Positions 1 through 40,631 of a DNA stretch of 40,631 nucleotides are shown piece after piece. Source of the stretch: Coriobacteriales bacterium (GTDB lineage Bacteria > Actinomycetota > Coriobacteriia > Coriobacteriales > UBA8131). Position numbers and translations under genes: made by a program. Position 1 is the first letter of the stretch, and every line of letters starts with the position of its first letter. The stretch is taken from positions 1 to 40,631 of the forward strand of contig JAISGJ010000142.1 in assembly GCA_031263105.1 (NCBI GenBank). Direction: 5' to 3'. The notes beneath the pieces were generated by a model. The model saw only the letters and a program-made list of their open reading frames with translations. It ran no database searches and was not told the origin of the DNA.

Positions 1-2206
1 CGTCGGCCTCGGCGTCGGCGAGGCCGTCGCTCCACTCGAGGTAGCCCTCGCGGGCCTCCCGTATCTCCTCCGTGAGCTCCTCGACGGTCCTCCTGTTGCG
101 CTCGAAGGCGGCCTCGGCCTCGTCGAGCTCGGCCGCCACGCGCCCCGCCTCCTCCGACGTCGCCCTCTCCTCGTCGGTGAAGGCCTCGTAGCGCGCCCGC
201 AGGTCGTCGACGGCCCTCCCCTGGGCGCGGGATGCCTGCGTGAGCCCGGCGTACTCGTCGCCGAGGCCGGAGGTCTTCGTGGCGACGAGCGCGACGACGC
301 CCGCCAGCGCGGCCAGCGCGACGGTGACGACGGCCACGGGGTTCGTCGCCCAGGCGAGGCTCAGGGCCTTCACCGCGAACGTCAGCACGTTCGTGCTCAC
401 CGCCGCGAGCTTGGCGCCCGCGCTGTTGGCGGCGGTCGCCGCCGTGTTCGCCCCCGTCGCAGCGGTCGCCGCCGCCGTCGCGGCCGTGCTCGCGCCCGCC
501 GTGACGATGCCCCCCTTGTTCGCGACGTCGAGCGCGGCCCGGGCGGCGGCGTTCGCCCTCATCGCGTCGGATATCGTGCGGTACCCCGTCACGACCTTCG
601 CCGTCAGGGGCATGAGCTTGCCCATCGCCATGTTGACGGGCCCTATGGCCGCGGCACTCAGGACGAACATGTTGACGGCGGCGCGTGCGCCGTCGCTCAG
701 TCCCGCATAGCCCTCGGCCATGCCCGTGAGGGCGTCGAGGAATGGCCCTGCGTCCTTCACGAGCCCGTTGATGGCGCCGAGCATGGGGCCGCCCATCTCG
801 GCGGCGATGTTCTTGAGCCGGTTGAGGAGCATCGCGCCCTGCGACTCCGTCGTGGCGTAGCGGGCGGCCGCCTCCTTCGAGAGCGCCGTGTTCTCGTCCC
901 ATGCCCTGTTGGCGGTCGAGACCGAGCGCCCGAGCAGGTCGGACGCGCCGGAGAGGCGCTTGAGCATGTCGGTCTGCCGAAGCCCCGTCACCCCCAGCCC
1001 GTCGAGTATGACCCCGAGGTTCTCGCCCTCGGCCTTCGCGCCGGACATCCCTGCCATGACGGCCTGGAACGCCCCGAGCGCGTCCCTCCTCCACAGGGCG
1101 CTGAACTCGCCCACGGACACGCCCGCGAGGCCCGCCCACGTCGCGAGGGAGTCGGCGTTGGTGGCGACGTCCGTGTCTATCCTCGACAGCGTGGCCGACA
1201 CGGCGGAGCCGCCCGCCTCGGCCTCGATGCCGACCGAGGACAGGGCCGCCGACAGGGCGAGCACCTGCTGCTCGCTCAGGCCCACCTGCGAGCCCGCGCC
1301 CGCGATGCGCATGCCCATCCCCATGATCCTCGACTCGGTGGTCGCCGAGCTGTTGCCCAGGTCCACGAGCGTCGACGCGAGGCGGCCCAGGTCGCCCTGC
1401 GCCATGCCGGTGATGTTGGCGAACTGCGCCATCTCGGTCGCGGCCTGCTCGGCCCCGAGGTCCGTGGACACGTCGAGGTCGGCCACCGTCGATGCGAAGC
1501 CCTCCAGCTCGCCCGTCGCGATGCCGAGCTGGCCCCCGAGGGCCATGATGTCGGCGACCTGCGCGGCGCTGACGACCTTCTGCTCGCTCATCCCGGTGGC
1601 GGCGGCCCTGAGCTCGGCGTACTCCGCCTCGGTCGCGTCGACCGTCTTGCGCACCCCCGCGAACGCGCTCTCGAGCTCAAGGGCGTACTTCACGGACTGC
1701 TGCCCGACGGCGGCAAGGCCCGCCGTGATCGCAGACGCGCCCTTCCCGAACGCCATCATGGCGTCCGACCTGCCCGCGAGCTCGACGATCTTGTCCCCTG
1801 CGGTCGCGCTGTTCGTGTCGATGCGCGCGATCTGCTCCGCCGTGTCGGAGAGCTGGCGCGCGAAGGTGCGCAGCTGGCTCTCCGCCGTCGCGACGTCGCC
1901 TTTGAAGGCCAGGTACTCGCTCTGGTCGATCTTCCCCTTCCGGAACAGCTCCTCGACCTTCTCCTCGGCGGACTTCAGCGCGACGAGCTTTCTGGACGCC
2001 TCCTCGACCCTCTTGGAGAGCACGTGGTGCCTCTGCGCGAGCAGGTCGGCGGAGGCCGGGGAGAACTTGAGGCCCCTGTTCACGCCCGCAAGCTCCTTGC
2101 CGAGCGCGGACGCCTGCGTCTTCGCGGAGGCGAGCGCGGCCCCGACGTCGGTGGTGTCGGCGCCTATCTTGACGGTTATGCCCTTTACCTTCGCGCCTAG
2201 CGCCAT
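1..2206 (-). CDS. phage tail tape measure protein (N-terminal part; runs off window)
   Basis: Minus frame from ATG at 2206 reads MALGAKVKGITVKIGADTTDVGAALASAKTQASALGKELAGVNRGLKFSPASADLLAQRHHVLSKRVEEASRKL..., typical tape-measure N-terminus; not in ORF track because it is open to the window edge. Confidence 0.88.
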   Translation of the reverse strand, partial: MALGAKVKGITVKIGADTTDVGAALASAKTQASALGKELAGVNRGLKFSPASADLLAQRHHVLSKRVEEASRKLVALKSAEEKVEELFRKGKIDQSEYLAFKGDVATAESQLRTFARQLSDTAEQIARIDTNSATAGDKIVELAGRSDAMMAFGKGASAITAGLAAVGQQSVKYALELESAFAGVRKTVDATEAEYAELRAAATGMSEQKVVSAAQVADIMALGGQLGIATGELEGFASTVADLDVSTDLGAEQAATEMAQFANITGMAQGDLGRLASTLVDLGNSSATTESRIMGMGMRIAGAGSQVGLSEQQVLALSAALSSVGIEAEAGGSAVSATLSRIDTDVATNADSLATWAGLAGVSVGEFSALWRRDALGAFQAVMAGMSGAKAEGENLGVILDGLGVTGLRQTDMLKRLSGASDLLGRSVSTANRAWDENTALSKEAAARYATTESQGAMLLNRLKNIAAEMGGPMLGAINGLVKDAGPFLDALTGMAEGYAGLSDGARAAVNMFVLSAAAIGPVNMAMGKLMPLTAKVVTGYRTISDAMRANAAARAALDVANKGGIVTAGASTAATAAATAATGANTAATAANSAGAKLAAVSTNVLTFAVKALSLAWATNPVAVVTVALAALAGVVALVATKTSGLGDEYAGLTQASRAQGRAVDDLRARYEAFTDEERATSEEAGRVAAELDEAEAAFERNRRTVEELTEEIREAREGYLEWSDGLADAEAD

Positions 2207-2207
2207 G

Positions 2208-2440
2208 TCATGCGATCCTGTCCATGTCGTCCTGCGTCGCGCTGCGGGCCGCCCCTGCGGCCGGGCCGCACCCGAGCACCGCCGCGAGCGTCCCGAGCGT
2301 CATGCAGTTCATCTCCTCGAACGCAAGCCCCGCCCGCTTGCCCGCCATGAGGAGGTCGAGCAGGAGGCGGGGGTCGGCGGGGGCGTCGGCCCGCGCCGCA
2401 TCAGCTATCCACGCCAGCAGCGGGTCCCCCTGCGGCTGCG
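2208..2440 (-). CDS. tail assembly chaperone downstream frame (gpT-like), probably expressed by frameshift from the 2401..2769 gene
   Basis: Minus frame ...PQPQGDPLLAWIADAARADAPADPRLLLDLLMAGKRAGLAFEEMNCMTLGTLAAVLGCGPAAGAARSATQDDMDRIA*; no ATG/GTG/TTG in the overlap with the upstream ORF; sits between tail chaperone and tape measure. Confidence 0.6.
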
Positions 2441-2769
2441 GCTCCCCCGTCCCCGCCCCCGTCCTCGGGGGCGGAACGAAAGAAGCCCCTGTTGATCTCC
2501 TCGACGACGGGGTCGAAGAGCGCGGGGTCGGCGAAGTCGATGTCGGCCAGCATCGCCGCCCACTGCTCGAACGAGGGGAAGGGCCCCGGGTACTTCGCCG
2601 TCCTCGCCATCGCCCACGTGCACTTGAGCAGGATGTAGCGGTCCCCGTCGAGGCGGCAGCGGTCGATGTCCGGCAGGATGCCGCTCCCGAACTCCTGCTC
2701 GTAGAAGAGGCCCGTCAGGGGGGACGCCGACACGGGCATCGGCAGCCCCCCTATCTCGAAGGTCCGCAT
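2401..2769 (-). CDS. phage tail assembly chaperone (gpG-like)
   Basis: MRTFEIGGLPMPVSASPLTGLFYEQEFGSGILPDIDRCRLDGDRYILLKCTWAMARTAKYPGPFPSFEQWAAML...; position between major tail protein and tape measure. Confidence 0.75.
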   Translation of the reverse strand: MRTFEIGGLPMPVSASPLTGLFYEQEFGSGILPDIDRCRLDGDRYILLKCTWAMARTAKYPGPFPSFEQWAAMLADIDFADPALFDPVVEEINRGFFRSAPEDGGGDGGAAAAGGPAAGVDS

Positions 2770-2780
2770 GCGCGCGCCCG

Positions 2781-3356
2781 TCAGCCCTGGGCGACGGTCT
2801 CGGGCACCGCCACCGCCGAGAACCACGCGTCGTAGGCCGTGGCCGTGGCCGTCGCGTACTCGAGGGACGCCTTGACGACCCTCCTGCCGTCGAACGTGAA
2901 GGGCAGCGCGGATATGCTCGCGGACTCGGTCTTGGGCGTGGTCTGCTCGCCCTGCGTCTCCCGGCTCTCGGCGGGGCGCGCCATCTTGACGTTGTAGAAC
3001 ACGTAGCGCCTCCCTGCGGCGTCGCCCTGCACCTCGTAGAGCAGGGCGAACGGCGCCTGCACGTCGTCGGGCCCCTCGAGTGCCAGGCCGTTGTCGTCGG
3101 TGCCGAACCCGAGCAGCGCGGCCTTCGCGGCGTCGTCGATGTAGGCGAGCTCCAGCGAGCCCTTGTAGCCGTTGTTGGCCGTCATGGTGAAGTACTTGGC
3201 GTCGTCGGCGTAGAACGAGCTCTCCTCGCCCTCCGGCGTCAGCTCCAGCGACACCGCGCCGGGGAGCTTGACCGGCGTGGCGTATGTCCCGCCCTCCTCG
3301 TCCAGCACCGCGTAGTGGGCGTTCCGGAGCCCGTACCTGATCTTGTTGGCTGCCAT
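2781..3356 (-). CDS. phage major tail protein
   Basis: MAANKIRYGLRNAHYAVLDEEGGTYATPVKLPGAVSLELTPEGEESSFYADDAKYFT..., phi13-type major tail protein pattern; synteny. Confidence 0.88.
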   Translation of the reverse strand: MAANKIRYGLRNAHYAVLDEEGGTYATPVKLPGAVSLELTPEGEESSFYADDAKYFTMTANNGYKGSLELAYIDDAAKAALLGFGTDDNGLALEGPDDVQAPFALLYEVQGDAAGRRYVFYNVKMARPAESRETQGEQTTPKTESASISALPFTFDGRRVVKASLEYATATATAYDAWFSAVAVPETVAQG

Positions 3357-3359
3357 CTC

Positions 3360-3695
3360 TCAGTCTCCAATCGTCGTCGTCGTGTAGGAGGTCAGGGTCG
3401 TCCCCTCCTCCGCTATCCATGTCTCGTCCTTCGCCCACGCGCCGCCCGCGCCCCTGAGCGCCTGCTCCACGCCGCGCTCCGCCTCCGCCTGCCCGCCGCC
3501 TGCGGAGGGGCCGTCCGTGTAGAGCTCCACGGCCCACGTGCGGACGGGCGCGTGGTTGCCGTCGTCCGCCATCAGGTCGCGGGACCCGTGGGGACGGTAG
3601 ACGACGTAGGGGAGCGCGGTCTCCTCGAGGAACGCGTTGCGCGCCACGGGCATGCCCGTGCCCCTGAGCGCCTCCTCGAGGTCGTGCTCCCTCAT
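3360..3695 (-). CDS. phage tail completion / minor tail protein
   Basis: MREHDLEEALRGTGMPVARNAFLEETALPYVVYRPHGSRDLMADDGNHAPVRTWAVELYTDG...; between gp10-like protein and major tail protein. Confidence 0.65.
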   Translation of the reverse strand: MREHDLEEALRGTGMPVARNAFLEETALPYVVYRPHGSRDLMADDGNHAPVRTWAVELYTDGPSAGGGQAEAERGVEQALRGAGGAWAKDETWIAEEGTTLTSYTTTTIGD

Positions 3696-4078
3696 GTCGC
3701 AAGCCCCGCTATCGCCTCGGCGGCCCTTCGCGGGAACTCCTCGGCGCACCTGTCGGCTGCGGGCGCGATATGGGGGACGCCGGGCACGCGCCCCGTCCCG
3801 CCCCGCTTCATGTGCCCGTGCTCGAGCAGGTGGGTGAGCTGGGGCCTGTTCCGGTTGTAGACCGTCGCGACGTGCCCGTTGCCCCTGTCCGACTTCTCAT
3901 AGGTCCATGACCCGGCGTACCGCCCTGTGCGCCTGGGCGACGCGGCGGACACCTCGGACGCGCACTCCAGGGCGGCCCTGTTCGCCGCGTCGTCGAGTGC
4001 GCCCGCCAGTGCGTACCCGTACTCGCGCAGGACCGCGTCGACGGCGGCCGCGAGCCCGTCGGGCGCCACGTCAGGCAT
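3692..4078 (-). CDS. HK97 gp10-like head-tail/tail protein
   Basis: ...SAASPRRTGRYAGSWTYEKSDRGNGHVATVYNRNRPQLTHLLEHGHMKRGG... (gp10-family 'P..TG.L..SW' and 'LLEHGH' signatures). Confidence 0.88.
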   Translation of the reverse strand: MPDVAPDGLAAAVDAVLREYGYALAGALDDAANRAALECASEVSAASPRRTGRYAGSWTYEKSDRGNGHVATVYNRNRPQLTHLLEHGHMKRGGTGRVPGVPHIAPAADRCAEEFPRRAAEAIAGLAT

Positions 4079-4394
4079 CGGGTGCCTCCTTCCCGTCGGG
4101 CGCCTTCCCCACGTCGGACGCCCGCCTCTCGCAGGTGAGCCACACCTTCTCGCCGCGCGGCTGCACCCTCGCGACCGTGTGGCGGGCGCCGTCGATGAGG
4201 ACGTGCCGCTCGCCCCGGTACTCGGCGGCGTGCAGCTCGAGCCTGCGGGCGTCCCTTATGCCCAGCGCGCCCGCGCGCTGCGACAGCACGAGCAGCTCGG
4301 ACGAGTCCACGCGCAGCTCGTTCGCGAACACTCGGCGCGAGGGTGAGCCCGCGCCGCCGTCCGAGAGGGAGACCGCCCTGTCAAAGCGCGCCAT
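4071..4394 (-). CDS. phage head closure / head-tail adaptor protein
   Basis: MARFDRAVSLSDGGAGSPSRRVFANELRVDSSELLVLSQRAGALGIRDARRLELHAAEYRGERHVLIDGARHTV...; synteny. Confidence 0.7.
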   Translation of the reverse strand: MARFDRAVSLSDGGAGSPSRRVFANELRVDSSELLVLSQRAGALGIRDARRLELHAAEYRGERHVLIDGARHTVARVQPRGEKVWLTCERRASDVGKAPDGKEAPDA

Positions 4395-4686
4395 CGTCGC
4401 CCCCGTTGTGCCTGGAGCTCAGGGCGAGCTCCTTCACGATCTGCCGGTAGGAGCGCCGGTACCTCTCGCTGTCCGGGTTGTCCAGGCCCCACGACGCCTT
4501 CGCGTAGGTGACGACCGCCAGCTTGACGAGGGGGTCGAGGCCCGGGCCGTCGCCGTCCGCGAGCACTTCGGCGGACACGCCGGCCCGCTCGAGGTCGGCG
4601 AGCGCCGCCGCGACGAGGTCGGAGACCTCGCCGTCGAAGGCGTCCGTCGTCAGGCGGAGCGCGAGCCTCACGTCGTCGAGCAGCAC
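4381..4686 (-). CDS. phage head-tail connector (gp6-like)
   Basis: MLLDDVRLALRLTTDAFDGEVSDLVAAALADLERAGVSAEVL...DPLVKLAVVTYAKASWGLDNPDSERYRRSYRQIVKELALS. Confidence 0.85.
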   Translation of the reverse strand: MLLDDVRLALRLTTDAFDGEVSDLVAAALADLERAGVSAEVLADGDGPGLDPLVKLAVVTYAKASWGLDNPDSERYRRSYRQIVKELALSSRHNGGDDGAL

Positions 4687-4702
4687 GCCGTCACTCTCCC
4701 GC

Positions 4703-5869
4703 TCAGCCCAGGGCGGGCCCGATGACGATCTTCACGAAGCAGTCGCTGCGCATCGGCAGCGCGTCGAACTTCGCGAAGCCGCCGAAGATGCGCTTGCGGT
4801 TCGTCACGTCGATGTCCTGCAGGATGTTGGGGGCCTCGAACTCGTTGGCCCCTATCTCTGCGGGCTTGCCCACCCAGATCACGCCGTCGGGCACCGCGTC
4901 GTCGACCTTGACGGCGGCGGTGTAGGCCCTGCCCGCGACGAGCGGGCTCTCCGTCATCGTGTTGTCCAGGTACAGCGGCCGCCCGATGCCGTCCTGCACC
5001 CCGGCGACCTCGTTGTAGACGGTCGCCTGGCTGGCGTACATGGCCGTCAGCCCGTCGCCCCGGATGAGGGACAGGGCACGGCGGACGACGTCGTCCGTGA
5101 GCTCCTCCGCCTCGATCTTGTTCCCGCTCGCGATCCCGTAGGTCGCGGCCTCGAGCTGCGCGTAGAGCAGGGCGTTCTCGGCGTGCAGGATTCGCGCGAT
5201 GATGTGGTTGACGAGCCAGCCCTCGAAGGCGTCGATGGACTGGATGCCCATGTTCGCCGATATGACGGCGTGCTTCAGGATGTCCTTGCCGTGAATCGGC
5301 ACGGTGTCGAAGCTGTCCTGGCTGTCGGCGTTCGCCTCGCCCTCGGACTTGACCGCCGCGTCGCCTGCCGTGGTCGCCTTGTGGCGGGGCACCTCGTACT
5401 GGGACGTGAAGTGGTCGACCGTCACGTCGTCCAGCAGCGTCCTGGTCGACAGCACCAGCTCCTTGATGGCGTTCTGGGTCTGGAGCGGGACGAGCGCCCC
5501 CGTGTTCGACGTCAGGAACGTGAACGCGCGCCTCTCGGCGTCCGTCATCTCCGTGCCGCCGCGTATGTCCAGCCCGCTGCGGGACGCGAGGTCCTTGAAG
5601 AACGCACGGCGGTACTCGGCGCCCGCCGGGTCGGGGGCTGGCTCGGAGACCTGGACGCCGCTGAAGCGGGCGACCGGCACGGTCGGCTCGGCGCCCGTGG
5701 CGATGCGGTCGCGCAGCCCCCTGCGCGCCTCGGCCTCGGCCTCGAGCCGCCCCCTGCGCTCGGTCAGCGCGTCGACCTCGGCGCTGAGCGCGTCGACGTC
5801 GCCGCCCCCGTCCCTCAGCTCGGCCTCGATGGCGGCGAGCCTCTCTGTGATCTGTTGGTGCTCGTTCAT
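4703..5869 (-). CDS. phage major capsid protein, HK97 fold
   Basis: MNEHQQITERLAAIEAELRDGGGDVDALSAEVDALTERR... scaffold-like N-terminal coiled coil then capsid body ...DIDVTNRKRIFGGFAKFDALPMRSDCFVKIVIGPALG. Confidence 0.93.
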   Translation of the reverse strand: MNEHQQITERLAAIEAELRDGGGDVDALSAEVDALTERRGRLEAEAEARRGLRDRIATGAEPTVPVARFSGVQVSEPAPDPAGAEYRRAFFKDLASRSGLDIRGGTEMTDAERRAFTFLTSNTGALVPLQTQNAIKELVLSTRTLLDDVTVDHFTSQYEVPRHKATTAGDAAVKSEGEANADSQDSFDTVPIHGKDILKHAVISANMGIQSIDAFEGWLVNHIIARILHAENALLYAQLEAATYGIASGNKIEAEELTDDVVRRALSLIRGDGLTAMYASQATVYNEVAGVQDGIGRPLYLDNTMTESPLVAGRAYTAAVKVDDAVPDGVIWVGKPAEIGANEFEAPNILQDIDVTNRKRIFGGFAKFDALPMRSDCFVKIVIGPALG

Positions 5870-6486
5870 GTCCTCGTCCTTTCGATCGCAAGGATTGCCA
5901 GTGTCCTCTTGCGCAGGATGTCGCTCCGCATCCGCTCGCGCCCGATCGCTCCGTCGGCCCATGCGCGCGCGCTTATGGACGTCTTGTCGTTGGCCGGGAT
6001 GGAGACCGGCGCGACGTCGTACACCTTTCTAACACGGTCGATAACACGGGTCACCCGCTCGACCTCCCCTCCGTCGCCGTATGTCTTCTCCTCGTGCTCC
6101 TCGGATACCGTGAACGCCCACGACATCCTCGTCACCAGGCCCGCGCGTATCTCCTCGAACATGTCGCGCGCGGCCCGCGAGCGGCTGAGGTCGGCGGACA
6201 CGGCGAGCCCGTCCGGCGTCACGCTCACCGCGAGCGTGCCGTTCGACGTGCGCGCCATGACCTTGCCCTCGTGGTCGTAGCGCAGCACCACGTCGCTCAT
6301 GTCGCAGCCCTCGAACGCCTCCGGCCCGGCCACGCGCTCCCACCAGCGGCCCCAGAGCCGGTACGGCTCCCAGTTGGCGGCGACGCCCTCGACCGCCTGC
6401 GCCTCGCCCTCCGACCTGCATGCGACCGGCGCCGCGAACGCGCGGTACTCCCGCCCCGCCCCGCCGCCCGCCTTCTCCTCATCCAT
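5866..6486 (-). CDS. HK97-family prohead protease
   Basis: ...GVAANWEPYRLWGRWWERVAGPEAFEG...VVLRYDHEGKVMARTSNGTLAVSVTPDGLAVSADL...VTRMSWAFTVSEEHEE...RVRKVYDVAPVSIPANDKTSISAR. Confidence 0.92.
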   Translation of the reverse strand: MDEEKAGGGAGREYRAFAAPVACRSEGEAQAVEGVAANWEPYRLWGRWWERVAGPEAFEGCDMSDVVLRYDHEGKVMARTSNGTLAVSVTPDGLAVSADLSRSRAARDMFEEIRAGLVTRMSWAFTVSEEHEEKTYGDGGEVERVTRVIDRVRKVYDVAPVSIPANDKTSISARAWADGAIGRERMRSDILRKRTLAILAIERTRT

Positions 6487-7648
6487 CCTGGTCTCCTTTC
6501 ACGGTCTCCGATATGTCCGCGTACTCCCTGCGTATCCAGTAGGCGTCCCCGCCCGGGACGGGCCCCAGCCCGAACATCGCCCGCGCCTCGTTCGCGCTGA
6601 GCATCCCCCGGTCGCGCATCTGCGTGGCGAAGGCCAGGCGCGAGGCGGTGGTGGCGTACTGGAGGCGCGAGTCCGAGAGCACGACGCCGGGCGCGTCGCC
6701 GCCGGGCGCCGGGGCGCCGGCGCCCGGAAACGTCATGTTGGAGAGCACGAGGGAGAGCTGCGTGGCGAACGGCTCCACCTCGCCCTCGTAGAAGGCGTTC
6801 CAGGCCGCCTCGTCGAACCTGTTCTGCAGGATGTCCGCGTTCACGCCGAAGTAGCCGTAGACGTTGTCCTCGATGAGCCTCTGCTGCGCCGCGTCGACGA
6901 GGTAGGGCCTGGTGTGGAGCTGCTTGACGTCGTCGTACTTGTTGTCGGCGAACACGACGCCGCCGTTGGCCCGCGTCGAGAGGTTCTCGGCCACGAACCG
7001 CTTGCGCTCCCTCTCAAGGTCCTCCGGGCGCACGTTGGCCGACACCCTGACGAGCAGGCGGGTGGTCGCCGACGCCTTGATGCCCTCGACGATCCCCTGG
7101 GCCTGCGTGTCGATGAGCTCCAGCGTCGTCCTGAGCGGCCCGTTGCCGTCGCCGAAGAGCGCGTCGCGGTACTGGTGCGACGTCATGACCCCGACCTTCG
7201 AAAGCTCCAGCGCCGCCCTCTCGCCGCCCGCGAAGCCGAAGCGCAGGAACAGCTCGCCGCCGTGCTCGACGGCCTCGGCTGACGAGGGCAGGACGGGGTA
7301 GTACCCGCAGACGCGCTCGTCCGTCGCCGTCAGGAGGGGGACGATGAAGGCCGTGGTCTCCATCTTGTAGATGGTCGCCACCCGGTAGAGGAACTTGTAG
7401 GTGTCCTGCCACGGGTTGGGGCGGGCCCTGAGCGCGCGGTCGAGCGCGTCGTCGCCCCTGACGGAGGGCGTGAGCTTCGCGCACGCCTTGGCGAACGCGT
7501 GCACGGCGCTGCGCACCAGCTCCTTCTCGTAGAGCTCGCCCGGGCCCGACCGGAAGACGGGCGTGTATCCGCCCAGGTCGCGCCAGGCGCCCGCGTCGCG
7601 CGCCGCGGACCTGCCCCTCCTCCCGAAAAGCCTGTCGAGCAGGCCCAT
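6479..7648 (-). CDS. phage portal protein
   Basis: MGLLDRLFGRRGRSAARDAGAWRDLGGYTPVFRSGPGELYEKELVRSAVHAFAKACAKLTPSVRG...ANEARAMFGLGPVPGGDAYWIRREYADISE. Confidence 0.93.
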   Translation of the reverse strand: MGLLDRLFGRRGRSAARDAGAWRDLGGYTPVFRSGPGELYEKELVRSAVHAFAKACAKLTPSVRGDDALDRALRARPNPWQDTYKFLYRVATIYKMETTAFIVPLLTATDERVCGYYPVLPSSAEAVEHGGELFLRFGFAGGERAALELSKVGVMTSHQYRDALFGDGNGPLRTTLELIDTQAQGIVEGIKASATTRLLVRVSANVRPEDLERERKRFVAENLSTRANGGVVFADNKYDDVKQLHTRPYLVDAAQQRLIEDNVYGYFGVNADILQNRFDEAAWNAFYEGEVEPFATQLSLVLSNMTFPGAGAPAPGGDAPGVVLSDSRLQYATTASRLAFATQMRDRGMLSANEARAMFGLGPVPGGDAYWIRREYADISETVKGDQDG

Positions 7649-7660
7649 GCGCCGCCTCCT

Positions 7661-9349
7661 TCAGATCATGGCCTCGTAGCCGCCGGGGTCGTCGTGCAAA
7701 AGCACGTAGGCGTCGAGCAGCGCCGCGAACCCGTCGATCCTGTACTGCGCCCTATTGTCCTTCTTGCTTAACATGAGGTTCCCGTTCTCGTCGACCTTGA
7801 CCGCCGCGTTGCGCATGCACCACATGTCCACGGGGTTCTGGTTGTGGACGAGGAGGCCCGCCCGCATGTCGGCCTTGAGCGCCTTGAGCGGCACGGACTC
7901 GGTCTTGGCCCCCTGCCGCACCTCTATGGCGTTCCTCTTGCCGAGGAAGGCCTGCAGCTCCTCCAGCAGGTGCGACTCGAAGCCCCAGCGGTCGTAGCCC
8001 GCCCGGTAGACGTATGTCCCGGTCTCCTCCTGGAACTCGCGCAGGTAGGCGACGACGGCCCGCTTGTCGATCTTGTTGCCGGGGCACGTGCGTATGAGCC
8101 CGCGCTCGACCCACCGGTCGTAGGGGACGCGGTCGCGCCCCTCGACGGACCCCGCCCTCGCCTGCTCCTCCAGCACGGCCTCGGGCAGCCAGTACATGCT
8201 CGACACGTAGATGCGCGGGTCCACCGAGCCGTCGGGCAGCCGCCTCTTCATGAGCAGGGACACCGCCGTGAGGTCGGTCGTGCTCGACAGGTCTATGCCC
8301 GCTATCGCGTAGCGGAAGCCCATCTCGCGCATGTCGAAGGTCGCGGGGTTCTCGATGTCCTCCCAGGAAAGGAACGCCGTCGCGCTGTTGACGAACAGGT
8401 TGAAGTCCTTGCACAGCACCGTGCTCAGGAACGACGGGTCGGCCTTCGCCTTCCCGACGCATCCGCGCAGGAAGTCGGCCCTCTTTATCGTCCCGAGCCC
8501 GGGGTTCGCCTTCGCCCAGGCGCCCTCGTCCTCCCACTCGCCGCGCTCGTCGAGCTCGTAGACGACGGGCAGGAAGCGGTCGTCCCGTATCCTGCCGTCG
8601 AGCCACTCCGACGCGTAGCGGTACTGGTCGTCGAAGATGGACTCGCGCGTGAACCCGTTCGTGGTGACGGTGAGCAGCAGCGGCTGCCTGCGCGAGCCCA
8701 TGCCCTGCTTCACCAGGTCGTAGATGTCCCGGTTCGTCATGGCGGACAGCTCGTCGATGACGGCGCCGTGGACGTCGAGGCCGTCGAGCGACCTGGAGTT
8801 CGACGCGAGCGCCCTGATGGTCCCCATGTTGCGCTCGCAGTACAGGTCGAAGGCGCGCTTGCGCACGCGGGCCCTGAGCGCGGGCGACTGGAGCACCATC
8901 TTGTGCGCGGCGTCGAAGCCGAGGCGCGCCTGGTCGTACTTGGTGGCGACGTTGTAGACCTGCGGGGAGCCCTCGCCGTCCATGACGAGCAGGTACAGCT
9001 CGACGGCGGAGCAGAGCGTGGTCTTGCCGTTCTTGCGGGCGACGAGGACGAAGGCCTCCTGGAAGCGCCGCAGCCCCTCGTCGTCCACGAAGCCGAAGAG
9101 CGTCTGCACGATCGCGCGCTCGAACGGCTCGAGCACGAGCGGCGAGCCGAGGCGCCCCGAGGGCTGCCTGCAGAAACGCTCTATCCACGCCGACGCGCGC
9201 CGCGCCCTCGCCGCGTCGAAGTGCCACCTGCCGGGGCTGTCGTGGTCGTCGAGCAGGCGGCACGCCAGCCTCCTGAGCTTCCTGCATGCGACGACCTCGC
9301 CGGAGCGCACGCCGCCCCAGTACGTGAGGAACCAGTCGGGCTCACCCAT
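7661..9349 (-). CDS. terL: phage terminase large subunit
   Basis: ...PLVLEPFERAIVQTLFGFVDDEGLRRFQEAFVLVARKNGKTTLCSAV... Walker-A type ATPase motif; ...GAVIDELSAMTNRDIYD...; nuclease half with GIDLSSTTDLTAV. Confidence 0.95.
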   Translation of the reverse strand: MGEPDWFLTYWGGVRSGEVVACRKLRRLACRLLDDHDSPGRWHFDAARARRASAWIERFCRQPSGRLGSPLVLEPFERAIVQTLFGFVDDEGLRRFQEAFVLVARKNGKTTLCSAVELYLLVMDGEGSPQVYNVATKYDQARLGFDAAHKMVLQSPALRARVRKRAFDLYCERNMGTIRALASNSRSLDGLDVHGAVIDELSAMTNRDIYDLVKQGMGSRRQPLLLTVTTNGFTRESIFDDQYRYASEWLDGRIRDDRFLPVVYELDERGEWEDEGAWAKANPGLGTIKRADFLRGCVGKAKADPSFLSTVLCKDFNLFVNSATAFLSWEDIENPATFDMREMGFRYAIAGIDLSSTTDLTAVSLLMKRRLPDGSVDPRIYVSSMYWLPEAVLEEQARAGSVEGRDRVPYDRWVERGLIRTCPGNKIDKRAVVAYLREFQEETGTYVYRAGYDRWGFESHLLEELQAFLGKRNAIEVRQGAKTESVPLKALKADMRAGLLVHNQNPVDMWCMRNAAVKVDENGNLMLSKKDNRAQYRIDGFAALLDAYVLLHDDPGGYEAMI

Positions 9350-9782
9350 CCGGGTACTCTGCGTCGAACTCGGCGAGCTCGTCGGCCCCGTCCGTGCCGC
9401 CCGCGCTGCGCTGCACGGCGAGCAGGTGCCTCTGGATGTTCTGGTACACCCGCACGAGCTCGCCGTAGCGCCTCATGTCCGGCTCGGCGTCGGCGCGTAT
9501 CTCGTCGAGGCGCACGGCGACGAAGGCCGCGTTCTCCACGAGGTCGGCCACCCCCTCGCGCGTCTCCCTGTCGACGCGGGACAGCATCGCCTCCAGGGCT
9601 CTCCGCTTGGCCCCTACGCGCCTCGACTCCGCCGCCTTGGCGGCCCACGCCGCGCGCTCCCCGGCGCTTCGGTGCCCCTTCCCCCCGTCCTTGCCGCGTC
9701 CGCGCCCCCCGTTCCTCCCTGCCTCGACCGAAGGGCCGGGACGCCCCTCTTTCAGGTCTTTCGCCCCGTGCGCCCCGGTCAT
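9342..9782 (-). CDS. terS: phage terminase small subunit (P27-like)
   Basis: MTGAHGAKDLKEGRPGPSVEAGRNG...GERAAWAAKAAESRRVGAKRRALEAMLSRVDRETREGVADLVENAAFVAVRLDEIRADAEPDMRRYGELVRVYQNIQRHLL; immediately upstream of TerL. Confidence 0.75.
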   Translation of the reverse strand: MTGAHGAKDLKEGRPGPSVEAGRNGGRGRGKDGGKGHRSAGERAAWAAKAAESRRVGAKRRALEAMLSRVDRETREGVADLVENAAFVAVRLDEIRADAEPDMRRYGELVRVYQNIQRHLLAVQRSAGGTDGADELAEFDAEYPDG

Positions 9783-10165
9783 CCCGGCCCCCTTTCCCGG
9801 ATTTTTTTCCGTCGCGCATAAAATTTGAGCTCCAGCGCCGGTGCCACGTGGGCAAACGTTCCCGCGCCGCAGGGGGGGCATACGCCCCCGTCCGCGCCGA
9901 AGGCGACGGGCGCGCGCGCGCAGGCGAGCGCGCCCCCGGGCGCGTGCTGCTCCGCATGGCAGCGGCGGCACAGGAGCTGGAGGTTGTCCCATGAGAGGGT
10001 GACGGACGCGTCGTGGATGTTGTTTGGCGTGAGGCGGCGGACGTGGTGGACGACGTCTGCGGGCGACAGGCACAGCTCGCAGAGGCGGTGCCTGCTTGCG
10101 GCATACGCCTCGCGCGTGCGCCGCCACGCGGCGGACGAGTAGAACTTCTCTGCGAACGGCCTCAT
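9779..10165 (-). CDS. HNH endonuclease (terminase-adjacent)
   Basis: FYSSAAWRRTREAYAASRHRLCELCLSPADVVHHVRRLTPNNIHDASVTLSWDNLQLLCRRCHAEQH, canonical HNH with zinc-ribbon cysteines. Confidence 0.93.
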   Translation of the reverse strand: MRPFAEKFYSSAAWRRTREAYAASRHRLCELCLSPADVVHHVRRLTPNNIHDASVTLSWDNLQLLCRRCHAEQHAPGGALACARAPVAFGADGGVCPPCGAGTFAHVAPALELKFYARRKKIRERGPG

Positions 10166-10187
10166 GCCCGGGATTGTACCGGGGACG

Positions 10188-10592
10188 TTAACGCAGGTCA
10201 GGCCCCCTTCGCGCCGCCGACGCCTGCGCGGAGAGCGAGCGTTCCCTGCGGCGCAGCCCCGCCACCAGCAGCGCCTCCTCGGCCTGCGCTATGCGGCGCC
10301 TGAGATGGCACGCCTCGCACAGCTCCCGGGCCGCCGCCTCCCTGGACGCAGTGTGGACAGGAGCGTTCCCGCACTCGACGCACAGGCCGGGCGCTGCGGG
10401 CGGGCGCGTCGACAGCGATATTGCGCGGCGGGAGGCGAAGGCCTTGACGGCGCCCACGGAGACCCCGAGGCGTGCCGCCAGCGCCCTCGCCCCGTCCCGC
10501 GCGTGCTTCCTGACGTAGGTCTCCTCCGCCTCGCTCCACCTGTGTTTTTTAACGGTTCGGTTACAAATAGGGCGTTTGTAACTTAGTTGCAT
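10188..10592 (-). CDS. putative HTH/zinc-ribbon DNA-binding phage protein
   Basis: MQLSYKRPICNRTVKKHRWSEAEETYVRKHARDGARALAARLGVSVGAVKAFASRRAISL...LCVECGNAPVHTASREAAARELCEACHLRRR. Confidence 0.65.
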   Translation of the reverse strand: MQLSYKRPICNRTVKKHRWSEAEETYVRKHARDGARALAARLGVSVGAVKAFASRRAISLSTRPPAAPGLCVECGNAPVHTASREAAARELCEACHLRRRIAQAEEALLVAGLRRRERSLSAQASAARRGPDLR

Positions 10593-10603
10593 GGCCGCGC
10601 CCC

Positions 10604-10834
10604 TTAGAGGACGAGGAGGAGGAGGAGGAGCGGCACCAGGAGGAACGGGAGCAGGACGACGCCGACGGCGATCAGCACGCCCGCGACGATCGCCGCCCAC
10701 AGGGACACGTTCACGAGCGACAGGGCCACCACCTTCGCCCACGCCCACGACGCCTCAAGGAGCACGCGCAGCCGCCCCTTGGCCTTGGCCGCGCCTCCGT
10801 CCGGCCTCGCACCGTCGCCCTCAGCCGCATCCAT
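10604..10834 (-). CDS. small membrane protein
   Basis: MDAAEGDGARPDGGAAKAKGRLRVLLEASWAWAKVVALSLVNVSLWAAIVAGVLIAVGVVLLPFLLVPLLLLLLVL, two hydrophobic helices. Confidence 0.6.
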   Translation of the reverse strand: MDAAEGDGARPDGGAAKAKGRLRVLLEASWAWAKVVALSLVNVSLWAAIVAGVLIAVGVVLLPFLLVPLLLLLLVL

Positions 10835-10913
10835 CCCTCTCACCGCCTTTCCTCGATGCCTCGGATGATAGCGTATCCCCGCCCTTGGGTAAACCCCTCC
10901 GCCCGTCGCACCG

Positions 10914-11468
10914 TCACCGCCCGTCCCGCCCCTCGCCCCGCAGCGCGTCAAGGTCGCCCGAGTGCATATCCGCCACCCTGATTGGTTCCCAGTCCTCGCA
11001 TCCGCTGTACGCCAACTGCGTGGGAGCCCTCCGCTTCAGGCAGCGCGGCTCCCAGTTGTCGTGGCCCAAATGCCAGTGCTCGCAGAACCAGCCGCAGTCG
11101 CCGCACACTCTGTCCTCGTCCTCGCTCATGCCCGAGTGGTCGCCCTCCGTCCCCGGCCCGTACACGACCGGCACCCCGTACAGCAGCGCCGCCATGTGCT
11201 CGACGCGGCAGCCGTCGGCGGACTCCCACCCGCCGAGGAACACGGCCACGTCGGCCCTGCTCATCACCTGGATCGAGTGGCCGAGGTAGTACAGCGCCCT
11301 CCCGTCGCCGTTGTCGGCGAACTCCGTGCAGATGCTGTCGACGGCCTCGTAGCCCCATGTCTCCCTGACGTGCTCGGCGTGCGCCGCCCACTGCGCCCGC
11401 ACCTCGTCATAGCTCGCCCCCCGCATCGGGAACGACAGGAACGCCCGCTTGCCGGTCCTCTCTGTCAT
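10914..11468 (-). CDS. DUF4406-like (nucleoside deoxyribosyltransferase-like fold) phage protein with C-terminal Cys/His-rich extension
   Basis: MTERTGKRAFLSFPMRGASYDEVRAQWAAHAEHVRETWGYEAVDSICTE...ALYYLGHSIQVMSRADVAVFLGGWESADGCRVEHMAALLYGVPVVYGPG...CGDCGWFCEHWHLGH. Confidence 0.75.
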   Translation of the reverse strand: MTERTGKRAFLSFPMRGASYDEVRAQWAAHAEHVRETWGYEAVDSICTEFADNGDGRALYYLGHSIQVMSRADVAVFLGGWESADGCRVEHMAALLYGVPVVYGPGTEGDHSGMSEDEDRVCGDCGWFCEHWHLGHDNWEPRCLKRRAPTQLAYSGCEDWEPIRVADMHSGDLDALRGEGRDGR

Positions 11469-11518
11469 CGCTGTCTCCTCTCTCGTCGTCTCCCCGGTCA
11501 TGCCCGTCTCCTCTCGCC

Positions 11519-12034
11519 TCACAGCGCCATCGCCTCCTGCACGTGCTCACGTCGCCTCGACACCCCGGCCATGAGGCACAGCCAGTGCGTCGTGCCCTTG
11601 CGCCCGGAGCGCGTCCCGAACAGCGGCTCCCACTCGATGGCGGCGAGCAGCTGCGGGAGCGTCACGTGGCACTCCGACCACTTGACGACGAGCACGCCCT
11701 CGTGCCTGAGCACCCTCATGCACTCCCTCACGCCCCGCCTCACCTCGTCCTCCCACCTCTCGGGCAGCACCCCGTACTTGGCCCGGAGGTACCCCGAGCC
11801 CGCCCGCAGCAGGTGCGGCGGGTCGAACACCGCGAGCGCGAACGCGCCGTCCTCGAAGGGCAACGTCTTGAAGTCGCACACCACGTCCGGGGCGACGGAG
11901 ACCTCGCGCTCGACGCCCCTGTCCATGACGCGCCACGTGCCCTCCCGCGCGTCGCAGTAGACGGCGTGGGGGTTGCGCTTGTCGAACCACATCATGCGCG
12001 ACCCGCAGCAGGCGTCCAGCACCGGCGCGGTCAC
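11519..12034 (-). CDS. phage class I SAM-dependent methyltransferase
   Basis: GTG start; VTAPVLDACCGSRMMWFDKRNPHAVYCDAREGTW...LPFEDGAFALAVFDPPHLLRAGSGYLRAKYGVL...VLRHEGVLVVKWSE. Confidence 0.85.
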   Translation of the reverse strand: MTAPVLDACCGSRMMWFDKRNPHAVYCDAREGTWRVMDRGVEREVSVAPDVVCDFKTLPFEDGAFALAVFDPPHLLRAGSGYLRAKYGVLPERWEDEVRRGVRECMRVLRHEGVLVVKWSECHVTLPQLLAAIEWEPLFGTRSGRKGTTHWLCLMAGVSRRREHVQEAMAL

Positions 12035-12486
12035 GACGGCACCCCCGCCAGCGCCCGGGCCCGCCTGAAGACCTCGCGGACGGTCTCGGACGCGTGCGAC
12101 GGCGACCTTGGCTCCCACTCGCCGAGGCCAGCGACGAACCCCTCCAGGGCCTCCCAGGAGTCGGGCGCGGACGGGGTGCGCAGGACGCAGGCGCGGACGG
12201 TCGCGGGGAACCCCCCGAAGGAGACCCAGCACCAGTTCCCGCACACCGCAAGCAGGGTGCCGCGCCCGCCCTCGCCCCCGTCGCCGTGCTCCACCGCGTC
12301 GCCCGGCCTCGCCCCGCTGCCGTCCCCGAGGGCGACGGGGCCGGGGTCGAAGGCGCCCTCCAGCTCGCACTCCCGGGAATCTTCGGCGCACATGTCATAG
12401 CCTCTGCCGACGTCGTTGTGCACCTCTGCGGCCGTCTTCCTGTCGATCCATTCGTCGACCCTGTCCCTGTCCAGATAGCCCGCCAT
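12031..12486 (-). CDS. hypothetical phage protein
   Basis: MAGYLDRDRVDEWIDRKTAAEVHNDVGRGYDMCAEDSRECELEGAFDPG...; 4-nt start/stop overlap with 11519..12034. Confidence 0.6.
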   Translation of the reverse strand: MAGYLDRDRVDEWIDRKTAAEVHNDVGRGYDMCAEDSRECELEGAFDPGPVALGDGSGARPGDAVEHGDGGEGGRGTLLAVCGNWCWVSFGGFPATVRACVLRTPSAPDSWEALEGFVAGLGEWEPRSPSHASETVREVFRRARALAGVPS

Positions 12487-12487
12487 G

Positions 12488-12994
12488 TCACTCTCCCGTC
12501 TCGTCGTCGGTCGCGTCGTCCGGAAGCCCCAGGTCGCCCGCCCTGTGCGACTGGCGCGCGTAGGGCAGCAGCGCCCCGCGCAGCCCGTCGAAGCGCGGGT
12601 CGTCGCACTCGAGCGCCCAGACGTGCGCCGAGAGCTGCGCCGCGAACCCGAACGACACCTTGGCGCCCCTGGAGCCGCACCACAGCGGCCAGGACGAGTA
12701 GTCGAGGTCGGCCCGGCTCAGGTCGGCTTCGCTCAGGTCGGCTTCGCGCAGGTCGGCCCCGCTCAGGTCGGCTTCGCGCAGGACGGCGCGGCTCAGGTCG
12801 GCTTCGCGCAGGTCGGCCCCGCTCAGGTCGGCCCGGCGCAGGACGGCCCGGCGCAGGTCGGCCCGGCGCAGGTCGGCTTCGCGCAGGTCGGCGCGGCTCA
12901 GGTCGGCGCGCTCGCCCTCCTCGCCGCCGGTCCCGAGCCACAGCGCGTGGGCGGCGAGCGCGCCGCGCAGGGCGCCGGGGGTGTGCCCGGTCAT
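12488..12994 (-). CDS. pentapeptide repeat protein
   Basis: ADLSR ADLRE ADLRR ADLRR AVLRR ADLSG ADLRE ADLSR AVLRE ADLSG ADLRE ADLSE ADLSR ADLDY: 14 consecutive A(D/V)LXX units; alternative start at 13051. Confidence 0.92.
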   Translation of the reverse strand: MTGHTPGALRGALAAHALWLGTGGEEGERADLSRADLREADLRRADLRRAVLRRADLSGADLREADLSRAVLREADLSGADLREADLSEADLSRADLDYSSWPLWCGSRGAKVSFGFAAQLSAHVWALECDDPRFDGLRGALLPYARQSHRAGDLGLPDDATDDETGE

Positions 12995-13124
12995 GTCGTC
13001 AACCTCGTTTCCTGCCGCGCCCTCATCGCCGTCTCCTCTCCTGATGGGCAAAAACCCGTAATTACACCTTTAAGGAACGCGACGCCGCCTGCCTGCGGGA
13101 ACGCGCCGGGCGTTTCCGCGCCCC

Positions 13125-13727
13125 TCATGGCCCCTCCCCGCCCCTCGCGCCGCCCTTCCGCGCCGCATCGGCCCGCCGCCCGGCCGCCGCCGCCGCGACC
13201 GCCAGGGCCGCGCACGCCCTGCCCGCCTCGCCCGCCCCGTGCAGGCCGAGCTTGGCCATGGCCGCGTGCTCGGCCCCGGTCGTCAGCATGAGGTTGCCCA
13301 GCGCGACGTTGGACCTGTCGCCGTCCTTGAACACGACGTTGCAGCCCTCCGGGACGGGGCCGTTGGCCTCCTCCCACACGAGGCGGTGCGCCTGGCGCCA
13401 GCCGAGGCGCGACAGCCCCGGCCCCTCGGAGGCCGCGACCTTGCGCCACAGGTAGCCGTCCCGCCGCGCCTCGGAGCCGAGCGGGAGGCTGTTGTGCGGG
13501 ACGTTCCCGGCCCTGAAGCGCCCCCGGTTCGCCGGGCTCCCCGGTGGCGCGCCCCTGACGCCGGACAGGACGCGCCAGCGGGCGGCGAAGTCCTTGACCT
13601 GCGCCGGCGTGATCGGCCTCCCGAACCTCTCCTCGAAGGCGGCGCAGACCTCGGCCCTCCAGCGCCCGGGGATCGCCCCGCGCAGGAAGGCGCGCTCCTC
13701 CTCCGTCCACCTGCGGGCGCGGCTCAC
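13125..13727 (-). CDS. HNH homing-type endonuclease with N-terminal SANT/HTH-like region
   Basis: MSRARRWTEEERAFLRGAIPGRWRAEVCAAFEERFGRPITPAQVKDFAARW...GRFRAGNVPHNSLPLGSE...AHRLVWEEANGPVPEGCNVVFKDGDRSNVALGNLMLTT. Confidence 0.85.
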   Translation of the reverse strand: MSRARRWTEEERAFLRGAIPGRWRAEVCAAFEERFGRPITPAQVKDFAARWRVLSGVRGAPPGSPANRGRFRAGNVPHNSLPLGSEARRDGYLWRKVAASEGPGLSRLGWRQAHRLVWEEANGPVPEGCNVVFKDGDRSNVALGNLMLTTGAEHAAMAKLGLHGAGEAGRACAALAVAAAAAGRRADAARKGGARGGEGP

Positions 13728-13966
13728 CTGCCGCCCCCGTCCAGCATCGGCGGCAGGGCGAGGTCGGCCCCCAGCGCCTCGTCCTTGAGCCTCGTCGCCG
13801 CAAGGGCGAGGTTGCCGTTGGCGATCACCTGCGACGCGACCCCCGTCACCGCCCTGGCGCGGCGTATCTCGGCGTCGAGCTCCTCGCCCTCCAGCGACTC
13901 GTCGTTGATCCTCTCCAGCGCCTCGAACAGGTGGTTGTTGAGGTCGCCCAGCGTGTTCCTCGTCAT
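13724..13966 (-). CDS. conserved small phage protein
   Basis: MTRNTLGDLNNHLFEALERINDESLEGEELDAEIRRARAVTGVASQVIANGNLALAATRLKDE... Confidence 0.7.
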   Translation of the reverse strand: MTRNTLGDLNNHLFEALERINDESLEGEELDAEIRRARAVTGVASQVIANGNLALAATRLKDEALGADLALPPMLDGGGR

Positions 13967-14178
13967 CTCCCGTCCTTCCTTTCGCACGTTCCCCGCCCTC
14001 GCCCCGCGAGGGGCCTCATCATATCGGCGGTCGTGTTGCGAAACACAGAGCCGCACAGGAGCGTCCAGCCGCCCGGCACGGCCCTCGTCACCACGCCCGC
14101 CTCCCAGCGCCCCCGAGGGCGGCGCTGCACCTCCACGGCGTCGCCCGGCGCGTAGGCCGGCGCACGTCCCATGCCCAT
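13963..14178 (-). CDS. hypothetical phage protein
   Basis: MGMGRAPAYAPGDAVEVQRRPRGRWEAGVVTRAVPGGWTLLCGSVFRNTTADMMRPLAGRGRGTCERKDGR; operon overlaps on both sides. Confidence 0.55.
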   Translation of the reverse strand: MGMGRAPAYAPGDAVEVQRRPRGRWEAGVVTRAVPGGWTLLCGSVFRNTTADMMRPLAGRGRGTCERKDGR

Positions 14179-14900
14179 CACCCGGCCTTGCCGCGCAGGC
14201 GGGCGATGAGCGTGCCGAGGCCCTGCGGGGCGCCCGCGCGCGCGCCGTCGTCCGGTGCGCCGTCGCAGAGGACGGCGCTGTCCTGTGCTGTGCCGGGCGC
14301 GGCCCGTGGAGAACCCGCCCCGCACTGTCCCGAGAAAGAAAGACTCATAGGTGAGTCTTTCTCTTCCTTCTTTCCTTCTTTGGCATGAGCACTCACTGAG
14401 GACTCACTGAGCGCCCCCCGGGCGCCGGGGTTTTCCACAGGCGGCGGGGACGCCTTCCCGCCGTCGGCCATTATGCCGTCCGAAGGATGCTCACTGAGTG
14501 CTCCGTGAGTGCCCGGTGAGTCCTCACGGAGCCTGTCCGCGAGCCTCCTGAACCCGCCGGGCAGCCTCTTCCCCGGCGTGCCGCTCCTCTTGCCCGAGGG
14601 GCGGTTGACCTTCTGGTAGTTCAGGAACTTCGGGATGACCCCGAGGACGCCGTCCGGGGAGTCGTGCGCGACGATGCAGCCGACGGCCTCCAGCTCGGCG
14701 AGGTGCGCGGCGACGTCGGCGGCCGTCACGTCGTCGCCGTCGAAGTACAGCGCGCGGCGCATCCTCCCCGGCTGCGCCTTGAACACGCCCACGTCGTCGG
14801 ACATCTGCCACAGCCCGACGAACGTCAGCCTTGCGGCGACCGAGACGCGCCCCAGGCTCTCGGACTCCCAGAACTCCTCGCTGACCACCCGCTTCCTCAC
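14178..14900 (-). CDS. putative phage replication initiator / replisome organizer
   Basis: GTG start; VRKRVVSEEFWESESLGRVSVAARLTFVGLWQMSDDVGVFKAQPGRMRRALYFDGDDVTAADVAAHLAELEAVGCIV...IPKFLNYQKVNRPSGKR; iteron-like repeats inside gene. Confidence 0.72.
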   Translation of the reverse strand: MRKRVVSEEFWESESLGRVSVAARLTFVGLWQMSDDVGVFKAQPGRMRRALYFDGDDVTAADVAAHLAELEAVGCIVAHDSPDGVLGVIPKFLNYQKVNRPSGKRSGTPGKRLPGGFRRLADRLREDSPGTHGALSEHPSDGIMADGGKASPPPVENPGARGALSESSVSAHAKEGKKEEKDSPMSLSFSGQCGAGSPRAAPGTAQDSAVLCDGAPDDGARAGAPQGLGTLIARLRGKAG

Positions 14901-15916
14901 GCCTGCCCCCAACCCAGCCGGGACACGGCCTCGGCCTTGCTCCGCTCGTCGGGGTGCAGGTATATGTTGGCGGTCGTGGACACGTTCGAGTGCCCGAGTA
15001 TGTCCGCGATCGTCTTTATGTCGACGCCCTCCTCCAGAAGCAGGGTCCCGCAGGTGTGCCTGAGGCCGTGGAAGCTCAGCTCCGGGTGCCCGCAGGCGGC
15101 GATGAACCGCTTGAACCACACGCCGTAGCCGCGCTTGCAGGGGACGTCGGCGCGCGTCCTGCCCCCGGGTATCAGCCAGCCCTCCGGCGCGAGCCTCTCC
15201 AGCAGCGCGGCGTGCTCGGGCGGCAGCGGCACGGAGCGCCGCGAGGCCCTGCTCTTGGTCGGCCCCGCGTCGGTCACCCAGCCCGTTCCCCCCTTGCCCC
15301 TGTAGGTGCGCACCCCGCGCTCGACGCGGACCGTGCCCCCCTTGAAGTCGAAGTCGGCCCTGCGCACGCCGCAGACCTCGCCGATGCGCAGCCCCGCGAG
15401 CCCCAGCAGGCAGCCCAGGGCGTAGCGGCGGGCGCTCTGCGCGTGGGCGGCGCAGACGGGCCCCTCGGAGCCGTCGAAGGGCGCCTCCGGGTGCTCCGCC
15501 GTGCGGACGGCGGCGGCGAGGACGGCCTCGGCGCCCTCGCGGTCGAGGCACTTGGGGACGCGGGGCGCGTCGTGGTCGCGGCAGCGGGGCATCTTGAAGC
15601 GGTACACGGCGGGGGCCGTGTAGCCGACCGAGGCCCCGTAGCGGTGGATGCTCGCCATCACGAAGGCCGTGCGCCGAAGCGTCGACGTGGCGTAGCCCAC
15701 GGGCTCCCCCCTCCTGCGCTTGCGGTGGCGCTGCTCGGCGACCGCGTATATCCCGCGCTGCAGCGCGGCGTGGCCGACGTCGGCGACGTCCAGCCTCCCC
15801 ATCGCGGGGACGATGCGGCTCCGGACGTCGGCGCGGTACTGGTCGTAGGTGGTCGGGGACACGCTCGGGGCGGCGTGCCCGTCGAGCCACTCGTGGGCGA
15901 GCTCGGCGAAGGTCAT
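14897..15916 (-). CDS. phage tyrosine recombinase/integrase
   Basis: MTFAELAHEWLDGHAAPSVSPTTYDQYRADVRSRIVPAMG...LAGLRIGEVCGVRRADFDF...LSFHGLRHTCGTLLLEEGVDIKTIADILGHSNVSTTANIYLH (catalytic R...HxxR...H...Y). Confidence 0.95.
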   Translation of the reverse strand: MTFAELAHEWLDGHAAPSVSPTTYDQYRADVRSRIVPAMGRLDVADVGHAALQRGIYAVAEQRHRKRRRGEPVGYATSTLRRTAFVMASIHRYGASVGYTAPAVYRFKMPRCRDHDAPRVPKCLDREGAEAVLAAAVRTAEHPEAPFDGSEGPVCAAHAQSARRYALGCLLGLAGLRIGEVCGVRRADFDFKGGTVRVERGVRTYRGKGGTGWVTDAGPTKSRASRRSVPLPPEHAALLERLAPEGWLIPGGRTRADVPCKRGYGVWFKRFIAACGHPELSFHGLRHTCGTLLLEEGVDIKTIADILGHSNVSTTANIYLHPDERSKAEAVSRLGWGQA

Positions 15917-16425
15917 TGCCAGTCCCCCCTCCCCAGCCACTGCCCGGCCCTCTGCGGCCAGTGCCTCGCGGTGAGGCACCCGGGCGGCACGGGGGGCAGG
16001 AGCAGCATGTCGACCGCCGAGCGGCGCACGTGGAGCTTGCGCCTGAGCGCGGGGTACAGCGCCCGGAGGTAGCGGGCCAGCGCGGGCCAGAGGTTGTGGT
16101 CGAGGAGGAACATGGCGGAGGACGCGGGGCTCCAGCCCATGCGCACCATGAGGGAGCGGACGTCGCCGCGCCAGATGCCGGGCACGGAGGGGTCGTCCAG
16201 CGCCCTGTGGAGCACGTCGGCCAGTATGCGGAAGCGGCCGGGGTCGGACACGATCCACCTGTGGGCGGCGTCCACGTAGATGCGGGCCTGCGCGGTGCCG
16301 GGCCCGGCGGCGAGGAGCTCGTCGATCGTCATCTGGCCGGGCGGCGGCCCCTGCGGGGGCGCCGCCGCCCTCGCGGCGCCGCCCGCCCTGTGCGCGTCCG
16401 GGCGGCGCGGGCCCCGCCGGCTCAT
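15913..16425 (-). CDS. hypothetical phage protein
   Basis: MSRRGPRRPDAHRAGG...MTIDELLAAGPGTAQARIYVDAAHRWIVSDPGRFRILADVLHRALDDPSVPGIWRGDVRSLMVRMGW... Confidence 0.6.
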   Translation of the reverse strand: MSRRGPRRPDAHRAGGAARAAAPPQGPPPGQMTIDELLAAGPGTAQARIYVDAAHRWIVSDPGRFRILADVLHRALDDPSVPGIWRGDVRSLMVRMGWSPASSAMFLLDHNLWPALARYLRALYPALRRKLHVRRSAVDMLLLPPVPPGCLTARHWPQRAGQWLGRGDWQ

Positions 16426-16739
16426 GACGCGGCCCCCGGGCCGGGGACGCCCGCGACCCACTCGGGGACGGGCCGGCGGCACTCGCCGTCGCCGCAGGGC
16501 CCCGCGACGTAGACCGCGACGCCGTCCGGGCTCCCGGGCGCCGGCTCGACGACCGCGACGGAGGCGACGGGCGTGAGCATCGCGGTGCTGCGCGCCGCCC
16601 GCGCCGCCTCCCCGAGGTCGTCGTAGCCCCCCTCGAGGGCATGGGCGCGCCGCCGGGGCGCGCCGTCCTCGCCCTCCTCGTCGCGCACGACCCATATGCG
16701 CCAGCGCGGCGACCGCGCCGCGCCCTGCCTGTCATCCAT
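16422..16739 (-). CDS. hypothetical phage protein
   Basis: MDDRQGAARSPRWRIWVVRDEEGEDGAPRRRAHALEGGYDDLGEAARAARSTAMLTPVASVAVVEPAPGSPDGVAVYVAG; operon overlap. Confidence 0.55.
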   Translation of the reverse strand: MDDRQGAARSPRWRIWVVRDEEGEDGAPRRRAHALEGGYDDLGEAARAARSTAMLTPVASVAVVEPAPGSPDGVAVYVAGPCGDGECRRPVPEWVAGVPGPGAAS

Positions 16740-16769
16740 CCGGGACTCCTTCCTCTCCGTTTTCGCGCG

Positions 16770-16998
16770 TCACGCCGCCGGGCCGTGCGGCGCCGGGGCC
16801 GGGGCCGCACGGCCCGCCCCTTCCCGCACGGCTGCGACGGGCGGGGCGGACGTGTCCGTCGCCGCCGCTGCAGGGGCCTGGGGCGAGGGGCGGCTCCCGC
16901 AGGCCCCTGCAGCGACGAGGACGGAGGCCGTGAGCAGCGCCAGCGCCCACGCGAGGGCGCGCTCCCGGCGCGAGAGGGGCACGGGGACGCCGCTCACG
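16770..16998 (-). CDS. putative small lipoprotein/membrane protein
   Basis: VSGVPVPLSRRERALAWALALLTASVLVAAGACGSRPSPQAPAAAATDTSAPPVAAV...: one TM segment followed by a lipobox-like AAGAC, Ala/Pro-rich tail. Confidence 0.5.
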
Positions 16999-17200
16999 CC
17001 CGCCGCCCCTCGCGCCGCGCGCCCCGCAGGGCCCTCGCGCGGTCGCGGGCGGCGTGGCGCGTGGCCCGCCTCCACCACTCGCGCTCGTGCGCCGCGCAGC
17101 AGAACACCGTGCGCCTGTCGGCCCCGTCCGTGACGGCGACCGCCCTCCCGCACTCGCGGCAGCCGAACGAGCGCAGGGGCACGGGCGCCGCGTCAGCCAT
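16994..17200 (-). CDS. small zinc-finger-like protein
   Basis: MADAAPVPLRSFGCRECGRAVAVTDGADRRTVFCCAAHEREWWRRATRHAARDRARAL...: CxxC...CCxxH. Confidence 0.6.
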   Translation of the reverse strand: MADAAPVPLRSFGCRECGRAVAVTDGADRRTVFCCAAHEREWWRRATRHAARDRARALRGARREGRRA

Positions 17201-17741
17201 GGCTGCGCTCCCTCGTCGGCATGAACGCGAACACGCCCTGCAGGTCGCCCGGGCCCGGCAGCACCCTGACTATGGCCGTCGCCCCCGCGCCGAACGAGAG
17301 CGGCGGCGCGCCCCAGGCCGCCAGCCGGGCGGGCGCCCTCCCGGTGACCAGCTCCGCCAGCACCGCGTAGGACCGGGGGTCGAACGCCACGGACGGGAGC
17401 GCGCCCGCCTCCCTCGCGCACAGGTCGGCGACGAGCGCGTCGACGCTCGCGGCGAGGCCGCCTTCGGGCGGGCGATGCGGGAGCGCCAGGAGCGCGCCCT
17501 CCGTGAGGATCCTCTCCTCCATGGGCGTGCTCCCGAGCCTCGCGCAGGCGAGCCACCTCTCCAGATCGCGGCGCCCGACGTCCCTGTCGGCGACGCCGTC
17601 CCCGTCCATCTCGACGACCGCCAGCTTGTACCCGTCAGTGGCCATCAGGCGCCCGCCCCCCACCATCAGGCGCCCGAGCCTCTCGCCCGTGCCGACGACC
17701 TTGAGCAGCGCGGCGACCTGCCGCTTGCTGAGGATCACGGC
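17193..17741 (-). CDS. sliding-clamp (DnaN)-like phage mini-protein
   Basis: GTG start; VILSKRQVAALLKVVGTGERLGRLMVGGGRLMATDGYKLAVVEMDGDG...SVAFDPRSYAVLAELVTG...LSFGAGATAIVRVLPGPGDLQGVFAFMPTR: 'ATDGYKLA' and C-terminal 'FMPTR' match DnaN domain 2/3 motif pattern. Confidence 0.6.
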   Translation of the reverse strand, partial: AVILSKRQVAALLKVVGTGERLGRLMVGGGRLMATDGYKLAVVEMDGDGVADRDVGRRDLERWLACARLGSTPMEERILTEGALLALPHRPPEGGLAASVDALVADLCAREAGALPSVAFDPRSYAVLAELVTGRAPARLAAWGAPPLSFGAGATAIVRVLPGPGDLQGVFAFMPTRERSHG

Positions 17742-17929
17742 ACCCGCCCCCCGTCCCTCCCGGCCCGCCAGGCCTCGTACTCGGCCCGGCCCTCCTCGGT
17801 GCGCAGCGCGTCCGCGATCTGGCGCGCCATCCTGTCCGTCCACCACGCGGGCGGGCGCCATGTCCCCGGGCCCGCCGTGACCCCGGGCAGCGCCAGAGCG
17901 CCCTCCGTCGCCTCGCGTGTCGCCCTCAT
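17735..17929 (-). CDS. hypothetical phage protein
   Basis: MRATREATEGALALPGVTAGPGTWRPPAWWTDRMARQIADALRTEEGRAEYEAWRAGRDGGRVP; follows conserved GGCGGTGCCGCATGAGG start context. Confidence 0.6.
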   Translation of the reverse strand: MRATREATEGALALPGVTAGPGTWRPPAWWTDRMARQIADALRTEEGRAEYEAWRAGRDGGRVP

Positions 17930-18168
17930 GCGGCACCGCCTTCCTCGGACGGTCCCGCCAGCGCGGCGGCGGCCAGCGCCGCCCCCGGTGTCCTGCGAAG
18001 TCTCATGGCACCACCTGCTTTCTGGTATGCTCTTCCGCAACAGGAAGGCCGCGCCGCCCATATGAGCAGCTGCACGAGCAGCGCGGCGAGGAACCCGGCG
18101 GCACCGCCCCACACGGTCGCATGGACCACGGTCCTCACGTCGATGTCCCTGCGCGGCCCCGCTGACAT
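17926..18168 (-). CDS. small membrane protein
   Basis: MSAGPRRDIDVRTVVHATVWGGAAGFLAALLVQLLIWAARPSCCGRAYQKAGGAMRLRRTPGAALAAAALAGPSEEGGAA; 4-nt coupling to next gene. Confidence 0.5.
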   Translation of the reverse strand: MSAGPRRDIDVRTVVHATVWGGAAGFLAALLVQLLIWAARPSCCGRAYQKAGGAMRLRRTPGAALAAAALAGPSEEGGAA

Positions 18169-18270
18169 CTATCCCGCCGCCCTTGCTATCAGCTGCGCGA
18201 CCAGGTAGCCTGCGGTCGCGGCCAGGACGCCCATGGCGAAGTACCTGATGCGAATCCGGTCGTCCCTCAT
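18169..18270 (-). CDS. 33-aa single-TM protein
   Basis: MRDDRIRIRYFAMGVLAATAGYLVAQLIAKAAG-like reading (minus frame from ATG 18270 to TAG 18169); same start context as neighbours. Confidence 0.4.
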   Translation of the reverse strand: MRDDRIRIRYFAMGVLAATAGYLVAQLIARAAG

Positions 18271-18347
18271 GCGGCACCGCCCGTCCCCTCGCGCCGTATA
18301 ATGGGCCGTGAGGCATATCTGGCTCCGGACGAAAGGAGACGGGCGGC

Positions 18348-18767
18348 ATGGAGAAGCTGACGCGTGAGCTCAGGGACTTCCTGTATGAAATATCGCCCCA
18401 CAGCGGCGAGCGCCACTATCTCAGGATCAGGTTCGGCGGGCTTCCCTGCGAGGACGTCTTCCAGCAGACGCAGATGGTCGTCGAGCTGAGGAGGAAGGGG
18501 ATGCTCCACATCTCCGAGCCCCTCGACTCCGTCGAGTTCGTCGCCGTCCCCCCTGAGCAGCCGCCAGCAGGCGGCATCGTGGTGGGTTACGCCGACGGCG
18601 GGACCCGGACCGTGAGCTTCCCCCCTGGGTTCACGCTCACCTCCGACGGGAGGAGCTACCGGAAGGAGGCTCGAAAGCAGGCCGCGCTCTGGGTCCTCGG
18701 CATCGTGCTCACGGCCGTCCTCAGCGGGTTCTTCGCGTGGGTGTTTGTGGCCGTAGTCCCGTGGTAG
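18348..18767 (+). CDS. tail-anchored membrane protein, moron-like, paralogue of 19584..20000
   Basis: MEKLTRELRDFLYEISPHSGERHYLRIRFGGLPCEDVFQQTQMVVELRRKGMLHIS...RSYRKEARKQAALWVLGIVLTAVLSGFFAWVFVAVVPW; G/C third positions in this frame; AAAGGAG RBS and TATAAT upstream. Confidence 0.82.
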   Translation: MEKLTRELRDFLYEISPHSGERHYLRIRFGGLPCEDVFQQTQMVVELRRKGMLHISEPLDSVEFVAVPPEQPPAGGIVVGYADGGTRTVSFPPGFTLTSDGRSYRKEARKQAALWVLGIVLTAVLSGFFAWVFVAVVPW

Positions 18768-18926
18768 GTCCCTCACCAGTATGGGGCCGTCCCACCCATG
18801 GTTCTTGCCGACGAACGCCGCCGTCTCCCTTGCGCGCCCATGGCCGGAGTCCCGGAAGTCGTACCAGACGATGCTGCAGAGGGGTCCGTCGGCAAAATAC
18901 TGGGCGCGGTACCATCTGTCCCTCAT
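18768..18926 (-). CDS. small phage protein family 'YRA-YF-WYDFR' (3' end uncertain; frame stays open antisense to 18267)
   Basis: MRDRWYRAQYFADGPLCSIVWYDFRDSGHGRARETAAFVGKNHGWDGPILVRDLPRDYG...; homologous to the 20156 protein. Confidence 0.55.
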
Positions 18927-19261
18927 GCGGCACCGCCTTTCTCGGAAGAGTCCCGGTCGGGCTCGTACTGGGCGCTCAGGGACCCGCCGACGCGCCATCC
19001 CAGGAGAAGGCCGCCACCTGCGGCGAGGACGTACAGGAGAGCCTCGCGCGCATAGTCTTCGAGCGGGGACAAGAAGCTCACGACGATAAAGCCGAGCCAT
19101 AAGCAGAAGGCCTGGGACCTCGCGTCCTTTGCGGAGAACTTCCCGGTAAGCTTAATCGCGAGCTTTTTCCGGAGAGACATGGCGGTCAAGGTGATCACCG
19201 TGAGGGCGGCCGCAAAGTAGGCCACCGAAAAGACTGCCTCGAACATGGTTGCCTCGCTCAT
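18923..19261 (-). CDS. multi-TM membrane protein
   Basis: MSEATMFEAVFSVAYFAAALTVITLTAMSLRKKLAIKLTGKFSAKDARSQAFCLWLGFIVVSFLSPLEDYAREALLYVLAAGGGLLLGWRVGGSLSAQYEPDRDSSEKGGAA. Confidence 0.68.
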   Translation of the reverse strand: MSEATMFEAVFSVAYFAAALTVITLTAMSLRKKLAIKLTGKFSAKDARSQAFCLWLGFIVVSFLSPLEDYAREALLYVLAAGGGLLLGWRVGGSLSAQYEPDRDSSEKGGAA

Positions 19262-19506
19262 GACGCGCCCCCGTACAGGATGTCCAAACGCTCGACATGA
19301 ATCCCGAGACAGAAGCCTGCGAAAAAGGCATAGAAGACCGCAACGGCAACATGGAACACGGCGAACCCAATCACCCCTGAACACATAAGGGCAACAGCAA
19401 GGAACGCAGAGGAGGCACATGCCAGCAAGCAGAGAACGACGGGGATGATGTCTGACCCACGGGACTCCCCGTACTTCCTGTAATACCTGTAGTCGAAGGC
19501 CCTCAT
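19258..19506 (-). CDS. two-TM membrane protein
   Basis: MRAFDYRYYRKYGESRGSDIIPVVLCLLACASSAFLAVALMCSGVIGFAVFHVAVAVFYAFFAGFCLGIHVERLDILYGGAS. Confidence 0.68.
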   Translation of the reverse strand: MRAFDYRYYRKYGESRGSDIIPVVLCLLACASSAFLAVALMCSGVIGFAVFHVAVAVFYAFFAGFCLGIHVERLDILYGGAS

Positions 19507-19583
19507 GCGGTGCCGCCCGTCCCCTCGCGCCGCATAATGGGCTGTGGGGCATATCTGGCTCCGGACGAAAGGAGACGGGCGGC

Positions 19584-20000
19584 ATGGAGAGGCTGAACGG
19601 GGAGCTCAGGAGGTTCCTGTACGGGATCGCGCCACACGCCGAGGAGGCCGGCTACCTTCCCGAGCGGTACAAGGGCCTGCCTTACGAGGACGCAAGCAAG
19701 GGACTCCAGATGTTCGATGCCCTTGAGAGGAAGGGCATGGTCCACGGCTCCGAGCAGACCAGGGCGACCAGATACGGGGCAGGCCCCTCTGCAGTCCGCA
19801 CCCGGTCCGGGCTCCTCGTCAGCTACGGCGGCGACACGACGCCCGAGCTCAGGTTCCCGGAGGTGTTCTGGGTCACCTACGACGGGGAGAACCATCGGAA
19901 AGAGTCTCGAAAGCAGGCCGCGTCTTGGCTTTTCGGCATCCTGCTCACAGCCGTGCTCGCAGGGCTCTTCGCGGCGGTATTCGCCGTAGTCATCCGGTAG
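19584..20000 (+). CDS. tail-anchored membrane protein, moron-like, paralogue of 18348..18767
   Basis: MERLNGELRRFLYGIAPHAEEAGYLPERYKGLPYEDASKGLQMFDALERKGMVHGSEQ...NHRKESRKQAASWLFGILLTAVLAGLFAAVFAVVIR; near-identical upstream block. Confidence 0.82.
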   Translation: MERLNGELRRFLYGIAPHAEEAGYLPERYKGLPYEDASKGLQMFDALERKGMVHGSEQTRATRYGAGPSAVRTRSGLLVSYGGDTTPELRFPEVFWVTYDGENHRKESRKQAASWLFGILLTAVLAGLFAAVFAVVIR

Positions 20001-20156
20001 CCTCCTCAGAGAGAACAGCCTCCCGTACCCGCCCCACTTCCCACAGTTCTCGGCGTACCGCCGCGCCTGCTCCATGTCGCCCCCACGGAAGTCGTACCAG
20101 AGCGTCTCACCGAAGTTGGGCGGGAAGTAGCCCGCCCTGTAGTAGCGCGGCCTCAT
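20001..20156 (-). CDS. small phage protein family 'YRA-YF-WYDFR' (3' end uncertain; frame stays open antisense to 19503)
   Basis: MRPRYYRAGYFPPNFGETLWYDFRGGDMEQARRYAENCGKWGGYGRLFSLRRLPDDYG...; homologous to the 18926 protein. Confidence 0.55.
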
Positions 20157-20413
20157 GCGGCACCGCCTCCCGCGTGGCCGTTGCGGTCGTCGGCAAGGCA
20201 AGACTTGATGTTAATTAAACCAACATTCAAGCTCAAAAAAATATCATTAATCGAACAGCCGATAAAATTGCAGACTGCTTGAGCTTGGGACACGCTCATT
20301 GCTTCCGGAAACTTTTCGTACTGCGAGTAAGTCTGACGCGAAACGCCAAGGTGGTCAGCAACTGCGAGCATCTTAATGCCCCTGCTTTCTCGCATTTCTT
20401 TTAGTTTGCTCAT
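20153..20413 (-). CDS. XRE-family HTH regulator (Cro-like)
   Basis: MSKLKEMRESRGIKMLAVADHLGVSRQTYSQYEKFPEAMSVSQAQAVCNFIGCSINDIFLSLNVGLINIKS...; divergent from CI-type repressor. Confidence 0.88.
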   Translation of the reverse strand: MSKLKEMRESRGIKMLAVADHLGVSRQTYSQYEKFPEAMSVSQAQAVCNFIGCSINDIFLSLNVGLINIKSCLADDRNGHAGGGAA

Positions 20414-20436
20414 ACCACTCTCCCTTCTCCTTGTTA

Positions 20437-20498
20437 TGTTAATCAAATTAACATTGCTATGTCAAGCAAATTATCCTAAAATGTCAAAATATTTTACA
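20437..20498. promoter_or_regulatory. three operator-like palindromes between divergent cro/CI-like genes
   Basis: TGTTAATcaaATTAACA (20437-20453, perfect), TGTCAAGCAAATTATCC (20460-20476), TGTCAAAataTTTTACA (20482-20498); centres ~22-23 bp apart. Confidence 0.75.
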
Positions 20499-20512
20499 GG
20501 GCAGGAGTTCAT

Positions 20513-21142
20513 GTGTCTGTTTCGTCAAACATAAAGCGTTTACGACTTGCTGCCGACATGACGCAAGAGCAGTTGGCCGAAAGGCTCGGCGTCACACGCC
20601 CCACGGTCACCCAGTGGGAAACCGGATGGTCTCAACCTCGGATGGGGATGATTGAGCGGCTGTCCGAAGAATTTAGGGTGAAAGCATCGGAGCTTGTGGA
20701 TGCCCCTCTTCCACCCGGCGCCATCGTCCCCACGCCCGTCGAGACGGTGCCCGTCCCCGTCTACGGGCGCATAGCGGCCGGGGAGCCCTTGGAGATGTGC
20801 GAACTCGTCGAGGAGGTGGAGGCGCCCGCCACGAAGCGCGAGAGACACCCCTACGCGTACTTCCTCATCGTCTCGGGCGACAGCATGAACAACGAGATAC
20901 TGGACGGGCACCTCGCCCTCATAGACCCGAAGGCGGAGGTCAGGAACGGCGACACCGTGGCGGTCAACGTCAACGGCTACGACGCGACGCTGAAGGTCTG
21001 GCACAGGACGTCCAACAGCGTCATCCTGTCCCCCAACTCGACCAACCCGGAGCACAGGGACATCGTGATAGACGAGACGAGCCCCGACGCGCCCAACCTG
21101 CGCGTCCTCGGCAAGAAGGTGTGGGCGATGTACCCGGAGTGA
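20513..21142 (+). CDS. CI/LexA-type phage repressor, HTH + S24 peptidase
   Basis: MSVSSNIKRLRLAADMTQEQLAERLGVTRPTVTQWETG...VPVYGRIAAGEPLEM...YFLIVSGDSMNNEILDGHLALIDPKAEVRNGDTVAVNVNGYDATLKVW: Ala-Gly cleavage site, catalytic Ser and Lys. Confidence 0.95.
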   Translation: MSVSSNIKRLRLAADMTQEQLAERLGVTRPTVTQWETGWSQPRMGMIERLSEEFRVKASELVDAPLPPGAIVPTPVETVPVPVYGRIAAGEPLEMCELVEEVEAPATKRERHPYAYFLIVSGDSMNNEILDGHLALIDPKAEVRNGDTVAVNVNGYDATLKVWHRTSNSVILSPNSTNPEHRDIVIDETSPDAPNLRVLGKKVWAMYPE

Positions 21143-21174
21143 GGGACAGACAAGGTAGAAGGGAGCGCCATAAC

Positions 21175-21936
21175 ATGAACGAGGGTACCGTGGGTGTCGA
21201 AACGGCCGAAGGTGACGCTGGACCGGAGCCGCCCCAAGATCCGGAGCAGAAAATCGTCGTCATAGACACTGAGACCACGGGGCTCTCAAAGGGCAAAGAC
21301 GAGGTGCTCCAAGTCGCCATCATCGATTCCGAAGGAGGCGTGCTGCTCCATGAGCTGATAAAGCCAGAAAAACGGAAGAGCTGGCCTAAAGCCGAAGAGA
21401 TACACGGAGTCTCACCGGCAATGGTGAAGGATGCGAAGCCGCTTGTCGACTACGCCGACAGGATTGTGGAGATAGTCAACGAAGCCGACATCGTGATCGG
21501 CTACAACGTGGAGTTCGACCTCGAAATGCTCTTTTCTGGCGGTGTTCCACTAGACCTGCCCAACATCAAAGCCTTCGACGTAATGAAGGAGTTCGCGGAG
21601 GTCTACGGTGACTTTGACGAGAGGCGATGCGACTACCGATACAAAACCCTGAAAGTCTGCGCAAACTACTACAAGTACAAGTTCGACGCACATGACGCCC
21701 TCGCAGACGCGAGGGCCACTCTTTATTGCTATGGGCAGATGGAGGACCGTCTGCGCAAAAAGAGAGAGCAAAGGGAACAGCAACAAATACGGGAGCGAGC
21801 AGATGCAGACGCGCTAATCGCAAAAACGAACGCGGAAAACCGAAGCAGTGGCATCGTTGCCATCATGGTCGCCGTCCTCGTACTCGCGTGTGCCATTTGG
21901 TCATGCGTGTCATGCAGCGCCGTGCTCGGCGGATAG
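21175..21936 (+). CDS. DEDD (DnaQ-like) 3'-5' exonuclease with C-terminal transmembrane helix
   Basis: IVVIDTETTGLSKGKDEVLQVAIID (Exo I), IVIGYNVEFDLEML (Exo II), HDALADARATL (Exo III); C-terminus SSGIVAIMVAVLVLACAIWSCVSCSAVLGG. Confidence 0.88.
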   Translation: MNEGTVGVETAEGDAGPEPPQDPEQKIVVIDTETTGLSKGKDEVLQVAIIDSEGGVLLHELIKPEKRKSWPKAEEIHGVSPAMVKDAKPLVDYADRIVEIVNEADIVIGYNVEFDLEMLFSGGVPLDLPNIKAFDVMKEFAEVYGDFDERRCDYRYKTLKVCANYYKYKFDAHDALADARATLYCYGQMEDRLRKKREQREQQQIRERADADALIAKTNAENRSSGIVAIMVAVLVLACAIWSCVSCSAVLGG

Positions 21937-22046
21937 ACGACAGTGGAGAAGGGGAAATCGGTGAAACGCTTGCCAATGCGCATGGCCGTGTACTATAGTG
22001 GGACACGTGATGAGGCTGCAGGGACATGTCGCTGCAATCCGCAAAG

Positions 22047-22077
22047 AGCCGCAGTCAGCACGCTGACGCGGCTTTTT
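22047..22077 (+). terminator. intrinsic terminator-like hairpin upstream of the serine recombinase
   Basis: AGCCGC-A-GTCAGC-AC-GCTGAC-GCGGCT followed by TTTTA. Confidence 0.7.
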
Positions 22078-22094
22078 ACGTTCTGGAGGGGTTG

Positions 22095-23597
22095 ATGAAA
22101 AAGCCGTTCAAGGCCGTGATATACGCACGCTACTCCTCGCACGCCCAGCGCGAGGAGTCCATCGAGGACCAGCTGAGGGTCTGCCGCGCGTATGCGGAGC
22201 GCGAGGGCTACGCGGTCGTGCGCGAGTACTGCGACGCGGCCCTCACGGGGCGCAGGGACGACCGCCCCGCCTACCGGCGCATGCTGGCCGACAGCGCCGA
22301 GGGGCTGTGCGGGCAGGCGGCCATCGTCTACAGGACCGACCGCATCGCCCGCAACCGCATGGACGCGCTCGTGTGCCGCGCCACGCTCAGGAAGGGCGGC
22401 GTCAGGCTCCTGAGCGCCACCGAGGCCATACCAGACACCCCCGAGGGCATCCTCATGGAGAGCTTCCTGGACGGCTACGCGGAGTACTACTCGGCGGTGC
22501 TGGCGCAGAGCGTAAGGCGCGGCATGGAGGGCAACGCGCTCAAGTGCATGGCAAACGGGGTCACGCTCTTCGGCTACGACATATCGTCCGGCCGCTACGT
22601 GCCCGACCCCGTGACGGCCCCCCACGCGCGGATGGTGTTCGCCGAGGCTGCGGCGGGCGCGCGCCTTGTGGACATATGCGCGCGCCTCAACGCGCAGGGG
22701 GTCACGACCATGCGCGGCAGGCCGTGGGCGCGCTCGTCGCTGCACCGGATGCTGGACAACGAGAAGTACGCCGGCGTGTACAGGTTCGACGGCGTGCGCA
22801 TAGAGGGCGGGATGCCCGCACTCGTGGACAGAAGGACGTTCGAGGAGGCGAGAAGGATGGCAGGGACGAGGAAGCGGGCCGTGCGCAGCGGGGCCCCGGC
22901 GTACATCCTGACCGGCAGGGCGTACTGCGGCCACTGCGGGGCGACCATGGGCGGCAAGGGCGCCAACGCCAAGGGCAGGCACTACGGCTACTACGCCTGC
23001 AGCTGCGGCAGGGGCTGCGAGAAGCGCCTGGTGCCGCAAGAGGAGGCCGAGGGCGTCGTGGCGGCCCTCACGCGGGCGCTCGTCTGCGACCCGCAGGCCG
23101 TGGACGCGATAGCGGAGGCCGTCGTCTCGTACCGCGACGCGCACCGGGGCGAGGGCGTCGCCGAGGAGCTCAGGGGCAGGCTCGCCGACGCGGGGCGCAG
23201 AGCGGCGAACCTCCTGAAGGCGCTGGAGTCCAACTACTCGGACGCCGTCGCGGAGCGCGTCGCGGCCCTGGGGGAGGAGCAGGACGCGCTCAGGCTCAGG
23301 CTGGCCGAGGAGGAGTCCGTGCTGCCGTCCGTGACGCGCGAGCACGTGGTGTGGTGGCTCTCGCGGATGGAGGGCAAAGACGACGGCGAGCTCGTCGATG
23401 CCCTGGTTTCCAAGGTCACCATGACGAACCATGACAAGCACAGCAATATGCTTGAGATTGCATATAACTTCAAGGAAGACGGGGAATACTACATAATAAG
23501 GGTGGAAGATACGGTTTCGACTTTGGAACGCTTGGTGGGCCGTCGGGGACTCGAACCCCGGACCTTGGGATTAAGAGTCCCCTGCTCTACCAACTAA
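22095..23597 (+). CDS. large serine recombinase (phage integrase); 3' end runs into tRNA-Lys antisense
   Basis: MKKPFKAVIYARYSSHAQREESIEDQLRVCRAYAEREGYAVVREYCDAALTGRRDDRPAYRRMLAD... resolvase domain, recombinase domain, zinc ribbon YCGHCGATM...CSCGRGC, coiled coil. Confidence 0.95.
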   Translation: MKKPFKAVIYARYSSHAQREESIEDQLRVCRAYAEREGYAVVREYCDAALTGRRDDRPAYRRMLADSAEGLCGQAAIVYRTDRIARNRMDALVCRATLRKGGVRLLSATEAIPDTPEGILMESFLDGYAEYYSAVLAQSVRRGMEGNALKCMANGVTLFGYDISSGRYVPDPVTAPHARMVFAEAAAGARLVDICARLNAQGVTTMRGRPWARSSLHRMLDNEKYAGVYRFDGVRIEGGMPALVDRRTFEEARRMAGTRKRAVRSGAPAYILTGRAYCGHCGATMGGKGANAKGRHYGYYACSCGRGCEKRLVPQEEAEGVVAALTRALVCDPQAVDAIAEAVVSYRDAHRGEGVAEELRGRLADAGRRAANLLKALESNYSDAVAERVAALGEEQDALRLRLAEEESVLPSVTREHVVWWLSRMEGKDDGELVDALVSKVTMTNHDKHSNMLEIAYNFKEDGEYYIIRVEDTVSTLERLVGRRGLEPRTLGLRVPCSTN

Positions 23598-23608
23598 GCT
23601 AACGGCCC
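23533..23608 (-). tRNA. tRNA-Lys (anticodon CTT)
   Basis: Minus strand GGGCCGTTAGCTTAGTTGGTAGAGCAGGGGACTCTTAATCCCAAGGTCCGGGGTTCGAGTCCCCGACGGCCCACCA: cloverleaf, anticodon loop CTCTTAA, encoded CCA. Confidence 0.96.
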
Positions 23609-23784
23609 AAGAACACACAATTGTCAATCCTGCACGCAGTGGCGCAGGTCCCCTGCTCTTCCAGGGGGCGGCCGCAGGCGCCCGCCCGACCTCGGTACAA
23701 ACGCCACAACGTGGCGTTTGCCTGACCCTCGGTCCCAACTAAGCTAACGGCCCAAGAACACATAATTGTCAATCCTGCACGCAG
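23590..23784 (-). repeat. 50-bp direct repeat of tRNA-Lys 5' part plus leader (copies 23590-23639 and 23735-23784)
   Basis: ccaactaagctaacggcccaagaacaca[c/t]aattgtcaatcctgcacgcag present twice, offset 145 bp, one mismatch. Confidence 0.9.
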
Positions 23785-23818
23785 GGGACGCACCTTGTGC
23801 GTCGATGCGCGAATTGGA

Positions 23819-23847
23819 AGTATAGCGGTTTAGCGTCGCGGCGGCAA
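23819..23847 (-). promoter_or_regulatory. sigma70-type promoter for the tRNA-Lys transcript
   Basis: Minus strand TTGCCG-17 nt-TATACT. Confidence 0.65.
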
Positions 23848-23900
23848 GGTTTGTTACAATGCTCAAGGCAATACTCAAGGGAATCTCACGGGAGCGGTTA

Positions 23901-24155
23901 CTGCTCACGCCCCGCTGTCATCCCGAGCCTGCCGAGGGATCTTCAGCCGCGCAAGCGGTCGACTGCGGGCGGATGCGCTTCGACCTGCTGGCGGCTGCTT
24001 CGCGTTCCGTGGGCCTGTCGGCCCGTCCTCGCTGAGAACAGTCCGCCGGACTGTTCTCCGGGCGCTCGAACCCAAGGATTCCTCGGCTGCGGGGCTTCGC
24101 CCCGGAGTTTACCCTGAGCGCAGCCGAAGGGCTCGGAATAACAGTGAGGGTACGG
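23901..24155. repeat. dispersed palindromic intergenic element, copy A (diverged)
   Basis: ctgtcatcccgagcctgccgagggatct ... ggattcctcggc...gggctcggaataacag; shared termini with copies B and C. Confidence 0.7.
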
Positions 24156-24217
24156 ACAGCAACGGAGCGCACCCAAGGAAGCGCTTTCAACACGCGCGAG
24201 GACGTTACAGAGAAGGA

Positions 24218-24895
24218 GTGTTCATGGTAGACGAGGTACAGGCTTCTTTTGATGCCCGGGCGACCGCCTATGACGCCAACAGGCGCAGTCTTATCCCCCA
24301 TTTCGACGAGTTCTACCGTATCGGCGTGGAGGCGCTTGCCTACTGCGACCAGTCGCCGCGCGTGCTGGATCTCGGGGGCGGAACGGGGCTCTCGACGTCC
24401 TTCCTCCTCGGGCGCTACCCTGATGCGCGTGTGACCCTGCTCGACTTCTCGAACGAGATGCTCGCCGTTGCCCGCGAGCGCTTCAAGGACAACCCCAACA
24501 TAGACTTCAGAGTGAGAGACTATCGCAGCTTCCCCTTCGACGAGCGCTTCGACCTCGTCATCTCAGGGCTCTCGATCCACCACCTCACGGCGGACGAGAA
24601 GCGAGAGCTTGCCGTGAGGGTCTTCGGGCTGCTCGAACCCAACGGGGAGTTCTTCAATGCCGACCTGGTCAGCTGCGAGGACGAGCGACTGGAACAGGAG
24701 ATGCACCGGCAGCTGCAGGGCTTCCTGCGCCAAGGGCTGTCCGAGGACGAGGTGCAGCGCTTCGTCAGCAGCCAGCGCCTCGACAGGCCGGCACCGCTCG
24801 AGAGCCAGCTCTCCCATCTCCGCTCAGCAGGCTTCAAGGTCGTCGAGTGCCTGTACCGCCACCTGATATACGGCGTGTTCTACGCGCAGAAGTGA
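24218..24895 (+). CDS. class I SAM-dependent methyltransferase
   Basis: RVLDLGGGTGLSTSFLLGRYPDARVTLLDFSNEMLAVARERF...FDLVISGLSIHHLTADEKRELAVRVFGLLEPNGEFFNADLV. Confidence 0.92.
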   Translation: MFMVDEVQASFDARATAYDANRRSLIPHFDEFYRIGVEALAYCDQSPRVLDLGGGTGLSTSFLLGRYPDARVTLLDFSNEMLAVARERFKDNPNIDFRVRDYRSFPFDERFDLVISGLSIHHLTADEKRELAVRVFGLLEPNGEFFNADLVSCEDERLEQEMHRQLQGFLRQGLSEDEVQRFVSSQRLDRPAPLESQLSHLRSAGFKVVECLYRHLIYGVFYAQK

Positions 24896-24934
24896 CCGAC
24901 GAGGCGGGCTCTGCATCGCGGGCTCGACGCAGTC

Positions 24935-26659
24935 TCAGCGCCTGCCCAGCTCCTCGCGCAGTGCCGGCTTGGTGGGGTATTCGGCCAGTATCTTGTCGCG
25001 CAGCATGTGGGCACGCCCACTTCCTAACGCTGCGCTGTAGCGGTCGAGCTTGCCTCGCAGTTCCCCGTACTGCTTCCGCGTATAGGCTGCCCTTGCAAAC
25101 GCGACGATCTCGCCCACAAAGAGGGAGTCGACCTCCTTCTCGTTCTCAGGCAGAAGATACGAATAGAGGCTGAAGACCGAAAGCGGGTGGGACTTGCAGT
25201 ACTTCATGATCCGTGGCTTGAGCTCCTCGTGCTTCAATACCTCCAGGTACCTGGTGGCCCCCCAGCCCCTGCCGGACTCGAGTTCGTCGAGCAGCGCGTT
25301 GCGCTCCGCCACCCACTCGCGCCTCGCGGTGAGCGCCTTGAGCTCCTGGTAGTACTCCAGGCCCTGCCCGTAGCCCGCCAGATACAGCTCCCGTGCCGTG
25401 CGCCTTTGGTTGGCCTCGTCGCCGAGCTGCACATAGATGTCATGCTCTTTGACCCTCCAGTTGCCCCCGAGCTGCATCGGCGCCTTGCCCGGCACGTCCT
25501 CGCCACGGCACAGCCGCAGCGCCTTCTGAAGATCCCCTTCGCCGAGAGCCGCCTCGAACAGCGTCTCGCGGAAGCCCTCGTTCCCCAAATGCTTGGACAT
25601 ATATGAGAAAGCGGCCTTTGCCCCCTCAGCCACCACCAGTATCCGTTCACGGAGATTCTCGATCCGCTCCCTCTCAGAGCGGCAGTTGTAGTCGTTAGCC
25701 CTCTTTCCTCCCAACGCCTTGGTGCGGGCATCCAGAAAGCCGTCCATCTCCTTCCTCAACGCCGGATCCGTGGCCGACTCGGCGCACTCCCCTAAAATCC
25801 GATAACACCAGTCACTGTCGTATCCGCCGCTCAGGGACACGGCGAAGGAGAAGACCCGCGCGAAGCACCTCGCCCTCTCCTCTTCGCCCAGCTGCCCCGC
25901 CCTTTTCAGCCCCTTGCCCAAGGACTCGACCGCCTCCTCCATCGCGCCCTCCACGTATTCGTAGGAGTCGCTGTCGAACGAACCCTTGAACTCCAGCATG
26001 ACCTTGAGCGTCGCGAGTGAAATGTCGATAAACGCCCCCACGTCGCCCTTCTTCAAGCTCTCCTTTGCCAGCCTTCGCGCCTTCGCCACGCCTTCGAAGG
26101 CCTCGTTGGCGTGGTACCAGTCGATGTACTCGCCCTCAGAGGCACCGATGAGGGAGGACACCATGAGCTCCCTTGCATAGGCTGCGGCATCGACCTCATC
26201 GTCCCCGACGTCCCTGAAGCGAAAGACCATCTCGTCCTTCAGCGCCTGGTTCGAGTTCAGCATCCCCATCATAAGGGAGACAAGATCGGGCTTCTCCATT
26301 TTGTCGAACAGCGCCTCGAGGTCCACGTCCGGACGGCTCCTGCCCTTGCGACACCCTGTGCCGGGCGCACGCTCCGAGCCGACGACGCGCTGCTCCCGAA
26401 TGGCGTACAAGACGGCCGCGACATGCTTGCAGAATGCCTCGCGGTCGTAGGGGCAGTCGCAGGACGCGGCATCGACCTCGTCGCCGTCGACCTCGACCTC
26501 GACGTTGTAATACGTGCTCCCCGCAACCTTCGCCGTCCATCTGGCACCGTCCTGCCGCAGCAGCTTGACGTGGCCGTCCTCGAAGTAGGCCCAGCCGCGA
26601 TCCAATATCCTCCGGCTGAAGATGCGCTCGAACGTATGAAGACCCATCGACTCAGACAT
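24935..26659 (-). CDS. SWIM zinc finger family protein
   Basis: MSESMGLHTFERIFSRRILDRGWAYFEDGHVKLLRQDGARWTAKVAGSTYYNVEVEVDGDEVDAASCDCPYDREAFCKHVAAVLYAI (CxCx...CxH SWIM signature). Confidence 0.92.
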   Translation of the reverse strand: MSESMGLHTFERIFSRRILDRGWAYFEDGHVKLLRQDGARWTAKVAGSTYYNVEVEVDGDEVDAASCDCPYDREAFCKHVAAVLYAIREQRVVGSERAPGTGCRKGRSRPDVDLEALFDKMEKPDLVSLMMGMLNSNQALKDEMVFRFRDVGDDEVDAAAYARELMVSSLIGASEGEYIDWYHANEAFEGVAKARRLAKESLKKGDVGAFIDISLATLKVMLEFKGSFDSDSYEYVEGAMEEAVESLGKGLKRAGQLGEEERARCFARVFSFAVSLSGGYDSDWCYRILGECAESATDPALRKEMDGFLDARTKALGGKRANDYNCRSERERIENLRERILVVAEGAKAAFSYMSKHLGNEGFRETLFEAALGEGDLQKALRLCRGEDVPGKAPMQLGGNWRVKEHDIYVQLGDEANQRRTARELYLAGYGQGLEYYQELKALTARREWVAERNALLDELESGRGWGATRYLEVLKHEELKPRIMKYCKSHPLSVFSLYSYLLPENEKEVDSLFVGEIVAFARAAYTRKQYGELRGKLDRYSAALGSGRAHMLRDKILAEYPTKPALREELGRR

Positions 26660-26815
26660 GCGAGCTCCCCGCTCCTTGCAACGTGAACGCCGGATGACCC
26701 TGTCGACCGTGGCTGCCAACAATCGAGTGCAAGTGTATCACGGCACCTGCCTCTCGTGCGCCCCCTCGCTCCGCCAAGGCATCGTTCGTCGCAGGGTCGT
26801 CGCAGCTACTGACGT

Positions 26816-26971
26816 GTGTTCACACCCCCACTGTCATCCCGAACCTGCCGAGGGATCCTCGGCCGCGCAAGCGGTCGACCGCAGGTCGGAGGGCCCCCTG
26901 GCCTGCCGTTGGACACTGCGTGTCCAAGGATTCCTCGGCGGAGCTCGGAATGACAGTGGGGGTGTGAACAC
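26816..26971. mobile_element. MITE-like palindromic element, copy B (156 bp, perfect 22-bp terminal inverted repeats)
   Basis: GTGTTCACACCCCCACTGTCAT ... ATGACAGTGGGGGTGTGAACAC. Confidence 0.75.
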
Positions 26972-26995
26972 CTACTGGCTCAATGCCGCGCGTCC

Positions 26996-27340
26996 TCATA
27001 CCGCCATGGCGACCTCATCGGGCTGAATGCCGAGGCCCTTCTGAAGAACGGACCACGACTCGCCGAGATCGTAGCTGAGATTGTCCGCATAATAATCAAG
27101 AAGCGTGCAGGCGACGGCGAAGACCTGGGAGGGCGTCGCATCCTTGTCGGTGCCCACTATCTGCGCCCAGGCATCCTTCCAGTCCGCGTATTCCGCCGGG
27201 TCGGCCGACACGTACTCATCGGACTTGAACGTATAGGGACTCAGGTCGCTGAGCATGTCGCCGAGGTCGTCGAGCCTGTTCGCCTCCCAATACTCAAAGA
27301 GAGTATCGAACATTGCATAGTACGCTTCCTTCATGTGCAT
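26996..27340 (-). CDS. putative polymorphic-toxin immunity protein
   Basis: MHMKEAYYAMFDTLFEYWEANRLDDLGDMLSDLSPYTFKSDEYVSADPAEYADWKDAWAQIV...ATPSQVFAVACTLLDYYADN; directly downstream of toxin-like C-terminus. Confidence 0.6.
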   Translation of the reverse strand: MHMKEAYYAMFDTLFEYWEANRLDDLGDMLSDLSPYTFKSDEYVSADPAEYADWKDAWAQIVGTDKDATPSQVFAVACTLLDYYADNLSYDLGESWSVLQKGLGIQPDEVAMAV

Positions 27341-27341
27341 A

Positions 27342-27500
27342 TTACTCGCTCCTATTGGGGTTTCTATTGAATCCCGTCACGTCGTCCCAAGGCCTTGGCA
27401 TTGGATTGACGCCCGCCTCTCTGATAACTCCGTCTCGCTCCCTTACCCAGACCTGCGTGCCGTCAGGATTCTCCTTTGCGTACCAATTGATTCCCAGTGC
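27342..27500 (-). pseudogene. C-terminal fragment of a polymorphic-type toxin
   Basis: Minus frame ending at TAA 27342: GINWYAKENPDGTQVWVRERDGVIREAGVNPMPRPWDDVTGFNRNPNRSE*; no convincing start. Confidence 0.5.
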
Positions 27501-27632
27501 ATATGCAACTATTATAGCATAATTGCCTATCAGACATGATGTCGCTGCCGTCCCTTTGTCCTGCGTGTCCAGGGCCTTTGGGTACGTAGGGCAGGGTCGT
27601 GTAGGGTAGATAGTGCGATACGCAAGACAGTA

Positions 27633-27652
27633 CAGCCCGCTTTAGCGGGCTG
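27633..27652. terminator. terminator-like hairpin
   Basis: CAGCCCGC-TTTA-GCGGGCTG perfect 8-bp stem. Confidence 0.5.
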
Positions 27653-27898
27653 CCTAACACGATTAAAAGATGGCAGGCGATTAAATCATCGTCTCCCTAG
27701 TGGTCGCGTTTGTTGCTCATGCAGGGATTATAGCATGCCGCCCGTCACGACGCGGCATTCGTCGATACCTGGAAGACGAATCAACCTCCTGACGCACAAT
27801 CGGTTGACAGCAGCGCTTGGATTCTTTGGGATATGGTAGAATTCCGCTGTAAAACGGTTTTCGCCTTATGGCTTAGAGTGCCTCTGAAAGGGTTGACG

Positions 27899-28228
27899 AT
27901 GCTCAAAGTCCAGGTTCTTATGGATGACAACAAGATAGCACGTGAGAAGAAGTACGATGTCGACAAGATCCATCGTGCGGTGGACAACGTGTTCACAAAG
28001 AAATATGGCCTGATCAAGAATCGAGACGGGTTCTACCTTGAGCGCGGAAACGCGTCTGATTACGCCAACTTTTGGAACGCGATACTGCTGCTCAAGGATC
28101 AGCCTTGGTTCCTAGACAACGTGAAGACCTGGCTCTGGTTCAACAGCGACGATTCTCCCGACCCCAAGGACTTCGCAGTCGAGGACCTGCGGGAGCACTA
28201 CGCAGCCAAGCAGAGAGCATTCGCCTGA
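27899..28228 (+). CDS. partner protein of VapD-like toxin (putative antitoxin)
   Basis: MLKVQVLMDDNKIAREKKYDVDKIHRAVDNVFTKKYGLIKNRDGFYLERGNASDYANFWNAILLLKDQPWFLDNVKTWLWFNSDDSPDPKDFAVEDLREHYAAK; 1 nt from next start. Confidence 0.68.
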   Translation: MLKVQVLMDDNKIAREKKYDVDKIHRAVDNVFTKKYGLIKNRDGFYLERGNASDYANFWNAILLLKDQPWFLDNVKTWLWFNSDDSPDPKDFAVEDLREHYAAKQRAFA

Positions 28229-28229
28229 A

Positions 28230-28589
28230 TTGGCTGTCCAGAAGCGGAGGAAGGCAGTCAACTTCGACCTCGACACGGCGACGTTGCGCCAGTTCTTTGG
28301 CGAGTCCGGCAGGCGGGGCGTCTACGCCAGAATCGGTCGTTTCCTGAAGAAACACGGATTCGAGCACCGCCAAGGCTCTGGGTACCAATCAGTGAGTGTG
28401 ATGAGTGAGGCGGAAGTCAATGACACGATCGTCTCCCTCTATGAGGCTCTGCCTTGGATGATTGACGCCGTGCAGAAGCTGGACGTGACGAACATCGGGG
28501 TCAACTACGACATGCACACCATCGCCGTCAGACAGATTGAGAACAAACGCAAGAACATAGCTGACGAGATAGTTGACGTGCTGATATAG
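28230..28589 (+). CDS. VapD-like (Cas2-fold) protein, putative endoribonuclease toxin
   Basis: TTG start; VNFDLDTATLRQFFGESGRRGVYARIGRFLKKHGFEHRQGSGYQSVSVMSEAEVNDTIVSLYEALPWMIDAVQKLDVTNIG: FDLDT...KHGF..QGS.Y...LPW pattern. Confidence 0.72.
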   Translation: MAVQKRRKAVNFDLDTATLRQFFGESGRRGVYARIGRFLKKHGFEHRQGSGYQSVSVMSEAEVNDTIVSLYEALPWMIDAVQKLDVTNIGVNYDMHTIAVRQIENKRKNIADEIVDVLI

Positions 28590-28600
28590 ACTTCTCTTTG

Positions 28601-28663
28601 CGTATCATCAATAGTGCCATAATCGTATCACTATGAGACGATTGCCACAGGACTGATGATACG
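28601..28663. repeat. nested inverted repeat
   Basis: CGTATCATCA ... TGATGATACG enclosing AATCGTATCACTATGAGACGATT. Confidence 0.7.
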
Positions 28664-28880
28664 GTGCTGGCAACCGCTGGCAACGCAGAGCTGGTGGTCG
28701 AAGCTCATCTGCAAAATCGTGTGGGGCCTTCCAGATTCAGGAGTGATTCGGAAGCGCTATATTGTCTAAACCGTGCTCTTTTTCAGGAACGCGCTGGTCA
28801 GGGCGCACTATCGCAACGGGGCAGCGGGGGTGCTCCCCACCGACGCCCAGGAAAACGACACCTTCGCCACAGGGATGCGC

Positions 28881-29354
28881 TCAGTTGAATCTCCCCAGCC
28901 TGGCGTTGAGCTTGTTGACCTCGTTGCGCCAGTAGAGCCAGATCGATAGCCAGATGATCGCGTAGAGCGCCACGAAAAAGAGCAGGTAGAGGGCCAAGGC
29001 GAGGGGCGAAAAGGGTATCCAGCCGCAGAAGACCGCAATGGCCACGATGGCCGGAGCAATGAGCAGGAAGTGAGTCAGCGTCTGGCGGGCGAGGCTCCAC
29101 GTGCTGAGTTTGAAGATATGGTTGGCGGCCATGCACAGCACGCCGTAGAGGGCGCAGAGCAAGGTCTGCAGGCTAAAGGCGGCCAGCTCGTTGGGGATGC
29201 GCCCCAACAGCGTCGGCGTCACGGCGTGCAATGCGCCGTCACCCACAGACAGCGACGCCAGCAACATGGCCACCGTTCCGAAGGCAATGCCGATGGGCAA
29301 CCCGAGCAGGGCCTGCCTGACGGCTTCCTCGCGACCTGATGTTCTCATCTCCAT
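28881..29354 (-). CDS. DUF3021 family membrane protein
   Basis: MEMRTSGREEAVRQALLGLPIGIAFGTVAMLLASL... four TM segments; adjacent to LytTR regulator. Confidence 0.8.
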   Translation of the reverse strand: MEMRTSGREEAVRQALLGLPIGIAFGTVAMLLASLSVGDGALHAVTPTLLGRIPNELAAFSLQTLLCALYGVLCMAANHIFKLSTWSLARQTLTHFLLIAPAIVAIAVFCGWIPFSPLALALYLLFFVALYAIIWLSIWLYWRNEVNKLNARLGRFN

Positions 29355-29372
29355 GGTATGTCCTCCTGCCTC

Positions 29373-29840
29373 TCAAGCTCCCAGGTAGTCCTTGATTGCG
29401 CGGACGTTGCGCCGCGAGACATAGGCATACGTGCCGTTGTCCAGCTTGAGGTTGATGGTGCCGCTGATGCTCAGCTCGAAGCTCTTGACTTTGGCGAAGT
29501 TGACGATCTCGGAGTGCGACACCCGGATGAAGCCGGTGTTCTTGAGCAGCTCCTCCAACTCATAGAGCCGCTGTTTGACACGGATGTCCCCCTGTCTGGT
29601 CTGGGCCTGGACCGTCTGACCCTGGGTAAAGAAACGGTAGATGCCATCGAAGTCCAGCAGCACCGTCTCGTCCTCCCTGAAGCCCAGCAGGCGTCGCTCG
29701 CTTGGTCGTTGCACCTGTCGGCCTTCGCCTTTGATCCTGTCGACCAGCTCCTGGATGTCGCCATCGACCGCAGCCGTATGGATGAGGATGCGCGGAACCT
29801 GCGCCTCCTCGTCCAAAATTATCTCGAGCCGGTATTCCAT
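29373..29840 (-). CDS. LytTR DNA-binding domain transcriptional regulator
   Basis: MEYRLEIILDEEAQVPRILIHTAAVDGD...IYRFFTQGQTVQAQTRQGDIRVKQRLYELEELLKNTGFIRVSHSEIVNFAKVKSFELSISGTINLKLDNGTYAYVSRRNVRAIKDYLG. Confidence 0.93.
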   Translation of the reverse strand: MEYRLEIILDEEAQVPRILIHTAAVDGDIQELVDRIKGEGRQVQRPSERRLLGFREDETVLLDFDGIYRFFTQGQTVQAQTRQGDIRVKQRLYELEELLKNTGFIRVSHSEIVNFAKVKSFELSISGTINLKLDNGTYAYVSRRNVRAIKDYLGA

Positions 29841-29859
29841 GGCACCTCCCACCTACTTG

Positions 29860-29976
29860 AGAATTCGACACTACGACGATTATAGGCCATGCCCCAAGCT
29901 GCATCATGACTGCCGATAACCATTGTAGAATCGGAGGAGAAAATCGGGGCAACCGGTATATAAGTGGTCGAATTCT
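29860..29976. promoter_or_regulatory. intergenic inverted repeat (possible LytTR binding arms)
   Basis: AGAATTCGAC (29860-29869) and GTCGAATTCT (29967-29976), perfect 10-bp arms between divergent regulator and ABC operon. Confidence 0.45.
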
Positions 29977-30154
29977 ACATGTAGTTGGCAATCCGGCCCG
30001 CCGAGACCGCCGAAAACCAAGCTGGCAACAGGTTATCCGGGCAATCCGCCCAGTTGTCGCCATGCGCAACATCCCCCTGCAGAAATCCCCTAATCTGCAC
30101 ACTGCAAGGAACTGTAAGGCTGGATCGTTGCCATGAGAATACGGAGGTAAAGAA

Positions 30155-30925
30155 ATGAGAGAGTTGGCACGTGCAGGGGGACTGGCGGTCCGCTACGGGC
30201 AGACCTTGGCCGTCGACGGCCTGTCGTTTGCCGTCAACGAAGGCGAGGTGCTGGCCGTGATCGGCCCCAACGGCTCGGGCAAGACCTCGGCTGTGGAGTG
30301 CCTGGAGGGCCTGCGTCAGCCCACCCGAGGCACAGTGCACGTCTTTGGACTCGACCCGCATGCGGAGCGTAGGGCAATCTACTCCCAGCTGGGCGTGCAG
30401 CTGCAGGACGTGAGCTACCCGGACAAGATCAGGGTCGGCGAACTCTGTCGGCTGTTCGCGTCCTTCTACCGTCAGCCTGCCGATTGGCGCGCACTGCTGG
30501 AGCAGCTGGATCTGGGCGACAAGGCCAGGCGCCCCGTCGATAGGCTCAGCGGCGGCGAGCGCCAGCGCCTGAGCGTCCTGTTGGCACTGTTGCCACGACC
30601 CAGGATGCTGATCCTCGACGAACTGACAACCGGCCTTGACCCGGAGGTCCGTCGCAGCCTCTGGCACAGCCTGAAGGAGCTGCGAACTGCCGGCCTGGGC
30701 ATCCTGTTGGTCTCCCACTCCATGGACGAGGTCGAGGCCCTCGCCGACCGGGTGCTCTTCATGCTGGCCGGCAAGGCCCTCTATTACGGCGAGTTGCCGG
30801 GCCTGCGCACCTACGCTCAGGCCGTCCTGCCACCGCACGAGTACGACCCCCGGATGTCTCTGGAGGACCTCTACCTGTCCCTGGTGCCCAAGAGGGGCGC
30901 CCTCACCATGGAGGTGACACGATGA
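30155..30925 (+). CDS. ABC transporter ATP-binding protein
   Basis: VIGPNGSGKTSAVECLEGL (Walker A), RLSGGERQRLSVLLALLPRPRMLILDELTTGLDP. Confidence 0.96.
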   Translation: MRELARAGGLAVRYGQTLAVDGLSFAVNEGEVLAVIGPNGSGKTSAVECLEGLRQPTRGTVHVFGLDPHAERRAIYSQLGVQLQDVSYPDKIRVGELCRLFASFYRQPADWRALLEQLDLGDKARRPVDRLSGGERQRLSVLLALLPRPRMLILDELTTGLDPEVRRSLWHSLKELRTAGLGILLVSHSMDEVEALADRVLFMLAGKALYYGELPGLRTYAQAVLPPHEYDPRMSLEDLYLSLVPKRGALTMEVTR

Positions 30926-31680
30926 CGCTCAGGGCCTTCGTCACTGCTGTGGGCACCGAGGCGCTGCTCTATCTGCGCGGCTTCTTCGGCCCGTTCTTCA
31001 CGTTCGTCTTCCCGCTGCTGATGCTGGTGCTCTTTGGGAGCATCTACGGCAACGAGCCCACACCTTTCTATAATGGCCTGGGGGCGATGGATGCCAGCGT
31101 TCCTGCGTATCTGGGGCTGGTCGTGGCGGTCAACGGCCTGATGACCCTGCCGCTGACACTGGCGGAGTATCAGGACAAACGGGTCTACAGGCGCTTCGAC
31201 GCCACGCCCTGCGGCAAGGGCGGCGTCATCCTGGCCCAGATCACCCTCTGCCTCGTCTCCTCGATACTGGGCGCTGCCGTGATGCTCGTGGCCGGAGTCG
31301 TCCTCTACGACATACAGATCACCGGCTCGCTGCTGACGATCGCCGCCGTGACACTGCTCTCCCTGACGGCGATGTTCGCCATCGGCTTCTTCATCGCCTC
31401 GGTGCTCAGGTCGGTGAAGGCCGTCAATCTGGTCAGCTACATCGTATTCTTCGTCATGATGTTCATATCCGGCGCCACCCTGCCGCACGAGATGTTCCCC
31501 GAGGGCGTGAAGGCCTTTGCCGGCGCCCTGCCCCTTACCCATGTGGTGCGACTGTCCAAGGACGCCTTTCAGGGCGTGAGCCTGCTCACTGACTGGGTGT
31601 CGCTGCTGGTGCTGCTGGGCGTCACTGCGGCATGCGGCCTGCTGGGCCTCCTCCTCTACCGCCGCCGCCGCTGGGCCTGA
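30922..31680 (+). CDS. ABC-2 type transporter permease
   Basis: LLYLRGFFGPFFTFVFPLLMLVLFGSIYGNEPTP... six TM; ATG overlap with ATPase. Confidence 0.92.
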   Translation: MTLRAFVTAVGTEALLYLRGFFGPFFTFVFPLLMLVLFGSIYGNEPTPFYNGLGAMDASVPAYLGLVVAVNGLMTLPLTLAEYQDKRVYRRFDATPCGKGGVILAQITLCLVSSILGAAVMLVAGVVLYDIQITGSLLTIAAVTLLSLTAMFAIGFFIASVLRSVKAVNLVSYIVFFVMMFISGATLPHEMFPEGVKAFAGALPLTHVVRLSKDAFQGVSLLTDWVSLLVLLGVTAACGLLGLLLYRRRRWA

Positions 31681-31880
31681 TGCCATGCCTGTCGTTCTTC
31701 TTGTGCCCTCGACGTGATTTGAATGCCTATGAAGCTTCTGCCTGCGTTGGTTGTTTTGGATGACAGGGACAGGCCACACATGTCGAACCATTGTGCGGCC
31801 TTGCGCCTGACGAGGAGCGCTCTTGCCTTCAGCGCAGTGCAAATCGTCAGACAGGCAGGAAGCGCCCTCGCATCCCCCGC

Positions 31881-33152
31881 TCACAGCCCGAAGCGCAGCA
31901 CGAGGTACACGCCCGAGATCGCAACGGAGAGCGCCATCAGGGGGGCGCCGACCTTGAGGTACTCGATGAAGGTGAGGGGGTGGCCCTCGCGGTTGGAGAT
32001 GCCTGAGAGCACGACGTTGGCGCTGGCCCCGATCAGGGTCCCGTTGCCGCCGAGGCAGGCGCCGAGCGAGAGCGCCCACCAGAGCGGCTCGACGTCGACG
32101 CCGCCCTCCCCCATGGCGAGCAGGGCGGGGATCATCACCGCGACAAAGGGGATGTTGTCCACTATCGCGGAGATGACGGCGGAGGCGATGAGTATCGTCA
32201 GTATGGCGACGACCTCCTGCCCCTGTGTCGCGGTGATGAGGAGCTGCGCGAACATGTCGATGACGCCGGTCTCGACCAGGCCGCCGACGACGATGAAGAG
32301 CCCTCCGAAGAAACCGAGGGTCGACCATTCGACGCCAAGGACGACCTCCTCGATATCCTGGCGCCCGATGAGCATCATGAGGGCGGCCCCGGACAGGGCG
32401 ATCACCGAGGACTCGAGGTGCAGCATGCCGTGGAGCATGAAGGCGACGACGACCAGCACGAGCATCACGATGCTCTTTATGAACAGGCTCCGGCTTGCGA
32501 TAAGCCCGCTCTCGTCAAGCCCCGTGATGCGCTCGCGCAGCTCGCTTGCAACCGCCATCTTCCGCCCATAGAGGAAGCGGAAGCACGCGAGCATGGCGAC
32601 GAGGACCACCGCTACGGCGGGCGCGTCGACGGCGACGAAGTCGAAGAAGGTGAGGTCTGCCGCAGAGCCTATCATGATGTTGGGAGGATCGCCTATGAGG
32701 GTCGAGGTCCCGCCGACGTTGGAGGCGATTATCTGCGTGACGAAGAAGGGGACGGGGCTGAGGCGGAGCTCCTTGCATATCATGAAGGTCATCGGCCCTA
32801 CGAGCAGCACCGTCGTCACGTTGTCGAGCAGGGCGGAGAGCAGGGCGGTGATCACCGCGAGGGCGACCATGATGAGCCACGGGTCGCCCTTGACCAGCTT
32901 CGCCGCCTTGATGGCGACGTACTCGAAGATGCCGGAGCGCCTCATGACGGCGACGAGGAGCATCATGCCCACGAGCACGCCGAGCGTGTTGAAGTCGATG
33001 TGCGCAAGGCTCGCCTCGAAGGGCACGATGCCGCTCACCATGATGACGACCGCCCCCAAGAGGGCGGCAAGGGTGCGGTGTATCTTCTCGCTCACGATAA
33101 GGGCCATGACGCCGACGAAGACAGCGATGGCGGCTATCTGGACTGCGGTCAC
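31881..33152 (-). CDS. ArsB/NhaD (ion transporter superfamily) permease
   Basis: ...LLSALLDNVTTVLLVGPMTFMICKELRLSPVPFFVTQIIASNVGGTSTLIGDPPNIMIGSAADLTFFDF...SLGACLGGNGTLIGASANVVLSGISNREGHPLTFIEYLKVG. Confidence 0.93.
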   Translation of the reverse strand: MTAVQIAAIAVFVGVMALIVSEKIHRTLAALLGAVVIMVSGIVPFEASLAHIDFNTLGVLVGMMLLVAVMRRSGIFEYVAIKAAKLVKGDPWLIMVALAVITALLSALLDNVTTVLLVGPMTFMICKELRLSPVPFFVTQIIASNVGGTSTLIGDPPNIMIGSAADLTFFDFVAVDAPAVAVVLVAMLACFRFLYGRKMAVASELRERITGLDESGLIASRSLFIKSIVMLVLVVVAFMLHGMLHLESSVIALSGAALMMLIGRQDIEEVVLGVEWSTLGFFGGLFIVVGGLVETGVIDMFAQLLITATQGQEVVAILTILIASAVISAIVDNIPFVAVMIPALLAMGEGGVDVEPLWWALSLGACLGGNGTLIGASANVVLSGISNREGHPLTFIEYLKVGAPLMALSVAISGVYLVLRFGL

Positions 33153-33198
33153 GCGGCATCAGCTCCCAAGGGCAGTATCGGCTGCACGTCTGCTCCGG

Positions 33199-33573
33199 TC
33201 AATCGGCACTCGCCTTGCCCGGAGCACCGGGGGGCTTGGGGATGCCGGGGGCGCCGGGGGGCTTGGGGATGCCGGGTGCGCCGGGTGCGCCGGGTGCGCC
33301 GGGGGGCCTGGGCGCGCCCGGCATCCCGGGAGCACCAGGAGGCCCCGGAGGCCTGGGCGCCCCGGGCGCACCAGGGGCGCCCGGCATCCCGGGAGCGCCC
33401 GGGGCACCCGGCATCCCGGGCGCTCCGGGCATCCCGGGGACTGCGGGCATGGCGGCCGCGATCTCCTCCGCCGTGGCGCCGCAGCCCGAGCACTCCATGG
33501 CTGTGAAGGGGTTCTTGGCCCCACATTTCGGGCAGGTTATCTCCGAACTCACACTTGCAGGCCTGAAACACAT
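33199..33573 (-). CDS. zinc-ribbon protein with collagen-like Gly-X-Y tail
   Basis: [88 protein letters not shown]... Confidence 0.85.
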
Positions 33574-33626
33574 GAACGCTCTCTCTCCTCCTCTGTCTGT
33601 CGAGAACACGGTGCGGTGCGCAGAGC

Positions 33627-33782
33627 TTACTGCTTGCGGAACTTGTCCATCCTCTGCTGGTAGTCCCGGTAGTACTCCTCCATGCGCTCTTCCCTCGACT
33701 TCGTGATCCTTGCCCTCCGCAGCACAAGGCCCGCCACGAAAAAGATGACGCCTACCAGCGCTATCGCTATATAACCGTCCAT
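33627..33782 (-). CDS. small single-TM protein
   Basis: [51 protein letters not shown]. Confidence 0.75.
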
Positions 33783-33871
33783 ATCGACGACTCCCTCATA
33801 CGCGTTGGCGGGCGTGCCTCGGGCTCCGCCCGCCAACATCCTGCTCACTCTTGCTGCACGGCCGTTACTGA

Positions 33872-34015
33872 GTTCACACCCCCACTGTCATTCCGAGCCC
33901 CGCCGAGGAATCTTTGGACACGCAGTGTCCAACGGCAGGTCGGGGGGCCCTCCGACCTGCGGTCGACCGCTGGCGCGGCCGAGGATCCCTCGACAGGCTC
34001 GGGATGACAGTGGGG
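33872..34015. mobile_element. MITE-like palindromic element, copy C (inverted relative to copy B)
   Basis: gttcacacccccactgtcattccgagc...ctcgggatgacagtgggg; internal sequence nearly the reverse complement of 26816-26971. Confidence 0.75.
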
Positions 34016-34101
34016 CTCGGGGTGACAGTGGGGCTCGGGGTGACAGTGGGGGCCGGGATGACAGTGGGGGGGTCGGGGTGACAGTGGGGTGTCAGTAACG
34101 C
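34005..34101. repeat. tandem ~18-20 bp repeat (about 5 units) appended to element copy C
   Basis: (cgggatgacagtggggct)(cggggtgacagtggggct)(cggggtgacagtgggggc)(cgggatgacagtgggggggt)(cggggtgacagtggggtgt). Confidence 0.85.
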
Positions 34102-34152
34102 GCGGCCCCAGCCGCCGCCAGGGAGGGCTGTGTGCCAGAAGGCCCAGAAGGG

Positions 34153-35592
34153 CTAGAAGCCCATGAGCATGCTGACGAGCGGCAGCCAGAGCGTGCAGAG
34201 AACGATCAGGAGCGGGACGGTGAACCAGCCCTTCTTCAGCCATTCTCCCATGGTGATCCAGCCCTTCTCATAACAGATGAGCATGATCGAATCCACCGGG
34301 ATGACCGTGGTGACGCCGCCCAACGTGCCGCCGATCATGGCGATCACCGCACCGTTGACGCCCGTCACCGCCGCCAATGCCATGATCAGGGGCAGGGCCA
34401 CCGACACCGTCGGCGGGCCGACCGGGATGCAGATATGCAGGAAGGCCGTGACCGTGCAGGCCACCAGCACGACGACGAGCATCGGCCAGGCATCGGCGCC
34501 GACCAGCACCGTGTTCACGAACCAGGCGGCGACGCCGGTGCCCACAAGGCCGGCGGAGAGGGCCGTGACCCCGGCGATCATCATGATCACGTCCCAGCCG
34601 ATGTTCTTGTAATAGTCCTTCTTGGAGATCAGATCTATGCCGGGAACGAAGGCCACGATGGCGGCCACGAAGCTGATCATCATCATGTTCAGAGAGGTGA
34701 TCCAGGTGGTGGAGATCATCAAGCCCACCACGATGACGAACCAGACGATGATCTTGACCTCATGGGCCGAGATCTTGCCGAAACTGCTGATCTGCTCCTG
34801 AACCTTCCTGATGGCGTCTTCAGAGACGGGCTCGCACTTGAAGACCTTGATCAGCCAGAACGCGGTCAGACAGGTGGCCACCAAGGCCATCGGAACGCCC
34901 ATGACCATCCAGTCCAGGAACGTGACGCGGACGCCCATGAACTGCTCGACCATGGTCATGCACAGGATGTTCAGGGAGTTGCCCATGGGGGTGCCGATGC
35001 CGCCGATGGCGGCGGCGGCACCGCAGCCGATGGACAGGGCCTTGGCCAGCTGGGAGTTGCCCTTGACACCGCCGTTGGCCTCCACGATGGAGATGGAGAG
35101 GCCGACGAAGATCGCCGAGGCGGCCAGGTCGGAGACGAACATCGAGAGGACGGCGTCGGCGAGCATGATGCCGAAGATCAGCTTCGCCGTGCTGCCCTTG
35201 GACCAGGAGAGCGCGACGTTGGCGATGCGGTACGGGATAGGCGAGGCCATCACCGCCCCGGACAGGGCGAAGACGAACAAGCAGAAGAAGACCACCGACG
35301 ACGTGGTCGCCCCATAGACGTCGGCTATCGGGATGACGCCCGAGAAGGGCAGCAGAACCAAGATCACCAGGACCGAGACGATGAACGGGATCGCCTCGGT
35401 CACCCAAAGGACGATCAGGCAGGCCAGGATGCCTACGGCGGCGATGGCGGGCCTTTCAAGGCCCTCGGGCACCGGGCACACAAACGCGAAGAACAGATAC
35501 ACGGCTGCTGCGACGATCCACGCAATCAGCTTCTTCATACTGAAGGGCACGGTACCCTTGGCAATGCTCGCTGATATCTCAGTTGCACTCAT
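34153..35592 (-). CDS. DASS/SLC13-family sodium-coupled anion transporter
   Basis: ...FVCPVPEGLERPAIAAVGILACLIVLWVTEAIPFIVSVLVILVLLPFSG...GIGTPMGNSLNILCMTMVEQFMG...PVGPPTVSVALPLIMALAAVTG. Confidence 0.92.
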   Translation of the reverse strand: MSATEISASIAKGTVPFSMKKLIAWIVAAAVYLFFAFVCPVPEGLERPAIAAVGILACLIVLWVTEAIPFIVSVLVILVLLPFSGVIPIADVYGATTSSVVFFCLFVFALSGAVMASPIPYRIANVALSWSKGSTAKLIFGIMLADAVLSMFVSDLAASAIFVGLSISIVEANGGVKGNSQLAKALSIGCGAAAAIGGIGTPMGNSLNILCMTMVEQFMGVRVTFLDWMVMGVPMALVATCLTAFWLIKVFKCEPVSEDAIRKVQEQISSFGKISAHEVKIIVWFVIVVGLMISTTWITSLNMMMISFVAAIVAFVPGIDLISKKDYYKNIGWDVIMMIAGVTALSAGLVGTGVAAWFVNTVLVGADAWPMLVVVLVACTVTAFLHICIPVGPPTVSVALPLIMALAAVTGVNGAVIAMIGGTLGGVTTVIPVDSIMLICYEKGWITMGEWLKKGWFTVPLLIVLCTLWLPLVSMLMGF

Positions 35593-35884
35593 AGTGTTCC
35601 CTCCTTATTGTCGGTAAGTCGATATCCTTAGTACCTGCGGCTTTCTCCGGTGCCCGTCGCGCCCTCTGTCGCACCGCAGGCGACGGCAGTGCGCCGCATG
35701 ATGGGCAGGTGCCGCTGCCCTCGGTCTCCTCGGTGCCGCCGGCATCCGTCCGCTGCCGCACGTCTCGCACCGAGAGGCCCGGAGGCGGAATGCCCGAGGG
35801 CCTGCTCAATGAGAACTCCGTATTGACGAACCTGCCGCACCTTCCGCAGAACGAGCAAAACGCACCACAACTGCTCACACGCAC
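35579..35884 (-). CDS. small Cys-rich (zinc-ribbon-like) protein
   Basis: GTG start 4 nt after AAAGGAG; VRVSSCGAFCSFCGRCGRFVN...GTCPSCGALPSPAVRQ...; overlaps transporter start. Confidence 0.4.
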   Translation of the reverse strand: MRVSSCGAFCSFCGRCGRFVNTEFSLSRPSGIPPPGLSVRDVRQRTDAGGTEETEGSGTCPSCGALPSPAVRQRARRAPEKAAGTKDIDLPTIRREHYECN

Positions 35885-35970
35885 CCATCTCCTTTGCGAG
35901 AGGGGAATGCGGCGCCACTCCCTGGCCTTCGTCGCATTCCCCAGCTTCGAGTCAGCGTGCCCCCGACGAG

Positions 35971-36306
35971 TCAGGGAATGAAGATCGCCGCCTTGTTGCC
36001 TTTCTCCTCAAGCTTCCTTGCGCACTCCTCGATGGTCCCGAACTCGAGCACCTTGGCCTGGCAGCATTGGACACAGGAGGGAAGCTCGCCTTTCGCGACG
36101 CGCTCCTCGCAGAGGTCGCACAGCTCGGTCGGGAGTGCGACGTAGTCCCAATGCCAGGAGCCGTCCGCGTGCTGGCGCGGCCTGTCCTCAAGGACCTTGA
36201 TGCCCCAGTCGTCCACGCTCAGCTCAAGCTCGTTGCGACACGCGATTTCGCAGCTGTGGCAGCCGGAGCAGAACTCGTAATTGATGTAGATGGCGTTTTG
36301 GGCCAT
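35971..36306 (-). CDS. 4Fe-4S ferredoxin-type subunit (short, two-cluster)
   Basis: MAQNAIYINYEFCSGCHSCEIACRNELELSVDDWGIKVLEDRPRQHADGSWHWDYVALPTELCDLCEERVAKGELPSCVQCCQAKVLEFG. Confidence 0.92.
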   Translation of the reverse strand: MAQNAIYINYEFCSGCHSCEIACRNELELSVDDWGIKVLEDRPRQHADGSWHWDYVALPTELCDLCEERVAKGELPSCVQCCQAKVLEFGTIEECARKLEEKGNKAAIFIP

Positions 36307-36329
36307 TGCTGTGCCTCCTTCGTTGTCTC

Positions 36330-38744
36330 TCAAGCCCTGACGAGCTTGTCCTCGGGGCGCCATACCTGCTGCACGGTGAACACCTTCGCCCGGCTGGGCT
36401 CGACGGTGTCCGCTGCGTCGGTCGGGTCGTTGGGGCCGCCTTCGCCATCGACCTTGGCGAGCTTGACGATCATCTGCTTGAACGTGTTGCCGAACCCCAG
36501 CTTGCCGTTCACGCTGTTGGGCATCAGCATGTTGATGTTCGCCTTCCAGTTGCCGAACAGGTTGGGCTCCGCGCCTTCTTCCTCGGGATACCACCAGCCG
36601 TGCATCGCATGGGCGACGCCTTCCTTGATAGTGGGCACCACGTGCGCACGCTGGCGGACCTTGGCGTAGGGCGACTCGATCTCCACCCAGTCGTTCTCGT
36701 TGATGCCCAGCCTCTCTGCGTCGCGAGGGTTGATATCCAGCTGCGGGTAGGGGGTGAGCTGGCGCAGGCTCGGCACCTGCTTGTGCTCGGAGTGGAAGAA
36801 CTCCTGCCGGCGGGCACCGGTCGTCAGGATGAACGGGTACTCCTTCATGAGCTCCGGCGTATGCTCGGGCCCATAGGCCGGATAGTCGAAGTACGGCAGC
36901 GGGTCCTCGCCCCAGTTCGCGTAGGCGTAGGAATACAGCTCCACGCGACCGGTTGTCGTGGGGAAGCCGAGCTGCCCGTCGGGGCGCAGCTTGCCCACTG
37001 CGAACTTGTAGTACGGCTCGTTGCTCATCACCGTGACCTTCTCGCGCAGCGTGGTATAGGGCAGCCAGCTCCGCATGACGTGGAAGTTGTTGTAATCCTC
37101 CTCGGTCTCGAAGCGGTTCCAGAAATCGGGGAAGGTCCTCTTGCCCACCATCATCATGATCTCGACGTCGCTCTTGCACTCGCCCACCTGGACGCACTTG
37201 TTCTGGGCACCGTAGAAGGAGGCGTTCAGGCCGTAGTGGGTCACGACCATGCCGTCATGCTCGATGGTGCTGGCCACAGGCAGGAAGACGTCGCAGCAGC
37301 TCATGGTCGTCGGATTCATGAAGAGGTCGCAGGCGAAGTTGAAGTCCAGCTTCTTCAGGGCCTTGTGCCAGCGCTGCGGCTCGGCCGAGATGGCGGTGCC
37401 CACGGGGTTGGAGCCGACGAACAGGGCCATGTGCATCTGGTAGGGGTCGCCGGTCTCCAAGGCCTTGATGAACTCGTCGGGATGCACGGTCCACATGACG
37501 GCACCCACGGCGGGATACTTGTCGACGCCGATGCGCTTGGTGTTCCAGCACTCCTCGCTCATGATGCCGTTCTTGATCGCCAGCGCCAAAGTCGAGTCGG
37601 TCTCGTCGTCCACCTTCTCGTCGGAGGCTATGGCGCCGCCGTCACGCACGGCGTTGCCTTGGTCGTCGCCCATGCCGAGCGTCGTTCCGCCGGGAGCGTC
37701 CAAAAAGCCCGTGATGGTCATCAGGGCGATGAGGCACTGGCCGAGCTGCGTGCCGTTGGGGTTCTCATCGACCGACAGCCCCCAGGCAAGGCTGGAGGGC
37801 TTGGCGTTGCCGTAGAGGCGTGCCGCCCGCCAGATCTGCTCCTCGGGCACGCCGCAGATCTCCGCCGCACGCGAGGGCGGCATGTCCTGGACGCGCTGCA
37901 CCAGCTCGTCGTAGCCGTAGGTCCACATGTCGATGAACTCGCGGTCGACCAGGTCGTCGTGCGCCAGGACATAGATCCAGGCCATGGCCATGGCGGTGTC
38001 GGTGCCGGGACGGACCTGCAGCACCTCCTCCGCCCTCGTGCCGATCCAGGTGATACGCGGGTCGACGCAGATGATCTTCGTGCCGAACCGGATCATCATC
38101 TCGATGATGGCGTGGCCGTACATGCCGTCCGGGTTGCTGCGCAACGGCTCCTTGCCCCAGAGCACGATGACCTCCGGCGGCACCCAGCCCTCATGTTCGT
38201 AACGGTCCTCGAACTTCATGGCATAGTCGATCTCCGGGTAACCGCCGCCGATCATGAAAGCGGTGTTGGACATCCTCGGCCCGTAACAGGACCAGCCGGC
38301 CTGGGCATAGCAGGAATTGGGCGAGCCGAAGACCAGGTTCGCCCATTGGGGGTACCAGTTGTTCGCCTCGCGGCCGGTGCCCCCAAAGACGCAGATGGTC
38401 TCCCCGCCGTACTTCTCGATGATCTCGTTGGCGTTGGTGGCCACGATGTCGATCGCCTCGTCCCACGAGCACTGCTCCCACGTGTCCTTTCCGCGATCCT
38501 CCTTGGCGCGCTTCAGAGGATGGGTGACACGGTCGGGATGGTAGATGTACTCCTTCAGCGCAAGGCAGCGGGGGCACAGGGAGCCTTTCGTGATGGGATG
38601 CTCGGGGTCGCCCTCGACCTTTGTCACCCTGCCGTCCTTGACGTGCACCTGGAGGCCGCATCCGACCGGATGGCATCCAGGCGGCGACCAGGCGCAGGTC
38701 CTATAGACGGTCTCGTCGCCGACTTGCCTCTTCCACTCTGTCAT
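36330..38744 (-). CDS. molybdopterin-dependent oxidoreductase, DMSO-reductase superfamily (catechol dehydroxylase-like candidate)
   Basis: MTEWKRQVGDETVYRTCAWSPPGCHPVGCGLQVHVKDGRVTKVEGDPEHPITKGSLCPRCLALKEYIYHPDRVTHPLKRAKEDRGKDTWEQCSWDEAIDIV...; no Tat signal. Confidence 0.93.
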   Translation of the reverse strand: MTEWKRQVGDETVYRTCAWSPPGCHPVGCGLQVHVKDGRVTKVEGDPEHPITKGSLCPRCLALKEYIYHPDRVTHPLKRAKEDRGKDTWEQCSWDEAIDIVATNANEIIEKYGGETICVFGGTGREANNWYPQWANLVFGSPNSCYAQAGWSCYGPRMSNTAFMIGGGYPEIDYAMKFEDRYEHEGWVPPEVIVLWGKEPLRSNPDGMYGHAIIEMMIRFGTKIICVDPRITWIGTRAEEVLQVRPGTDTAMAMAWIYVLAHDDLVDREFIDMWTYGYDELVQRVQDMPPSRAAEICGVPEEQIWRAARLYGNAKPSSLAWGLSVDENPNGTQLGQCLIALMTITGFLDAPGGTTLGMGDDQGNAVRDGGAIASDEKVDDETDSTLALAIKNGIMSEECWNTKRIGVDKYPAVGAVMWTVHPDEFIKALETGDPYQMHMALFVGSNPVGTAISAEPQRWHKALKKLDFNFACDLFMNPTTMSCCDVFLPVASTIEHDGMVVTHYGLNASFYGAQNKCVQVGECKSDVEIMMMVGKRTFPDFWNRFETEEDYNNFHVMRSWLPYTTLREKVTVMSNEPYYKFAVGKLRPDGQLGFPTTTGRVELYSYAYANWGEDPLPYFDYPAYGPEHTPELMKEYPFILTTGARRQEFFHSEHKQVPSLRQLTPYPQLDINPRDAERLGINENDWVEIESPYAKVRQRAHVVPTIKEGVAHAMHGWWYPEEEGAEPNLFGNWKANINMLMPNSVNGKLGFGNTFKQMIVKLAKVDGEGGPNDPTDAADTVEPSRAKVFTVQQVWRPEDKLVRA

Positions 38745-39046
38745 ACTCTTTCCCTTCGTCTCGGTCTCGAACATACCTGCCCGACAAGCGCGCACGTCCA
38801 CGATGCACGCCCACGAGAAAACGATGACCACATCGTAGGGAGGCCTCCGGGCGACACGTCGCAGGATGCAGGTGATTTCCTTGGGAGATTCCCCCCAAAC
38901 ATCGTCTTTAGCCGATGATTTTTACGAATTCCCACGTCATGCCGGTATTCGGAAACGTCTTCTGGATGCCTTTCCGCAATCGCATACCGTATGATTGGAC
39001 GGGAGCACAGAAGTAGTCCAAGTATCCATACAAGGGAGAGGCCGAC

Positions 39047-40631
39047 TTGGAGATAAAGCTACCCGGCATCAGGATCGACAGCAGCGAGGAGGCGCAGTTC
39101 TCCCTCGGCAGGCTCTCGCCTTCCCTGACCGTCGGATTCGGCATCCATTGGGCCTGGGTCTATCTGGTCATGTTCTCGGGGGATCTGTTCTACTTCTCCG
39201 GCAAAGGAAGCGCCGAGGAGACGACCCTGATGTTCTATATGGCCTCCCTCGCCTTCTTCGCCCTCGCGCTCCTTGCCTATGCGGTCGCCTTCAGGCCGCT
39301 TCGCAGGCTCTTCTTCACCCGAGAGGTCCGCTATACCATACGTGCCGTCGGCGCAGGGCTCACCTGCGTAGGGACGCTGTTGGTCGCTCTGGCCGATGCG
39401 GGGACGGCCCTGGGGCTGCTCGCCCTCTGGGCGGGTGCGGCATGCGCCGGCGTAGGCTCCGTCATCCTGCTCATGAGCCACGGCATCTCGTTCGGGCAGT
39501 GCGACATCGCGACCATCACCACCTCTACGGCCGCAGCGCTTGTTGCGGGCATGTTCGCCTATGCCCTGCTCCTTGAGATGGCGGCGGCAGCTCCCCTTGC
39601 AGCATTCGTCGTCACGGCGCTGTTGCCTTGGGCGGAGTGCTACTGCCTCTACAAGAACAGCTCGATCCTGATAGACCGGCTCGAGTTCTCGCAGACCACG
39701 CTCAAGATACGGCGGGGGCCGTTCGCACTGCGCATCGGCGTTCCCGGCCTCCTGTTCGGCTTCGTGCTCGGCATCATGCGCACATCGGCCCTCGGCGTGC
39801 TGTCCGACGCTGAGAGCAGCTCGCTTCGCATCCTGGGCATTGTCGGGGCATGCGTCCTCACAAGCGCGCTCATAATGATCGTCCTGCTCACTCAGAAGCA
39901 GCGGCTCAACTTTCTCTTCCGTCCGCTCGCGCCGCTTGTGGCCCTCATCCTGCTCGGCTCCAGCCTGTATGCCGGCGAAACGTCCGTTACCTGGGTACTG
40001 ACCGTGCTCGGGGGCTACCTGCTGCTCGAAAACGCCATGTGGATCAACTACAGCGACATCATGCAGCGCTACCGCATATCGCCCTTCATCGTTTTCGGCT
40101 TCGGTCGGGGGACGCTGGCCCTCGGAACCCTTGTCAGCGTGTTCGTGACGAGCGCCTGCGACCTAGGGCCGATCGGGCAGCACACCGTGCTGTGCGTCAT
40201 GCTGACCGCCATCCTGTGGGCCTACGTCGCATTGCCGCAGGAAGACGACATCCGACGCCTTCTCATACAAGGGAGCGAGGGTGCCGCCGACTCGATCGGG
40301 GGCGAAGGCAGGGCGTCGTCGAACGGACAGGCCGCCCAGTCGCCGAGCGGCTGGTTCAAGCGCAAATGCGGCATGGTCGCAGACCGCTACCTCCTCTCCC
40401 GCCGCGAGACGGAGGTCCTGTTCCTGCTGGCCAAGGGGCGCAACGCGGCACACATCCAAAAACAGCTGTACATCTCTGACAGCACCACACGGACTCACAT
40501 ACGCCACATCTACAAGAAGCTCGACATTCATACCCAACAGGCGCTCATCGACATGATAGACTCCCTTGAGCTGGCCGAGCCATCGGTCAGCCGACTGGCC
40601 GCCCCATCAGTCAGCCGGTACGACCCCCCCC
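39047..40631 (+). CDS. LuxR-family regulator with N-terminal multi-TM domain (runs off window)
   Basis: TTG start; LEIKLPGIRIDSSEEAQFSLGRLSPSLTVGFGIHWAWVYLVMFSGDLFYFSGKG...; C-terminal HTH YLLSRRETEVLFLLAKGRNAAHIQKQLYISDSTTRTHIRHIYKKLDIHTQQALIDMID. Confidence 0.93.
   Translation, partial: MEIKLPGIRIDSSEEAQFSLGRLSPSLTVGFGIHWAWVYLVMFSGDLFYFSGKGSAEETTLMFYMASLAFFALALLAYAVAFRPLRRLFFTREVRYTIRAVGAGLTCVGTLLVALADAGTALGLLALWAGAACAGVGSVILLMSHGISFGQCDIATITTSTAAALVAGMFAYALLLEMAAAAPLAAFVVTALLPWAECYCLYKNSSILIDRLEFSQTTLKIRRGPFALRIGVPGLLFGFVLGIMRTSALGVLSDAESSSLRILGIVGACVLTSALIMIVLLTQKQRLNFLFRPLAPLVALILLGSSLYAGETSVTWVLTVLGGYLLLENAMWINYSDIMQRYRISPFIVFGFGRGTLALGTLVSVFVTSACDLGPIGQHTVLCVMLTAILWAYVALPQEDDIRRLLIQGSEGAADSIGGEGRASSNGQAAQSPSGWFKRKCGMVADRYLLSRRETEVLFLLAKGRNAAHIQKQLYISDSTTRTHIRHIYKKLDIHTQQALIDMIDSLELAEPSVSRLAAPSVSRYDPP

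Follow-up and report, generated by a model that had tools for sequence, protein, structure and literature searches.

What does a prophage gain from a 3'-5' exonuclease with a hydrophobic C-terminal helix, encoded between its repressor and its recombinase? The question is raised by a 40,631-nucleotide stretch of a contig from a gut-type bacterium of the Coriobacteriales (the window, meaning the whole stretch that was analysed), in which a DEDDh exonuclease gene occupies this slot (Table 1). The best explanation, to which we give about an even chance of being right, is superinfection exclusion by a cytosol-facing, membrane-held exonuclease made in lysogens. The element is recognised as a prophage, cut by the contig end, from the terminase, portal, protease, major head, and major tail genes that lie further left on the minus strand of the same contig, a status also supported by the tRNA-Lys that overlaps the recombinase end. 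At 55% GC, against 72% in the left part of the prophage, the exonuclease gene fits the profile of a passenger. The prophage holds a second integrase, of the tyrosine type, at 14897-15892(-), besides the serine recombinase. It also encodes two paralogous proteins of about 139 aa (18348-18767(+) and 19584-20000(+); 47% identical), which lie in a duplicated stretch with a spacing of 1236 bp and both carry a C-terminal hydrophobic helix; Pfam and PHROG searches with the two paralogues gave no convincing match.

Table 1. Features of the exonuclease and its surroundings (positions in the window)
Feature	Position	Strand	Basis
Divergent Cro/CI-type HTH regulator	20153..20446	-	Pfam, annotation
Overlapping promoter-like sites 5' of the repressor, facing a minus-strand promoter-like site	20448..20482	+	Consensus match only
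CI-type repressor (HTH_3 + Peptidase_S24)	20513..21142	+	Pfam; 32-bp gap to exonuclease
DEDDh 3'-5' exonuclease, 253 aa, predicted C-terminal membrane anchor	21175..21936	+	ORF, Pfam, PHROG, hydropathy, AlphaFold2
Catalytic exonuclease domain, residues 28-185 (D31, E33, D115, H173, D178)	21256..21729	+	Pfam RNase_T coordinates, alignments
Charged helical stalk, residues about 186-225, predicted single helix with TM	21730..21849	+	AlphaFold2, residue counts
Transmembrane helix (TM), residues 226-248, then 5-residue uncharged tail	21850..21918	+	Hydropathy
Intrinsic terminator between exonuclease and recombinase	22047..22078	+	RNA fold -23.4 kcal/mol, z -5.3, U run
Large serine recombinase (integrase)	22095..23597	+	Pfam, annotation
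tRNA-Lys(CTT) at prophage end, overlapping recombinase end	23533..23608	-	tRNA call

An earlier note on this DNA had placed the gene between a CI-type repressor and a recombinase on the plus strand, had reported three intact exonuclease motifs, and had described a charged linker ending in a hydrophobic helix; all of these descriptions hold. The close spacing of repressor and exonuclease, the promoter-like sites, and the terminator hint at a repressor-exonuclease transcript in lysogens, with the repressor the probable first gene of a shared transcription unit; elsewhere, cI can drive the genes of a lysogeny module as a single transcript (PMC11087260). The exonuclease would then be the second gene of a CI-repressor operon and probably expressed in lysogens.

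The reading frame is intact (253 codons plus stop), and the protein has the three Exo motifs—D31/E33 in motif I, D115 in motif II, and H173/D178 in motif III—together with the HxxxxD histidine expected of the DEDDh (DnaQ/RNase_T) family. In an alignment of 55 homologues, D31, E33, H173, and D178 never vary, and conservation of D115 is 90% or higher. Pfam RNase_T matches residues 28-185 (E 1.1e-18), phrog_192 ("DNA polymerase exonuclease subunit") matches residues 25-203 (E 5.5e-42), and the PADLOC models matched are mainly generic DEDDh and candidate PDC-S48. Foldseek matches to epsilon, DnaQ, RNase T, and ExoX confirm an RNase-H-like exonuclease fold, the nearest solved folds including DinG, PolC-type polymerase, epsilon/DnaQ, ExoX, ExoI, RNase T, ISG20, and TREX1. 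An RNA 3' exonuclease that acts on membrane-associated RNA and so tunes lysogeny would be compatible with a DEDDh fold that takes in RNase T and ISG20, but by sequence the protein is nearest to the phage DNA-polymerase-exonuclease and CRISPR-associated DEDDh families, and we consider this role very improbable. Residues 185-225 contain 10 K/R and 8 D/E, the hydrophobic segment that follows reaches a best 19-residue hydropathy of 2.87, and the AlphaFold2 model (mean pLDDT 91.7) draws one continuous helix, residues 175-251, from the last helix of the domain through the stalk into the TM. On contig C28 of the same genome, an 81-aa ORF (L387, 6378-6620(-)) matches the C-terminal stalk and TM alone, with 44% identity over residues 182-251 of the window exonuclease, and is apparently a decayed second copy.

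Because 13% of shuffled exonuclease sequences of the same composition reach our threshold for a TM call (a 19-residue hydropathy of 1.8), hydropathy of a single sequence is weak proof of an anchor, and it is conservation of the anchor in homologues that carries the support. These homologues came from alignment queries; single-sequence pattern scans of viral and genome contigs gave nothing. We counted as cassette members those exonucleases with a repressor-type HTH gene directly upstream and an integrase gene downstream, on the same strand. In the set of 68 close, non-redundant homologues, a TM was called in 13/13 cassette members vs 10/55 others (Fisher 3.6e-8), and L378, seen with more flank, is a fourteenth close cassette member with a TM. 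The earlier note had considered that the helix might be absent from all homologues; it is instead found in every close homologue in cassette position. The wider set of 195 loci gave 31/37 cassette members with a TM vs 23/158 elsewhere (Fisher 1e-15), in a scoring that counts the window exonuclease outside the cassette through an ORF-start artefact, corrected in the tree contrasts described below. Shuffling TM-less homologues produced TM calls in 11% of cases, so that calls outside the cassette are close to chance, whereas those inside it are far above. TM-bearing homologues were also found outside the cassette in this set, and six of the 37 cassette members had no called TM, some of them with a Zn-ribbon-like N-terminus instead. 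Cassette members cluster in few clades; on average, TM followed cassette position in 2.4 of the seven well-supported independent contrasts on the tree and opposed it in 0.5, short of significance, and the tree of close homologues gave a similar result. The association between anchor and cassette is strong, but its phylogenetic independence is not established; the safe reading is that the anchor is conserved across deep divergence, with turnover of its type and side. The succession of repressor, DEDDh exonuclease, and integrase is itself a recurrent prophage cassette, met with in many prophages that are unrelated to one another.

This turnover is visible within the clade of the window exonuclease, where we found a single C-terminal anchor helix (the window, L006, and L116), two C-terminal helices (L383 and L378; by eye also L117, L151, and L005), and an N-terminal anchor helix (L038); L004, a relative outside the cassette, has a TM2 domain. 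Related loci show further arrangements: at L379 (1734-6316(-)), the repressor precedes, in order, an exonuclease-BRCT-TM protein, a 304-aa gene with no Pfam match, and an Abi_2 gene, and at L139 (5328-9750), possibly a defence cluster, an exonuclease with two N-terminal TM stands ahead of an HSDR_N protein and a KAP NTPase. Anchors in cassettes may sit at the C-terminus or the N-terminus or form a hairpin. The same prophage slot is also filled by a second, distant lineage of exonucleases, which has a TM in 20 of its 26 members, mostly an N-terminal TM with a charged stalk; some of its TM-less members have a Zn-ribbon-like N-terminus. These patterns bear on whether the protein could be a repair or recombination exonuclease that serves to maintain or replicate the prophage and whose hydrophobic tail is incidental, a role that the name of phrog_192 would suit. 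We think it most doubtful, since the presence of a TM in all 13 close cassette members, with anchors of varying side and type, suggests that the tether matters, and the gene adjoins the repressor rather than replication genes.

For the membrane-held nuclease that we prefer, topology was assessed from K/R counts flanking the TM. In 28 of 33 cases the excess of positive charge lies on the exonuclease side, and in two on the far side, and the nuclease is therefore predicted to be cytoplasmic in both N- and C-anchored forms. The membrane tether on a DEDDh exonuclease in a lysogeny module, on which the earlier note had built its proposal of a possible prophage defence gene, is thus upheld by prediction, with a cytoplasmic nuclease indicated by the charge pattern; the proposal as a whole is supported in part. 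The same anatomy and predicted cytosolic topology would serve a guard against single-stranded DNA arriving by natural transformation or conjugation, not phage, and the nearest folds include the single-strand-acting DEDDh enzymes DnaQ/epsilon, RNase T, ExoI, and TREX1. A 3'-5' exonuclease would suit the polarity of transforming DNA, whose 3' end leads on entry, and mobile elements can block transformation. No link to uptake genes was seen, however, and we regard such a guard as unlikely.

Cassette integrases comprise 16 serine and 21 tyrosine types, and of the cassette repressors some are of the S24 and others of the short XRE type. This variety makes a role linked to a single integrase unlikely, and we rejected an integrase-type-specific function. 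Could the protein be an abortive-infection effector, quiet at the membrane until phage disturbance of the membrane releases or activates it to degrade host and phage nucleic acid alike? A charged stalk with a TM could sense membrane change, and Abi_2 or KAP-NTPase neighbours occur at some related loci, but the exonuclease has no sensor domain and no recurring partner gene was seen besides repressor and integrase, which leaves this mode of action improbable in our judgement.

A different setting from that of the window exonuclease is seen in the nearest TM-less subclade (11 rows of the close-homologue tree). In the loci examined (L041, L036, L045, L047, and L048; Coriobacteriia), the next gene downstream of the exonuclease is a cas3 homologue, and at the one locus tested with PADLOC (L041, 5950-9707) this gene was identified as Cas3e (E 8.7e-203). 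Among relatives without a TM, the closest are the exonucleases associated with type I-E CRISPR. The Cas2/DEDDh exonuclease of a related system trims 3' overhangs of captured DNA (PMC10284694). The CRISPR-associated enzymes belong to the same exonuclease subfamily as the window protein, which unlike them is TM-anchored, prophage-borne, and flanked by a repressor and a recombinase, with no cas gene adjacent; a Cas3-HD search of the window's genome (an assembly about 86% complete) gave no match. Three other matches were set aside: the PADLOC "DEDDh, CAS associated" match as evidence of a CRISPR function, because TM-less phage and plasmid homologues score similarly; C. difficile plasmid-phage relatives as support for the cassette, because they have no evident TM and lie near parA; and an Enterococcus phage match, likewise as cassette support, because it is PolC-like.

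Several known systems share part of this design. Mammalian TREX1, a eukaryotic ER protein, combines a DEDDh 3'-5' exonuclease with a TM tail at the C-terminus; it matches the window protein in fold, its sequence is distant, and the likeness is one of layout, with no kinship beyond the superfamily. The phrog_192 proteins of phages such as 186, N15, and VP882 have a homologous exonuclease domain, and the phage-database matches cover the catalytic domain only, up to residue about 189, leaving the stalk and TM of the window protein uncovered. SNIPE (TM-DUF4041-GIY-YIG) is a membrane-bound nuclease that cuts phage DNA during injection and whose TM prevents toxicity (PMC13190303). Like the window protein, whose tether and cytoplasmic nuclease are predicted, it is an inner-membrane-tethered, cytoplasm-facing nuclease, and by the same logic a tether could separate foreign from own DNA. 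The window protein differs in its superfamily (DEDDh vs GIY-YIG), in its position inside a prophage repressor-integrase module, and in its domains, Pfam finding RNase_T and neither GIY-YIG nor DUF4041; it resembles SNIPE in logic and is not a SNIPE member. Sie genes sit between repressor and integrase and encode membrane-associated exclusion proteins (PMC7693887). With the Sie2009 type, the window exonuclease has in common its location between repressor and integrase and a membrane association that is here predicted, but Sie2009-type proteins are described as small membrane-associated proteins (PMC7693887), whereas the window protein carries an intact nuclease domain. A literature search, with most subscription papers outside its scope, returned SNIPE, Sie proteins, and CRISPR DEDDh enzymes and yielded no account of prophage repressor-integrase modules that contain a membrane-tethered DEDDh exonuclease.

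A defensive role is favoured by the CRISPR type I-E association of TM-less relatives, by the Abi_2 gene near one related locus, and by the known superinfection-exclusion genes in repressor-integrase slots (PMC7693887). In the mechanism that we envisage, the charged stalk and C-terminal TM would hold the exonuclease at the inner face of the membrane, with the nuclease in the cytosol, where it might attack 3' ends of foreign DNA during entry into the cell. Candidate targets are the leading end or a cohesive overhang of an injected phage genome, and attack on 3' cohesive overhangs would stop circularisation. Because circular host DNA offers few ends, a 3'-5' exonuclease adds selectivity for DNA ends, and an enzyme that is tethered and requires a free 3' end would be kept from the host chromosome in the nucleoid. 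Working by itself, an enzyme of this kind may degrade blunt duplex DNA slowly, and for exclusion to be efficient a helicase or a certain type of DNA end may therefore be required. Somewhat more tentatively, and with somewhat less than an even chance of being right, we propose that the cassette has come together repeatedly, is widespread among prophages, and keeps out incoming DNA by 3'-end attack at the membrane, and that members of one exonuclease subfamily have passed between the cassette, in anchored form, and type I-E CRISPR loci, in unanchored form.

If this is true, a nuclease held at the membrane and directed at DNA ends would be common in prophages and would distinguish self from non-self by location and by DNA ends, not by sequence, a second and unrelated solution, beside SNIPE, to the same problem. 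It would explain many repressor-integrase passenger genes that are now likely filed as polymerase subunits, and it would pose the question of whether an ordinary exonuclease and a membrane tether are enough for phage exclusion. The link to type I-E CRISPR exonucleases would show one enzyme's traffic between viral and host defences, and the recurrence of the cassette points to a means, so far overlooked, by which dormant viruses might attack DNA that enters the cell.
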